Shown in pieces: positions 1 through 54,920 of a stretch of 54,920 nt of DNA. The stretch lies in contig CAJWJK010000011.1 of NCBI GenBank assembly GCA_913041535.1, positions 1 to 54,920 on the forward strand. The letters are read 5' to 3'. Position 1 is the first letter of the stretch. Each line of letters starts with the position of its first letter. The notes beneath the pieces were generated by a model, which saw nothing but the letters and a program-made list of their open reading frames with translations, ran no database searches and had not been told where the DNA came from. Made by a program: the position numbers and the translations under genes. This DNA is from an uncultured Alphaproteobacteria bacterium. Lineage in GTDB: Bacteria; Pseudomonadota; Alphaproteobacteria; VGEJ01.

Positions 1-53
<53 letters not shown>

Positions 54-392
54 ATACGGCACATTTTAAGGGATCATTGTACGCGCCGCCACGCAGTGTA
101 AACACGTATCTACAGAATCTCGGCTGTTTTCTGTGCTTTTCCTGCCCCGGTGTCTGTATCTGCGCAGCTCGGTGCCCTCCTCAATTTATGGGGACCCGTT
201 TCTATGGTCTGGCCCCGTACTCACCTAATTCTTGCAGGTACTGCACCGAGAGTGCACCGAAAGTGCACCGAACTTTTTGCCCTCTTAACGCCTCTCCTTC
301 TTAGTCTTAAAGCTCTGTCTGCACCACTTGAGCACACACATATGTTATGAGTCCGATGAGATGGCCCGGATCCTCGAAAGCTTTTAGATGAA
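54..392. other. Gene-poor stretch between tRNA-Arg and the thermonuclease gene
   Basis: I see no credible gene here. The open frames are short and overlap one another without family-like sequence. The only structure noticed is the triple repeat at 242-273. DNA next to a tRNA gene can hold integration scars, but no integrase or duplicated tRNA 3' end can be tested because the tRNA 3' end is outside the window. Confidence 0.6.
242..273. repeat. Three tandem copies of an 11-base unit, TGCACCGA(G/A)AG
   Basis: Bases 242-252, 253-263 and 264-273 are near-identical direct copies. The second differs from the first at one base, and the third is cut short after TGCACCGAA. The 11-base period is about one helical turn, so the copies would lie on one face of the DNA. 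Whether a protein binds here is unknown; it may be a chance tandem duplication. Confidence 0.6.
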
Positions 393-1040
393 ATGAAACG
401 CCTCATCACAGCGATTGTCCTCTCGGCATCGCTGTTCCCCGCGATCGCCTTTGCCGACATCACGGGCAAACCTCGGATCATCGATGGCGATACGATCGAG
501 ATTTCAGGCGAGCGTATTCGTATTTATGGAATAGACGCGCCCGAGGCAAAGCAAAGCTGTCTGGATCAGAGAGGGGAATGGTGGTGCGGTTTCGAGGCAA
601 CCAACGCATTGGCATTCTTCATTGGGAAGAGCTGGGTCACCTGCGTCGAGCGTGATGTTGATCGGTACGGCCGGCTTGTGGGCGTCTGCTATGTGGGAGG
701 GGTCGACGGGTTAGATGTCGGCGAGCATATGGTGCGTGAGGGCTGGGCACTCTCCTACCGACAGTACTCAATCGACTACATCCATGCAGAAGAAGATGCT
801 AAGTCCAATCGTCGGGGGCTATGGCGCGGTGAGTTCGTCGAGCCATGGGGTTGGCGACGCGGCAAGCGACTTAACGCGGCAACGAGGGCGCCCAAACCTT
901 CCACTGTTGTGCCAGAGATGTCGGAGCCTACGGGGACATCTTGCTGCAAGGTCTGTCGAAAAGGAAAGGCTTGCGGAAACTCATGCATCGCCCGATCTAA
1001 GACATGCCATCGACCAGCTGGTTGCGCTTGCGATGGTTGA
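393..1040 (+). CDS. Secreted thermonuclease-family (SNase-like) nuclease with Cys-rich C-terminal tail
   Basis: A predicted exported nuclease of the staphylococcal-nuclease fold, which cleaves DNA or RNA with Ca2+ in characterised members. Residues 1-21 form a signal peptide ending near FPAIAFA. The SNase core covers about 25-150, with IDGDT at 30-34, RIRIYGIDAPE at 41-51 (family catalytic Arg and Glu) and DRYGR at 90-94 (second catalytic Arg). Residues 184-213 carry eight cysteines in a compact tail, likely disulphide-bonded outside the cytoplasm. A Cys-rich tail is known in some bacterial relatives, but its role is not settled. The gene stands alone between the tRNA-Arg region and the transporter ATPases. 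The start was chosen because the ATG directly precedes the signal peptide; the ribosome site is weak. Confidence 0.85.
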   Translation: MKRLITAIVLSASLFPAIAFADITGKPRIIDGDTIEISGERIRIYGIDAPEAKQSCLDQRGEWWCGFEATNALAFFIGKSWVTCVERDVDRYGRLVGVCYVGGVDGLDVGEHMVREGWALSYRQYSIDYIHAEEDAKSNRRGLWRGEFVEPWGWRRGKRLNAATRAPKPSTVVPEMSEPTGTSCCKVCRKGKACGNSCIARSKTCHRPAGCACDG

Positions 1041-1079
1041 GCTGAATAACTGGGTATCCGAAACATATTGTCAGATTGT

Positions 1080-1093
1080 GAAACGATCGTTTC
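1080..1093. promoter_or_regulatory. 14-base perfect palindrome GAAACGATCGTTTC
   Basis: An uninterrupted inverted repeat in the gap between the nuclease gene and the transporter ATPase genes. A second inverted repeat, GCATATCCATATGC, lies at 1115-1128. Such sites can be operators for dimeric regulators, but no regulator gene is adjacent and no clear -35/-10 pair was identified, so the role is a guess. Confidence 0.3.
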
Positions 1094-1333
1094 CAGAACA
1101 TCAATTCAGGGTTAGCATATCCATATGCGTAGTGTCTTCAACGCTGTCGCTTGTGTGATGTTCCAGTTTGATGGTAACGCCTTACTTACAGATAGAGGTG
1201 GCAACTCACGAACCTATTTCTAAAAAGAAACGAACTACAGACAGCTTCTAAGCTTGCTTCTAACTTTAGCAAGACTGCAGAGAAACTAGGTTTGAGTGTC
1301 AAATATGTATTGAGCTGTGGTTTAATGGATTTG

Positions 1334-2359
1334 ATGACCAAGACAATGAAAAGACCTGAGCCGATTCTGGAAATCGATAACCTGCGTACCACTTTTCACA
1401 CTCGCGACGGAGTCATCCGGGCAGTGGATGGAGTCTCTTATCGGTTGAACCGAGGGGAGGTACTGGGGGTGGTGGGCGAATCCGGATGTGGCAAGAGCGT
1501 AACCGCTCTCTCCATCTTGCAGCTTATTCAAAAGCCTCCCGGGCAGATTGAAGCAACAGCAATCCGATTCAATGGAAAAAACCTACTTGATCTCTCTGAA
1601 CGCCAAATGCAGAGAATCCGTGGCAACGAGATTTCCATGGTCTTTCAAGAGCCAATGACATCACTTAATCCGATACTTACGGTGGGGCGCCAAATCGGCC
1701 TCGTGATTGATGCGCATGCAGATCTTTCGCGCACGGAAACGAAGAACAAAACCGTGGAGATGCTCAGACTGGTACGAATGCCATCGCCGAAACAACGTCT
1801 GGACGAGTATCCGCATCAGCTTTCTGGTGGCATGCGCCAACGAGTGATGATCGCAATGGCACTCTCCTGCAATCCTCAGGTGCTGATCGCAGACGAACCT
1901 ACCACGGCACTGGACGTCACTATCCAAGCCCAAATTCTGAATCTGATGAACGACTTGCGCGAGCAACTTGGCACGGCGGTTATCATGATCACACACGATC
2001 TCGGCGTAATTGCTGAGATGACCCAAAGGGTCGTGGTAATGTATGCCGGTCGTAAGGTAGAAGAAGCCGCAGTCGAAGACCTTTTTAGGGCACCACAGCA
2101 TCCTTACACAGCAGGGTTGCTGGCATCGGTGCCCCGACTAGCAGAGGACAGCAGGTCTTTGAAGGATAGGATGCGATTAAAAGAAATCCCTGGCATGGTG
2201 CCGGCAACGACGTCTGCACGACAAGGCTGTCTGTTCGCCGACCGATGTAGTTACGTAACAGATCGCTGTCGCATAGAGACTCCAATACTGGAGGAAAGCA
2301 CATCCGGTCATTGGACTGCGTGCTGGGAAACCGAAAAATTAGTTGCAAATTATGGCTGA
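1334..2359 (+). CDS. Peptide/nickel-type ABC transporter ATP-binding protein (DppD/OppD family)
   Basis: First ATPase of a DppD-DppF pair that powers import of peptides or related solutes. The sequence shows Walker A GESGCGKS, the Q-loop region [12 protein letters not shown], signature LSGGMRQR, Walker [13 protein letters not shown] and an H-loop ITHDLG. The C-terminal oligopeptide-ATPase extension follows, with the cysteine pattern of iron-sulphur-binding members (GCLFADRC ... CR). An ATG at 1346 and a TTG at 1292 are alternative starts; 1334 was preferred on family length, since no strong ribosome site decides. It overlaps the next ATPase by 8 bases. The matching permeases and binding protein lie on the opposite strand at 4441-8040, an unusual split arrangement. 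Confidence 0.9.
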
Positions 2360-3377
2360 CGTAGAAACCACTAGTCCTGCCAACAACGCCTCACAGGTGA
2401 ATACGAAAGCACCCTCCCCGCTCCTGAAAGTTGAAGCGTTGAAAACCCATTTTCCTGTGCGAAAGGAATTCTCGTCTCGCTCTACCAGCTTTGTCTATGC
2501 GGTCGATGGAGTTTCGTTTTCAATTCAGAAGGGCGAAACCTTGGGCCTCGTTGGCGAATCCGGATGTGGCAAATCGACGGTTGGCAAGACGATCCTCAGG
2601 CTGGTCGAACCCACTGCCGGACGAGTGCGTTTTGAGGGTACTGACATCACGGCCCTTAGCCGTCGCGAAATGCGCCCTTTTAGACAGATGATGCAAATCA
2701 TTTTCCAAGACCCGTATTCATCACTCAACCCACGCATGTCAGTTGGCAACATAGTCGGACAACCACTAATTATTCACAAAATTGCCTCCGGTCAGGAACT
2801 GGAGCATCGGGTGGGAGCACTATTCGAACGGGTGGGGCTGAGAGCAGAGCAAATGCGAAGTTATCCCCACGAATTTTCTGGTGGACAGCGGCAACGGATC
2901 GGTATTGCCCGAGCACTTGCACTAAATACTAAACTAATTATCGGTGACGAACCGGTCTCAGCGTTGGATGTCTCTATACAGGCTCAAGTAATCAACCTAT
3001 TAATGGATCTTCAAGAGGAGCGAGACCTTTCCTACTTGTTCATCTCTCACGACCTTGCTGTGGTGGAGCATATCAGCCACCGGGTTGCAGTCATGTACCT
3101 CGGTAAGCTCGTGGAATTAGCCGACAAAAGAGAGATCTACATTAACCCACTCCATCCCTACACCGAAGCCCTCTTATCAGCTGTGCCAACACCCGATCCG
3201 ACGGTGCGTGGCAAGAAGCGCATTCTATTAGAGGGTGATGTACCGAGTCCGATTAATCCACCTTCAGGATGCCGCTTCCACACACGTTGCCCCCTCGCGG
3301 AGTCCCAATGTCGTATAGAAGAGCCCGTCTGGCGCGAAGCCACGCCAGGCCACTGGGTGGCCTGCCACCTACGCTAA
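2352..3377 (+). CDS. Peptide/nickel-type ABC transporter ATP-binding protein (DppF/OppF family)
   Basis: Second ATPase of the heterodimeric motor. Motifs in order are Walker [23 protein letters not shown], signature FSGGQRQR, Walker [19 protein letters not shown], and the C-terminal extension [15 protein letters not shown]. The ATG at 2352 overlaps the stop of the upstream ATPase (ATGGCTGA), which indicates translational coupling. A TTG at 2343 opens the same frame slightly earlier. Residues 1-25 are a low-complexity lead before the domain. The gene is convergent with the D-glutamate cyclase-like gene, with only 57 bases between stops. Confidence 0.92.
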
Positions 3378-3434
3378 GGGTTGTATACTGCGCTTCTCTG
3401 CTGAGCGACGCCTATACCTACTGGCTAGCCAACC

Positions 3435-4409
3435 TTAAAAATGGCGATCAAAAGAATTATTCCACTGATCATAGATACTCCCTAACTGATCGACCACTCG
3501 CATTACCGCATCGATGGGGATTCCATCATCGCCGATGAAGCTAGGATCGACAGTGCCACCATCCAAGCAACCCAAAGCTACCGTCCCCTCAATCAATGTT
3601 TTTACAGTCGACCCATCGACCATCAGTTCACGATTATTTGACCCTAGCGCCAATGCCGCAGCCACGGCGTAGGCGCCAAAGTTAGAGACAGCAGCGGAAA
3701 ACAGGTGCTTCGTCGCCGTAGTGGTAGCAATACCTCCTCCGCAAGGGCAGCCACAATCGGCACCGAACAAGACAATCTCTTGAACCTTATCGTAGATTTT
3801 TCCAAAACCAATCTCATTGCCACCATCACCAATACCAATGGTTAATTTACCTTTCTCTGTCATGGCAACAATGAAATCGTCTATGTAGTCATCGCCAGAT
3901 TGCGCCAGCGGACTTCCCATCACCGAGTGGCGAATACCTTTACTGTTACGGCCAATCTTTTCAACGGTAACGGCGACGTCGTAGTGATCCGCCCAAGTCA
4001 TGAGATCTTGCGGTGAGCGATCCGTGGTATGGACAAAGTTTGCCTCAAAACCGAGAGTATCGATGAGCCTATTTGCCACATCACCCATATCACCTTCCAT
4101 CATGATGTCAACCTCATGACCAAGCAGGCTCATTGCCCTTCCCAGCACAGCGGCGCCAATCGGTCCGTCCACCTCTCCAGCCGGCAAATAACCATCAACA
4201 ATGATTCCCGTTAACATGGCAACCTTGGCATTCTTCATACCCAAGATCTCCTGAGATATATCGTAGGTAATTGGATTCTCGCCACGAGCAAATTCATAAA
4301 GCGGGCGAATGTGACCTTGCACCATATTATGTGGTCGCATTTCAGTAGTCACCAACCGCTCAATGTTTTCATAAGGACTGCGGGGATCTACAGCTACATT
4401 CTTAGCCAC
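3435..4409 (-). CDS. D-glutamate cyclase-like protein (DUF4392 / GLUCM C-terminal family)
   Basis: Resembles the C-terminal domain of D-glutamate cyclase, the enzyme that interconverts D-glutamate and 5-oxo-D-proline. Characteristic blocks are EKIGRN at 150-155, the glycine-rich GIGDGGNEIG at 192-201, and a Cys-rich GADCGCPCGGG followed by the VSNFGAYAVA segment. At 324 residues the whole protein is this domain, without the N-terminal domain of animal DGLUCY. It starts at GTG behind a strong GAGGAG site and sits 31 bases after the dppC-like gene, as last gene of the minus-strand transporter set. This suggests that the imported solute contains or yields D-glutamate or pyroglutamate. The family call is fairly firm; the substrate is inferred. 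Confidence 0.8.
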   Translation of the reverse strand: MAKNVAVDPRSPYENIERLVTTEMRPHNMVQGHIRPLYEFARGENPITYDISQEILGMKNAKVAMLTGIIVDGYLPAGEVDGPIGAAVLGRAMSLLGHEVDIMMEGDMGDVANRLIDTLGFEANFVHTTDRSPQDLMTWADHYDVAVTVEKIGRNSKGIRHSVMGSPLAQSGDDYIDDFIVAMTEKGKLTIGIGDGGNEIGFGKIYDKVQEIVLFGADCGCPCGGGIATTTATKHLFSAAVSNFGAYAVAAALALGSNNRELMVDGSTVKTLIEGTVALGCLDGGTVDPSFIGDDGIPIDAVMRVVDQLGSIYDQWNNSFDRHF

Positions 4410-4440
4410 AATTTTTCTCCTCTATTCAGAAACGTACAAA

Positions 4441-5343
4441 TTACTTGTTGGCGCGTGGATCAAGCGCATCTCGCAACCCATCTCCGATAAAGTTCATATT
4501 CAACACGCTGGCGGCTATCATAAACGTGGGAAAAGCCGCAAGCCACCACGCATCTTCAATATAACGCCTTGCCTCATTTAAGTCCCGTCCCCAACTTGCC
4601 GTAGGCGGTTGAACACCTAAGCCTAAGAAGCTTAAAGAGGCCTCTAGGATTACCGCCTTGGAAAAAGTGACTGCAACGAGGACAACAATCACACCTATAA
4701 TGTTGGGCAGAACATCGAGCACGATGATGCGCCAATTAGGCGCACCAAGCGCTACCGAGGCCGAAACATATGTAGATTCCCTCAAACTCAGGGTATTACC
4801 GCGAGCCAGCCGAGCGAATACTGGAATGTAAACCAACCCCACCGAAAGTATTACGTTTTGCGTATCTGGACCCAAGGTACCCATGATGGCAACAGCCAAT
4901 AACAAAGGCGGAAATGTCAAAAGAGCGTCCATTAACCGCATGATGGTATTGTCTAACACCCCCCCAAAGAAGCCTGAAATCACGCCCAACGGTGTGCCAA
5001 TTCCAGCAGCAATGATTACCACGCCCAAACCCACCAACAGCGAGATCCGAGCACCATGTAACATACGAGTTAGCACGTCCCGACCAAAATGATCGGTGCC
5101 GAGCGGAAATTCCCAGGTCGGAGGAGAAAGCTTTGCCTGCAAATTTAGTTTAGTTGGCTCGTACGGTGTGAGATACGGCGCAAAAACGGCTGACAAAGAC
5201 AGCAATGCAATTAGCACTACTCCGACTACGGCCAGTCGGTGGCGTAGAAATTGTCCGGCCGCAAGTCGTAGGGGTGAATGGCTGCTACCTAACTCAACCC
5301 CCTCTTCCGATGGTGACTGTGTCGGCGATTTATTAACCGTCAA
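4441..5343 (-). CDS. Peptide-type ABC transporter permease (DppC/OppC family)
   Basis: An inner-membrane permease of the binding-protein-dependent transport family. An N-terminal cytoplasmic lead is followed by the first membrane helix near 35-55, the OppC-type motif LGTDHFGRDVLTRMLHGARISL and several helices. The conserved EAA-loop region is seen around SFLGLGVQPPTASWG. The only usable start in frame is the TTG at 5343, because an in-frame stop lies five codons upstream and no ATG occurs before the first helix. The ribosome site is weak. It is downstream of the dppB-like gene with a 50-base gap and probably co-transcribed. Confidence 0.92.
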   Translation of the reverse strand: MTVNKSPTQSPSEEGVELGSSHSPLRLAAGQFLRHRLAVVGVVLIALLSLSAVFAPYLTPYEPTKLNLQAKLSPPTWEFPLGTDHFGRDVLTRMLHGARISLLVGLGVVIIAAGIGTPLGVISGFFGGVLDNTIMRLMDALLTFPPLLLAVAIMGTLGPDTQNVILSVGLVYIPVFARLARGNTLSLRESTYVSASVALGAPNWRIIVLDVLPNIIGVIVVLVAVTFSKAVILEASLSFLGLGVQPPTASWGRDLNEARRYIEDAWWLAAFPTFMIAASVLNMNFIGDGLRDALDPRANK

Positions 5344-5393
5344 GGGTGCACCACATTACCGAAGCCATGAATCATGCCCGTACCACTTATTAA

Positions 5394-6350
5394 CTAGTTG
5401 TAATGAATTCGCGGATCCACCACCGCATAAAGAATATCCGCTAGCAAATTCATGCCTATGAAAAAAATCCCAACAACGAGTGTTAGTCCCTGAATAACAG
5501 GAAAGTCACGGCTTATTACCGCATTTATTAATGCCGATCCGACCCCTGGAATGCTGAATAGATACTCGATGGTGATAGTGTTACCCACTTGGAAAGCAAA
5601 GATGATGGCAATCACGGTAATAATGGGAATAAATACATTCTTAAGAGCGTGCACACGGAGAATGACTAGATTGCCCAAACCTTGGGCGCGTGCAACCCGA
5701 ATGTATTCCTGATCCAAAACTTCCAACATACTAGCCCGTACTATACGCGCAAGCTCTGCGATAGTTGTAACAGCCAAACCCACAACGGGAATAATGTACG
5801 GCAAGACAAATGGCCAGAAGCCATCAGACAGCGTACGCAACCCGACGCCCGCAATGGGCACCCATTGTAATTTAAGTGCAAAAAATAAGATCAACACGAG
5901 AGCCAACGTAAAGGTGGGGACCGAAAGTCCTATAGTGCTGAAACCCATTAAAGCATAATCCCACAACGAGTTTCTGCGATAGGCGGCCAACACACCTGCC
6001 GGAATGGCGATCAGAAGTGATAGCAGAGTCGCCATCAGGGCTATGCTAATGCTGACCGGAAACCGATTTAAAACCATGTCCGTGACCGGCTCCTGGGAAC
6101 GTATGGAAGCGCCGAGATCCCCCTGTAGAAGATTCCCGACCCACAACAGATATTGCTCGGGCAACGATCTGTCGAGATTAAACTTAGCCTTGAGGGTAGC
6201 TGTAGTCTCAGGCGTAGCGTAGGGACCCAGCATGATGGATACTGGATCGCCCGGCGTCACCTTCATTAGCGCAAAGACAATGATACTGACAAAAAAAATA
6301 ACGAGCGGCACCTGAACTAACCGTCTTAAGAAGTATGTCCAAATACCCAT
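5394..6350 (-). CDS. Peptide-type ABC transporter permease (DppB/OppB family)
   Basis: An inner-membrane permease with the DppB N-terminal signature WTYFLRRLVQVPLVIFFVSI, the TPGDP motif, a long periplasmic loop and about six helices. The EAA-type segment ARAQGLGNLVILRVHALKN would contact the ATPases. At 318 residues it has family-typical length. It lies directly downstream of a strong hairpin at 6374-6429 that separates it from the binding-protein gene, so its expression is probably set by readthrough of that hairpin or by a weak internal promoter. Confidence 0.93.
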   Translation of the reverse strand: MGIWTYFLRRLVQVPLVIFFVSIIVFALMKVTPGDPVSIMLGPYATPETTATLKAKFNLDRSLPEQYLLWVGNLLQGDLGASIRSQEPVTDMVLNRFPVSISIALMATLLSLLIAIPAGVLAAYRRNSLWDYALMGFSTIGLSVPTFTLALVLILFFALKLQWVPIAGVGLRTLSDGFWPFVLPYIIPVVGLAVTTIAELARIVRASMLEVLDQEYIRVARAQGLGNLVILRVHALKNVFIPIITVIAIIFAFQVGNTITIEYLFSIPGVGSALINAVISRDFPVIQGLTLVVGIFFIGMNLLADILYAVVDPRIHYN

Positions 6351-6373
6351 GTTACCGGGCCTTCGTTATTCGG

Positions 6374-6429
6374 GCACAAAAAATAAGGCGGCTTTCTTGT
6401 CTTTCAAAAAAAGTATGGGAAAGCCGCCT
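6374..6429 (-). terminator. Strong hairpin with T-tract between binding-protein and permease genes
   Basis: On the minus strand an 11-base perfect stem, AGGCGGCTTTC paired with GAAAGCCGCCT (6419-6429 with 6386-6396, loop 22 bases), is followed by a run of six Ts. This is a classic intrinsic terminator shape. It sits between the end of the binding-protein gene (6445) and the start of the dppB-like gene (6350). It probably makes the binding protein more abundant than the permeases, as in many ABC import operons. Confidence 0.85.
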
Positions 6430-6444
6430 ATTAGCAACGCCGTC

Positions 6445-8040
6445 TTACGTCCAGCGAACAGCCCCCAAAGGAACAATGTGCTCCTGAGGACCAGCTTTAA
6501 ATCCGTCCAAGTTGTCCTTTAGGAGATATACTTGGTTGACATGGTTGAAGTAGATATATGGACAATCGTCAAGTACAGCATCGACAACATTGTGATAGAG
6601 GTTAGTCCGCTTAGCGGGATCGAGCTCCCGACGCCCCTCATCTAACCATTCCGACACTTGAGTGTTCTGCCACCCGTGCTCCACCATTCCATCCTTGTGG
6701 TGGAACCACCACAGAGCGGAATCGACGTCTGGAGAGACAATCGTGATGTCCTCAAGGTCCGCTTGAAACTGCTTGGTAAACCACGCACTTCCGTACGTAC
6801 CTGCGTCCATACCTTTGATCTTGACGTTAATTCCTATCTCCGACAGCATTGCACTCACCAATTCGCATTCACGGCGCAACCACTCTTTATCAGAAGTAAT
6901 TACCTCAAGGTCGAACCCGCTCACCCCCGCTTTAGCCATTAACTCCTTGGCTTTTGAAACATCGCCGCGAGCCGGATAGACGATAGGCGACGGCCGATGA
7001 CCCAAGTAGCCGGGCGGCACGGGATTGTCAGTGACTAAGGCCTCACCAGCATAAATTTCATCGACTATAGTCTGACGATCAATGGCGTAGCTAATGGCCC
7101 GTCGCACATCAACGTTATTCGTCGGGAAATCGGCCGGACTGTGAGGCGCTAACGTAAAGTCCATATAATCCCAATTCCATCCGGGTACGCTTTGATAAGA
7201 GATACCGGGCTCGGACCCATCCCGGAAACGAGCTATATCCTTTGGATCCGGGCGTGGCATGATATCGATCTCCCCAGTAAGAAGGGACGATAGGCGAACA
7301 CTGGGATCTACAATCGTGCGGTATATGACCTCGTCCACGTAGGGCTGGTTCTCACGCCAGTAGTTTTGGTTCTTCTTAAGGATCACATGGCTACCGGAAA
7401 CCCAGCTATCAAACTCAAACGGGCCAGTACCTATAGGATTGCGGGCATATTCTTGATCGCCCATCTCTTGGTGAGCTGCCTTACACATAACACTACCACC
7501 ATACCCCATGGTAACCATAGGAAATGCCGAGAACGGCGTGTTAAGCTTTACCTCTACCACATTCTTACTGCGTCGCGTGGCTCCAACGACCGGAAAGTGA
7601 GTGATACCCTTTTGAAAAGTACCAGCTTCTTGAACGTGATTGAAACAATAAAGGATGTCCTCGTCAGTTAGCTCACCATAACCCTTATGAAACTTAACGC
7701 CCTCTCGCACCTTAAGCACCCAGGTTAGCGGGTCCTCGTTCTTAAACTCGACAATCTCAGGCTCCGATTGGTGAGTGTCATAATTAATCCGCGCCATCTT
7801 GTCATATATGTTGGTAGTGACCACGGACCCGTGAATCTCGGTGTACATGAATTCATTAAGCCCCGTCGGTTCACCAAACATTGCGTACGCAAGTTTGTTA
7901 TCCTGAGCTCGTGCAATATTGAAAATGGGCAGAGCAGTGCTAAGAGCCACACCACCGACTGCCGCAGATTGCAGGGCCGTACGTCTTGTAAGACCTCTAC
8001 TTTTCGTCCGCGTCCCTTTGAAATCTCGCTTGCTTGACAT
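6445..8040 (-). CDS. Extracytoplasmic solute-binding protein, family 5 (peptide type), Tat-exported
   Basis: Periplasmic receptor that delivers the solute to the DppBC-type channel. Residues 1-46 form a Tat-like signal with LTRRTALQ and a hydrophobic stretch ending near NIARA|Q. The mature part shows family-5 features: a MFGEPTGLN start, LTWVLKVREGVKFHKG, and the NNVDVRRAISYAIDRQTIV block. The length of 531 residues is typical. A GGGAGGA ribosome site precedes the ATG. Export by Tat suggests folding before export, possibly with a cofactor or ligand. It lies 84 bases downstream of the amidase gene and is followed by the terminator-like hairpin. The ligand cannot be read from the sequence; peptides, amino-acid derivatives and opines are all known for this family. 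Confidence 0.93.
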   Translation of the reverse strand: MSSKRDFKGTRTKSRGLTRRTALQSAAVGGVALSTALPIFNIARAQDNKLAYAMFGEPTGLNEFMYTEIHGSVVTTNIYDKMARINYDTHQSEPEIVEFKNEDPLTWVLKVREGVKFHKGYGELTDEDILYCFNHVQEAGTFQKGITHFPVVGATRRSKNVVEVKLNTPFSAFPMVTMGYGGSVMCKAAHQEMGDQEYARNPIGTGPFEFDSWVSGSHVILKKNQNYWRENQPYVDEVIYRTIVDPSVRLSSLLTGEIDIMPRPDPKDIARFRDGSEPGISYQSVPGWNWDYMDFTLAPHSPADFPTNNVDVRRAISYAIDRQTIVDEIYAGEALVTDNPVPPGYLGHRPSPIVYPARGDVSKAKELMAKAGVSGFDLEVITSDKEWLRRECELVSAMLSEIGINVKIKGMDAGTYGSAWFTKQFQADLEDITIVSPDVDSALWWFHHKDGMVEHGWQNTQVSEWLDEGRRELDPAKRTNLYHNVVDAVLDDCPYIYFNHVNQVYLLKDNLDGFKAGPQEHIVPLGAVRWT

Positions 8041-8124
8041 GATTAATAGTCCTCCCTATGTGCAAGAATGAATGAGACGATCGAGTCGTGCAGAGCTAAA
8101 TAATAGCAGTAACCCCTCATGCCG

Positions 8125-9654
8125 TTAAGGTGCGCGCGCTGTCCAATCAGTTGATACCTCGAAAGCATGCGCTGCATTAAGCACGACGCTGTCCTCAAAC
8201 TGCCTTCCTACGAGTGCCATACCTATGGGTAACCCGTCAGACTTAGCGCAGGGCACGCTGATGGCTGGCATGCCCGTGATGTTAAACTGACCCCCTGTCC
8301 CGACAAACATCTCAAAGGACCGATGCACCGATTCCACGGGACCACAATCCTCTGGTGGTAACTCGCTGGCTTTCATTGCACTGGACGGTAATAGCAAAAG
8401 ATCCACTTTCTGGAACGCCTCGTCGTATGCCGCCGTCAGAACGCGCGCCAAGTTCTGCGCCTTGGCATAGTATTTACCGTGGTAGTTGTTGTGGACGTGA
8501 GTTCCCGTCAACATGAACGTCTTTGCCGAAGGAGAAAGATCATTTGCTCGCCGCGGCATGGCGCGAGAAAAGTACTCTAATAAGTGAGTATTATAGTAGC
8601 CCGGCCAGCCATGACCCATCCCATTGCCGTAGACTAGGTTTGCACACACACCTTCAAGTGCGATTCCTACTAGAATTGCCTGTCCGTCACGGTGAGCCGG
8701 CACAGACACCGAGCTGACTTGAGCGCCCAGCGTCTCAAAATGCTGCGCGGCATTCCGGACCGCCTGGTCAACATCGGGCTCGGAAGCGCCCTCGTAGTCA
8801 AAACCATCCTCCAGAATACCGATACGCAAGCCTTCCACTTTGCCATCAAGAGCTTGGGAATAAGCCTCTGGCTTAAAATCAGGTTGTCGTGGGTCCAAAC
8901 CATCCGGCCCGGCCACCGCTTCCAGAAGAAGCGCAATATCTTTGGTTGAGTTCGCCATGGGTCCAAGGTGATCTAGAGTTGCATCCATCGGAATCGCACC
9001 GGTGTAGGGTATCACTCCCTTAGTTGGCTTCATCCCGTATATGCCACACCAGGAGGCAGGAAGGCGGACCGAGCCACCCTGGTCCCCTCCGATAGCAAGG
9101 TCCACTTCTTTGGCAGCAACTAAAGCACCACTACCGTTTGACGAACCACCCGATGATCGGGAGAGATCATGTGGATTGCGAACCGGTCCCGTCGCAGAAT
9201 TGTGACCTGCACCACCGCTGGAAAAACCTTCGCTGGCCGCTTTACCCGCTACAATCCCACCAGCATCTAGGATACGAGTGACCACGGTAGCATCGACATC
9301 TGGCACAAATCCTTCCATCACTGAAGTGCCACAACCCATGGGCACACCGGCGACACAGATGACATCCTTAAAAACCACGCGTTTCCCCGCTAGCAACCCG
9401 TTCGGCGCCCCATGAATCTCGGTCTTATAGTACCAAGCGTTGTATGGATCCTCTCCGGGTTCAGGTCTCCGTCCGGGTGTACGCGGATACTTCACGGCGG
9501 GTTTGGGTTCCACCATCGCATCGAGAGCCTCATAGACGGCCAAATTTTCAACGATTAAGCTGCGGTATTCTTTAAGTTCCTCAAGCGACATCGTAAAGTG
9601 AAGCGATTCGGCAAGAACCTTCATTTCGTCGATAGTTGGAGGACGCAATTTCAC
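8125..9654 (-). CDS. Amidase-signature (AS) family amidohydrolase
   Basis: Hydrolyses an amide bond in an unknown substrate, probably in the cytoplasm since no signal peptide is seen. The Ser-cisSer-Lys triad is recognisable: Lys96 in VVFKD, the cis-Ser in GGSSNGSGA (about 169-177) and the nucleophile Ser195 in GDQGGSVRLPAS. The protein has 509 residues, with a central insertion relative to GatA-type enzymes. It shares the minus strand with the transporter set, upstream of the binding-protein gene and 67 bases from the methyltransferase gene. It may process the imported compound, for example by releasing ammonia or a D-glutamyl moiety. It is not GatA: no gatB or gatC is nearby and the N-terminal architecture differs. 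Confidence 0.88.
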   Translation of the reverse strand: MKLRPPTIDEMKVLAESLHFTMSLEELKEYRSLIVENLAVYEALDAMVEPKPAVKYPRTPGRRPEPGEDPYNAWYYKTEIHGAPNGLLAGKRVVFKDVICVAGVPMGCGTSVMEGFVPDVDATVVTRILDAGGIVAGKAASEGFSSGGAGHNSATGPVRNPHDLSRSSGGSSNGSGALVAAKEVDLAIGGDQGGSVRLPASWCGIYGMKPTKGVIPYTGAIPMDATLDHLGPMANSTKDIALLLEAVAGPDGLDPRQPDFKPEAYSQALDGKVEGLRIGILEDGFDYEGASEPDVDQAVRNAAQHFETLGAQVSSVSVPAHRDGQAILVGIALEGVCANLVYGNGMGHGWPGYYNTHLLEYFSRAMPRRANDLSPSAKTFMLTGTHVHNNYHGKYYAKAQNLARVLTAAYDEAFQKVDLLLLPSSAMKASELPPEDCGPVESVHRSFEMFVGTGGQFNITGMPAISVPCAKSDGLPIGMALVGRQFEDSVVLNAAHAFEVSTDWTARAP

Positions 9655-9721
9655 AGGTTACACCCATAATAACCGCTGATGAATACGATACAACACGCTT
9701 GAGGTCCGTTCAAGTGACGGT

Positions 9722-10573
9722 TTAAGCATAGTGTGCTGCCGTATCTCGGTGCCAACGTTCAAAATAGTCAAGCACGGCACGATAATCGTCTCTGGTCCAA
9801 GGCACAGTGTTCTCCAAATCTCCCTTTTGTGCGATGGCACATAGTACGTCATGATCAATGTATCGATTTACCAAAGGGTCTTCAAAACCGTTGGTCGCCA
9901 ATAGGCCCTTGAGAGTGTTAGCACTAAATCGAAAAGCATGTGAATCAGCGGCAGCTTTGCCCACATACAGATGTAAGGGCTTCTTGAATGGCACTAAAAG
10001 GCGGCTACCCGTCGCAACAACAATATGACCACCCTCATTTAGGAGCTTATGGGCAGTCTCAAGCATGACCCGACACGATGCGCAGTTCTCGAGTGTCCAG
10101 ATGATGCTAACCACATCAAAACGCCGGGCGGCACCATGTTGCTCTAGGTACTGCTCCACCGTTCCAGCAAAATTTGCGATATTCCTCTTGCTCATGGCAT
10201 TGCAGTACGCAGGGGAAGGCTCTATAGCAAAGACCTCAGCACCATAGTTGTCCCTCAACATATCTAGAAACAGCCCCTCGCCTCCCCCAACATCACAAAC
10301 AGACTTTTCTGACAATCCTATAGATGTGTCCATAAACTCTGCTACATATACTTGCCTCGCTTTGATCGCTGGAATACGCGCTGTATAGGCGTGCTCAAAA
10401 ATTTCATCAGTCCAAACGGCAGCAACTTCCTCTGATGAACGGCTATTTGGAACGTAGACGAAACCACAATTTCGACATACGCTTGGCACCTGATCTCCTG
10501 CGTAGGGCCTTAGCACTTCAATCTCAACACAATCATCCTTGCCGCAAAGGTCGCACGGGAATCGAGTAAACAC
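9722..10573 (-). CDS. Class I SAM-dependent methyltransferase with N-terminal zinc ribbon
   Basis: Residues 7-40 contain two CxxC knuckles (CDLC and CRNC) that form a probable zinc ribbon. A Rossmann methyltransferase follows, with motif I VCDVGGGEGLFLDML and the acidic residue of motif II in VFAIEPSPAY. The layout resembles C-methyltransferases and other small-molecule methyltransferases; the substrate is unknown. The start is GTG at 10573 with an AAAGG element upstream. It is the first gene of the minus-strand run that continues with amidase and binding protein, so it may act on the same compound, although the gap leaves room for a separate promoter. Confidence 0.75.
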   Translation of the reverse strand: MFTRFPCDLCGKDDCVEIEVLRPYAGDQVPSVCRNCGFVYVPNSRSSEEVAAVWTDEIFEHAYTARIPAIKARQVYVAEFMDTSIGLSEKSVCDVGGGEGLFLDMLRDNYGAEVFAIEPSPAYCNAMSKRNIANFAGTVEQYLEQHGAARRFDVVSIIWTLENCASCRVMLETAHKLLNEGGHIVVATGSRLLVPFKKPLHLYVGKAAADSHAFRFSANTLKGLLATNGFEDPLVNRYIDHDVLCAIAQKGDLENTVPWTRDDYRAVLDYFERWHRDTAAHYA

Positions 10574-10888
10574 GTTTTTAGTGACCTTTCATCGCTATAT
10601 TAAAGGAAATCAAAAATTCATTTTCGGAGACTTATACTCATAGCATAAAAGTCATAAGCACCAAAACTTGACACGAATCTGAACATAACCTCATCGCTCC
10701 AGATCAAAGGAATAAGGGTTTAGCACTACTCCGACACACTTCTTGGTAGGGGGTCACAAATACGAAACAGAACAAAAACCCTCTCAAACGCCGCTAAGAC
10801 TTGAAACTGTGTGTAACCTGCAACTGCCAAGCGTAACGTTCTTACACATACCAATAGATGTTCCAATGGAGGGAAAGAGAATTCGGAT
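10574..10888. other. Divergent intergenic region
   Basis: This gap lies between the divergent methyltransferase (minus) and GST (plus) genes and should hold both promoters. A TTGACA occurs near 10,669-10,674 but has no good -10 at the right spacing. I see no RNA gene and no credible small gene. Confidence 0.4.
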
Positions 10889-11590
10889 ATGATAGACCTC
10901 TACACAGCACCGACACCGAATGGGCAAAAAATCCATATCATGTTGGAGGAAACCGGACTTAAGTATGTTGAGCACTTCATTCGACTTGATAAAGGAGAGC
11001 AATTCTCACCCCAGTTTCTCGCAATCAGCCCTAACAATAAGATTCCAGTTATCATCGATCACGATGGACCATACGGAGAAGTTACTTCGGTGTTTGAGTC
11101 GGGCTGCATTCTCCTATATCTAGCCGAGAAAACCGGTAAGTTTATCCCTAAACAGCCAAGCAAGCGGCTTGAAGTGCTCGAGTGGCTGTTTTGGCAAATG
11201 GGAGGGTTTGGACCAATGCTCGGCCAAGCCCACCATTTCCGTGCCTATGCTCCAGAAAAATTTGATTACGCCTACAATCGCTACACCAATGAAGCGCGAC
11301 GACTCTATCAAGTGCTCGACATTCGTCTCGATGGACGCGATTTTGTAGCTGGCGGAGAATACTCGATTGCTGACATGTCAATCTTTCCGTGGTGCCGACT
11401 GCACGGTAGACAGGGCCAAGACCTTAATGCATTTCCCAATGTTTTGCGCTGGTTCGAGTCTATAACTGAGCGACCCGCTGTGGCCAAAGATCTAGCCAAA
11501 CTTGAGGATAAAGCTGACCAAATGGTGTGGGACAAGGAAAGCTGGTCAAACCTATTTGGGAGTGAGCAATATCGTCGCAAGAACCCGTGA
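10889..11590 (+). CDS. Glutathione S-transferase, YfcG/Ure2-like
   Basis: A two-domain GST: a thioredoxin-like N-domain (about 1-85) and a helical C-domain (about 90-210). The start LYTAPTPNGQKI carries the TPNGxK active-site motif of YfcG-type enzymes, where Thr/Asn replace the classical Tyr/Ser. NNKIPVI holds the cis-Pro, and ESGCILLYLAEKTG contacts glutathione. Close relatives act as disulphide-bond oxidoreductases or glutathione peroxidases rather than general detoxifiers. It is probably monocistronic, followed by a terminator-like hairpin at 11633-11662. A GGAGGG lies a little far upstream of the ATG. Confidence 0.85.
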   Translation: MIDLYTAPTPNGQKIHIMLEETGLKYVEHFIRLDKGEQFSPQFLAISPNNKIPVIIDHDGPYGEVTSVFESGCILLYLAEKTGKFIPKQPSKRLEVLEWLFWQMGGFGPMLGQAHHFRAYAPEKFDYAYNRYTNEARRLYQVLDIRLDGRDFVAGGEYSIADMSIFPWCRLHGRQGQDLNAFPNVLRWFESITERPAVAKDLAKLEDKADQMVWDKESWSNLFGSEQYRRKNP

Positions 11591-11632
11591 AGTAATCATC
11601 TTAATGACACGCTAACTATACACTAGAAACCT

Positions 11633-11662
11633 ACCGAACAGTTGATGCATTTGTCGGTTTTT
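11633..11662 (+). terminator. Probable intrinsic terminator after the GST gene
   Basis: ACCGA (11633-11637) pairs with TCGGT (11654-11658), extended by a few pairs across a bulge, and leads into five Ts. It lies 43 bases after the GST stop. The stem is short, so confidence is moderate. Confidence 0.5.
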
Positions 11663-11691
11663 CACAGCTCCTACCTCTACGGTTACCGTTT

Positions 11692-12360
11692 CTAGCCAGA
11701 CCGCGGAATCCCGAAGAGCTTTTCCTTAAAACTCACTCCAACCGCGCATAATAGAAATGAAACCGTTCCCAGAATCCATATACCAAGGTAAAAGATTATC
11801 CGCTGAGTAATGTCCAGGTCATTCAAGAATGGGTAGGGAAATCCACAGTTTACTGAGCCACAGGGGAGTATATTATACCGTGATACAGCTAGTTCTATCC
11901 ACACGATATAAGCCAAAAACAGGCCCACAATTACTGCATAGGGTCTGATTTTAGAAGAGAATGACTTATTAAACACAACTCCTTCGATAAACAGTAACAC
12001 TGCCATTCCGCCGTGAATGTATATTTCCCAAATCCAGTAAAATGTGCTCCAACCTTCCGTGTCCGCCGCGAGTAACGTTGGATCCACAAGCTGCAACCCC
12101 CACCAGAGAACCAACACAACTATATTCATCACCATGGTGGCGCCGACAAGGAAGTTGATTGTGAAGACTTGCCTGAATATCTCAGATAAAAAAGCCCTAG
12201 TGTGCACCAAAAGATTAAGAGTCAGAACCCAGTTGGTCAGGTAGATTAATCCCCCTCCCCATTCAGCCTCACTTGAGGACACATAATCTACCCCGACCCC
12301 AATCCACCAGAAATACGCGGCAAGACCTAGTGTGACGGTTCGATAGATTTTCCTAACCAT
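11692..12360 (-). CDS. Multi-pass membrane protein resembling the FAR-17a/AIG1 and Pr6Pr families
   Basis: A 222-residue protein with about six hydrophobic segments and a positively charged C-terminus. Two conserved spots match AIG1/ADTRP-type membrane hydrolases: a threonine in LTNW (Thr42) and a histidine in IHGGMAVLLFIE (His116). These align with the Thr/His pair that serves in human AIG1 for hydrolysis of fatty-acid esters of hydroxy fatty acids. Bacterial Pr6Pr proteins share the fold but lack an assigned role. The ATG at 12360 was chosen over a TTG three codons upstream. The gene is convergent with the GST gene and divergent from the NTF2-like gene. The resemblance is judged by eye, and the catalytic role is inference. 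Confidence 0.55.
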   Translation of the reverse strand: MVRKIYRTVTLGLAAYFWWIGVGVDYVSSSEAEWGGGLIYLTNWVLTLNLLVHTRAFLSEIFRQVFTINFLVGATMVMNIVVLVLWWGLQLVDPTLLAADTEGWSTFYWIWEIYIHGGMAVLLFIEGVVFNKSFSSKIRPYAVIVGLFLAYIVWIELAVSRYNILPCGSVNCGFPYPFLNDLDITQRIIFYLGIWILGTVSFLLCAVGVSFKEKLFGIPRSG

Positions 12361-12409
12361 ATGACACAAACTTTCCTGTTCCTAATCAATGAATTTCTAC
12401 CGGCGATAG

Positions 12410-12415
12410 TATAAT
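12410..12415 (+). promoter_or_regulatory. Possible -10 element TATAAT upstream of the NTF2-like gene
   Basis: A perfect TATAAT lies 53 bases before the ATG at 12469. No good -35 is visible at 16-18 bases, so this may be a factor-dependent promoter or chance. Confidence 0.35.
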
Positions 12416-12468
12416 GGATTAACCTGAGGATAACGTGTTCAAATATTTAATGGTCAAAAGGAGCTAAC

Positions 12469-12930
12469 ATGTCAATTAGAAGCAGCGACAGCGAATCACT
12501 ATACAACCTATTGGATAGGCAAAATGTAATTGACAGGGTGACTCTGTATGCCTTTTACCTTGATAGGCAAGACTGGACCGGATTTAGGGGATGTTTTACC
12601 GATAAATTGGAGATTGACTTCAGTGATTTCAATGGGCGGCCAGCTACTGTTGTTCCGGCAGACGAATTCATTGCTTTCGATAAAGAGCTATTGAGCGGAA
12701 TAACAACACAGCACCTTATTGCAAATCATGTGGCTACCATCAATAAACCCAAGGCAACCCTAGTAGCCGACGCATTTGCCTCGCATCATCGCTCTCACCC
12801 TACTCCTGCGGATTATGATATTCACGGAGTCTATCACATGGAGCTAATGCAGATAGATAATGATTGGAAGATATCGAGCGTACAGCTTCGTCGCCTATGG
12901 ACTGAGGGAGACCGAAGTGTTCTAGGCTAA
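12469..12930 (+). CDS. NTF2-like / SnoaL-like domain protein
   Basis: A 153-residue single-domain protein of the cone-shaped NTF2-like fold. The N-terminal helix contains LLDRQNVIDRVTLYAFYLDRQDW, where the first helix and the D..DW turn are typical. A central H-containing strand (TQHLIANHVATI) and a C-terminal strand set (WKISSVQLRRLW) complete the fold. Relatives include SnoaL cyclases, ketosteroid-isomerase-like enzymes and aromatic-dioxygenase beta-like proteins; many are uncharacterised. A good AAAGGAG ribosome site precedes the ATG. No neighbour points to a pathway. Confidence 0.75.
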   Translation: MSIRSSDSESLYNLLDRQNVIDRVTLYAFYLDRQDWTGFRGCFTDKLEIDFSDFNGRPATVVPADEFIAFDKELLSGITTQHLIANHVATINKPKATLVADAFASHHRSHPTPADYDIHGVYHMELMQIDNDWKISSVQLRRLWTEGDRSVLG

Positions 12931-13012
12931 GCCCGAAACATTTTAGCTCCAATCCACTTAAATACCGCAAACCGAGTTAAACCCTCCTGAATATGTCGCG
13001 CCGATGCCGCAT

Positions 13013-13924
13013 TTAGGCACTAGCTTCCGCTTCTGTAAGTTGTAGAAATATGTCTTCTAAATCTGTCTCTTCAGTTGCCACATCGAGGATCGAAAGATTC
13101 GCTGCTTGTACTGCGGCAAGAATCTCGGAAACTTGAGTTTCTCTTCTCTGATAGCGAATGCGAAGCACCTTATGCGAATCAAATGTGGCATTGTATGGTG
13201 CCAAAGTGGAGGGAATATCATCTAGTGTCTCCGAAAGAGTGAGGATTAGTTCCTTATGATCGATCCGTCTCAATAAATTGATCGTGGAGTCAATAGCAAC
13301 GACCTTTCCAAGGTTTAGGATAGCGACGCGATCACATAGTTGTTCAGCTTCCTCAAGATAATGGGTGGTGAGAACGATGGTGGTGCCAGCCTCATTCAAC
13401 GCTTTTAGCCTACCCCAAAGCTGGCGCCGAAGTTCAATATCAACTCCAGCCGTTGGTTCATCAAGAACTAGAATCGGCGGAGAATGAACCATGGCTTTAG
13501 CCACCAACAAACGACGACGCATGCCGCCTGAAAGAGTGCGAGCACCTGCTTCGGATACCGTACTGAGGCCCACCGCCTTAAGAATTTCATTGGTACGACG
13601 CGCCTGTTTTGGCACACCATACAAACCCGCTTGTAATTCCAGTGCTTCGCGTGGTGTGAAAAACGGATCAATCGAAAGTTCCTGCGGGACGATCCCTATG
13701 GATGAGCGCGCCTCCCGTTGATTAGCATCAAGATCATTGCCCCATATAGACACCCGTCCTGTACTCTTTATCGTCAGGCCCGCGAGAACATTAATAAATG
13801 TAGACTTGCCTGCACCATTAGGCCCTAACAGTCCAAAAAATGAACCAGTAGGTACCGCAAGATCAACGGAGTCTAGCGCCGTTACTGACGCCCGTTTTCC
13901 GCGAGCCTTATAGACTTTATGCAA
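13013..13924 (-). CDS. ABC-2-type exporter ATP-binding protein without adjacent permease
   Basis: An ATPase of the DrrA/CcmA-like exporter group. It shows Walker A GPNGAGKST, IGIVPQELSIDPFFTPRE, signature LSGGMRRRL, Walker B ILVLDEPTAGVD and TTHYLEEAE, and a C-terminal regulatory segment. The coordinates begin at the first recognised codon, TTG at 13924. The domain homology extends further: the preceding in-frame codons read AIEATKL, a normal first strand of this family. The upstream frame offers only ATT codons (13939, 13963) before a stop at 13975, and a GAGGTGG site sits just before the ATT at 13963. No ABC-2 permease gene is adjacent, so the partner must be elsewhere or lost. Confidence 0.88.
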   Translation of the reverse strand: MHKVYKARGKRASVTALDSVDLAVPTGSFFGLLGPNGAGKSTFINVLAGLTIKSTGRVSIWGNDLDANQREARSSIGIVPQELSIDPFFTPREALELQAGLYGVPKQARRTNEILKAVGLSTVSEAGARTLSGGMRRRLLVAKAMVHSPPILVLDEPTAGVDIELRRQLWGRLKALNEAGTTIVLTTHYLEEAEQLCDRVAILNLGKVVAIDSTINLLRRIDHKELILTLSETLDDIPSTLAPYNATFDSHKVLRIRYQRRETQVSEILAAVQAANLSILDVATEETDLEDIFLQLTEAEASA

Positions 13925-14048
13925 TTTGGTTGCTTCAATAGCATTGGTCGGACAACTACGAATACCACCACCTCACAACACACGTTCCTACTGAAGCATC
14001 CACTTAAACAAACCAAAACGCGAGTCATCTATGCTCACGCTATGAGAT

Positions 14049-14078
14049 AAAAAACCCCACGCAAAACCCGTCGTGTGG
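14049..14078 (-). terminator. Terminator-like hairpin with T6 on the minus strand
   Basis: On the minus strand CCACACG pairs with CGTGGGG (one mismatch, loop of 10) and runs into six Ts. No minus-strand gene lies upstream within reach, so either an antisense or small transcript ends here or the structure is incidental. Confidence 0.35.
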
Positions 14079-14145
14079 TTGATCCGCCGCGCCCAATGGG
14101 TATCATCACTTGTGTCGAATGGTCAACGGGGCTCGATGGTGGCGT

Positions 14146-14319
14146 ATGGAATCTTTCTTACCAGTTAATGTTGATCAACCAATTGTGGAATGCGATGGAG
14201 GAGGCAACCAAACGGGCCACCCACTAGTCTATCTAAACCTCGGTGACGCAGGACAGATTGATTGCCCTTATTGTGGGCGTAGTTTCGTCATGGCCCATGG
14301 GACGACTGCAGAAAGTTAA
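14146..14319 (+). CDS. Zinc-finger domain protein, zf-CHCC family (NDUFS6-like)
   Basis: A 57-residue protein with the CHCC zinc site: Cys in IVECDG, His in TGHPLVYL, then CPYC. The family is widespread in alphaproteobacteria as a short stand-alone protein. It is related to the zinc-binding domain of the mitochondrial complex I subunit NDUFS6, hence a suspected role near NADH dehydrogenase assembly. The start at ATG 14146 is preferred over a TTG at 14110 because the preceding dozen residues have no family character and a GGTGG element precedes the ATG. nadE begins 67 bases downstream. Confidence 0.85.
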   Translation: MESFLPVNVDQPIVECDGGGNQTGHPLVYLNLGDAGQIDCPYCGRSFVMAHGTTAES

Positions 14320-14386
14320 GCCCGTTTACTTTTTTGAGGCAACGCGCCACCTTTATCAAGAATGGCAGCGAGAGTAAGTATCAGAC

Positions 14387-16048
14387 ATGACCGAGCGACT
14401 AAATATCGCGCTCGCACAGATTAATCCGACCGTTGGCAATATTAGAGCCAATTCAGAACAGTTGCGATCTGCGAGATATCAGGCTGCAGTTATGGGGGCT
14501 GACCTTATGGTAGCTACCGAACTAGCGGTTACAGGCTATCCGCCCGAAGATTTAGTCCTTCGGCCAGGGTTTCAAGAGGCAATCGAAGCAGAAGTCCAAA
14601 AGCTCAGTGAAGAAACCAGTGACGGAGGGCCAGCTATGCTCATCGGCACTCCGTGGCGTGAGAATGGCAAGTTATATAATGCGGTCGCGTTGCTTGATAA
14701 AGGGAACATCTCGGCAATTCGCTTCAAATATGACCTCCCAAACTATTCAGTTTTTGACGAAAAACGAGTTTTCTCTCAAGGACCCTTGCCGGGTCCTATC
14801 TCATTTAAAGATGCTCGCCTTGGTGCTCTAATCTGTGAGGATATGTGGGAAAATGAAGTGACTGAGTGTCTCCGAGATACAGGCGCAGAAATATTAATAG
14901 TTGTTAACAGCTCTCCATTTGACACCACAAAACGTGATGTCCGCCTTAGCCACGCAATTGCGCGTGTGGTGGAAACCGAACTTCCGCTTATTTACGTCAA
15001 CCAAATCGGTGGCCAAGATGAGCTCGTATTCGAGGGTGGGAGTTTTGTCCTGAACGCAAACCGAAGCATTGCCTGCCAACTTCCTGACTGGCAGGAAACC
15101 ACTGCATCCACAAAGTGGCATCGGAATACCTCTGGCTCGTGGATCTGCGAGTCGCAACCTTTATCGCCTGCTTCGTCGCAAATTGAGTCAATGTATTGGG
15201 CTATGGTTATTGGATTACGCGATTATGTCGAGAAGAATAGTTTTCCTAGCATAATACTCGGACTATCCGGCGGTATTGACTCTGCCCTAAGTGCAGCCGT
15301 TGCTGTCGATGCCCTTGGGCCAGATCGGGTTCACACAGTCATGTTGCCATCACGGTTCACTTCAGAAACAAGTGTCGAGGATGCATTGCTAACTTCTACA
15401 ACCTTAGGCACAAACCATAGTGAGGTGGCTATCGCGCCTGCAGTTGACGCATTTACAAAGATGCTGGCTACAGAGTTTGGAAATCATCCTCCCGGTACAG
15501 CAGAGGAAAATGTTCAGGCTAGAATTAGAGCATTGGCTTTAATGGCACTTTCAAACAAATTTGGCCACATGCTCTTAACTACGGGTAACAAATCTGAGAT
15601 GTCGGTCGGGTACGCTACTTTGTATGGTGACATGTGTGGGGGATATTCTGTCCTAAAGGATATCTATAAAACATCGGTCTACGAGCTTGCCGCCTGGCGA
15701 AACGAACACCACTCTGACAGGTTTAAAGGACCCCTAGGGCGGGTTATTCCTCAACGTGTTTTAGATAAACCACCAAGCGCCGAACTGCGCCCCGATCAAA
15801 CAGACCAGGACACATTACCTCCCTACGAAGTACTAGACAAAATCTTAGCTGAATTAGTCGAGACGGACGCTTCAATCAGTTCGGTTGTAGCCAAGGGCTT
15901 TGAAAGAGACACTGTTGAAAAAATTTCTAACCTTCTCTACGCAGCAGAATATAAGCGTCGGCAATCCCCACCTGGAGTCAAGATTACATCAAAAGCTTTT
16001 GGCCGCGATCGGCGTTACCCAATTACAAACACCTTTCAGGAAAAGTAA
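14387..16048 (+). CDS. nadE: Glutamine-dependent NAD+ synthetase
   Basis: Last step of NAD synthesis: converts deamido-NAD to NAD using ATP and glutamine-derived ammonia. The N-terminal nitrilase-like glutaminase domain (about 1-250) has the triad Glu45 (ATELAVTGYP), Lys114 (FKYDLPNY) and Cys150 (LICEDMWE). The C-terminal synthetase has the ATP P-loop SGGIDS at 294-299 and TTGNKSEMSVGY. The length of 553 residues is typical for the alphaproteobacterial two-domain enzyme. Its stop overlaps the start of gltX by one base (TAATG), so the two are translationally coupled. Confidence 0.96.
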   Translation: MTERLNIALAQINPTVGNIRANSEQLRSARYQAAVMGADLMVATELAVTGYPPEDLVLRPGFQEAIEAEVQKLSEETSDGGPAMLIGTPWRENGKLYNAVALLDKGNISAIRFKYDLPNYSVFDEKRVFSQGPLPGPISFKDARLGALICEDMWENEVTECLRDTGAEILIVVNSSPFDTTKRDVRLSHAIARVVETELPLIYVNQIGGQDELVFEGGSFVLNANRSIACQLPDWQETTASTKWHRNTSGSWICESQPLSPASSQIESMYWAMVIGLRDYVEKNSFPSIILGLSGGIDSALSAAVAVDALGPDRVHTVMLPSRFTSETSVEDALLTSTTLGTNHSEVAIAPAVDAFTKMLATEFGNHPPGTAEENVQARIRALALMALSNKFGHMLLTTGNKSEMSVGYATLYGDMCGGYSVLKDIYKTSVYELAAWRNEHHSDRFKGPLGRVIPQRVLDKPPSAELRPDQTDQDTLPPYEVLDKILAELVETDASISSVVAKGFERDTVEKISNLLYAAEYKRRQSPPGVKITSKAFGRDRRYPITNTFQEK

Positions 16049-17394
16049 TGGTTAACCGTGTAACCACTCGGTTTGCTCCAAGCCCGACCGGGCATCTGCA
16101 TGTCGGAAATATTCGCACTGCATTGTTTAATTGGCTCTTCTCTCGTCGCCACAACGGATGTTTCATATTACGGTTAGATGACACTGATGCTGAGAGGTCA
16201 AAACGTGAGTTTGAGACAACTATAATGGAGGACCTTAATTGGCTTGGGCTTACTTACGATAATCACCATAGACAATCTGCAAGACTTTCGCGCTATCAGG
16301 AAATGTTCAACAAACTTAAGAACGATAAACGTGTATATCCCTGCTACGAAACCGCTGAAGAGCTCGCTCTTATGCGCCAGAAATTGCGCGCCGCAGGAAA
16401 ACCGCCCATCTACAATCGATCAGCCCTCAATCTAAGCCAACCCGAACGTCAGAAACTCGAAATGCAGGGACGCTCACCTCATTGGCGATTTCTACTCAGT
16501 GAAACAGATATTTCTTGGAAAGACTCTATACGAGGAGAGGTTCGATTCCCTCGCAATAGCTTCAGTGATCCTGTTCTGCTGCGTGCCGATGGCATGCCCC
16601 TTTATACTTTTACGTCTGTGATCGACGATGCCGATCTAAACGTGACACACGTTATTCGAGGTGAAGATCACGTTGCTAACACCGCCGTGCAATTGGAGCT
16701 ATTTGCTGCCATTTCAGCGTCTAAACCAAGTTTTGCACACCATGCTTTACTCACTGGCCCCAATGGCGAGGCCCTGTCCAAAAGACTTGGAACATCTAGT
16801 ATAAAAGACTTACGTGACCAAGGTTTTCAGCCACTTGCCCTTACCAGCATGCTCGCTACATTAGGAAGCTCCCAAGATACCTCTCTTTTATCGAATCTGA
16901 GTGAGCTCATTACGGCATTCTCCCTTGATAATCTGGGGCGGGCTCCGGTGCAATTTGATGTTACTACTCTCGAACGAATTAACACCCGACTAATTCAAGA
17001 AATGCCTTTTTCCAAAGCTCAACCACTCCTCCAAGAACTCAATCTGAATGCCGTTGACGAGGAGTTCTGGCTTGCGATTCGCGCTAATATAAACACCTTA
17101 ACGGATACAACCATATGGTGGGACGTATGCTATGGGTCAATAGAGCCTCTGATTGAGGAGAGCTTATTTACTGCATCTGCGGCCAGGCTGCTCCCAAATG
17201 ATCGTTGGAACAGCACGACTTGGAAAACGTGGACGAAAGCAGTTAGCAATGCCACTGGCCGAAAAGGCCAAGCTCTATTCCAACCCCTGCGCCTTGCCCT
17301 CACTGGGCGCGACCAAGGACCAGAAATGAAAAATCTTTTGCCCCTTATAGAGCCAAAGCGAGCGCGCGCCCGACTCCATGGGCACACCGCTTGA
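16048..17394 (+). CDS. gltX: Glutamyl-tRNA synthetase
   Basis: Charges tRNA-Glu, and possibly tRNA-Gln in organisms that use the GatCAB route. Class I features are the HIGH-type motif PSPTGHLHVGN at about 11-21, ILRLDDTD, and the KMSKS-type loop ALSKRLGTS. The C-terminal anticodon-binding domain is helical, giving 448 residues in total. Many alphaproteobacteria carry two gltX genes with different tRNA preference, so this may be one of two. It is coupled to nadE upstream and followed by cysS after 9 bases. Confidence 0.95.
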   Translation: MVNRVTTRFAPSPTGHLHVGNIRTALFNWLFSRRHNGCFILRLDDTDAERSKREFETTIMEDLNWLGLTYDNHHRQSARLSRYQEMFNKLKNDKRVYPCYETAEELALMRQKLRAAGKPPIYNRSALNLSQPERQKLEMQGRSPHWRFLLSETDISWKDSIRGEVRFPRNSFSDPVLLRADGMPLYTFTSVIDDADLNVTHVIRGEDHVANTAVQLELFAAISASKPSFAHHALLTGPNGEALSKRLGTSSIKDLRDQGFQPLALTSMLATLGSSQDTSLLSNLSELITAFSLDNLGRAPVQFDVTTLERINTRLIQEMPFSKAQPLLQELNLNAVDEEFWLAIRANINTLTDTTIWWDVCYGSIEPLIEESLFTASAARLLPNDRWNSTTWKTWTKAVSNATGRKGQALFQPLRLALTGRDQGPEMKNLLPLIEPKRARARLHGHTA

Positions 17395-17403
17395 TTTAAC
17401 GAT

Positions 17404-18741
17404 ATGCCACTTGTTCTATATAACACTGCTGCACGTGCGAAACAGTCATTCCAGCCGATCGAACCAGATAACGTAGGGATGTACGTGTGCGGACCAACGG
17501 TCTACGACAATGCTCATGTCGGTAACGCCCGCCCTATAGTAGTTTTTGACGTTCTATATCGCCTCTTGAGGCGCACTTACCCAGCAGTCACATATGTTCG
17601 GAATATCACTGACGTCGATGACAAAATTAATGCTCAGGCAAAATCTTCTGGTGAAAAGATTGAAGCTATTACTGAACGTACAATCCAGACATTTCACGAG
17701 GATATGCTTGCCCTCAATGCGTTGCCGCCTGTTCATGAGCCTCGCGCCACCGAACATATTGGTAGAATGATAGATATGATTCAGACCCTTATTGAAGACG
17801 GCTACGCGTACGAAGCAGAGAAACACATTCTGTTCCATGTACCGTCTATGCTAAATTACGGACAACTGTCAGGAAGGAACCGCAGTGAACTGATCGATGG
17901 AGCGCGAGTCGAAATAGCGCCGTTTAAACAAGATCCAGCTGATTTTGTACTCTGGAAACCATCAACACCCGATATCCCCGGTTGGGACAGCCCCTGGGGA
18001 ATTGGTCGTCCGGGTTGGCATATTGAATGCTCAGCCATGAGCACCCAATATTTGGGAAATACTTTTGATATTCATGGTGGCGGTCGAGATCTCATTTTTC
18101 CTCATCATGAAAACGAAGTTGCCCAAAGCTTGTGTGCTTACCCGCAAAGCAAATTTGCAAAATATTGGGTGCACAATGGCTTTGTGACCGTTGAAGGTAA
18201 AAAAATGGCAAAGAGTGTTGGCAACGTACTAAGTGTTCACGAACTACTGAATGATTTTCCCGGGGAGGCCATCAGACTAACGCTTCTGTCTGCTCATTAT
18301 CGGCAACCCCTTGACTTCACACACGAAGGACTAAAGGCTTCAAAAAAGATACTAGATCGTTGGTATAGAACCATAGGCCCCTGTAAGGGGGCAGCACACG
18401 GCACAGACATAGATGATATCCCAGAAAACGTGATTGAAGCCTTAAACGATGATTTAAATACACCTCGAGCTATTAGCGCCTTACACGGAATGCTAGACAG
18501 CCCGCACCAATTTAGAGCGGGCGCTAACATTCTTGGCCTAATGCAAGAGGATGCAGAAACATGGTTCCACAAGAGTGCCGATAGTGATGAATTACAAATC
18601 CAGGAACTATTGAGCCAAAGAGAAGCTGCTCGAAAAGAGAGAGACTTCAAAACCTCCGACCGTATCCGAGAAGAACTTTCCCAAAAAGGTGTATTCCTAG
18701 AGGATAATCCAGATGGCACCACTACGTGGCGCCATCAATAA
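17404..18741 (+). CDS. cysS: Cysteinyl-tRNA synthetase
   Basis: Charges tRNA-Cys. The sequence shows MYVCGPTVYDNAHVGNARP, which combines the zinc-ligand Cys with the HIGH-type motif. The zinc site continues with WHIECSAM, then GGGRDLIFPHHENE, and the KMSKS loop is KKMAKSVGN. The length of 445 residues is typical. The gene is in the nadE-gltX-cysS-trmJ run, with short gaps on both sides, so it is probably co-transcribed. Confidence 0.96.
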   Translation: MPLVLYNTAARAKQSFQPIEPDNVGMYVCGPTVYDNAHVGNARPIVVFDVLYRLLRRTYPAVTYVRNITDVDDKINAQAKSSGEKIEAITERTIQTFHEDMLALNALPPVHEPRATEHIGRMIDMIQTLIEDGYAYEAEKHILFHVPSMLNYGQLSGRNRSELIDGARVEIAPFKQDPADFVLWKPSTPDIPGWDSPWGIGRPGWHIECSAMSTQYLGNTFDIHGGGRDLIFPHHENEVAQSLCAYPQSKFAKYWVHNGFVTVEGKKMAKSVGNVLSVHELLNDFPGEAIRLTLLSAHYRQPLDFTHEGLKASKKILDRWYRTIGPCKGAAHGTDIDDIPENVIEALNDDLNTPRAISALHGMLDSPHQFRAGANILGLMQEDAETWFHKSADSDELQIQELLSQREAARKERDFKTSDRIREELSQKGVFLEDNPDGTTTWRHQ

Positions 18742-18784
18742 CCGCTGACTCTGACTCAAAACTTCGAGAAAACATTTTTACCTA

Positions 18785-19525
18785 ATGAGCGCCACTGAAA
18801 TATCCGAAATTTTTGCCAAAGTGGGTCCAGCTATTATATTGATTGAACCACAGCTTGGTGAAAATATCGGTTTTGCAGCGCGTGGAATGTTAAATTTTGG
18901 TCTTACCGATTTACGAATTGTGCGACCTCGGGAAGACTGGCCGAATCCCAAGGCTTTGACTGCATCTGCTGGCGCTGATGACGTGATCAATGGCGCGAAG
19001 CTATACGACCACACATCAGCTGCCATTGCAGACCTTCATCATCTTTATGCCGCTACCGTCCGAAAACGAGATATGGTCAAGCCTGTCATAGGAGCCCGAG
19101 AGGCAGTGCGAAAGATGGCCTCACTAGGTGCCTCTTCTGGTGTCTTATTTGGACCTGAGAGGTCTGGTTTAACTAATGATGATGTCGCTCTTGCTGATAC
19201 AATCCTATCCGTACCTGTGAATCCGGGATTCAGCTCCCTAAGCCTCCCTCATGCCGTACTATTGATAAGTTACGAGTGGTTTAACCTCCATAGCCAATCG
19301 AGAGATGAGCGAATGCCACGTAATGTTCAGCCAGCAACTCGGTCTCAGCTTCTGAAACTGTTTACCCATCTAGAGTCTGAGCTTGAAGCCTCAGGCTTTC
19401 TTCGCAACCCCGAAATGCGGCCACGAATGATGCGAAATCTTCGTAATGCCCTTGGCCGTGCCAGCTTAACCGAGAAGGAGGTAAGTGCTCTGCGCGGCGT
19501 TATTAGATCTCTCTCAAGAAAATAA
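18785..19525 (+). CDS. trmJ: tRNA/rRNA 2'-O-methyltransferase, TrmJ-like (SPOUT)
   Basis: A SAM-dependent ribose methyltransferase that most likely modifies position 32 of tRNAs. SPOUT motifs are LIEPQLGENIGFAARGMLNFG (motif 1), FGPERSGLTNDDVALAD (motif 2) and VPVNPGFSSLSLPHAVLL (motif 3, the knot). A C-terminal helical extension typical of TrmJ follows, to 246 residues. It follows cysS by 43 bases. The exact target nucleotide is taken from the family, not from this sequence. Confidence 0.88.
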   Translation: MSATEISEIFAKVGPAIILIEPQLGENIGFAARGMLNFGLTDLRIVRPREDWPNPKALTASAGADDVINGAKLYDHTSAAIADLHHLYAATVRKRDMVKPVIGAREAVRKMASLGASSGVLFGPERSGLTNDDVALADTILSVPVNPGFSSLSLPHAVLLISYEWFNLHSQSRDERMPRNVQPATRSQLLKLFTHLESELEASGFLRNPEMRPRMMRNLRNALGRASLTEKEVSALRGVIRSLSRK

Positions 19526-19552
19526 ATCAGTCGTGCCTTATACAACGCACAT

Positions 19553-19581
19553 TTGACAGATAGCATTCTCGTGCTTATAAG
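19553..19581 (+). promoter_or_regulatory. Near-consensus sigma-70-type promoter of rpsD
   Basis: TTGACA (19553-19558) and TATAAG (19576-19581) are separated by exactly 17 bases, 42 bases before the rpsD start codon. This is the best promoter match noticed in the window and fits high, independent expression of a ribosomal protein gene. The predicted leader is only about 35 bases. Confidence 0.8.
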
Positions 19582-19623
19582 GCCAAAACCTGTGGATCTA
19601 AAGGATGCTTGGACTCGGCACTT

Positions 19624-20247
19624 ATGTCTAAACGTATCGCATCAAAGTACAAACTAAATCGACGCCTCGGAGAGAACCTGTGGGGTCGGCCGAAAAGTCC
19701 TGTCAACCAACGCGAATACGGACCAGGACAACACGGGCCTTCACGCGCAAGAAGGCGACGACCCTCAGATTATGGAATCCAATTATCAGCCAAACAAAAA
19801 TTGCGCGGTTATTATGGAAATATTACTGAGCGACAGTTTCGTAATCTGTACCATGAAGCCGTCCAACTTCGCGGTGATACCAGTGAAACTCTAATCGGAC
19901 TTCTCGAGCGACGACTGGACGCCGTGATTTATCGGATGAAATTTGTTCCTACGGTATTTTCTGCCCGTCAGTTTGTGAACCATGGACACATCACTGTAAA
20001 TGGTCGACGTGTCAATATACCAAGTTATCGTGTGAAGCCTGGGGACGTTATAGAAGTTAAGGAAAAGTCTCGTGAAATCGGCATTGTTCTAGAGGCTGTT
20101 GAATCCCCGGAACGTGATGTCCCGGATTACTTAGAAGTAGATCATAAGAAAATGAGCGGCACATTCGTACGTCAACCAGCGCTTGCGGATGTCCCATACC
20201 CAGTGGTAATGGAGCCGAACCTAGTAATTGAATATTATTCTCGGTAA
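19624..20247 (+). CDS. rpsD: 30S ribosomal protein S4 (uS4)
   Basis: Binds the 5' domain of 16S rRNA and starts small-subunit assembly. The alphaproteobacterial N-terminus [21 protein letters not shown] is followed by [14 protein letters not shown] and the S4 RNA-binding domain ([34 protein letters not shown]). The ATG at 19624 matches the family start; an earlier ATG-like opening at 19609 adds five non-family residues. The usual zinc-cysteine cluster is absent, as in most alphaproteobacterial S4 proteins. It is preceded by its own strong promoter. Confidence 0.97.
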
Positions 20248-20301
20248 GTTTGAGATACGCATCTTTATTTTCTGACCAAAATCACTCTGTCAGGTACAAA
20301 G

Positions 20302-20634
20302 CTAGGGTGTCTTTTGCTCATCCATAATCTGCTGTCGGGCCACGTCCATTAAGTCAGCCATCTCGCGGCGAACTCGGTGTTCTGATATGTCGACTCCCTG
20401 AGTCTGCAGATCTCCCATCACCTTTCTATAAACATCCTCTTCACCCGTTTCTTCGAAATCGGACTTCACGACTTCTTTAGCATATACCTCCGCTGCACCA
20501 TCGTCTAAGGTCATTAGCGCTGCAGCCCAATGACCGAGCAGCTTGTTACGTCGGGCCGTAATTTTAAAGGATATTGCATGGTCGTGAGCCCACTTTGCTT
20601 CGTGTGCTTTTTCTCTATCATCAAATGTCGGCAT
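20302..20634 (-). CDS. ATPase inhibitor zeta-subunit family protein (DUF1476)
   Basis: A 110-residue helical protein of the alphaproteobacterial zeta family, which inhibits reverse rotation of F1F0-ATPase in Paracoccus. It begins MPTFDDREKAHEAKWAHDHAISFK, a highly conserved block of the family, followed by ARRNKLLGHWAA. The AGGGGGA ribosome site is strong. It is convergent with rpsD and divergent from purC, a position common in related genomes. Function beyond the Paracoccus/Rhodobacter examples is inferred. Confidence 0.88.
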   Translation of the reverse strand: MPTFDDREKAHEAKWAHDHAISFKITARRNKLLGHWAAALMTLDDGAAEVYAKEVVKSDFEETGEEDVYRKVMGDLQTQGVDISEHRVRREMADLMDVARQQIMDEQKTP

Positions 20635-20881
20635 AAAATCCCCCTGGAAAAAGAGCCATCATTACCAAATATAGAACCTGAGCCTCAATGACACGGCATA
20701 ACTTATATAACAACACAAAGTACCTTAGGTAAATTTCTATAACAAATGGAGTTGTCTTCAAATACAATGAAAACACACTGCATTGTTTCATATTCCTGAA
20801 TCTATTAAAGTTGCTGTTTCTTGGAAATGTATGGTTATCGCCGTGCACTTTTTAGCTTAATCCCACTACTTGGACTTTAAT

Positions 20882-21649
20882 ATGGCCCGTCGCAGAAAAC
20901 TCTACGAAGGTAAAGCAAAGGTTCTATTCAAAGGACCAGAGCCCGGAACACTTGTGCAATACTTTAAGGACGATGCAACTGCCTTCAATGCAAAGAAGAA
21001 AGGAACCATCACTGGGAAAGGTGTGCTCAACAACCGCATTTCGGAATATCTGATGACACGTATATCAGAAATTGGGGTGCCGACCCACCTAATCCGCCGC
21101 CTTAATATGCGAGAACAGTTGGTGAGAGAAGTGGAAATAATTCCTATTGAGGCAGTAGTTAGAAATATTGCTGCTGGCTCAATTTCTAAACGATTAGGAA
21201 TAAAAGAGGGGACAGTGCTGCCACGTTCAGTTGTTGAATACTACTATAAGTCTGACCCATTGGATGATCCGATGATCACCGAGGAACACATCACGTGTTT
21301 TGGTTGGGCCACACCGCATGAGTTGGACGAGATTTTTGCAATGTCCGTTAGGATTAACGATTTCTTGTGCGGACTATTCGCAGGGATTGGAATTCGCCTG
21401 GTTGATTTCAAGCTCGAGTATGGTCGATTTTTTGAAAATGACGAAATGCGCATAATCCTTGCTGACGAAATCAGTCCAGACAGTTGCCGCCTATGGGATA
21501 GTAATACTAACGAAAAGATGGATAAGGATCGCTTTCGTAGGGACCTTGGTAAAGTGGAAGAAGGATATCAAGAGGTGGCGCGTCGTCTTGGCATCTGGCA
21601 TGATTCGACAACCGAGGATAAACCACGGCGCAAAAAGGCTACTAACTGA
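20882..21649 (+). CDS. purC: Phosphoribosylaminoimidazole-succinocarboxamide synthase
   Basis: Joins CAIR with aspartate using ATP in purine synthesis. It shows KLYEGKAK near the start, the SAICAR synthase signature EVVVRN-like [12 protein letters not shown] and [11 protein letters not shown], then [12 protein letters not shown]. The length of 255 residues is typical. The ATG at 20882 gives the family start [13 protein letters not shown]; a TTG four codons earlier is unlikely. It heads the purC-purS-purQ-purL-bolA-grxD run. Confidence 0.96.
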
Positions 21650-21662
21650 ATCGTACAACACA

Positions 21663-21905
21663 GTGAAAGCTCAGATCCATATCACCCTAAAGACGGGCGT
21701 CTTGGATCCCCAAGGCAAAGCTATCGAGAGCGCATTGGGTGACCTCGGTTTCGACGGCATTAGTAATGTTCGACAGGGCAAACTGATTGAGCTTGATCTA
21801 ACCGAGAGTGATTATGGTAAGGCGAGGGCTTTAATTGACAACTTGTGCACGCAGCTATTGGCTAATACCGTAATCGAGGACTTTGCGATCGAATTGGACG
21901 ACTAA
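21663..21905 (+). CDS. purS: FGAM synthase subunit PurS
   Basis: A small subunit that bridges PurL and PurQ in the three-part phosphoribosylformylglycinamidine synthase. The 80-residue product starts at GTG 21663 and shows [27 protein letters not shown] and the terminal [14 protein letters not shown]. The open frame extends further upstream but that part overlaps purC and is not family sequence. The gap to purC is 13 bases and to purQ 11 bases. Confidence 0.94.
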
Positions 21906-21916
21906 CACAGTTAAGC

Positions 21917-22603
21917 ATGAAAACGGCAGTAATCGTCTTCCCGGGATCAAACTGCGATCGTGATGTGCAAATAGCACTGCGGAATGCAACCGACTCCGAG
22001 CCCCTGATGATTTGGCATCAAGAAACCGAAATGCCATCCATCGATCTCATCGTTATTCCTGGAGGATTCTCGTACGGCGATTATCTTCGTAGCGGCGCCA
22101 TGGCTGCTCACTCTCCTATAATGCGGGAAGTGGTATCACGTGCTCAATCTGGGACACCTACGCTTGGCATCTGTAACGGCTTCCAAATCCTTACTGAGAC
22201 AGGATTGCTGCCTGGTGCACTGATGCGTAACACGAGCCTTAAGTTTGCCTGTTGTAGTGTTTTTCTTCGGGTAGAGAATAGCTATTCTGCATTCACACAC
22301 CACTACGATGATGAAGAGATAATTAGCATGCCAATCGCACATCTAGACGGGAGTTTCTATACTGACGACTTTACACTGACTAAACTTATCGATAATTCGC
22401 TAGTCGCCTTCCGCTATTGTGATGCAAGCGGCAACACCTCAAAGGAAGCAAATCCAAATGGCTCCCTCCATAACATAGCGGGAATTTTTAACTCCTCACG
22501 TAATGTACTAGGTATGATGCCACATCCTGAGCGAAGCACAGACCCAATTATGGGTAGAACGGATGGCGCACGCTTATTCGATGCCTTAGTGGCATCTTTC
22601 TGA
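21917..22603 (+). CDS. purQ: FGAM synthase, glutaminase subunit PurQ
   Basis: A class I glutamine amidotransferase that releases ammonia for PurL. The protein begins [16 protein letters not shown]; the nucleophile Cys lies in LGICNGFQ, and the His-Glu pair in MMPHPERS. The length of 228 residues is typical of stand-alone PurQ. Only two bases separate it from purL, and it works with PurS and PurL encoded alongside. Confidence 0.96.
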
Positions 22604-22605
22604 TA

Positions 22606-24822
22606 ATGGCAAACAGCACGATAACAGCCGAGCTAGTAGCCGAACACGGCCTGGACGATAAGGAAGCAGAACATATGATAGAGGTCCTTGGCCGAGAACC
22701 TAATATTACAGAGCTTGGTATATTCTCCGTTATGTGGAGTGAGCATTGCTCATATAAATCATCAAAAAAATGGCTTAGAGAACTTCCCACCCAAGCGCCT
22801 TGGGTCATACATGGCCCTGGAGAAAATGCTGGTGCTATAGATATTGGTGATGGTCAGGCCATTGTATTTAAGATCGAGAGTCATAATCATCCTTCCTTCA
22901 TTGAACCTTACCAAGGTGCAGCGACTGGGGTTGGCGGAATTCTGCGGGACGTATTCACCATGGGTGCCCGCCCAATCGCCAACCTGAACGCTCTACGATT
23001 CGGTAACCCAGAAAATAATAAAACCCGCCACCTTGTTTCTGGAGTTGTCTCCGGCATCGGTGGTTACGGCAATTGTGTTGGAATTCCAACGGTCGGAGGT
23101 GAGTGCGGATTTCACCCTTGCTATGATGGAAATATTTTAGTTAACGCAATGTCGGTGGGCTTAGTTGAGCATGACAGGATACATTGCGCACGTGCCAGTG
23201 GGCCTGGAAACCTGGTAATATATCTTGGCGCTAAAACTGGACGTGATGGCATCCACGGCGCAACAATGGCCTCAGCTGGGTTTGATGATGCTGTCGATGC
23301 AAAGCGTCCCACAGTGCAAGTTGGAGACCCTTTCACGGAAAAGTTACTTTTAGAAGCTTGTCTTGAGCTTATGGCTACCGACGCAATAGTCGCGATACAA
23401 GACATGGGAGCCGCTGGTCTAACATCTTCCTCGTTTGAAATGGCTTCACGCGGAGATCTCGGAATAGAGATTGATTTAGATCAAGTTCCGCTTAGAGAAC
23501 CTGGAATGAGTGCCTATGAAATTATGCTTTCGGAGAGCCAAGAACGCATGTTGATGGTTATCCGTCCTGATCGCGTAGAGGATGCTCGCAAGATCTTCTC
23601 AAAATGGGAGCTGGATTTTGCAGTCATTGGTCAAGTTACGAACAGTGGACGAATGGTTATTCGGCATCAGAATACGATAGCCGCTGACCTTCCCATAAAA
23701 CCTCTTGCAGATAGTGCACCAGAATATGATCGAACGTGGGTCCGCAAAGAGACTTCCCTTTCTACCCCTAAACCAGCAACAGAGCCTGATATTGATACTG
23801 CACTTAACCTTCTAATTTCATGCCCCGACCTTTCCTCCAAACGCTGGATATGGGAACAATATGATCACACCGTTATGGCTGATACGGTTCAGCTCCCTGG
23901 TGGCGACGCCGCTGTGATACGAGTTCACGGCACGGCAAAAGGCATAGCACTTACTACAGACTGTACACCAAGGTATTGCGCAGCTAACGCTGTAGAAGGC
24001 GGGCGCCAGGCCGTTGCCGAATCGTGGAGAAACCTTACTGCCGTGGGCGCGCAACCGCTAGCGATTACTAATTGCTTAAATTTTGGCAATCCTGAACGAC
24101 CAGAAACCATGGGTCAATTTGTGGGGACGATCGAAGGCATGACTGAGGCCTGTAGAATACTTAATATGCCAGTCGTGTCTGGAAATGTTTCATTTTACAA
24201 TGAGACAAGAGGTAGCCCCGTGCATCCGACCCCAACCATCGGTGGAGTTGGATTGATTGAGTCTCTGAACTCGATGCAACGGATTGCGATAGACGAGGCT
24301 GGCCTACACCTTATACTAATTGGATCTACGTATGGACACCTAGGCGCATCGCTATATTTGCGTGAAATACACGGGATTGAGGATGGCCCTCCACCTCCAG
24401 TGAATCTTAATCTTGAGCAAAAACATGGATCTCTTGTCCGCAGCCTTATCCACCGTGGTACAGTTAGAGCATGCCACGATATAAGTGACGGCGGCTTGCT
24501 GGTAGCCGTGGCTGAAATGTCATTAGCTGGAGGAACAGGCGTAACACTATTTTTACCTGAAACTGATATTGCACCGCATGCATTTTGGTTTGGGGAAGAT
24601 CAGGGTCGTTATGTTTTAGCGGTCGAAGATAAAAACGTAGAACCAATTCTATTGACTTGTTGTTCGGAGAACATACCCGCTCTCCAACTCGGAACTTCCG
24701 GAGGAAGCCACATATCAGTTGAAGAAAGTTTTCAAATATCTTTAGCGGATCTTTCCTACAAGCATGAAACATGGTTTCCTGACTTCATGAAGAATACTGA
24801 CAACAGGAGCGTGGAGGACTGA
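22606..24822 (+). CDS. purL: FGAM synthase, large subunit PurL
   Basis: ATP-dependent synthetase subunit that makes FGAM from FGAR. At 738 residues it is the small type that needs PurS and PurQ. Seen are [54 protein letters not shown], and the second AIR-synthase-like half with [11 protein letters not shown] and [12 protein letters not shown]. The gene is followed within a few bases by bolA. Full length and intact. Confidence 0.97.
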
Positions 24823-24828
24823 AAATCG

Positions 24829-25065
24829 ATGCCAATGGATGCAACCGAGATCGATCGCCTGATAAAACTGGGACTTCCAGATGCGACCGTTACTATTGAA
24901 GACTTGCGCGGAGATGGGGATCACTACTCTGCGCATGTAGTTTCAACATCTTTTAGGGGTAAGAGCCGAGTACAACAGCACCAGATGGTGTATAGTGCCC
25001 TAAAAGGTTATATGGGCAACGCGTTACATGCCCTGGCATTACACACCTCATCACCAAAAGAGTGA
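24829..25065 (+). CDS. BolA-family protein
   Basis: A 78-residue class of BolA that partners with CGFS glutaredoxins in iron-sulphur handling. The fold signature is seen in the strand-loop region DHYSAHVVSTSFRGKSRVQQHQMVY, with the conserved histidines and the SRVQQHQ helix. It sits between purL and the glutaredoxin gene, and this BolA-Grx pair downstream of purL is common in alphaproteobacteria. It probably shares the purine transcript although its role is different. Confidence 0.9.
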   Translation: MPMDATEIDRLIKLGLPDATVTIEDLRGDGDHYSAHVVSTSFRGKSRVQQHQMVYSALKGYMGNALHALALHTSSPKE

Positions 25066-25077
25066 CTGGAGAAGAAG

Positions 25078-25416
25078 ATGACAGAAAACCCGGTTCATAA
25101 GCGAATACAGCAGGAAATTGATGACAACCCTGTAATCTTATATATGAAAGGCACGCCCGTCTTTCCGCAGTGCGGCTTCTCAGCTGCCTGCGTTCAAGTG
25201 CTTAATCACCTCGGAATCAAGTTTCGCGGCGTTGATGTCCTTCAAGACCCAAGTCTACGCGATGGCATTAAAACGTTCAGTGACTGGCCAACCATTCCTC
25301 AACTTTATGTTAAGGGAGAGTTCGTCGGTGGTTGTGACATCTTACGTGAGATGTTCGACACTGGCGAATTACAGACTTTGTTTCAAGGTCACGGCATTAA
25401 AGGTAATGAGGAATAG
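25078..25416 (+). CDS. grxD: Monothiol glutaredoxin, Grx4 type
   Basis: Binds a bridging [2Fe-2S] cluster with glutathione and passes it to BolA or target proteins. The CGFS active site lies in [34 protein letters not shown] carries the cis-Pro and the glutathione-binding loop. The length is 112 residues. A GAAGAAG element precedes the ATG, 12 bases after bolA, and the context supports a BolA-Grx complex. Confidence 0.95.
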
Positions 25417-25469
25417 CCTACAACTTCAATATATAACCCACTGACAAAACTGCCGTCCCCAAAATCAAA

Positions 25470-26774
25470 TCACTTGCTAGCGTCCCCAAAGACACGAGTG
25501 AAGATAGTGTCGATCTCACTCAAGGCAGTGGTGACATTAAACAGTGACGTAAGCTTATCTTCAGTAAGGGCCTTGGTGATTGCTAAATCATTAGATATTC
25601 GAGTTTGGAAGTCATCACCGCCTGCCCATGCAGCCATGGCGTGACTTTGAACCAATGTGTACGCATCTTCCCGATCTAGGCCTGCATCAGTCAAAGCAAG
25701 CAGCACAGATTGAGAGTGGATGAGCCCACCAAGCGCATCAAGATTTCTCTCCATTGCCTGAGGATAGACCACAAGCTGATCGATTAATCGCGCCAAGCGG
25801 TCAATTGCAAAATCTAGAGCAATCGTTGAATCAGGCCCGATCACTCTCTCAACAGAAGAGTGTGAAATATCACGCTCATGCCAGAGGGCAACATTCTCAA
25901 GAGCTGGCACTATTGTAGATCTCACAAGCCTTGCAAGTCCTGTCAAATTTTCTGATATCACGGGATTACGCTTATGAGGCATTGCTGAAGAACCTTTCTG
26001 CCCCAACGCAAAGTTCTCTTCAACTTCCCTAACTTCTGTACGCTGTAAATGCCGAATCTCTATTGCCGCCCGTTCAATCGAGCTAGCAATAACCCCTAGA
26101 GTAGAAAAAAACATTGCGTGACGATCCCTCGGAATAACCTGCGATGAAATAGTTTCAACTGCAAGACCAAGCTTCGCAGCAACATAAGCTTCTACTCTAG
26201 GGTCAATGTGCGCAAACGTACCCACAGCACCTGAAATCTGACATGTGGCGATTTCTGCCCGAGCTGTCACAAGTCTTTCCCTAGCACGTTCAAACTCGGC
26301 GTAAATTTGTGCCAGCTTGAGACCAAACGTTGTTGGCTCAGCATGTATACCATGACTGCGACCTATGCACATCGTATGCTTATGCTCAAAAGCTCGGCGT
26401 TTAAGAGCGTCCAAAAGCTGGTCGAGGTCTCTTATCAAAATGTCAGATGCGCGTGTAAGTTGAACAGCAAAGCATGTATCCAGTACGTCCGATGAGGTCA
26501 TTCCCCTATGTACAAAGCGAGCCTGAGGGCCAACGTTCTCGGCAAGATTAGTTAAAAAGGCAATTACATCATGGTGCGTTTTTCTTTCGATTTCATCGAT
26601 ACGATCAACATCAACCACACCATGTTGCCGAACGGCTGTTGCAGCATCAGCCGGTACTATGCCCAATTGAGCCATTGCCTCTATCGCTAGAGTCTCAATC
26701 TCAAGCCAAATTTGATACCGACTCTCCGATTCCCAAATCGCCGCCATTTCAGGACGAGAATAACGCGGAATCAT
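25470..26774 (-). CDS. purB: Adenylosuccinate lyase
   Basis: Cleaves SAICAR and adenylosuccinate in purine synthesis, complementing the genes on the other strand. The fumarase/aspartase superfamily signature is GSSAMPHKRNP. Further blocks are IPRYSRPEMAAIW at the start, FVHRGMTSSDVLDT and GRSHGIHAEPTTFG. The 434-residue length is typical for alphaproteobacteria. It is convergent with grxD. Confidence 0.97.
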   Translation of the reverse strand: MIPRYSRPEMAAIWESESRYQIWLEIETLAIEAMAQLGIVPADAATAVRQHGVVDVDRIDEIERKTHHDVIAFLTNLAENVGPQARFVHRGMTSSDVLDTCFAVQLTRASDILIRDLDQLLDALKRRAFEHKHTMCIGRSHGIHAEPTTFGLKLAQIYAEFERARERLVTARAEIATCQISGAVGTFAHIDPRVEAYVAAKLGLAVETISSQVIPRDRHAMFFSTLGVIASSIERAAIEIRHLQRTEVREVEENFALGQKGSSAMPHKRNPVISENLTGLARLVRSTIVPALENVALWHERDISHSSVERVIGPDSTIALDFAIDRLARLIDQLVVYPQAMERNLDALGGLIHSQSVLLALTDAGLDREDAYTLVQSHAMAAWAGGDDFQTRISNDLAITKALTEDKLTSLFNVTTALSEIDTIFTRVFGDASK

Positions 26775-26938
26775 GGCCTATTGTCCCAAACTAATGTGGT
26801 GTACGGTTATCATCAATATAATCCTCACTAATGAAGAGCTATTGGTACACTTCCTCTAGCAGAGCTGTAATGCCTTTTCAGAAACAAGCACGCTAACAGG
26901 CACTTTCGAACATTATGTAATAGTAATTGCACCTTGAG

Positions 26939-27985
26939 TTAGATTACTGGTGCACCAATTGGCCCATCCCCCCACGTGTCTGACAGCGTAAAGCCTTCAG
27001 GGAACGGATCACTTGGGTCATGGCCAAACTCAAATAGACCGGAGATCCATGCACGGCCTGACACTCTAGGCACGATAGCATCATATTGTCCCACCTTAGT
27101 TTTACGCACTATATTAGCAATAAAATAGGTTCCCGTAATAGAATCATGATATAGAGTCTCTCCAACTTTAAGCTGCCCACGAGCACTCAACTGCGCCAAC
27201 TTTGCCATAGTTCCTGTTCCACACGGCGAACGGTCTAGCCGCCCAGGCTCAATGACAACCGTGCTTCTCCTCCGTCTCTTTACACCCCGTGGCGGCCCCC
27301 CAAACTGGGTAAAAGCTATACGATTTATCTTTGAGTTTTTTGGATGTTTAACTTTTAGCTGCTCTGAAGCTGCAGCAGTAATTTTCCTGCCCACGCTAAC
27401 TAGATCCCGGGCTTCACTCGGCTCAATCGTAAAGCCAAGCGCTTTAGCATCAGCCATTGCAAAAAACGCACCCCCAAAAGCAACATCAATTGTTATGCTG
27501 CCAAGTCCACCAACCTCCACTACGGCATCAAGGTGAGACACAAAAGCGGGAACACTCTCAAGAGACACTCTTTTACACTTTCCGTTTCGGCACTCGGCTG
27601 TAGCAGTAACCAACCCAGCCGGTGTATCAAGCACAACTTTTGTCACGGGTTCCTTCATTGGCAAAATTCCAGTCTCCAACAACACAGTGGTGACGCACAT
27701 CGCATTTGAACCTGACATGGGGGGATAATCTGTAGACTCCATCACTATAAAACCCGCATCTGCCTTAGTTGTGGTTGGTGCTAAGAGCAGATTTACAGAC
27801 ATCGCTGCAGATCCACGCGGTTCAAAAAGGATCATCTTACGCAGTGAATCACCTCGACGTTCCAACCAGCTTTTCTTATCAAACATAGTCTTTCCCGGAA
27901 CGTCGAGAACACCGCCTGTTATAACTCTACCAACCTCACCCTCTGCATGAGCGTGAACAACAGAAATTATTTTTTCCCACCGCAT
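26939..27985 (-). CDS. Proline-racemase-family enzyme, probable trans-3-hydroxy-L-proline dehydratase type
   Basis: A 348-residue member of the proline racemase fold. The second active-site Cys is present in DRSPCGTGTMAKL (Cys253). The first, normally Cys in MCGHG, is replaced by Ser91 in MSGSNAMC. In characterised families a Ser/Cys pair goes with dehydration of trans-3-hydroxy-L-proline rather than with racemisation or epimerisation, which use Cys/Cys. The surrounding MSGSN differs from the classic MSGHN, so the substrate may also differ. It is divergent from a GlcG/HbpS-like gene and no other hydroxyproline genes are beside it. Confidence 0.78.
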   Translation of the reverse strand: MRWEKIISVVHAHAEGEVGRVITGGVLDVPGKTMFDKKSWLERRGDSLRKMILFEPRGSAAMSVNLLLAPTTTKADAGFIVMESTDYPPMSGSNAMCVTTVLLETGILPMKEPVTKVVLDTPAGLVTATAECRNGKCKRVSLESVPAFVSHLDAVVEVGGLGSITIDVAFGGAFFAMADAKALGFTIEPSEARDLVSVGRKITAAASEQLKVKHPKNSKINRIAFTQFGGPPRGVKRRRRSTVVIEPGRLDRSPCGTGTMAKLAQLSARGQLKVGETLYHDSITGTYFIANIVRKTKVGQYDAIVPRVSGRAWISGLFEFGHDPSDPFPEGFTLSDTWGDGPIGAPVI

Positions 27986-28106
27986 GTGCCGTCCTCCAAC
28001 TGCATTAATTCAATGATAGCAGTTGAATCGCCGTGGGCCCAGTATGTATGGTAATCTAGGTTTCATTACACTTCACTGAATCACAAGAATTAGGGGATAC
28101 ACTATA

Positions 28107-28517
28107 ATGAGCAACGTCAAGGACACAAAAATATTAACACTTACCGGTGCTAAAGCTATAGCTGCAGCTGCCGAATCTGAAGCGATCAGCAATGGTTGGG
28201 GCGTGTCGATTGCAATTGTGGACGCAGGTGGTCACTTGCTTCACCTTCAGAGGCTAGACGGCGCTGGACCAGGAACGGCAGTCGCAGCCACCTGCAAAGC
28301 CCGAACTGCTGCCATCTTTTGTTTTGAAACAGGCGCTCTCGAAAGCATGGTGAAAGAAGGCCGTACGGCAGTCATAAGCCTTCCCGATATGGTGCCCTTA
28401 CAGGGTGGTGTTCCCATCACAGTTGACGGCGTGGTTATTGGTGGCGTTGGCGTATCGGGAGTCCAATCTCATGATGACGAGCACGTGGCGAAAGTCGGTA
28501 TAGAGGCACTAATGTAG
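28107..28517 (+). CDS. GlcG/HbpS-family (DUF336) protein
   Basis: A 136-residue single-domain protein with the family pattern VSIAIVDAGGHLLHLQRLDGA, the KARTAA helix and the terminal VIGGVGVSGVQSHDDEHVAKVG. Some members bind haem (HbpS) while others accompany glycolate or propanediol catabolism, with unclear roles. There is no signal peptide, so it is likely cytoplasmic. An AGGGG element precedes the ATG. Its divergent partner is the proline-racemase-family gene. Confidence 0.85.
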   Translation: MSNVKDTKILTLTGAKAIAAAAESEAISNGWGVSIAIVDAGGHLLHLQRLDGAGPGTAVAATCKARTAAIFCFETGALESMVKEGRTAVISLPDMVPLQGGVPITVDGVVIGGVGVSGVQSHDDEHVAKVGIEALM

Positions 28518-28528
28518 TCTTCAGAAGA

Positions 28529-28569
28529 GGGCGGCGATGTAAATCATCATTCGGGCACATACGCCGCCC
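28529..28569 (+). terminator. GC-rich hairpin after the GlcG/HbpS-like gene
   Basis: GGGCGGCG (28529-28536) pairs perfectly with CGCCGCCC (28562-28569) across a 25-base loop, 11 bases after the stop. There is no T-tract, so it may stabilise the 3' end or act as a weak or factor-dependent terminator. Confidence 0.4.
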
Positions 28570-28665
28570 CGAACGAAAAGTATGTGTTGGTGTCATGAAT
28601 TTAGTTTTTTAGAAAGCCATGTAACGGCATAAATCCGATCACGCTGCTTTTTCACACATCTGCCG

Positions 28666-28833
28666 TCAAACTATCTGGATAATCCCTGCGGCCACTATAT
28701 AGATAGCTATGACTATCAGAAAAATGTTGACTAGCGTATCAATCTCCTTGCCAAGACCGCGCAATTTTCGTGCGAACATTAGCTTAAGCAGGAAAACGCC
28801 AACAAACAGAATTGCAATAAATTTTAAGATCAT
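28666..28833 (-). CDS. Small two-helix membrane protein (55 residues)
   Basis: The minus strand reads ATG at 28833 to TGA at 28666. The product has two hydrophobic segments (about 4-20 and 34-54) separated by a basic loop, RKLRGLGKEID, a hairpin-type inner-membrane topology. A short AGAG element precedes the start. The codon pattern and strict hydrophobic layout argue for a real gene. The function is not known. It lies alone between the GlcG/HbpS-like gene and the DUF2062 gene and is the only gene candidate in the 480-base gap. It could be a conserved small protein of this lineage. Confidence 0.65.
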   Translation of the reverse strand: MILKFIAILFVGVFLLKLMFARKLRGLGKEIDTLVNIFLIVIAIYIVAAGIIQIV

Positions 28834-28999
28834 TCTCTATTTGGAATAACGGTATTTAATTAACAGCTTGTACATTGCCTACCCTTGGTTCAGAAACAAT
28901 CATATAACCTCACACCACGTCAGTTCTCGACCAGATACCAAACTCATTCGTCCCAGCTACGCATTAAGTCAATTACTATCATAGCCATAAATAGGTGAT

Positions 29000-29647
29000 T
29001 TGTCAGAAGCGAGAACTTTGGAAACGGTTTGTCAACAGATGAAGAACGTATCGTTACGACCGAAAAGGCGGCCATGGCTTAAAAGATTTGAAAGGCTGTG
29101 GCGATACCGACTGCTAATTCCCCTTAAGCGGAGTCGGCACCCACCTAACCATGCCGCTTATGGTATTATGGTTGGAGTGGCTGTGGCAATGACACCCACG
29201 GTCGGCATACAGATGGCAATCGTCGCTCTAATTTGGCTTTTATCTAGGCACATTTTTCGGTGGCATTTTAGTCTTTTATTGAGCTGCGCTTGGACATGGA
29301 TCACCAACTACCTGACCGCGCCTCCCATATACTATGCCTTCTACATCTCTGGGCAGGTGATATTGGGGAATTGGCAGGACCTAGCCAACTACAAGGTTTT
29401 TACCACTCTATCAGAGAGCTTTTTTTCTCCCCCCGAACTTAATGCTGTAGATCGAATAGAGTTCTACCTTAATGCCATTTTTGTAGGCTGGGGAATTCCC
29501 ATGCTCATGGGATCTATACCGTTTTCAATCGTGGGAGGAGGGCTCGCATACTGGTGGAGTCTACGCTTTATCACTCGTTATCGCGATGCCCAGACAAAAC
29601 GACAGCGCAGACGCGCTGAAAAGAAACAGGCCCAAAGCAAAAACTGA
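29000..29647 (+). CDS. DUF2062 membrane protein
   Basis: A basic N-terminus (RPKRRPWLKRFERLWRYRLLIPLKR) precedes the DUF2062 core: HAAYGIMVGVAVAMTPTVGIQM, a second helix, then a gap and a final helix pair ending in a basic tail. About four membrane helices are predicted. The function is unknown, although members are widespread in proteobacteria. The start is uncertain: TTG at 29000 has AGGTGA just upstream but very close, and ATG at 29039 is an alternative that keeps the whole domain. The gene is convergent with the EamA gene. Confidence 0.8.
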   Translation: MSEARTLETVCQQMKNVSLRPKRRPWLKRFERLWRYRLLIPLKRSRHPPNHAAYGIMVGVAVAMTPTVGIQMAIVALIWLLSRHIFRWHFSLLLSCAWTWITNYLTAPPIYYAFYISGQVILGNWQDLANYKVFTTLSESFFSPPELNAVDRIEFYLNAIFVGWGIPMLMGSIPFSIVGGGLAYWWSLRFITRYRDAQTKRQRRRAEKKQAQSKN

Positions 29648-29690
29648 CGAAATTCGTGGCGCAACAGATAAATGACCGCAAATGCTATAA

Positions 29691-30602
29691 TTAAGACACA
29701 TTCCCTGGCTGTGAGGTCCGAAGTGACCATAGAGCAAGCCCTGCTATGGCAAGCAGTACCACAGCCCCGCCTATAACCGTATATATATCGGGCAACTCCG
29801 CAAGGAGAAGCCATACAGCAATGGGACCAATAATCACCTCAATTAATCCCAATAAGGATAATTCCGCCGCCCGAACATATCTCGAGCCCATTGTGTAAAG
29901 CATAAAACCAAGCCCTACTTGAAAAGCTCCTGCCACAGCACACCATGCTAAGTCGTTATTGCTAATTCCGACATCACCACCTTCGATTATGAAAGCAATT
30001 ATAGCGCCAATTACCCCGGCCACACATACAGTCGGCACCATATCCGTAACGCGCTCGTAACGGACTGATCCATACCTAATGGAGATGATGTAAAGCGATG
30101 TGGCCACTGCACAAACGATCCCCATCACATTGCCAAGCCAACGGCCCGCATTCAAACCCTGGCCAACCATTATAGTCACACCTATAAGAGCAACAATAAT
30201 CGCAATAATTGTTGGCTTTCCAACTTTCTCTCGTAGCAATAGCCTCGCAAAAATAGCCGTGAAAAACGGCACCGTTGAAATTAGAAAAAGAGTATTAGCA
30301 ACAGAAGTGTTTGTTATCGAGAACACATAACCAAAGAATCCAATACCAAGAAACAATCCGCCACTGATACCTGGAATTCCCACACCTCGAAGGGTGGGTA
30401 CAATAGATGCTCGATCTCGAGCCAGAAGAATCAGAAAAATAAACACTGCCATGGTTACTGACCGCCAAAAAACTATTTGAAACCCAGAGGCTTCCTCTAT
30501 TTGGCGAATGATAGGCCCGCCTGTCGACAGAACGAGACCAGCAAGAACCATTATCAGTACACCGCGCACAAACGGACTGCTATCTTTGGAAACACTGCTC
30601 AT
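29691..30602 (-). CDS. EamA/DMT-superfamily transporter
   Basis: A ten-helix inner-membrane protein built from two EamA repeats. The first repeat has VLAGLVLSTGGPIIRQIEEASGFQIVFWRS, and the second ends with ELSLLGLIEVIIGPIAVWLLLAE. Family members export amino acids, nucleobases or other metabolites; the substrate is not readable here. The ATG at 30602 was chosen, because the upstream in-frame ATG at 30680 would add 26 residues without helical or family character. It is divergent from the SDR gene. Confidence 0.88.
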   Translation of the reverse strand: MSSVSKDSSPFVRGVLIMVLAGLVLSTGGPIIRQIEEASGFQIVFWRSVTMAVFIFLILLARDRASIVPTLRGVGIPGISGGLFLGIGFFGYVFSITNTSVANTLFLISTVPFFTAIFARLLLREKVGKPTIIAIIVALIGVTIMVGQGLNAGRWLGNVMGIVCAVATSLYIISIRYGSVRYERVTDMVPTVCVAGVIGAIIAFIIEGGDVGISNNDLAWCAVAGAFQVGLGFMLYTMGSRYVRAAELSLLGLIEVIIGPIAVWLLLAELPDIYTVIGGAVVLLAIAGLALWSLRTSQPGNVS

Positions 30603-30761
30603 GGAGATATTCTTTCGCAATAGCTCGGCAAAAAATGAGTGTTGGTCGTTTATCTCAAACTTACAAGCACCAGTCCGCATTAACGTGCTAGTGTACGGTT
30701 ACATTACTAAGATTTCCCATGCTGGCAACTTTGTAAAAACTTTCTATTACTGAGGTACTTT

Positions 30762-31748
30762 ATGGTTTCTGACAAACGTGTTTTCGTAACTGGTGCTGCT
30801 GGCTGCATAGGCGCCCAAATTGTTAGTAATCTTGTCCGTGACGGTGCCGACCCTATTGTTTTCGATAAGAGTAACAATCGTCACCGACTTAAACTTTTTA
30901 TGGAAAAACCCGATCAGGCCGCACAGGTTAAATGGGTTGTAGGGGACCTTCGTGATCAGAATGCCGTCGCTACAGCCATGGAAGATAACCGCATTGATTC
31001 GGTGATCCACCTTGCTGCCCTTCAAGTACCCTTCTGTAATGCAGACCCAACTCTTGGCGCCGAGGTCGACGTTGTAGGCCACGTTAACGTATTCGAAGCT
31101 GTACGTAAGTTAGGAATCAATAAACTTGTCTATGCTAGCTCAGTTGCAGCACTTCCTCCAAAAGGACAAAAGTGGCCTGCTACACTTTATGGTGTCTTCA
31201 AACAGGCAGGTGAGGGTATCGCCGATGTTTACTGGAATACATGGAACGTCCCGTCGATCGGTATAAGGCCGCATTCAGTCTATGGGCCAGGGCGCGACCA
31301 AGGCTTAACAGCGGCACCCTCAAAAGCCATGCTCGCTGCAGCGGCCGGAAAGCGATTTAAAATTCCCTACGGTGGCACTTTAATGATGCAGCACGTGAGC
31401 GAAGTGGCCGATGCCTTCATCAAGGCCTGCAGAACTAATGTTAAAGGTGCGCCAGTGTTTGATCTCGCAGGCGAGAGCACAACTATGTTTGAGGTAATCC
31501 AAGCGATCAAGCGCTTCGTGCCAGAGTCTAAGATTACAATTGGTGAAACAGAGGTGCCTTTCGTTTCTGGACTAAGCGATTCTGCCCTTCGTGAGCTAAT
31601 CGGCGACTGGCCTCACGTTAGTCTACAAGAAGGAGTGGAAAGAACAGTTACTGCTTTCCGTATTCTCATTCAGCGCGGCTATGTAAAGTCGGAAGACGCA
31701 TACCTCACGGTGCTCGGCGAGGGGCATGATTCTACCTATGACAGCTGA
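30762..31748 (+). CDS. NAD(P)-dependent epimerase/dehydratase (extended SDR)
   Basis: A 328-residue extended short-chain dehydrogenase of the sugar-epimerase type. The dinucleotide motif is TGAAGCIG near 10-17, and the DxxD-type GDLRD lies near 65. The catalytic Ser is in YASSVAA, and the Tyr/Lys pair in LYGVFKQAGE. RPHSVYGPGRDQG and the HVSEVADAF block follow. The substrate is unknown; relatives act on nucleotide sugars or related polyols. A GAGGTAC ribosome site precedes the ATG. It is convergent with cysQ. Confidence 0.85.
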   Translation: MVSDKRVFVTGAAGCIGAQIVSNLVRDGADPIVFDKSNNRHRLKLFMEKPDQAAQVKWVVGDLRDQNAVATAMEDNRIDSVIHLAALQVPFCNADPTLGAEVDVVGHVNVFEAVRKLGINKLVYASSVAALPPKGQKWPATLYGVFKQAGEGIADVYWNTWNVPSIGIRPHSVYGPGRDQGLTAAPSKAMLAAAAGKRFKIPYGGTLMMQHVSEVADAFIKACRTNVKGAPVFDLAGESTTMFEVIQAIKRFVPESKITIGETEVPFVSGLSDSALRELIGDWPHVSLQEGVERTVTAFRILIQRGYVKSEDAYLTVLGEGHDSTYDS

Positions 31749-31816
31749 TTTAGATACTGGCAGTTATTACTGCATGAAAGCTACACTAACACCACTTCAT
31801 ATTATAGGTCCGCCGA

Positions 31817-32605
31817 TCAAAGAGTACGGAAAGTAGAAACAAGACTCTCATGAAGTTGTGGCCCTGCTGCAATAACCCCTGGATGATAAGGAGTGCTACA
31901 ATTGTAATGAATTAACTCTCCATCAGGAATCGTCACATGCCCACCAGCTTCAGTGACTAACAACTCTGCTGCAGCCATGTCCCAGTCACATTTTCCATGA
32001 AGAGAAACACAAGCATCATGCCTGCCACTGGCAACCAAAGCCAATCGGTACGCAATCGAACCAAGCTTTATAAGTTTTATTGTCTGTAGCTGTTGATCGG
32101 ACATGTATTGTGACAACGTCTCTTGATTGCAACTGATTCTTGACCCTTCAATTTTAGAGCAATTACTAACTCGTATGGCATTACCGTTACAACGAGCACC
32201 GCCGCCTTTCACTGCGTCAAAAAACTCCCCAGTAGCTGGGTTAAAAACAGCAGCGAGAGAGGGGCGACCATCTATCGTTAAGCCAGCACAAATGGCAAAC
32301 TCTGGACGCCCTAACAAGAATGGGCGAGTGCCATCTATGGGATCAACAATCCAAACGCGACGAGCGGCAAGACGTTTTGAGTTATCAACTGATTCCTCTG
32401 ACAACCAGCCATCACAGCCTTCGTCCTGGTACAATCGTTTTCGAAGCAATTCATCGATCGCAATATCCGCCTCACTTACTGGATCACCGGGTCGTTTCTC
32501 CCAACTCCTAGGTTTGGAACGAAAATAGCGAAGTGATAGCTCCCCGGCCTCACGCACAGACGCGCAAAGTTTTGTGTGATCGTCGGTGAGTTCATTCGAA
32601 TTCAC
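31817..32605 (-). CDS. cysQ: 3'(2'),5'-bisphosphate nucleotidase, CysQ-like
   Basis: A Mg2+- and Li+-sensitive phosphatase family member expected to remove the 3'-phosphate from PAP. Metal motifs are WLSEES, DPIDGTRPFL and DWDMAAAELLVTEAGG. The DPIDGT block with the CysQ-type region AAVFNPATGEFF distinguishes it from inositol monophosphatases, though that activity cannot be excluded. It lies 15 bases downstream of pmbA on the same strand and may be co-transcribed. Confidence 0.85.
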   Translation of the reverse strand: MNSNELTDDHTKLCASVREAGELSLRYFRSKPRSWEKRPGDPVSEADIAIDELLRKRLYQDEGCDGWLSEESVDNSKRLAARRVWIVDPIDGTRPFLLGRPEFAICAGLTIDGRPSLAAVFNPATGEFFDAVKGGGARCNGNAIRVSNCSKIEGSRISCNQETLSQYMSDQQLQTIKLIKLGSIAYRLALVASGRHDACVSLHGKCDWDMAAAELLVTEAGGHVTIPDGELIHYNCSTPYHPGVIAAGPQLHESLVSTFRTL

Positions 32606-32620
32606 TATACACTCCTGAAC

Positions 32621-34003
32621 CTACAGACCAGCCACTGTCATTCCGTCAACACGGACGGTGGGCGAGTCAGTGCCTGTACGAAAGGTAAGGTCATTTGCAG
32701 GCTGCAGTGTTTGAAACATTTCCGTAAGATTCCCAGCAATCGTTAGCTCATGGACAGGGTAGCAAATTTTACCATTTTCTATCCAAAACCCCGAAGCACC
32801 ACGACTATAATCACCCGTTACAAGGTTAACTCCATAGCCAATGAGTTCTGAAACATAGAAACCGCTATCAATATCGCTAATTAACTCGTCAGGATTGATA
32901 GAGCCAGGTCTCAAATAGAAGTTTGATGAAGATGGTGCCGGAGGGCCTCCAACGCTTCGGCTAGCATGCCCTGTTGAGGATAGGCATAACTGCTTTGCTG
33001 TACGTGTGTCTAAGAGCCAGTTCTGTAAGACACCGTCTCTAACAATGGGTAGCGTCTTCGTTCGAACACCCTCACCGTCGCACGGACGAGACAGCAACCC
33101 ACGGGCCCTCAGCGGATCATCAATAACTTCGATACCCGAAGAAAACACTTTTTTCCCCAACTGACCTTTTAGAAAACTGGTCTCCCGTGCAATGGAATTA
33201 CCATTTATTGCGCCAGACAAGTGCCGAAGAAGACTATTTGCTACACGCCAATCAAATACCACAGGCACCTGAGCCGTCGGCACCTTACGCGCCTCCAAGC
33301 GACGAACCGCACGTTCTCCTGCTGATAAACCAACAACTAACGGATCCTCAAGATCAACTACATGGCAGGCCGTAGAGAAATCAAAGTCGCGCTGCATAGA
33401 AGCTCCAGAACCGGCCAGCACTGAAACACTTACACCGTACCTTGAAGTGGTGTAAGCCCCTGAAAAACCTCCACTCGTGACAAGCGCAAAGGTCGTTCTC
33501 CCCCAAGTGGCGTTAGCACCTTCAGAGTTTGAAACCCCATTAACAGAAAGCGCTGCTTCTTCTGCATTCGCTGCCCAATCAAATAGTAGTTCTGTTGAAG
33601 GTTCCTCACTGTCGAACAGTTCAAGGTCAGGCAACGTTTCAACTAGAAGTGCTGGGTCAGCAAGCCCACAATGAGGGTCTTCAAGAGCATTCTCTGCCAT
33701 GGAAAGCGCTCTTTGTACAAGCCGATCGTAGGCACTTGGGCTGGTATCGGTGGAAGATACATTTGCCTGTTTCTTTCCCACAATCACTCTTAGTCCAATA
33801 TCCGCACTTTCTGAACGCTCAAGATCTTCGCGAGCACCAAGCCGCTGCGAAGCAGACAATGCATCCCCGCTAACCATTACACCATCGGCCGCATCGGCAC
33901 CTGAAGATCGAGCAAGCTCAACTAGATCGGACAAGCAACCAAGGGCCACCTCCTGCGCAGCAGCACGGGAAAAAGTCTGAGGATTAAGCAAGGAATTGTT
34001 CAT
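32621..34003 (-). CDS. pmbA: TldD/PmbA-family metalloprotease, PmbA type
   Basis: PmbA (TldE) forms a heterodimer with TldD that degrades unfolded peptides and matures microcin-type peptides. The sequence contains a DLERSESADIGLRVIVGKKQANVSSTD segment and the central domain with FDWRVANSLLRHLSGAINGNSIARETSFLK. The C-terminal block SGFWIENGKICYPVHELTIAGNL is diagnostic. The HExxxH site belongs to TldD, and accordingly is not seen here. The length of 460 residues is typical. tldD itself is not in the window. It is divergent from purM, with 189 bases between. Confidence 0.92.
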   Translation of the reverse strand: MNNSLLNPQTFSRAAAQEVALGCLSDLVELARSSGADAADGVMVSGDALSASQRLGAREDLERSESADIGLRVIVGKKQANVSSTDTSPSAYDRLVQRALSMAENALEDPHCGLADPALLVETLPDLELFDSEEPSTELLFDWAANAEEAALSVNGVSNSEGANATWGRTTFALVTSGGFSGAYTTSRYGVSVSVLAGSGASMQRDFDFSTACHVVDLEDPLVVGLSAGERAVRRLEARKVPTAQVPVVFDWRVANSLLRHLSGAINGNSIARETSFLKGQLGKKVFSSGIEVIDDPLRARGLLSRPCDGEGVRTKTLPIVRDGVLQNWLLDTRTAKQLCLSSTGHASRSVGGPPAPSSSNFYLRPGSINPDELISDIDSGFYVSELIGYGVNLVTGDYSRGASGFWIENGKICYPVHELTIAGNLTEMFQTLQPANDLTFRTGTDSPTVRVDGMTVAGL

Positions 34004-34192
34004 GAGTTCCCTCTACATGACCGCTAATTATACTAAATACCAGAAATTAAAGCGCGTGATAATATTACAAGGCTTCCCGCTTACGCTAAGTTATGGCATC
34101 GTTCCTTCCACTCTGGTTAGTTGAGTCGCAGGATTCAACTGCATTTATTATTACGAATGATGCACTTCCCACTACACGGGAATGATAATGGT

Positions 34193-35287
34193 ATGAGCTC
34201 ACCGTCCTCAAACACCAAGGCCCCCTCAACGTATGCAGAGTCAGGAGTGGACACTGCCAGCGCTTCTCAGGCATTAAAATTAATGCTGCCTCACATTCAA
34301 CGCTCCTGGAATGATAAAGTTGCCCTCAGATCCTTGAACCACTTTGCTAACATTGTGGACGTTGGTGGCATGGGCATTGCTATCACTATGGATGGCGTTG
34401 GCTCTAAGGCTCTGATAGCACAAATGATGGATTGCTACGATACAATCGGAATCGATTGTGTTGCAATGAATGTGAATGATCTTATCTGTGTCGGAGCTGT
34501 TCCTGTATCTATGGTGGATTACATTGCCGTAGAAGAGACCGACCCCAATCGGCTAGAGGGTATAGCAATTGGACTTTTGGAGGGAGCGAGACTGGCACAA
34601 ATCTCTCTGGTTGGCGGCGAAACTGCCCAGTTACCCGATATTATTAAAGGGGTCGGTCCACAGCGAGGGTTTGACCTCGTCGGGACAGCTATAGGCCATG
34701 TCGAACTTGACCGCATATTAACTGGCCAGAATATAGTTGCCGGGGACGTCGTTATTGGACTATCTAGCAACGGCATACACAGCAACGGCTTGAGTCTAGC
34801 CCGAAAAGTTCTTCTCGAAACCGCTAAGCTAAAAATAGACCAAGAGTTTGACGAACTCGGATGTGTTCTTGGTGAGGAATTATTGAAGCCTACAGAAATA
34901 TACGTAAAAGAAGCTGTTGCTCTGTTCACCGAGATCCCAACATTAAAGGTTCTTGCCCATATTACTGGTGACGGCCTTCTTAATCTCAACAGGCTTGGCG
35001 AGGGGATCGGCTATATCCTTGATGATTTGCCGACACCACCAGCTATCTTCAACTTTATCCAAGAACGTGGAAATGTGCCCCTCCACGAAATGTACAGCGT
35101 CTTCAATATGGGGGTAGGACTATGTGTGGTGGTTGGGCGGAATGATGCCGACAGGGTATTGTCAATCCTAGCTGAACACGACCGAAACGCTAAGGTTATC
35201 GGTCATGCGGTGAAGAACGAAGAAAAGCAATTATCTTTGCCCCTTCACAAACTCACTGGGCGAGGAAAGAGTTTCACTGAAACCTAA
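34193..35287 (+). CDS. purM: Phosphoribosylformylglycinamidine cyclo-ligase (AIR synthase)
   Basis: Closes the imidazole ring of AIR using ATP. Seen are TYAESGVDTASASQAL, ITMDGVGSKALIAQ, IGIDCVAMNVNDLICVGAVPVSMVDYIA, LVGGETAQLPDI and GLSSNGIHSNGLSLAR. The ATG at 34193 gives 364 residues, close to the family norm. The open frame begins 24 codons earlier, but that part is not family-like. purN, often its partner, is not adjacent. It stands apart from the other pur genes at 20.9-26.8 kb. Confidence 0.95.
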   Translation: MSSPSSNTKAPSTYAESGVDTASASQALKLMLPHIQRSWNDKVALRSLNHFANIVDVGGMGIAITMDGVGSKALIAQMMDCYDTIGIDCVAMNVNDLICVGAVPVSMVDYIAVEETDPNRLEGIAIGLLEGARLAQISLVGGETAQLPDIIKGVGPQRGFDLVGTAIGHVELDRILTGQNIVAGDVVIGLSSNGIHSNGLSLARKVLLETAKLKIDQEFDELGCVLGEELLKPTEIYVKEAVALFTEIPTLKVLAHITGDGLLNLNRLGEGIGYILDDLPTPPAIFNFIQERGNVPLHEMYSVFNMGVGLCVVVGRNDADRVLSILAEHDRNAKVIGHAVKNEEKQLSLPLHKLTGRGKSFTET

Positions 35288-35527
35288 CTCCAATCAAGCA
35301 ATGAGCCACGGGGCTGAACCAACACAGCCAAACTACATAAGCAGTATTATAGCAAAATGAAGACCAGTCCTTGGCAATTCATCCATCACCATACAGTTAA
35401 GCAAAGGGACAATTACGTGACGCAGCATCCATATTGGCAACAGCAGAAATAGAATCTCATCACTGTTTTCACCAACTCCGCTATGACTTAATCCTGTTTT
35501 TCTTCTTTGTTTAACTTAAAGAGTTGT

Positions 35528-37036
35528 CTATTTCCAGATTGACTTTCCTGACCCCGGAATACCATAGGAAGACCATTTCTCATTGACGGTTCTTATAACA
35601 TCATCGGACATCTTAACCCGTGTACCCCAACGCCTAGATGTTTCCGGCGGCATCTTCGTGGTCGCATCAAGTCCGATTTTGCTCCCTAATCCCTCCTCGG
35701 GAGACGCAAAATCTAGATAATCAATAGGTGTGTGCTCAACCATAGTTATGTCGCGGGACGGATCCATTCGGGTGGAAATAGCCCACATAACATCAGCCCA
35801 ATTCCGTATATCTATATCGTCATCAACAACAATCAACCATTTGGTATACATAAATTGGCTCAGATAGGACCATATACCCATCATAACTCGCTTAGCGTGT
35901 CCAGGGTATGCCTTACGCATCGAGATCACTGCAATACGGTACGAACATCCTTCCGGCGGTAGCCAAAAATCAACAATCTCGGGAAATTGCTGGATCAACA
36001 GAGGAACAAACACCTCATTGAGAGCTTCGCCTAAAATTGACGGTTCGTCGGGCGGTCGCGAGGTAAACGTAGAAAGATAAATGGGCGACTTTCGCATAGT
36101 AATTGCAGTTACTTGAAAAATGGGAAACTGTTCTACAGCGTTGAAATAACCAGTGTGATCAGCAAAAGGCCCTTCCTCGCCCTGATCGGAAAGAGAAACA
36201 TAGCCTTCAATTACAATCTCCGCTGACGCTGGGACTTTGAGAGGTACAGTCTTGCAGTCGATAAGTTCCAGCCTAGACCCACGCAAAAGGCCTGCAAATT
36301 GATACTCGGACATAGTTTCGGGAACGGGGGCGACAGCCGCAATAATCGTAGCAGGATCAGCACCGATCACAGCTGCTGCTGGAAGTGGGTCTTGCCGCTC
36401 CAAACCCCAACGCCGATGGTGCTGAGCTCCACCACGATGTTTTAACCAGCGCATATAAGTCGTATCCTTACTTGTTACCTGCATACGGTAGATTCCTAGG
36501 TTTGCGCTATCTTCTCTTTTTCCACCAGGACCTTGTGTAACAACGAGAGGCCAAGTGATTAGTGGCGCAGGCTCTCCTGGAAAACATGTCTGCACGGGAA
36601 GTATTCCAAGATCAACGTCGTTACCGGTCAAAACAATCTCTTGGCACGAAGCAGAAGATGCTGTCCGTGGCTGCATCGAAACTACTGTCTTTAACAGCGG
36701 TAACAGTTTAACAGCCTCTCGCCAACCACCGGGAGGTTCTGGCTGTCGCAGAAATGCTAGTGTCTTCCCGAGTTCACGTAACTCTTCAGGCTCGCGATCC
36801 ACACCCCAAGCGACCCGTTCTATTGTACCAAACAGATTTACCAGCACCGGTATTTCATAAGTTTTACCTTCAGGACCAAGGGGATTCTCAAATAGTACAG
36901 CCGGCCCACCCTCCGCTAATAAACGAGTTTGAATCTCAGTCATTTCATAAACTGTTGATACTGGTGTAGCGACGCGGACAAGGCGACCTTCTCGCTCCAA
37001 CCGACCTGTAAACTCTCTCAGTGATGTATATGACAT
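35528..37036 (-). CDS. ubiD: UbiD-family decarboxylase
   Basis: Prenylated-FMN-dependent decarboxylase, most likely acting on 3-polyprenyl-4-hydroxybenzoate in ubiquinone synthesis. It starts SYTSLREFTGRLEREGRLVRV, as UbiD proteins do. It carries the cofactor-binding segment SANLGIYRMQVTSKDTTYM with RW.KHRGGAQHH following, and the acidic SDQGEEGPFADHTGYF. The length of 502 residues is typical. Proximity to ubiA supports a quinone role. UbiX, which makes the cofactor, is not in the window. Confidence 0.93.
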   Translation of the reverse strand: MSYTSLREFTGRLEREGRLVRVATPVSTVYEMTEIQTRLLAEGGPAVLFENPLGPEGKTYEIPVLVNLFGTIERVAWGVDREPEELRELGKTLAFLRQPEPPGGWREAVKLLPLLKTVVSMQPRTASSASCQEIVLTGNDVDLGILPVQTCFPGEPAPLITWPLVVTQGPGGKREDSANLGIYRMQVTSKDTTYMRWLKHRGGAQHHRRWGLERQDPLPAAAVIGADPATIIAAVAPVPETMSEYQFAGLLRGSRLELIDCKTVPLKVPASAEIVIEGYVSLSDQGEEGPFADHTGYFNAVEQFPIFQVTAITMRKSPIYLSTFTSRPPDEPSILGEALNEVFVPLLIQQFPEIVDFWLPPEGCSYRIAVISMRKAYPGHAKRVMMGIWSYLSQFMYTKWLIVVDDDIDIRNWADVMWAISTRMDPSRDITMVEHTPIDYLDFASPEEGLGSKIGLDATTKMPPETSRRWGTRVKMSDDVIRTVNEKWSSYGIPGSGKSIWK

Positions 37037-37087
37037 GTTGCCTACAATAAGAGCAAAATTATAAATAATCCGCTATGGTTGTTTTAA

Positions 37088-37882
37088 ATGAACGATTCGC
37101 TCGCTCTAGCTAAGTTATATCCATACCCTCGCCCGTATCGGTCTTACCTTTTTGCCGATGGCCATGCTTTGGAATTAGGTAGTTACGCATCAGACCCCTT
37201 CGAAACCGGTGTGGTAATCCAGGGTGACCGCGTTACGGCAGCAAAACAAGCGTTGGGGAATCTTGGTATCAAATCTTTTTGTCCTTTATTGGAGCGAACT
37301 GCAGTACTTGCTTACGGGTCAAATGGGGCTCCCTCCCAGCTTGCTCGCAAATTCTCTGATCTACCAGGCACCGTGATTCCAGTACTGTCAGCTGAGTTGG
37401 CCAATTATGATGTGGTGTACTCAGCTCACTTCACACACTATGGCTCTCTTCCTGCCACTATTGCCATCTCTCCTGGAACAACACTCAAAACATTGGTGGC
37501 ATACCTCACCCCCAGACAACTTTCAGTTCTTCACAGGACTGAGGTCGGACCTTCAAAAACCAACTCAGGGCATTATACATATAGATACCTTAATGCAGCT
37601 GTTACTATGTCCAACGGCGAGAGACTTGATGGCATACCAGCATATACGTCTCGTCATGGCGCTTGTGGCCTCAAGGGACTGCCCATAGCACTAAATGAGA
37701 TTGTCGCAATCAATCGCCAATTTTCCGCTTGCGACCAAGTCAAGATGCTAGAACAGGCTCAAATTTTGCTTGAACCCAGACAGAAACTAGATTCTTTTCT
37801 TCTCAACTTGATTAATGAACCAGCCATACGTTCTAAATACAACGACCGATTACGATCTTCTGCTCTTAATGTGATGGTATAA
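37088..37882 (+). CDS. Uncharacterised protein with a YGSN motif, between ubiD and ubiA
   Basis: I do not recognise a named family. The 264-residue protein contains LAYGSNGAPSQLARKF near 75-90, which resembles the YGSN loop of gamma-glutamylcyclotransferase-fold proteins. It then has DVVYSAHFTHYGSLPATIAISPGT, LTPRQLSVLHRTE and a final AYTSRHGACGLKGLPIAL. No signal peptide or membrane helix is evident. It starts 51 bases from ubiD, divergently, and its last 17 bases overlap the end of ubiA. A GGCT-like small-molecule enzyme is possible; a link to quinone synthesis rests on location only. Confidence 0.6.
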   Translation: MNDSLALAKLYPYPRPYRSYLFADGHALELGSYASDPFETGVVIQGDRVTAAKQALGNLGIKSFCPLLERTAVLAYGSNGAPSQLARKFSDLPGTVIPVLSAELANYDVVYSAHFTHYGSLPATIAISPGTTLKTLVAYLTPRQLSVLHRTEVGPSKTNSGHYTYRYLNAAVTMSNGERLDGIPAYTSRHGACGLKGLPIALNEIVAINRQFSACDQVKMLEQAQILLEPRQKLDSFLLNLINEPAIRSKYNDRLRSSALNVMV

Positions 37883-38837
37883 CTTGACCAAAAACAATTG
37901 CAGCAAAAACTATCCACCCATACCACTTGTTGGATCGGAAAATTCTCAAACAACTCGACGAAGATGCGAAGTCAACCTGAGTGGCTTGCCAAATAAAGTG
38001 GCCTGCAGCTACCGCTACACCTAGATAGAAAAACCAGTTAGTTCCTGCCACAAACCCGGCAAGGACTAGAAAGATAATTGAACACAAATAGAATGCGAGA
38101 ATCCACTTTCGGGAGCTACTTCCAAGTATTAACGCGGTCGATTTTACTCCGATTATGGCATCATCCTCCTTATCCTGATGTGCATAGATGGTGTCATACC
38201 CAAGGGTCCAGAACACCCCTGACAGATAGAGAGCTAACGGTATAACGCTAAGATCACCCGCTGATGCTGCCCAACCCAACAAAGCACCCCAGTTAAACGT
38301 TAGGCCAAGGAACGCTTGGGGCCAGTATGTAACTCGCTTTAGAAAAGGATAAATCGCAATCAATGCGAGTGAACCCAATCCAACACATACGGCGAACGTA
38401 TTTAACGATAACAGAATAACCGCACCCACCAGACACAAAAGAATCATATAGATGATGGCCTGAGTGACAGTGACGGCACCGCTAGGAATTGGACGATTCT
38501 GTGTGCGCGCCACAAGGGCATCATAGCGTCGATCAATAATATCGTTATAGGTGCAACCAGCACCACGCATAACCAATGCCCCCAAAGCAAATGCTGCAAG
38601 CAACACTGGATCAGGGTATTTAAGCCATGCCTCCACGCTAGACTTATTTGGTACAGAAAGCGCTATGGCCCACCAGCCAGGCCAAAGTAAGAGCCATGTT
38701 CCCGTTGGTCGGTCAATACGTGCTAAACGAAGATAGGGGCGAATACAACCTGGTGCGAAACGAATCGTCCAGTGATTGGGAAATTGTTCTGCGTCAGCTA
38801 CTGTTCCAGAATCTCTAAGGGAATTATTATGTCTCAT
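37866..38837 (-). CDS. ubiA: 4-hydroxybenzoate polyprenyltransferase
   Basis: A membrane prenyltransferase attaching the isoprenoid tail to 4-hydroxybenzoate. The two Asp-rich Mg2+/diphosphate motifs are NDIIDRRYD (about 98-106) and YDTIYAHQDKEDD (about 224-236), with RTQNRPIPSG after the first. About eight helices are visible. RLARIDRPTGTWLLLWPGWW is the usual N-terminal block. The length of 323 residues is typical. Its 3' end overlaps the convergent YGSN-motif gene by 17 bases. Confidence 0.95.
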   Translation of the reverse strand: MRHNNSLRDSGTVADAEQFPNHWTIRFAPGCIRPYLRLARIDRPTGTWLLLWPGWWAIALSVPNKSSVEAWLKYPDPVLLAAFALGALVMRGAGCTYNDIIDRRYDALVARTQNRPIPSGAVTVTQAIIYMILLCLVGAVILLSLNTFAVCVGLGSLALIAIYPFLKRVTYWPQAFLGLTFNWGALLGWAASAGDLSVIPLALYLSGVFWTLGYDTIYAHQDKEDDAIIGVKSTALILGSSSRKWILAFYLCSIIFLVLAGFVAGTNWFFYLGVAVAAGHFIWQATQVDFASSSSCLRIFRSNKWYGWIVFAAIVFGQVIPSH

Positions 38838-38982
38838 GAAATATCGGGTTTAACCTCCCACGCACGTCTTCACAAGCCTGATACAATTACCACGAGATTT
38901 ATGATCCTACTTGCCCCAAGATGGACAATCCTGCTAGTCAGGCAGTGTCGCGACCTAAAACGGCTTAAAAACTAAAGATCCT

Positions 38983-40347
38983 ATGTCAACAAACAAACCA
39001 GAATCCCATACATTCCTAACCAGAAAACAGGAACTGGTTGACTTCCTTGAAACCGGAAAGAGGCCACCCTCCGAGTGGCGCATTGGTACTGAACACGAGA
39101 AGTTTGGGTTCAGAAAGTCAGATCTACAACCAATACCCTATGAAGGACCACAGGGAATTGCCACTGTGTTAGAGAAGTTACAAAGTTTTGGTTGGACCCC
39201 CATAAAGGAAGAGGGGAACGTAATAGGTCTTACACATAACAACCAATCAATTACGCTTGAACCCGGCGGCCAGCTAGAATTGTCAGGCGCACCAGTCAGA
39301 ACGTTACACCAAACGTGCGATGAAGTTCATACTCACCTCAGTCAAGTTCGGTCTGTTGCTGATGATCTCAATATAGCTTTCATAGGCACGGGCTTTCATC
39401 CCACATGCAAGCGTGACGATATCCCTACGATGCCAAAGGGTCGCTACGAAATTATGCGTAAATACATGCCAAAAAGGGGCAGCCGTGGCCTCGATATGAT
39501 GTTTCGAACATGTACAGTTCAGGTCAATCTTGATTTTGAATCGGAAGCTGACATGGTTAAAAAATTCAGAGTGGGACTGGCCCTGCAACCAATCGCAACT
39601 GCCCTTTATGCTAATTCACCATTCACAGAAGGCCTGCCAAACGGATTCTTAAGTATGCGAAGTCACATCTGGACCGATACTGACCCAGACCGTACTGGCA
39701 TGCTACCTTTCGTTTTTGAACAAGGTATGGGCTTCGAGCGTTATGTCGATTATGCACTAAACGTACCCATGTATTTTGTTTATCGAAATGGTAAATATAT
39801 TGATACAGCCGGAGAATCATTCCTAGAATTTATGAATGGAAAGCTTAACGCACTACCTGGTGAACGACCTCTTCTAAGCGACTGGGAAGACCATCTAACA
39901 ACAATATTTCCAGAGGTACGCCTTAAACGTTTTCTGGAAATGCGGGGGGCCGACGGTGGCCCCTGGAGAAATCTGTGTGCCTTGCCAGCTTTCTGGGTGG
40001 GCCTCCTTTATGACCGAACCGCACTCGACGCTGCATGGAACCTCGTAAAAAATTGGACTCCAGAAGAGCGCCACCTTCTGCGAGAGAAGGTCCCGCGCTA
40101 CGCGCTTAAGACCCGATTCCGAAAAAACACTGTGGCAGATCTCGGAAGAGAAGCACTGAATATTGCTCAATGCGGGTTAAAGTTGCGCGCCAAAAACATC
40201 GGCCTTGACGAAGACGAATCCGCTTTTCTCGAAACATTGTTCAACATAGTAGAAAGCGGACTCACGCCGGCGGAAGAACATCTCAAAGCCTTCCACAATC
40301 GCTGGAAAAAATCTGTACAACCGCTATTCAGCGAAACAGCATACTAG
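38983..40347 (+). CDS. gshA: Glutamate-cysteine ligase, plant/alphaproteobacterial (GCS2) type
   Basis: First step of glutathione synthesis. Characteristic blocks are [32 protein letters not shown] with the following [13 protein letters not shown], and [17 protein letters not shown]. The length of 454 residues matches the type found in plants and alphaproteobacteria and differs from the E. coli enzyme. It is consistent with the GST and the Grx4 glutaredoxin in the window. It is convergent with ftsY. Confidence 0.95.
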
Positions 40348-40411
40348 TACTTATACTGAAAAGAGGGACAAACGTCGTTTTTTATCTTATGACTTTAGCC
40401 TATTGGAACAA

Positions 40412-41341
40412 TTAGGCTTTAATGCCGACGAGAGCACGCGCAAAGTCACCAGCGTCAAGCAAAATTAAGTCATCTATCTCCTCACCGATTCCTATAGCAT
40501 GTACGGGAAGCCCATAACGATTAGCAATAGATACCAACACCCCACCTCTAGCTGTGCCATCAAGTTTGGTCATTACTAGTCCCGTAATACCACAGGCCTT
40601 ACTAAACACCTCTACCTGTTTTACCGCGTTCTGACCCGTAGTTGCATCCAAAACAAGCAAGATGGAGTGCGGGGCGTTAACATCGTTCTTCGAAACTACA
40701 CGAACCATTTTCTCTAGCTGAGCCATTAGGTCCGATTTGTTGTGCAGTCTCCCTGCAGTATCAATTATTAACAGGTCAAATGTTTCCCTCAAAGCCCTCT
40801 GATGTGCATCAAATACAAGCGCAGCAGCATCAGCTTTCTCGTTACTTGACACCACGACCGCACCGGCTCGCTCCCCCCAAAGCGTTAGCTGTTCAATTGC
40901 AGCAGCACGGAACGTATCACCCGCTGCCACCATAACTTTGCAACCTTGACGTTTATAAAGATTCGCAAGCTTGCCAATAGTTGTTGTTTTTCCGGTCCCG
41001 TTTACTCCGACGACAAGCACAACATATGGCTTGCTTGACGGATCTACCACCAATGGACATGCAACTGGTTCAAGCACCTTGATTATTTCTTCTACGAGCA
41101 CAGATCGAGCCTCATCTGGGCCGACCGTTGAATCATATCGCGAGGAGGCGATATTAGATGTGATATCTGCAGCGGTCTGCACACCAAAATCAGCACTAAT
41201 CAATAATTCTTCCAACTCTTCAATGGTTGTAGCATCAAGCTTCCGCTGCACAAAAAGCCGAGAAAGCCCTTCTCCAATGCGGGTCGACGAGAGGGATAAG
41301 CTAGACCTCAACCGTGAGAGCAATGGTGCGCCCGACTTCAT
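40412..41341 (-). CDS. ftsY: Signal recognition particle receptor FtsY
   Basis: GTPase at the membrane that docks SRP-ribosome complexes. The N-domain helices (about 20-90) precede the G-domain with GVNGTGKTTTIGKLA (P-loop), AGDTFRAAAIEQL, DTAGR and TKLDGTARGG. The ATG at 41341 overlaps the mtaB stop as ATGA, which fixes the start better than the in-frame GTG at 41350. The acidic A-domain of E. coli FtsY is absent, as in many alphaproteobacteria. It ends the nlpC-dapF-mtaB-ftsY run. Confidence 0.96.
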   Translation of the reverse strand: MKSGAPLLSRLRSSLSLSSTRIGEGLSRLFVQRKLDATTIEELEELLISADFGVQTAADITSNIASSRYDSTVGPDEARSVLVEEIIKVLEPVACPLVVDPSSKPYVVLVVGVNGTGKTTTIGKLANLYKRQGCKVMVAAGDTFRAAAIEQLTLWGERAGAVVVSSNEKADAAALVFDAHQRALRETFDLLIIDTAGRLHNKSDLMAQLEKMVRVVSKNDVNAPHSILLVLDATTGQNAVKQVEVFSKACGITGLVMTKLDGTARGGVLVSIANRYGLPVHAIGIGEEIDDLILLDAGDFARALVGIKA

Positions 41342-42594
41342 TCCGCGCACTTGCCAATCAAATTACCTTTATCCCGCCCTACGATATTGACATGATGGAT
41401 GCTACCCGGATTTCCTTTAAAGGCACCAGACAACTTGATTGGCGCAAATCGTTCGCTGCGGCCAGAGTTCTTTTCCTCGAGTAAAACTTGAGCTACAGAC
41501 CCTATGCAAGAGTCTAGAAACTGATCCAAAACACGTGCCCCTTCGGCCCGCAATATGCGGGCACGATTTCGCCGCACCGGCACCGGAACTAATGGCATCC
41601 GCGCGGCTGGCGTTCCGGGTCGTTCCGAGTATGGAAACACATGCAGAAAAGTAAGTCCGCAATCATCAATGATTGAACGGGTATTAGAGAACATTTTGTC
41701 AGTTTCAGTTGGAAACCCTGCAATAAAGTCAGCGCCGAAAACTATGTCCGGACGCAAAGCACGCAAACGGGCACACAAATCCACTGCATCCGCTCGTTTA
41801 TGACGTCTACGCATGCGCCTTAGCGTCAAATCATCCCCAGCCTGAAGACTCAAATGAAGATGAGGCATCAATCTTTCCTCATCTGCAAAAAGCCGACAAA
41901 TATTTTCATCAATACAAGCTGGATCAATAGACGAAATTCTCAGCCTCGATAAGGAGGGTACAGACGCTAGTAGCGATCCAATTACATCGGCCAAGCTAGC
42001 CCTTTTTACAAAATCTTCTCCATAGTTACCAATATCAACACCGGTCAAGACCACCTCTCGATAACCAGAATCAACCAGCCGCTTGGCCTCAGACACAATT
42101 TCGTTAATCGGGATACTACGATTTGGCCCTCTGGCAAATGGTATAACACAAAACGTACAACGATGATCACAGCCGGTCTGTATGCGGAGGAAAGCGCGAG
42201 TCCGACTGCCATAGGTCTCCGCTTGTACGCCCGCCGCCTGTTGGACTTTCATTATGTCCCTAACGTCTATCTCAGAAGAGCCTGCAGCGTAAGCACTGCT
42301 TTTAAGCTTTTCACTGTTTCCGATAACCTGGTCAACTTCAGGCATACCTAAAAACTTCGGCCCATGAATCTGCGCAGCGCACCCCGTCACAACTATCCTG
42401 GCATTAGGCCTTTTTCGACGGGCCCGACGAATGGCCTGGCGTGCTTGGCGCTCGGCCTCGGCAGTAACTGCACAAGTATTAAAAATAACGACGTCCTGAA
42501 GCCCGGCTTCTAAAGCGACACGACCAATTACTTCAGATTCATATGCATTAAGCCGGCAACCAAACGTTATTACTTTCGGATCCAAAGAGTTCAT
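41338..42594 (-). CDS. mtaB: tRNA t6A37 methylthiotransferase MtaB-like
   Basis: A radical-SAM enzyme that adds a methylthio group to t6A at position 37 of tRNAs. Three N-terminal cysteines for the auxiliary cluster lie in FGCRLNAYESE, NTCAVT and VTGCAAQ. The radical-SAM site is CDHRCTFC, followed by VIPFARGPNRS, and a TRAM-like tail ends the protein. The N-terminus matches MtaB rather than MiaB or RimO. It is coupled by ATGA overlaps to dapF upstream and ftsY downstream. Confidence 0.92.
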   Translation of the reverse strand: MNSLDPKVITFGCRLNAYESEVIGRVALEAGLQDVVIFNTCAVTAEAERQARQAIRRARRKRPNARIVVTGCAAQIHGPKFLGMPEVDQVIGNSEKLKSSAYAAGSSEIDVRDIMKVQQAAGVQAETYGSRTRAFLRIQTGCDHRCTFCVIPFARGPNRSIPINEIVSEAKRLVDSGYREVVLTGVDIGNYGEDFVKRASLADVIGSLLASVPSLSRLRISSIDPACIDENICRLFADEERLMPHLHLSLQAGDDLTLRRMRRRHKRADAVDLCARLRALRPDIVFGADFIAGFPTETDKMFSNTRSIIDDCGLTFLHVFPYSERPGTPAARMPLVPVPVRRNRARILRAEGARVLDQFLDSCIGSVAQVLLEEKNSGRSERFAPIKLSGAFKGNPGSIHHVNIVGRDKGNLIGKCAE

Positions 42595-43442
42595 ACCTTA
42601 GCCTTTATCAGCACATCTAGATCGACTTTACCGATAAATGACAATGATGCTGGCCCAGTCATAATTACATGTCCATCTTGATGCCATTCGACCTTTAGCA
42701 CCCCACCATCTAATTGCACTGTACCCTTGCCGCCCACCAGACCACGACGTGCCGCAGCGACGAACGCAGCACATGCAGCTGTACCACAGGCCGCTGTTAA
42801 CCCCACCCCGCGTTCCCAAACCTGCACGCGCAGCGTAGTCGAATCCAACACCTGAGCTACGGAAACGTTAACTCTATTAGGAAACATTTCATGTATTTCG
42901 ATCTCAGGCCCGTAACGAACAAGATCAGTTCCAACGGCATCGCTAACAAAAAACACAACATGGGGGTTGCCAATGTTTATTGCAACAGGATCCGCTAGAG
43001 CAGGCGCCTCAGGAGATCCGACGTTGAGGCTCAGATGCAATGTATCAGCAGGCGCCGCCAAGGGTATTTCGTTCCATTCGTGACGCGCTATCCCCATATC
43101 CACACTAACACTCCCCCCATCTCTTTTTACCCTAAGCAGTCCAGCCAGTGTTTCGATCGTTAAATGGTTATATTCCCCCTCTTCCATAAGGTGCGCTGCC
43201 ACACACCGTGTCCCGTTGCCACAAGCTTCAACTTCGCCACCATCCGCATTGTGAATGCGCATAAATACATCAGCGCGTTCAGATGGCTCTAGAGTAATGA
43301 TCTGATCACACCCAATACCCATACGTCTTGAAGCAACCACACGTAATTCTTCGTGTGTCAGTTCGATAGTCTCAAAGCGAGCATCGAAAATCACGAAGTC
43401 ATTTCCAAGACCATGCATTTTTATAAAAGGTAATAGTCCCAT
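42591..43442 (-). CDS. dapF: Diaminopimelate epimerase
   Basis: Converts LL- to meso-diaminopimelate for lysine and peptidoglycan. Two active-site cysteines are in NADGGEVEACGNGTRC and GLTAACGTAAC, with KMHGLGNDFV at the start and GNPHVVFFV in the middle. The length of 283 residues is typical. Its stop overlaps the mtaB start (ATGA). The 135 bases upstream to the NlpC/P60 gene contain no credible gene. Confidence 0.96.
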   Translation of the reverse strand: MGLLPFIKMHGLGNDFVIFDARFETIELTHEELRVVASRRMGIGCDQIITLEPSERADVFMRIHNADGGEVEACGNGTRCVAAHLMEEGEYNHLTIETLAGLLRVKRDGGSVSVDMGIARHEWNEIPLAAPADTLHLSLNVGSPEAPALADPVAINIGNPHVVFFVSDAVGTDLVRYGPEIEIHEMFPNRVNVSVAQVLDSTTLRVQVWERGVGLTAACGTAACAAFVAAARRGLVGGKGTVQLDGGVLKVEWHQDGHVIMTGPASLSFIGKVDLDVLIKAKV

Positions 43443-43577
43443 TACTGCCTTATAAGACCCTTCTGCTGCACGTCAAAGCCTTTCTGTGCTATTAAGAACA
43501 AAGATGGCCTCGCTGACTGACTGGCCCCTTTATTATTGAGCCACCACAGCCATAGCAATGACCAACCCAGCTGTAAG

Positions 43578-44441
43578 CTAGTCATCAGGAAATCTACGTA
43601 CAGAGCAAATCTGAAGACCGAGCAACGACTTATATCTCTCAACCGTCTCCACAAGAGGCGTAATTGCCACCCCCATATTTTTAGTGTTGGCATGGATGAG
43701 ATAGTCTTGGTCAAGCACTAACGCGCAATGACCCTTCCAAAACAATACGTCTCCACGTTCTAGTATGCTAGAATCATGCCCTGGTACTAACATACCAGAT
43801 TGCTCCAACATATCGGTATCTCTAGGCACAAATCGACCGGATCGTTGCAGAGCTGTCTGCACCAGCCCTGAACAATCAATTCCTAGCGCTGTCCGCCCGC
43901 CCCAAAGGTATGGAGCATTCAAAAATTTCTCCGCTGTTAATACATAATCCGACTCAATACTTTCCAAGGAAGCAAGATGGCATATACTTATGTACTTGCC
44001 TTCGAGCACCTGCGCATAGTCACCATCAAACCCTTGGACAGAAAGGCGTGCTCCCATAGGAAAAACATCAAATCGAGGTGCTTTTAAATCTGGCTCCTCA
44101 AAAAGGATCGCCAGAGGGGTTTTAACGATATGTGTTGGAACAGATGGTTTTCCGAGATTCGATAAACCCACATAACCGACATACCCATCACCTCCAGCTT
44201 GTCCCCACGCCCAACCATCTTTCTCTTCATACACAATGAAGCTCTCCCCATACAACAGTTCACTAACGCGCTCCGAACTTGGTGATGGTTGACGTCTTAG
44301 GGGTGAAATAGCTGATACCAACCGCTTCTCTTCCCCGACAACAAATCGGTTAGATGCTACACGTCCCCGTAATGAGGATGAGGCTAGATCCCCACGATAC
44401 GGATGAATTCTAGGGTCAAGGTGTTCTTGCATAAGACTCAT
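43578..44441 (-). CDS. NlpC/P60 (C40) peptidase with N-terminal SH3-like domains
   Basis: A probable cell-wall-peptide hydrolase that cleaves gamma-D-glutamyl-diaminopimelate bonds. Residues about 40-170 form bacterial SH3-like modules (LLYGESFIVYEEKDGWAWGQ, VFPMGARLSVQG). The catalytic domain has Cys in GIDCSGLVQTAL, His in KGHCALVLD and a third polar residue in LIHANT. No signal peptide is visible, so it may act on recycled peptides in the cytoplasm, as dipeptidyl-peptidase VI-like enzymes do. It lies upstream of dapF on the same strand. Confidence 0.88.
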   Translation of the reverse strand: MSLMQEHLDPRIHPYRGDLASSSLRGRVASNRFVVGEEKRLVSAISPLRRQPSPSSERVSELLYGESFIVYEEKDGWAWGQAGGDGYVGYVGLSNLGKPSVPTHIVKTPLAILFEEPDLKAPRFDVFPMGARLSVQGFDGDYAQVLEGKYISICHLASLESIESDYVLTAEKFLNAPYLWGGRTALGIDCSGLVQTALQRSGRFVPRDTDMLEQSGMLVPGHDSSILERGDVLFWKGHCALVLDQDYLIHANTKNMGVAITPLVETVERYKSLLGLQICSVRRFPDD

Positions 44442-44564
44442 AAGTGTAAATCGCCTTCAATCCCGCGACCAGTCTTCCTGACGGATAGTTTATATCGCGT
44501 TCTGTTTAGGCTTGATTGATATGGCACTCAAAGCGTACTCTCTGCGGCAAGTTCCAAAGTTGTA

Positions 44565-44626
44565 TTCAAGCGCCTTGGCTACGCCAGCCCGCGAGGTTTC
44601 GCGCGGTGGCGATTTAGGTGCTTGAA
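44565..44626 (+). ncRNA. Structured leader upstream of ffh (candidate ffh motif RNA)
   Basis: TTCAAGCGCC (44565-44574) pairs with GGTGCTTGAA (44617-44626) over ten pairs with one G-U. It encloses a second, nearly perfect hairpin from 44583 to 44610 (GCCA with TGGC, CC with GG, CGCGA with TCGCG, tetraloop GGTT, two single-base bulges). The ribosome site AAGGAG (44629-44634) and the ffh start follow directly. I recall an Rfam element upstream of ffh found in marine alphaproteobacteria; whether this matches it needs a covariance search. It lacks the conserved 4.5S RNA loop. Confidence 0.6.
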
Positions 44627-44646
44627 CTAAGGAGTGACGGGTTAAC

Positions 44647-46029
44647 ATGTTTGATGTGCTTAGCGATCGTTTAGGAGCAGTCTTAGGTACGCTTAAAGGG
44701 CATGCTCTATTGTCGGAAGGCGATATTGTAAAGGCACTCCGGGAAGTGCGCATAGCACTACTCGAAGCCGATGTTGCTCTACCCGTCGTAAAAGAATTTG
44801 TGGATAACGTACACCACAAAGCTAGTGGCTCTGATGTGCTAAAGAACGTTAGCCCCAGCCAAATGGTGATCAAGATCGTACACGACGAGCTTGTCACAAT
44901 TCTTGGTGAAGAGAGCGAAAGTCTCGATATAGCAACAGTGCCGCCTGCCTGTATTCTTATGGTGGGCCTTCAGGGATCAGGAAAAACTACGACTGCAGCT
45001 AAGATTGCATATCGGCTAAAGAATCGAGATAAAAAGAAGGTTCTATTGGCATCTCTGGACACTCAGCGGCCAGCAGCCCAGGAACAGCTGGCGATTCTTG
45101 GAAAACAAGCTGATGTACCAACACTTCCAATAGTTGCAAACCAAATCCCTATTGACATCGCAAGGCGTGCAATCAATGCCGGGAAACTTCAAGGCTTTGA
45201 TGTAGTAATACTCGATACAGCAGGCCGCATACATGCAGATGCTGGCTTAATGGCAGATGCAGCAGCTTTGCGAGAAGCGGTGAAGCCTGTTGAGGTGTTG
45301 TTGGTGGCAGACGCGTTAACCGGCCAAGACGCGGTAAATCTAGCCAGTCAGTTCAAAGAGAAATTAGACATCACTGGTGTTGTGCTAACCCGTATTGACG
45401 GTGATGCCCGAGGTGGCGCGGCATTAAGTATTCGAGCTGCCGCCGGATGTCCCATTAAGTTACTTGGTAATGGTGAGAAGCTGGACGATTTGGATGGATT
45501 TTATCCTGACCGAATCGCCTCACGCATTCTAGGCATGGGGGACGTTGTTAGTTTAGTTGAAAAAGCGCAAGAAACGATTGAAGAGCAAGATGCCGCTGTC
45601 CTTGAGAAAAGATTAATGGAGGGACGTTTCGACTTATCTGACTTGGCCTCACAGCTCCAACAGGTGCGTAAAATGGGCGGAATGAGTGGAATATTGGGCC
45701 TTTTGCCAGGTGTTGGAAAGGTCAAAACCCAAATGACAAATGCGGGACTGGACGAGCGAGCGCTTGTGCGCCAGGAGGCGATTATTGGATCAATGACCAA
45801 TGCGGAACGCCAAAATGCTAGACTCATCAATGGCGCACGCAAACGCCGCATTGCCTCCGGATCAGGAACCTCAGTCCAGGAAGTCAACCGATTGCTAAAA
45901 CAATACAAGCAGATGTCTACTATGGTTAAGAAGGTTGGAAGAATGGGTAAAAAGGGCATACTCCGTCAGGGAATGCCTAATTTTTCTGGCATCCCAGGCC
46001 TTCAGGGTAATCGTCATCAAATACGCTAG
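44647..46029 (+). CDS. ffh: Signal recognition particle protein Ffh (SRP54)
   Basis: Binds signal peptides and 4.5S RNA. The NG domain has [35 protein letters not shown] and [13 protein letters not shown]. The methionine-rich M-domain spans about 330-450, with the RNA-binding region [22 protein letters not shown]. The length of 460 residues is typical. A strong two-part hairpin precedes the AAGGAG site. It heads the ffh-rpsP-rimM-trmD-rplS run, and its receptor FtsY is encoded 3 kb away on the other strand. Confidence 0.97.
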
Positions 46030-46058
46030 ATAGCAAAACCAGAGGAGCAGACTTAAGA

Positions 46059-46577
46059 ATGTCTTTAAAAATCCGTTTGACGAGGAGTGGCGCAAAAAAG
46101 CGACCTTTCTATCGCATCGTACTCGCCGATTCACGTAGCCCTCGTGATGGTAAATTTATCGAACGACTAGGCACCTACAACCCTTTATTACGGCCTGATG
46201 ACCCAAGTCGGGTTACCTTAAAGGAAGAGCGTATCCGTCACTGGCTACATCATGGCGCGCGCCCGACCGAACGAGTAGCGCGTTTTTTAGGTGCTGCTAA
46301 TCTGATTGAGACACCAAAGCAACGCAACAACCCACTTAAGGCTCAGCCAAAAGCTAAAGCCCAAGAACGTGCGAAAGAAGCGCAAAGTGCAGCAGCGGAA
46401 ACCAATGCTGCTATAACAGACAATGAAACCAGCAATATCGCCGAGACGTCGTCGTCAGACGCTGCCGAGGCATCTCAGGAGACAGAAGAAACCAGCGCGG
46501 ACCCCGGAAACGATTCTGAGGACGCTGCCGAGGCCACTACATCCACAGACACCAGCGAGACTAAAGGTAACTCTTGA
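46059..46577 (+). CDS. rpsP: 30S ribosomal protein S16 (bS16) with long acidic tail
   Basis: Small-subunit assembly protein. The S16 core is residues 1-85: [37 protein letters not shown] and [21 protein letters not shown]. Residues about 90-172 are a low-complexity tail rich in Ala, Glu, Ser and Thr with few hydrophobic residues. Alphaproteobacterial S16 proteins often carry such extensions, but this one doubles the protein. A GAGGAG site precedes the ATG. Confidence 0.96.
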
Positions 46578-46599
46578 GGCTACATAGACTGTTACTGAT

Positions 46600-47160
46600 A
46601 TGACAGACACATATACATCCATGTCAGATACGTTGGAGCAGCCTGACGTTCACTCGGTGTGTCTTGGAGCTGTGGTTGGCGCTCACGGACTTTCTGGCGA
46701 GGTAAGAATAAAAAGCTTTACACAACACCCTGAAAATATTGCCGCTTATGGTCCGCTTTTTGATGAAGATACTGAACGTTCATTTGAGTTAGTTAATGTG
46801 CGACAACGCGGCAATATTGTCATCGCGCGTGTTGCTGGTATCAATGATAGGAACTCAGCCCAAAACATTGTAGGCGCCCGTTTGTTTGTGAAGCGGAACG
46901 CATTAGAAACCCTTCCAAACAATGAGTTCTACCACATCGACCTGGTTGGATTGCGCGCCGAAAGAGAATGCGGGCGCCCCTTTGGCCGAGTAAATGCTGT
47001 CCGCAACTTTGGAACTGGTGACATCCTTGAAATCACGCGTGAATCAAATGAAACCGTAATGGTGCCCTTTACCTCAGACATTGTACCTAAAGTCGACATA
47101 CAAGGCGGATGCTTAGTTGTGGCATTACCGTTTGATGCGATTGAGAAAGATACGGGATAA
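46600..47160 (+). CDS. rimM: Ribosome maturation factor RimM
   Basis: Binds S19 and helps 16S rRNA processing. The N-domain shows VCLGAVVGAHGLSGEVRIKSFT and the PRC-barrel domain has NEFYHIDLVGL, then GTGDILEI and the terminal MVPFTSDIVPKVD block. Translation could begin at either ATG 46600 or ATG 46621; neither has a strong ribosome site. It lies 22 bases after rpsP and 5 bases before trmD. Confidence 0.95.
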   Translation: MTDTYTSMSDTLEQPDVHSVCLGAVVGAHGLSGEVRIKSFTQHPENIAAYGPLFDEDTERSFELVNVRQRGNIVIARVAGINDRNSAQNIVGARLFVKRNALETLPNNEFYHIDLVGLRAERECGRPFGRVNAVRNFGTGDILEITRESNETVMVPFTSDIVPKVDIQGGCLVVALPFDAIEKDTG

Positions 47161-47165
47161 GCATA

Positions 47166-47900
47166 ATGTCTTCCCAAGAAATGTTCTCTGCACGAGTTTT
47201 GAGTTTATACCCCTCCATGTTTCCCGGGCCGCTTAACTACTCTTTAGCAGGACGAGCCCTAAAAGATAAACGATGGGACCTTTCTGTGCTTAACATTCGG
47301 GAGTTTGCATCAGATCCTCATAAGACCGTTGACGGACGACCCTTTGGTGGTGGTCCGGGTATGGTGTTAAGAGCAGATGTATTGGATAGAGCTCTTAGTG
47401 CTATCATCCCAAAGGAGCAACAAAACGAGCCTGTTATCGTACTAAGTCCTCGCGGAAATCCCCTAGACCAAAAGCGCGTTAATGAGCTAGCCCTCGGAGC
47501 TGGCCTTACACTCATTTGCGGTCGCTTCGAAGGAATTGACCATCGTATAATTGATGCCTACGGTGCAGAAGAGATAAGTCTCGGTGATTTTGTGCTCTCC
47601 GGCGGTGAAATCGCTGCGATTGCCCTTCTTGACGCTGTAGTCCGGCTCTTGCCAAATGTAATCGGAGCGGCTGAAAGCTTAACAAATGAAAGCTTCACAG
47701 ATAACTTACTGGAATACCCACAGTTTACTCGCCCTCAAATTTGGGATGGGTATACAGTGCCAAATATCCTCCTATCAGGAGACCATGCGGGAATTGCCTC
47801 ATGGCGACAGAATGAATCGGAGCAGTTAACCCGCGAACGGCGCCCAGATCTTTGGGCGCGCCATAACAGAGAATTGACTAGTGCGAGGGTAAAAAAATGA
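47166..47900 (+). CDS. trmD: tRNA (guanine-N1)-methyltransferase
   Basis: Methylates G37 of tRNAs with SAM through a deep trefoil knot. Seen are [54 protein letters not shown] and the C-terminal HNRELT. The length of 244 residues is typical. Its end overlaps the rplS start (ATGA) by four bases. Confidence 0.96.
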
Positions 47901-48277
47901 ACCTATTACAAGAAATAGAACTTGAGGAAGTAAAAAAACTGGGCGATGAGAGATCAGTTCCAGAGTTTGCTCCCGGCGATACTCTTCGCGTGATGGTCAA
48001 AGTCGTAGAAGGGTCTCGAGAACGTTTGCAAGCCTTTGAAGGAGTTTGTATCGCACGAAAAAACCGAGGTACAGGCTCATCTTTCACTGTAAGAAAACTT
48101 TCATACGGTGAAGGAGTTGAGCGAGTTTTTCCACTTCACTCACCACAAATTGCCCGTATTGAAGTCATACGACGAGGGGCCGTTCGCAGGTCAAAACTAT
48201 ACTACCTTCGAGGCCGCACAGGAAAGCGCGCACGAATTTCAGAAAAAGTTGACCGCACCTCATCCCGCAATAAATAG
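47897..48277 (+). CDS. rplS: 50S ribosomal protein L19 (bL19)
   Basis: Located at the 30S-50S interface. The family sequence includes [56 protein letters not shown] and [15 protein letters not shown]. The length is 126 residues with the usual short alphaproteobacterial extension. The ATG overlaps the trmD stop, which indicates coupling. Confidence 0.97.
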
Positions 48278-48309
48278 CTTAACTGAAACCTCCCCAAAGG
48301 TTTGAATGA

Positions 48310-49722
48310 ATGACTACACAACGGACGTTGTTCGATAAAGTCTGGGAAAGCCACATTGTGGATACACAAGATGACGGAACTTGCCTTCTCTATATTGATC
48401 GGCATCTTGTTCACGAAGTCACCAGCCCACAAGCATTTGAAGGACTCCGAACCGCTGGCAGGCCAGTGAGGCGCTGCGATGCAACACTGACGGTGGTAGA
48501 CCACAATGTTCCCACTACGCCAGATCGAAAATCAGGCATTATCCAAGAAAAAGAATCAAGGATCCAAGTTGAAACACTTGAACAAAATGTCGTGGATTTC
48601 GGACTGACATATTTTTCAATGAACGACTTGCGCCAAGGCATTGTGCATATCATCGGTCCAGAGCAGGGATTTACTCTTCCTGGCACCACCATAGTTTGTG
48701 GTGATTCTCACACAGCAACACATGGTGCATTTGGTGCCCTAGCATTTGGTATCGGCACCTCTGAGGTAGAACACGTCCTAGCAACTCAAACATTATTGCA
48801 ACGACGTCCCGCCAACATGCGCATTACGGTTGACGGATCTATGGGACACGGCATCACTGCAAAAGATATAGTACTAGCAGTCATCGGCCAGATTGGAGCT
48901 GGTGGAGGAATAGGACACGCAATCGAATATGCTGGATCGGCAATAAAAGCGCTAAGCATGGATGGCCGTATGACGATCTGCAACATGTCAATCGAAGCCG
49001 GAGCTAGAGCAGGATTGATTGCACCTGATCAAACTACATTCGAATACCTAAAAGGTCGCCCAATGGCACCGAAAGCTGGATCCTGGGAGCAAGCAGAGGC
49101 ACATTGGGCAACACTTCCATCAGACCCTGGAGCTAAATATGACAAGGAAGTCATAGTCGATGCGAGCATGATTGCTCCCCAAGTAACATGGGGGACAAGC
49201 CCAGAGGATGTTGCACCAATAACGGGTAATATTCCAGACCCACTAGACGAATCTGACCCAAAACGTCGTGCTGCAATAGAGGATTCTCTTGACTACATGG
49301 GCCTGAGGAGTGGAATGCCACTAACCGATGTTCAAATAGATCGCGTCTTCATAGGTTCTTGCACGAATGGTCGAATAGAAGATTTGCGGGAAGTAGCCCG
49401 CATCGCCGAGGGACGAAAAATCGCGTCACACGTGAACGCCATGGTCGTCCCTGGTTCTGGCCTAGTCAAGCAACAAGCCGAAGATGAGGGCCTAGATCAA
49501 ATTCTAACCCAAGCTGGTTTTGAGTGGCGTGAGCCTGGTTGTTCCATGTGTCTTGCAATGAATCCTGACAAGCTGGCTCCTGGAGAGCGCTGTGCATCAA
49601 CTTCAAATCGAAATTTCAAAGGCAGACAAGGCCCCGGCGGACGGACCCATTTAGTCAGCCCGGCAATGGCAGCAGCAGCAGCAATCAAGGGTTGTCTTGC
49701 CGACGTTAGGGAGCTTATTTAA
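48310..49722 (+). CDS. leuC: 3-isopropylmalate dehydratase, large subunit
   Basis: Isomerises 2- to 3-isopropylmalate together with LeuD. The [4Fe-4S] cysteines are in IGSCTNGR and [11 protein letters not shown], and the aconitase-type blocks [25 protein letters not shown] and [14 protein letters not shown] are clear. The length of 470 residues is typical. It follows rplS by 32 bases and precedes leuD by 3 bases. Confidence 0.97.
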
Positions 49723-49725
49723 CAA

Positions 49726-50334
49726 ATGGAAAAATTTGACGTTGTCTCTGGCATTGCTGCACCGATGCCACGCCCAAATATTGACACGGATCAGATCATC
49801 CCAGCAAGATTTTTGCGTACGACTAAACGTACAGGCTTAGGAATCTATCTATTTAACGAACTTAGGTTCAAACCTGACGGGTCAGAAAACCCAAGTTTTA
49901 TATTGAACCAGCCACCTTATCGGGACTCGGCACTAATTGTAGCCGGAGACAACTTTGGCTGTGGCTCAAGTCGTGAGCACGCCCCCTGGGCTCTTCTTGA
50001 TTTTGGTATCCGCTGTGTAATTTCCACTGGATTTGCCGACATATTCTTTAACAATTGTTTCAAAAACGGACTTCTACCAATAGTTGTAAATGCCAAAGAA
50101 CTAGCATTCCTCATGAGAGAAGCTGAAAACCAAACACCTTTAACAGTTAATTTGGATAAACAGACTATTAACCTGCTGGACGATACATCGACAGTCAGTT
50201 TTGATGTCGACCCATTTCGCAAGCATTGTCTGAGAAATGGGTTGGATGATATCGGCCTAACTCTCGAAAAAGAGGATAAGATTACAGCATTTGAAGAAAT
50301 TCAAAAATCAAACCAACCGTGGCTATATCCTTAA
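49726..50334 (+). CDS. leuD: 3-isopropylmalate dehydratase, small subunit
   Basis: Swivelling domain partner of LeuC. Recognised by [40 protein letters not shown] and [17 protein letters not shown]. At 202 residues it has typical length. It starts 3 bases after leuC, and leuB follows after 37 bases, so the leuCDB order is standard for this lineage. Confidence 0.97.
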
Positions 50335-50371
50335 CTTCTAGTTTGGATCTGATTTCCGAAAGGTTTCTGCC

Positions 50372-51484
50372 ATGACTAACAGAAAGAAAATACTGGTTCT
50401 TCCCGGCGATGGTATTGGCCCAGAAGTCATGTATGAAACGCGACGAATAATGAACTGGATGGAAGAGAATGGCGCTGTTTCATTTGAGATCGAGGAGGGA
50501 TTGGTCGGAGGAGCATCTATAGATGAGCATAACGTCCCCCTAACAGACGCTGTTCTTGACCAAGCACTTTCATCAGATGCTATTCTTTTCGGTGCGGTAG
50601 GAGGGCCAAAATGGGCATCCGTCGAATTCGACAAACGTCCGGAGATTGGTATTTTGAAATTACGTCAATCCCTAGACCTGTTCGCTAATTTGCGACCAGC
50701 CATTGTATTCTCTGCTCTCGCGCACGCATCCTCACTAAAACCCGACCTTGTTACCGGCTTAAACCTCATGATTGTACGCGAACTTACGGGTGGTGTGTAT
50801 TTTGGAGAACCTAGAGGAATCGAAACGCTCCCCAATGGTGATCGTCGTGCCGTCAACACTCAGACATATACGACACCTGAAATAGTTCGTGTAGCTCGCA
50901 TTGCATTTGAACTTGCACGTAAAAGAAATGGGAGGGTCTGCTCTGTTGAAAAAGCTAATGTAATGGAAAGTGGCGTGCTCTGGCGGGAAGAAGTTGAAAC
51001 GCTTCAGAATTCAGAATACCCCGACGTTGAACTCACTCACATGTATGCGGATAATGCGGCCATGCAGCTTGTGCGCACGCCGAAACAATTTGATGTTATC
51101 GTGACAGACAATCTCTTTGGAGACATTTTATCAGATTGCGCATCAATGTTAACTGGTTCCTTAGGTATGCTGCCGTCCGCCTCACTGGGTGCCGTGGACA
51201 GTTACGGGAGCCGCAGGGCGCTTTATGAGCCCATTCATGGCAGCGCGCCTGATATCGCGGGTACTGGTGCCGCCAACCCTCTAGCTATGATCTTAAGCTT
51301 CGCGATGATGCTTCGGTATTCATTTGACCTTGGAAATACTGCGGACCTCGTAGAGAGTTCTGTTTCCAACGTTTTGAATGCCGGACTACGCACTGACGAT
51401 ATAATGCAAGAGGGTAAATCTCGCGTTACAACTAGCGAAATGGGTGATGCAGTGCTAGATTTTCTCGATCAGAAAAATAGATAG
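50372..51484 (+). CDS. leuB: 3-isopropylmalate dehydrogenase
   Basis: NAD-dependent oxidative decarboxylase of leucine synthesis. It shows [22 protein letters not shown], the metal-binding [15 protein letters not shown] and [24 protein letters not shown]. The length of 370 residues is typical. asd follows after 12 bases, so co-transcription is likely. Confidence 0.97.
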
Positions 51485-51496
51485 CCATCCTGCAGT

Positions 51497-52040
51497 ATGG
51501 GGTATCGCATTGCGATAGTCGGGGCTACCGGCAGCGTGGGTCAAGAGTTACTTAACATACTTTCTGAACGTAACTTCCCTGTTGATACTCTCGTTCCACT
51601 CGCGTCTTCCGAATCTTCCGGCACCCATATAACGTTTGGTAACGACAAATCACTTAAAGTTAGAGATCTCGAAAGCTTCAGCTTTCGCAACACTGATATA
51701 GCGCTATTTGCTGCCGATAACCGCATTGCAGCAAATTACGCACCAAAAGCAGCTCGAGCCGGCGCCGTAGTAATCGATAACTCTAGTCACTTTAGAATGG
51801 ATAATGACGTTCCTCTTATCGTACCAGAAGTCAACGGTGAAGAGATATTCGGCTACACGCACAGAAACATCATTGCCAATCCGAACTGCTCCACCACCCA
51901 ATTGGTTGTTGCACTTAAACCTCTACACGATCAAGCAATAATCAAACGGGTTGTAGTAACAACTTACCAGTCTGTCTCAGGTGCCGGACGTGCAGCAATG
52001 GACGAGTTATTTGAGCAGACTAAGGCGATCTATATCGATG
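51497..52040 (+). pseudogene. asd: Aspartate-semialdehyde dehydrogenase, truncated by a sequence junction
   Basis: The first 180 or so residues are a normal Asd: VGATGSVGQELLNIL, the catalytic Cys in ANPNCSTTQLVVAL and TTYQSVSGAGRAAMDELFEQTKAIY. After about base 52,040 the frame stays open to 52,141, but the encoded residues no longer look like Asd and the family's C-terminal 140-150 residues are missing. The antisense strand there reads as a cupin gene. The truncation therefore looks like a join of two DNAs rather than decay. Asd is essential for lysine, threonine and methionine, which also argues against a true loss. Confidence 0.85.
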
Positions 52041-52163
52041 GTACTGTCGAGAGAGGCGGGAGCCAGAAGTTATATGCAGAAGCTTTCCCACATAGTCTGG
52101 AGTGTGTGCCCAGATTATCTCATGGCCCCACGGTTTGTTGATTTTTGTATGTTTGTTCTTCAT
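52020..52163 (-). CDS. Cupin protein (mannose-6-phosphate isomerase-like), 5' part only
   Basis: ATG at 52163 opens 47 codons reading KINKPWGHEIIWAHTPDYVGKLLHI, then GSRLSRQYHR, the N-terminal half of a cupin domain of phosphomannose-isomerase type. The likeness is clear up to about base 52,035. Beyond that the frame runs into asd antisense sequence and stops at 52020. The start codon follows the stop of the vWA-like gene directly (TAGATG), so the two were neighbours in the donor. The gene is incomplete because of the junction. Confidence 0.65.
   Translation of the reverse strand: MKNKHTKINKPWGHEIIWAHTPDYVGKLLHITSGSRLSRQYHRYRSP
52030..52050. other. Junction between alphaproteobacterial DNA and an unrelated fragment
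   Basis: Plus-strand Asd homology (QTKAIYIDGT) ends in the same ten to twenty bases where minus-strand cupin homology (SRQYHR) begins. The two coding signals cross with only a few ambiguous bases, the appearance of a chimeric join, possibly at a short shared sequence. The exact base cannot be fixed by eye. Confidence 0.75.
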
Positions 52164-52655
52164 CTAGCATCCTCCTAAAATATTATAATCAATATCAATC
52201 ATGCTGCCGGCGATTGGGATATGGGCAGCGTCAAAAATCACACTATTGATGAGTGGGTCATAGGCCCAGTTGCCAACACTCACATTATCGACAAAAACTT
52301 CAATAGTCTGCACAACTGGAATGTCTGATAACTCGAAGGAAGACTTTACAATAGAATCTTTGGCTAGAGTTTCCATCTTTAGGCCCCAGTCGGCGTCACA
52401 TAGGGAGAGATAAGTTCCACCCATGTCAGTAACGACATCTTCATAGTCCGGACTACAAGAAGCCCACTTGTTGTAGGTGTACCCCGTCGTGGAAGTATAG
52501 GGCATCGAGCAGCCGGCTGGGCATTCCCCTGCAACCGCATGGGCCACAATTCGAGACGAACTAACCTTTACGCCCTTAAAGTAGGTCGAATAATCCAAAG
52601 CTGAAGATAGAAGGGTGGAGTAGTCTGGCTCATCTGAAACAAAAATCAATGACAT
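52164..52655 (-). CDS. C-terminal fragment of a von Willebrand A-like protein
   Basis: The 163-residue frame begins at the second junction and reads SLIFVSDEPDYS, the middle of a vWA-type domain (the I/L-I-F-V-S-D-E block). A Cys-containing insertion follows (ECPAGCSMPY), then a DMGGTYLSLCDADWGLKMETLAKDS segment and a beta-rich end (IEVFVDNVSVGNWAYDPLINSVIF). The N-terminal part with the metal-binding motif is missing. I have only a partial recollection of similar proteins from other marine bacteria, so the family call is tentative. The gene is unlike its neighbours on both sides. Confidence 0.5.
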   Translation of the reverse strand: MSLIFVSDEPDYSTLLSSALDYSTYFKGVKVSSSRIVAHAVAGECPAGCSMPYTSTTGYTYNKWASCSPDYEDVVTDMGGTYLSLCDADWGLKMETLAKDSIVKSSFELSDIPVVQTIEVFVDNVSVGNWAYDPLINSVIFDAAHIPIAGSMIDIDYNILGGC

Positions 52656-52690
52656 TTTACCATCACATAGAAGAATTAAACAATGTTGAA
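52640..52690. other. Second junction: abrupt change to AT-rich, SAR11-like DNA
   Basis: From about 52,655 onward the sequence is dominated by A/T homopolymers and AAA, AAT and TTT codons, in contrast to the balanced composition before it. The minus-strand vWA-like frame loses its family likeness at the same place. The exact base is not determined. Confidence 0.65.
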
Positions 52691-52876
52691 TGGAGATATC
52701 ATAAAATATTTGAGGGGCTTTATGAAGATTTGGAAAATAAAAAAGAAGAGAATAAAAATCAAACTCCTCCTAAAATGGCAAGACTTGCTTGGCCAAAAGC
52801 AAAATATGGAGTTTATCTTGCTGTTTTTATTATTCTTTTTGTTTTATTAATACTTTACAAAGATTTAATTTTGTAA
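52649..52876 (+). CDS. Small single-helix membrane protein (75 residues), start uncertain
   Basis: A short protein with an acidic, lysine-rich N-terminal half (YEDLENKKEENKNQ), then MARLAWPKAKYG and one hydrophobic segment, VYLAVFIILFVLLILY, near the C-terminus. No function is recognised. It lies 12 bases before the glutamine-synthetase-like gene and may be co-transcribed with it. The first dozen codons fall at the junction, so the native start may differ. Confidence 0.5.
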   Translation: MTFYHHIEELNNVEWRYHKIFEGLYEDLENKKEENKNQTPPKMARLAWPKAKYGVYLAVFIILFVLLILYKDLIL

Positions 52877-52888
52877 TTAATTTGTTTT

Positions 52889-54214
52889 ATGCCAAAAGAT
52901 TTATCAAAGATAGCAAAACAAAAAAAAATAAAATATTTTTTAATCAGCTTTGTTGATTTATTTGGGGTGCTTAGATCAAAATTAGTTCCGACAGAAGCAA
53001 TTAAAGATATGCAAAAAAGTGGGGCAGGTTTTGCTGGATTTGCCACCTGGTTAGATATGACCCCAGCAGACGCTGATATGTTTGCTATTCCTGATCCTGA
53101 TAGTCTAATACAATTACCTTGGAAAAAAGAGGTAGGTTGGCTTGCATCTGATTTATGGATGAATGGAAAACCTGTAGATGCTTCACCAAGAGTAATGTTA
53201 AAAAAACAAATTTCCCGACTAGAAAAAAATAATATGACTTTAAAATCTGGTGTTGAATGTGAATATTTTTTAATTAATCCAGAAGGAACAGCTATTGCAG
53301 ATAAAAGAGATACTCAACCAAAACCTTGTTATGATCAATCCGCCTTAATGCGACAGTATGAATTAATAAAAGAAATATGTGACTCTATGATTAAGCTGGG
53401 ATGGGGCCCTTATCAAAATGATCATGAAGATGCTAATGGGCAATTTGAAATGAATTGGAATTTTGAAGAAAGTTTAAAAACTGCAGATAGACATGTTTTT
53501 TTTAAATTCATGGTTAAAACTATTGCGGAAAAACATGGTTTAAGAGCAACATTTATGCCAAAGCCATTTGAAAATTTAACTGGAAATGGTTGTCACGCTC
53601 ATGTGTCTCTATGGACAGGAAACAAAAATTTATTTTTAGACAAAGGTGATAAACTTGGGCTTTCAAAAACGGCCTATAATTTTTTAGGTGGTGTCTTGCA
53701 TTCTGCTGAAAGTTTAAGTGCTTTTTTTAATCCTTCTATAAATAGCTATAGAAGAATTGACGCTCCTGTAACAGCTTCGGGAGCTACTTGGTCGCCAAGT
53801 AAAATCTCTTATACTGGCAACAATAGAACTCATATGATTAGAGTGCCTGATCCAGGGCGTTTTGAATTACGTTTAATGGACGGATCAACTAATCCTTATT
53901 TATTACAAGCTGCTATTATTGCGGCAGGCTTAGATGGAATTGAAAAAAGACGCGATCCAGGGCCACCATTATTTGTTAATATGTATACTGAAGGAGATAA
54001 CTATCCGAACATTAAAAAACTACCTAGCGATTTAGAAAATTCTCTAGAAAACTTAAGTAATAGCGAAGTTTTGTTATCTGCCTTTGGTGAAAAAAATATT
54101 ACAAGCTATTTAAAATTAAAACAACAAGAATTGAAAGATTTTAATTCAAAAGAAACTTTTTCTAAAAAAGATTTAATAACTGAATGGGAAAAGTTAAATA
54201 CCCTAGATTGTTAA
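52889..54214 (+). CDS. Glutamine-synthetase-family enzyme, GlnT/GmaS type
   Basis: A 441-residue GS-fold ligase with the type known as type III glutamate-ammonia ligase (GlnT) or gamma-glutamylmethylamide synthetase (GmaS). Blocks seen are FVDLFGVLRSKLVP, GAGFAGFATWLDMTPADADMFA, YQNDHEDANGQFEMNW, FMPKPFENLTGNGCHAHVS and TGNNRTHMIRVPDPGRFELRL. Marine SAR11 and roseobacters use GmaS to ligate methylamine to glutamate during methylated-amine use. The protein matches that group closely by eye, but GlnT and GmaS are hard to separate without a tree. Codon use is strongly AT-rich. Confidence 0.8.
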   Translation: MPKDLSKIAKQKKIKYFLISFVDLFGVLRSKLVPTEAIKDMQKSGAGFAGFATWLDMTPADADMFAIPDPDSLIQLPWKKEVGWLASDLWMNGKPVDASPRVMLKKQISRLEKNNMTLKSGVECEYFLINPEGTAIADKRDTQPKPCYDQSALMRQYELIKEICDSMIKLGWGPYQNDHEDANGQFEMNWNFEESLKTADRHVFFKFMVKTIAEKHGLRATFMPKPFENLTGNGCHAHVSLWTGNKNLFLDKGDKLGLSKTAYNFLGGVLHSAESLSAFFNPSINSYRRIDAPVTASGATWSPSKISYTGNNRTHMIRVPDPGRFELRLMDGSTNPYLLQAAIIAAGLDGIEKRRDPGPPLFVNMYTEGDNYPNIKKLPSDLENSLENLSNSEVLLSAFGEKNITSYLKLKQQELKDFNSKETFSKKDLITEWEKLNTLDC

Positions 54215-54920
54215 AATTTTAGATTTAAAAAATTGTTGTTTTTTTCCTTTTGAATTAGTTTTAATCTTAAACAGGCTGCCTGATAAAGAGAGATTCTTTA
54301 TTTCATTTTTGCTCATACCTTGGCGTGCTGTTGATACAAACAATTCATTATTAGATTTTCCTCCAAAGGTACAGTTAGTTATATTTTTTGCTGGTATAAA
54401 AATTTTATGTATTTTTTTTCCTAATAAATTATAAACCGATATAGTTCCAGATCCATAATGGCAAACCCATAAATTATTATTTTTGTCAGTTGTCATTCCG
54501 TCAGGAAATCCTGATTTTTTATTTAATTTTATAAAAATATCTTTTTTTAAAATTTTTAATTTATTATTTATTTTAATCTTATAAATAATTCTCTTTAAAC
54601 TATCTGTGTGATAAAAATTATTTTTGTCAATAAATGTTGGTCCATTTGGTATTAGATAATTTTTATCAACTTGATGTAAAATCAAATTTTTATCTAAACA
54701 ATATAAAGATCCAGTTTTTTTCTTTTTTAAATTGTTCATTGTTCCAAACCATAATCTGCCTATAGGATCAATCTTTCCATCATTAATCCTATTATCTGGC
54801 TTATTCAACTCTACGGGAATGGATGCTTGGGTTTTTAAATTTTGTATATTAATAATTCTTAGTTCCGATTTTAAACCAAGTATATAAATTTTATTACTAA
54901 CCTGTGAAATAAAACCTATT
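54203..54920 (-). CDS. SMP-30/gluconolactonase-family protein, N-terminus beyond the window
   Basis: A beta-propeller hydrolase of the SMP-30/Gnl/LRE family; known members open sugar lactones. The frame stays open to the window end, so the start lies outside. KPDNRINDGKIDPIGRLWFGTM carries the metal-binding Asn/Asp of the family, and SGFPDGMTTDKNNNLWVCHYGSG carries the catalytic-region Asp. The C-terminal TNCTFGGKSNNELFVSTAR is also typical. It is convergent with the GS-like gene and overlaps its end by 12 bases. AT-rich, SAR11-like. Confidence 0.85.
   Translation of the reverse strand, partial: IGFISQVSNKIYILGLKSELRIINIQNLKTQASIPVELNKPDNRINDGKIDPIGRLWFGTMNNLKKKKTGSLYCLDKNLILHQVDKNYLIPNGPTFIDKNNFYHTDSLKRIIYKIKINNKLKILKKDIFIKLNKKSGFPDGMTTDKNNNLWVCHYGSGTISVYNLLGKKIHKIFIPAKNITNCTFGGKSNNELFVSTARQGMSKNEIKNLSLSGSLFKIKTNSKGKKQQFFKSKILTI

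Follow-up and report, generated by a model that had tools for sequence, protein, structure and literature searches.

The leader and its neighbors

The window, by which we mean the whole stretch of DNA that was analyzed (54,920 bases, from a genome of 2.09 Mb whose order has just two genomes in the collection), contains a presumed operon that opens with ffh and continues with rpsP (S16), rimM, trmD and rplS (Table 1). Directly before ffh, the sequence confirms a hairpin at 44565-44626. An earlier note had described it as a two-part hairpin with a ten-pair outer stem, ending three bases before the AAGGAG ribosome site of ffh. Two-part it is, and close to AAGGAG it lies, but the outer stem has 11 pairs (10 Watson-Crick and one G-U), and the gap is two bases (44627-44628). 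What is this hairpin, and which of the genes behind it does it serve?

Table 1. Features of the ffh leader and its surroundings in the window
Feature	Position	Strand	Basis or remark
Partial tRNA match	1-53	-	31.8 bits, at the edge of the window
Second PF00448 match, ftsY-like by eye	40427-41026	-	genome search
NlpC/P60-like gene	43578-44441	-	by eye; flanked by dapF and ffh, transcribed away from ffh
Candidate promoter TTGATT-18-TACTCT	44512-44541	+	pattern match
Outer stem, 5' arm	44565-44575	+	sequence, fold
Inner hairpin (ffh motif core)	44582-44611	+	R1 match, covariation in relatives
Tail after core	44612-44627	+	R1 alignment; counterpart of the relatives' T-rich tail, without a terminator-type T run
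Outer stem, 3' arm	44616-44626	+	sequence, fold
AAGGAG Shine-Dalgarno of ffh	44629-44634	+	sequence; outside the stem
ffh	44647-46029	+	ORF, ATG at 44647; PF00448 match 1.1e-68, one of two in the genome
rpsP (S16), next presumed operon gene	46059-46577	+	ORF
rimM	46600-47160	+	ORF; named by eye from sequence and gene order
trmD	47166-47900	+	ORF; named by eye from sequence and gene order
rplS	47897-48277	+	ORF; named by eye from sequence and gene order

Because the gene upstream of the leader is divergent from ffh, the hairpin in the window ends no other transcript, and a terminator-like hairpin at this place can act on the transcript of the operon alone. No terminator of the usual kind, a GC-rich stem followed by a run of T, was found in the window by our terminator rule in two scans, and we claim none there. 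The candidate promoter in Table 1 is a pattern match, and a stricter sigma-70 scan returned no promoter at 44512-44541.

Folded in isolation, positions 44560-44635 reach -35.3 kcal/mol with a z score of -3.56, equaled by 1 of 200 shuffles, a score that is flattering because the stretch was chosen for its paired look; the fold of the full stretch from 44442 to 44700 is ordinary (z of -0.92, 36 of 200 shuffles equal). For the reality of the hairpin, we take the comparison with relatives to be stronger evidence than these fold statistics. Read in the consensus register, the inner hairpin holds a conserved C.C mismatch (C44589/C44604) and, in addition, a G.G mismatch (G44587/G44606) that recurs in G001, the sole relative of the window's genome within its order; in the lowest-energy fold, the register is moved by one base at these mismatches.

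The core, the outer stem and the ffh motif family

Leaders were drawn from relatives' genomes, some of them named genomes and others fetched stretches, and the core in each was located by script. In a MAFFT alignment of 57 such leaders that excluded the window, the core reads CGYCNGUC-N-GCGA-loop-UCGC-N-CACNGGCG, with the C.C mismatch; its 12 pairs are kept in 97.1% of cells, and double changes occur at 10 of them, in 76 cells vs. 14.7 when shuffled, with 0 of 500 shuffles as high. This alignment also supplied a model, which we call R1. A second set of 64, made up of 60 newly fetched places, L084, L085, L086 and the window, in an alignment fitted to R1, gives 96.0% pairing and 119 double changes vs. 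31.5 shuffled, and G-U pairs appear at several core positions in both alignments. The compensatory changes in relatives that the earlier note had proposed as a check are, for the inner stem, strong in both sets; for the outer stem, relatives offer neither such changes nor conservation. The same alignments speak to the idea that the core, a near-palindrome, is an inverted repeat in the DNA to which a transcription factor binds. At the conserved C.C mismatch the dyad is broken, G-U pairs occupy several positions and the site lies downstream of the promoter-like sequence, all of which makes this idea very hard to credit.

The outer stem deserves a word of its own. In the window, its arm pairs with the tail better than in 60 of 60 shuffles, and pairing of this quality is found only in scattered leaders (again 0 of 60 shuffles as good for L119, L162 and L079, and 3 of 60 for L005). 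Pairing in the window's register across relatives, at 45.3% of cells in alignment A2 and 47.5% in A1, is not above that of shuffled or slid versions. A permutation test across genomes was apparently significant (0 to 6 of 5000) with base composition uncontrolled; once composition is controlled for, nothing of the effect remains (58 of 126 leaders beat their shuffles, and 59-62 of 126 in a repeat test). We rejected the outer stem as a conserved part and regard it, on these comparisons, as a local oddity of the window.

To what family does the core belong? The earlier note had suggested an Rfam covariance search, and mentioned a structured ffh leader reported in marine alphaproteobacteria. The search gave no RF01793 match, either in the window or in its own genome, at the family's cut-off of 35 bits; its sole result for the leader was a snoRNA match at E 3.6, which is at chance level and led us to reject any other Rfam family. 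Such a leader, the ffh motif, was indeed published in 2009 (Meyer et al., PMC2704228), and the window holds a diverged member of it. Lying below the cut-off, the hairpin is not filed as an RF01793 member by Rfam's rule, and its homology rests on other evidence. R1, whose E-values are rough because the calibration was short, matches 44565-44627 with 38.5 bits (E 3.7e-9), and this match is the only one at E up to 10 in all 54,920 bases and the only one in the window's own genome. The leaders that trained R1 include matches to RF01793 itself (for example, L020, L036 and L054), so that the homology runs through intermediates. Like the ffh motif in Rfam, the window has its element directly before ffh, and the element is a single hairpin with conserved cytosines in an internal mismatch; unlike the ffh motif, it stays below the Rfam cut-off, has an outer stem and a G.G mismatch and lacks the T tail. 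Taken together, these comparisons place the inner part of the hairpin in the ffh motif family as a diverged member. A dispersed repeat was considered and rejected (the 205-nt leader matches itself alone in the genome, where R1 also gives one place). A relaxed core pattern had zero matches in the genome and, given that it missed the window's own copy too, carries little weight.

The family is wider than its published description. According to the relevant passages of Meyer et al., the ffh motif occurs in SAR11, Rhodobacterales, Sphingomonadales and Rhizobiales, Rhodospirillales and Caulobacterales are said to lack it and "nearly all" examples precede ffh; the motif was published without a function, with regulation of ffh raised as a possible role. 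The window's relatives, unlike that reported range, include Rhodospirillales. Among 27 named loci, 24 have the core before ffh, and these include Niveispirillum and Novispirillum, both Rhodospirillales, and Belnapia, now placed in Acetobacterales. Named Rhodospirillales carry the motif, contrary to the report of 2009. (The three loci without the core are L041, with 113 nt upstream only, and two that are titled gammaproteobacteria or Pseudomonadales.) With the Rfam model, 2 of 12 named loci pass (L054, Hyphomicrobium, and L036, a Rhodospirillales MAG), as do 16 of 59 genomes, each at a leader that we studied, L084 and L085 among them, the window's genome being absent. Among genomes of the class sought at 90% completeness or more, R1 matched at least 166 of 241 at E up to 0.01, a lower bound because the filters were strict, and all but four of the 166 had a single match. 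Set against the 16 of 59 at the Rfam cut-off, in a smaller set, this suggests that much of the family, the lineage of the window included, escapes the Rfam entry.

Genomes with ffh and rpsP apart, and genomes without ffh

The rpsP gene was matched in 55 of 59 genomes, that of the window among them, and both it and ffh could be placed in 51, which, except for G001, stand one per family. In 47 of the 51, ffh is followed by rpsP on the same strand, and the motif is present in 38 of these, weak in 2, absent in 6 and unjudged in 1; the weak cases, G007 and G031, were called by eye, and R1 has no match to them at E up to 1. In the four genomes with ffh and rpsP apart, the motif was found before neither gene, with the upstream stretches of rpsP in G025 and G056 ending at a contig edge after 299 and 119 nt. 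The chance of such a split between linked and apart genomes is 0.0009 if weak cases count as present and 0.002 if they count as absent. The proposal that the motif strictly follows rpsP was rejected, as it was not found before rpsP in the four genomes with ffh apart.

Of 60 further places fetched with R1, 56 lie before ffh, 1 at a contig end and 3 before rpsP (G158, G238 and G249), to which G050 adds a fourth case of the motif before rpsP with no ffh between them. The element before rpsP in all four, and its linkage to the ffh-rpsP pair elsewhere, amount to an association in cis with that gene. The ffh of G249, identified by eye, starts at the edge of another contig, its own upstream region unseen; between motif and rpsP in that genome (L111, G249:C62) are about 280 nt without a listed gene, where ffh would be.

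The other three (G050, G158 and G238, with leaders L085, L169 and L170) belong to one alphaproteobacterial family and have genomes of 1.4 Mb that are 95-97% complete. No PF00448 protein was found in them at E up to 0.001, and 14 of 14 control genomes were positive; because PF00448 covers both Ffh and FtsY, these genomes have neither. A search of G050 for SRP RNA was also without a match. A natural loss of the SRP pathway in this family seems likely from these searches. The motif adjoins dapF and mtaB there, a thioredoxin-like gene sits in the place that ftsY has in the window (names by eye) and the gene next in line, in the slot of the window's ffh, is rpsP. In G050, the leader and dapF are immediate neighbors. 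Past its S16 domain of about 84 residues, rpsP has a long low-complexity C-terminal tail both in the window, where it is acidic, and in G050 (L085, 2722-3237), where it is made of alanine/proline repeats. The three cores differ from one another by paired changes, such as a second pair that is G-C in G050 and A-U, or the reverse, in G238, from which it follows that, provided the loss goes back to the family's ancestor, the structure was maintained in the absence of ffh. Two further genomes of the class, G055 and G018 (each a single contig, 93% and 88% complete), gave a match neither to PF00448, at that cut-off, nor to SRP RNA, and have no motif before rpsP. The element survives in a few genomes without ffh, which suggests that it may serve the ribosomal-protein genes downstream and not ffh. 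Our literature search, which covered mostly titles and the openings of abstracts, turned up no paper that places the motif before rpsP in a genome lacking Ffh; ffh, rpsP and S16 go unmentioned in PMC2864571.

Genomes in which the element outlives ffh help to separate two earlier readings, that of a regulator of ffh and that of a small RNA. By the first, Ffh or the status of SRP acts on the hairpin and controls the translation of ffh, a form of autoregulation. The earlier note had proposed translational control of Ffh, perhaps linked to SRP levels, Meyer et al. had raised the regulation of ffh as a possibility, and the element's usual site, immediately in front of ffh (as at 56 of the 60 places fetched), is in favor of it. 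The ribosome site, however, lies outside the stem, and the gap between the end of the core and the start of ffh varies from 17 nt to as many as 100 nt over the first set's 65 leaders. Three genomes without a PF00448 protein keep the element before rpsP, and one of these, G050, yielded no SRP RNA. In mimicry searches (best E 0.73), R1 scored at chance level against five SRP-RNA loci, on which ground we rejected mimicry of SRP RNA; its scores against one E. coli rRNA operon were likewise at chance level, which lends no support to mimicry of rRNA. Translational control of Ffh by the hairpin is, therefore, unlikely, and we would give autoregulation little chance.

The second reading is that of Rfam, which types RF01793 as an sRNA: the hairpin would be part of a small RNA that is encoded next to ffh and acts in trans on targets away from it. 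It draws on Sm5 of Sinorhizobium meliloti (S. meliloti), an RNA between dapF and ffh with a predicted size of 108-258 nt and a predicted sigma-70 promoter and Rho-independent terminator. According to PMC2573895, it was detected by microarray, and not by Northern, in the small-RNA fraction of cells stressed by acid, base, oxidants or salt. Sm5 is there called a candidate sRNA, and we equate it with the motif by position alone, not by sequence. The T-rich tails of 71 of 126 leaders fit a free RNA too, as does Mesorhizobium huakuii, for which PMC5596092 lists one RF01793 match in an intergenic region coded Pb, presumably plasmid, and not at ffh, a match that counts against strict linkage. On the other side of the ledger, every one of the 59 fetched places (of 60) that allowed a classification lies before ffh or rpsP, the motif was not found in 4 of 4 genomes with the two genes apart and conservation is highest in a closed hairpin, not in an open seed. 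We consider a small RNA acting in trans unlikely.

A proposed leader of the ribosomal operon

What, then, do the leaders have in common beyond the core? In 112 of 126 leaders, vs. 13 expected from mononucleotide shuffles, a TTGAC is present in the 150 nt before the core (the window has TTGAT). In 100 of 126, vs. 67.5 expected from shuffles, the core is preceded, at a distance of at most 4 nt, by the end of a separate hairpin. Behind the core, in 119 aligned tails, T makes up 62-82% at positions +3 to +5 and 83-88% at +10 and +11; a terminator-type tail is present in 71 of 126 leaders vs. a background of 7.6%, and 55 of 126 fail the terminator rule. Mismatch and tail are both conserved in sequence across relatives. 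Pairing of the tail with upstream sequence, in the one alternative fold tested, was not better than shuffled, and no antiterminator was found.

A plain reading of all this would be a constitutive hairpin that stabilizes or processes the 5' end of the operon and carries no regulatory signal, the two-part hairpin of the window simply protecting the mRNA. The strong fold in the window, its want of a T run and the position of the site soon after the presumed start of the transcript are all in keeping with such a role. Conservation of the mismatch and the tail exceeds the needs of a plain protective stem, however, and 71 of 126 leaders carry T-rich tails that point elsewhere; we think this reading unlikely.

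The explanation that we prefer, with not quite even confidence, is a 5' leader acting in cis, probably as an attenuator, on the ffh-rpsP-rimM-trmD-rplS operon and homologous to the ffh motif. In most relatives, the leader would be transcribed from its own promoter, and its RNA would fold first into the upstream hairpin and next into the conserved core, with the T-rich tail after it in over half of them. Transcription would in part stop at the core, giving a leader RNA some 100 nt long, and in part read through into the operon. Attenuation is favored by the very fact that the hairpin can act on the operon's own transcript alone. As the signal for read-through, S16 or L19 would be likeliest, because the operon makes both and because leaders of this kind have been predicted in other phyla: an S16 leader in Flavobacteria and an L19 leader in Firmicutes and Flavobacteria, thought to be autoregulatory as described in PMC7247131. 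Those, too, are predicted leaders of an rpsP or rplS operon, and we liken them to the alphaproteobacterial element by operon, not by homology or by ligand. The evidence for the Sm5 transcript, thin as it is, points in the same direction as attenuation, Sm5 lying between dapF and ffh with a predicted promoter and a predicted terminator. The lineage of the window has no T tail, and its core sits inside an outer stem of 11 pairs, so that termination is probably weak there; the terminator has probably decayed. Several observations count against the attenuator: the window and 55 of 126 leaders do not pass the terminator rule, six genomes with ffh and rpsP linked are without the motif, G055 and G018 do not have it before rpsP, and the location has its exceptions in M. 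huakuii and in the "nearly all" of Meyer et al.

Can one go a step further and say that the ffh motif is misnamed? It would then be an autoregulatory leader of rpsP-rimM-trmD-rplS, with ffh a passenger in most genomes, and the reason for thinking so is the family without Ffh and FtsY that keeps the element, with compensatory changes, before rpsP. We regard this as possible although doubtful.
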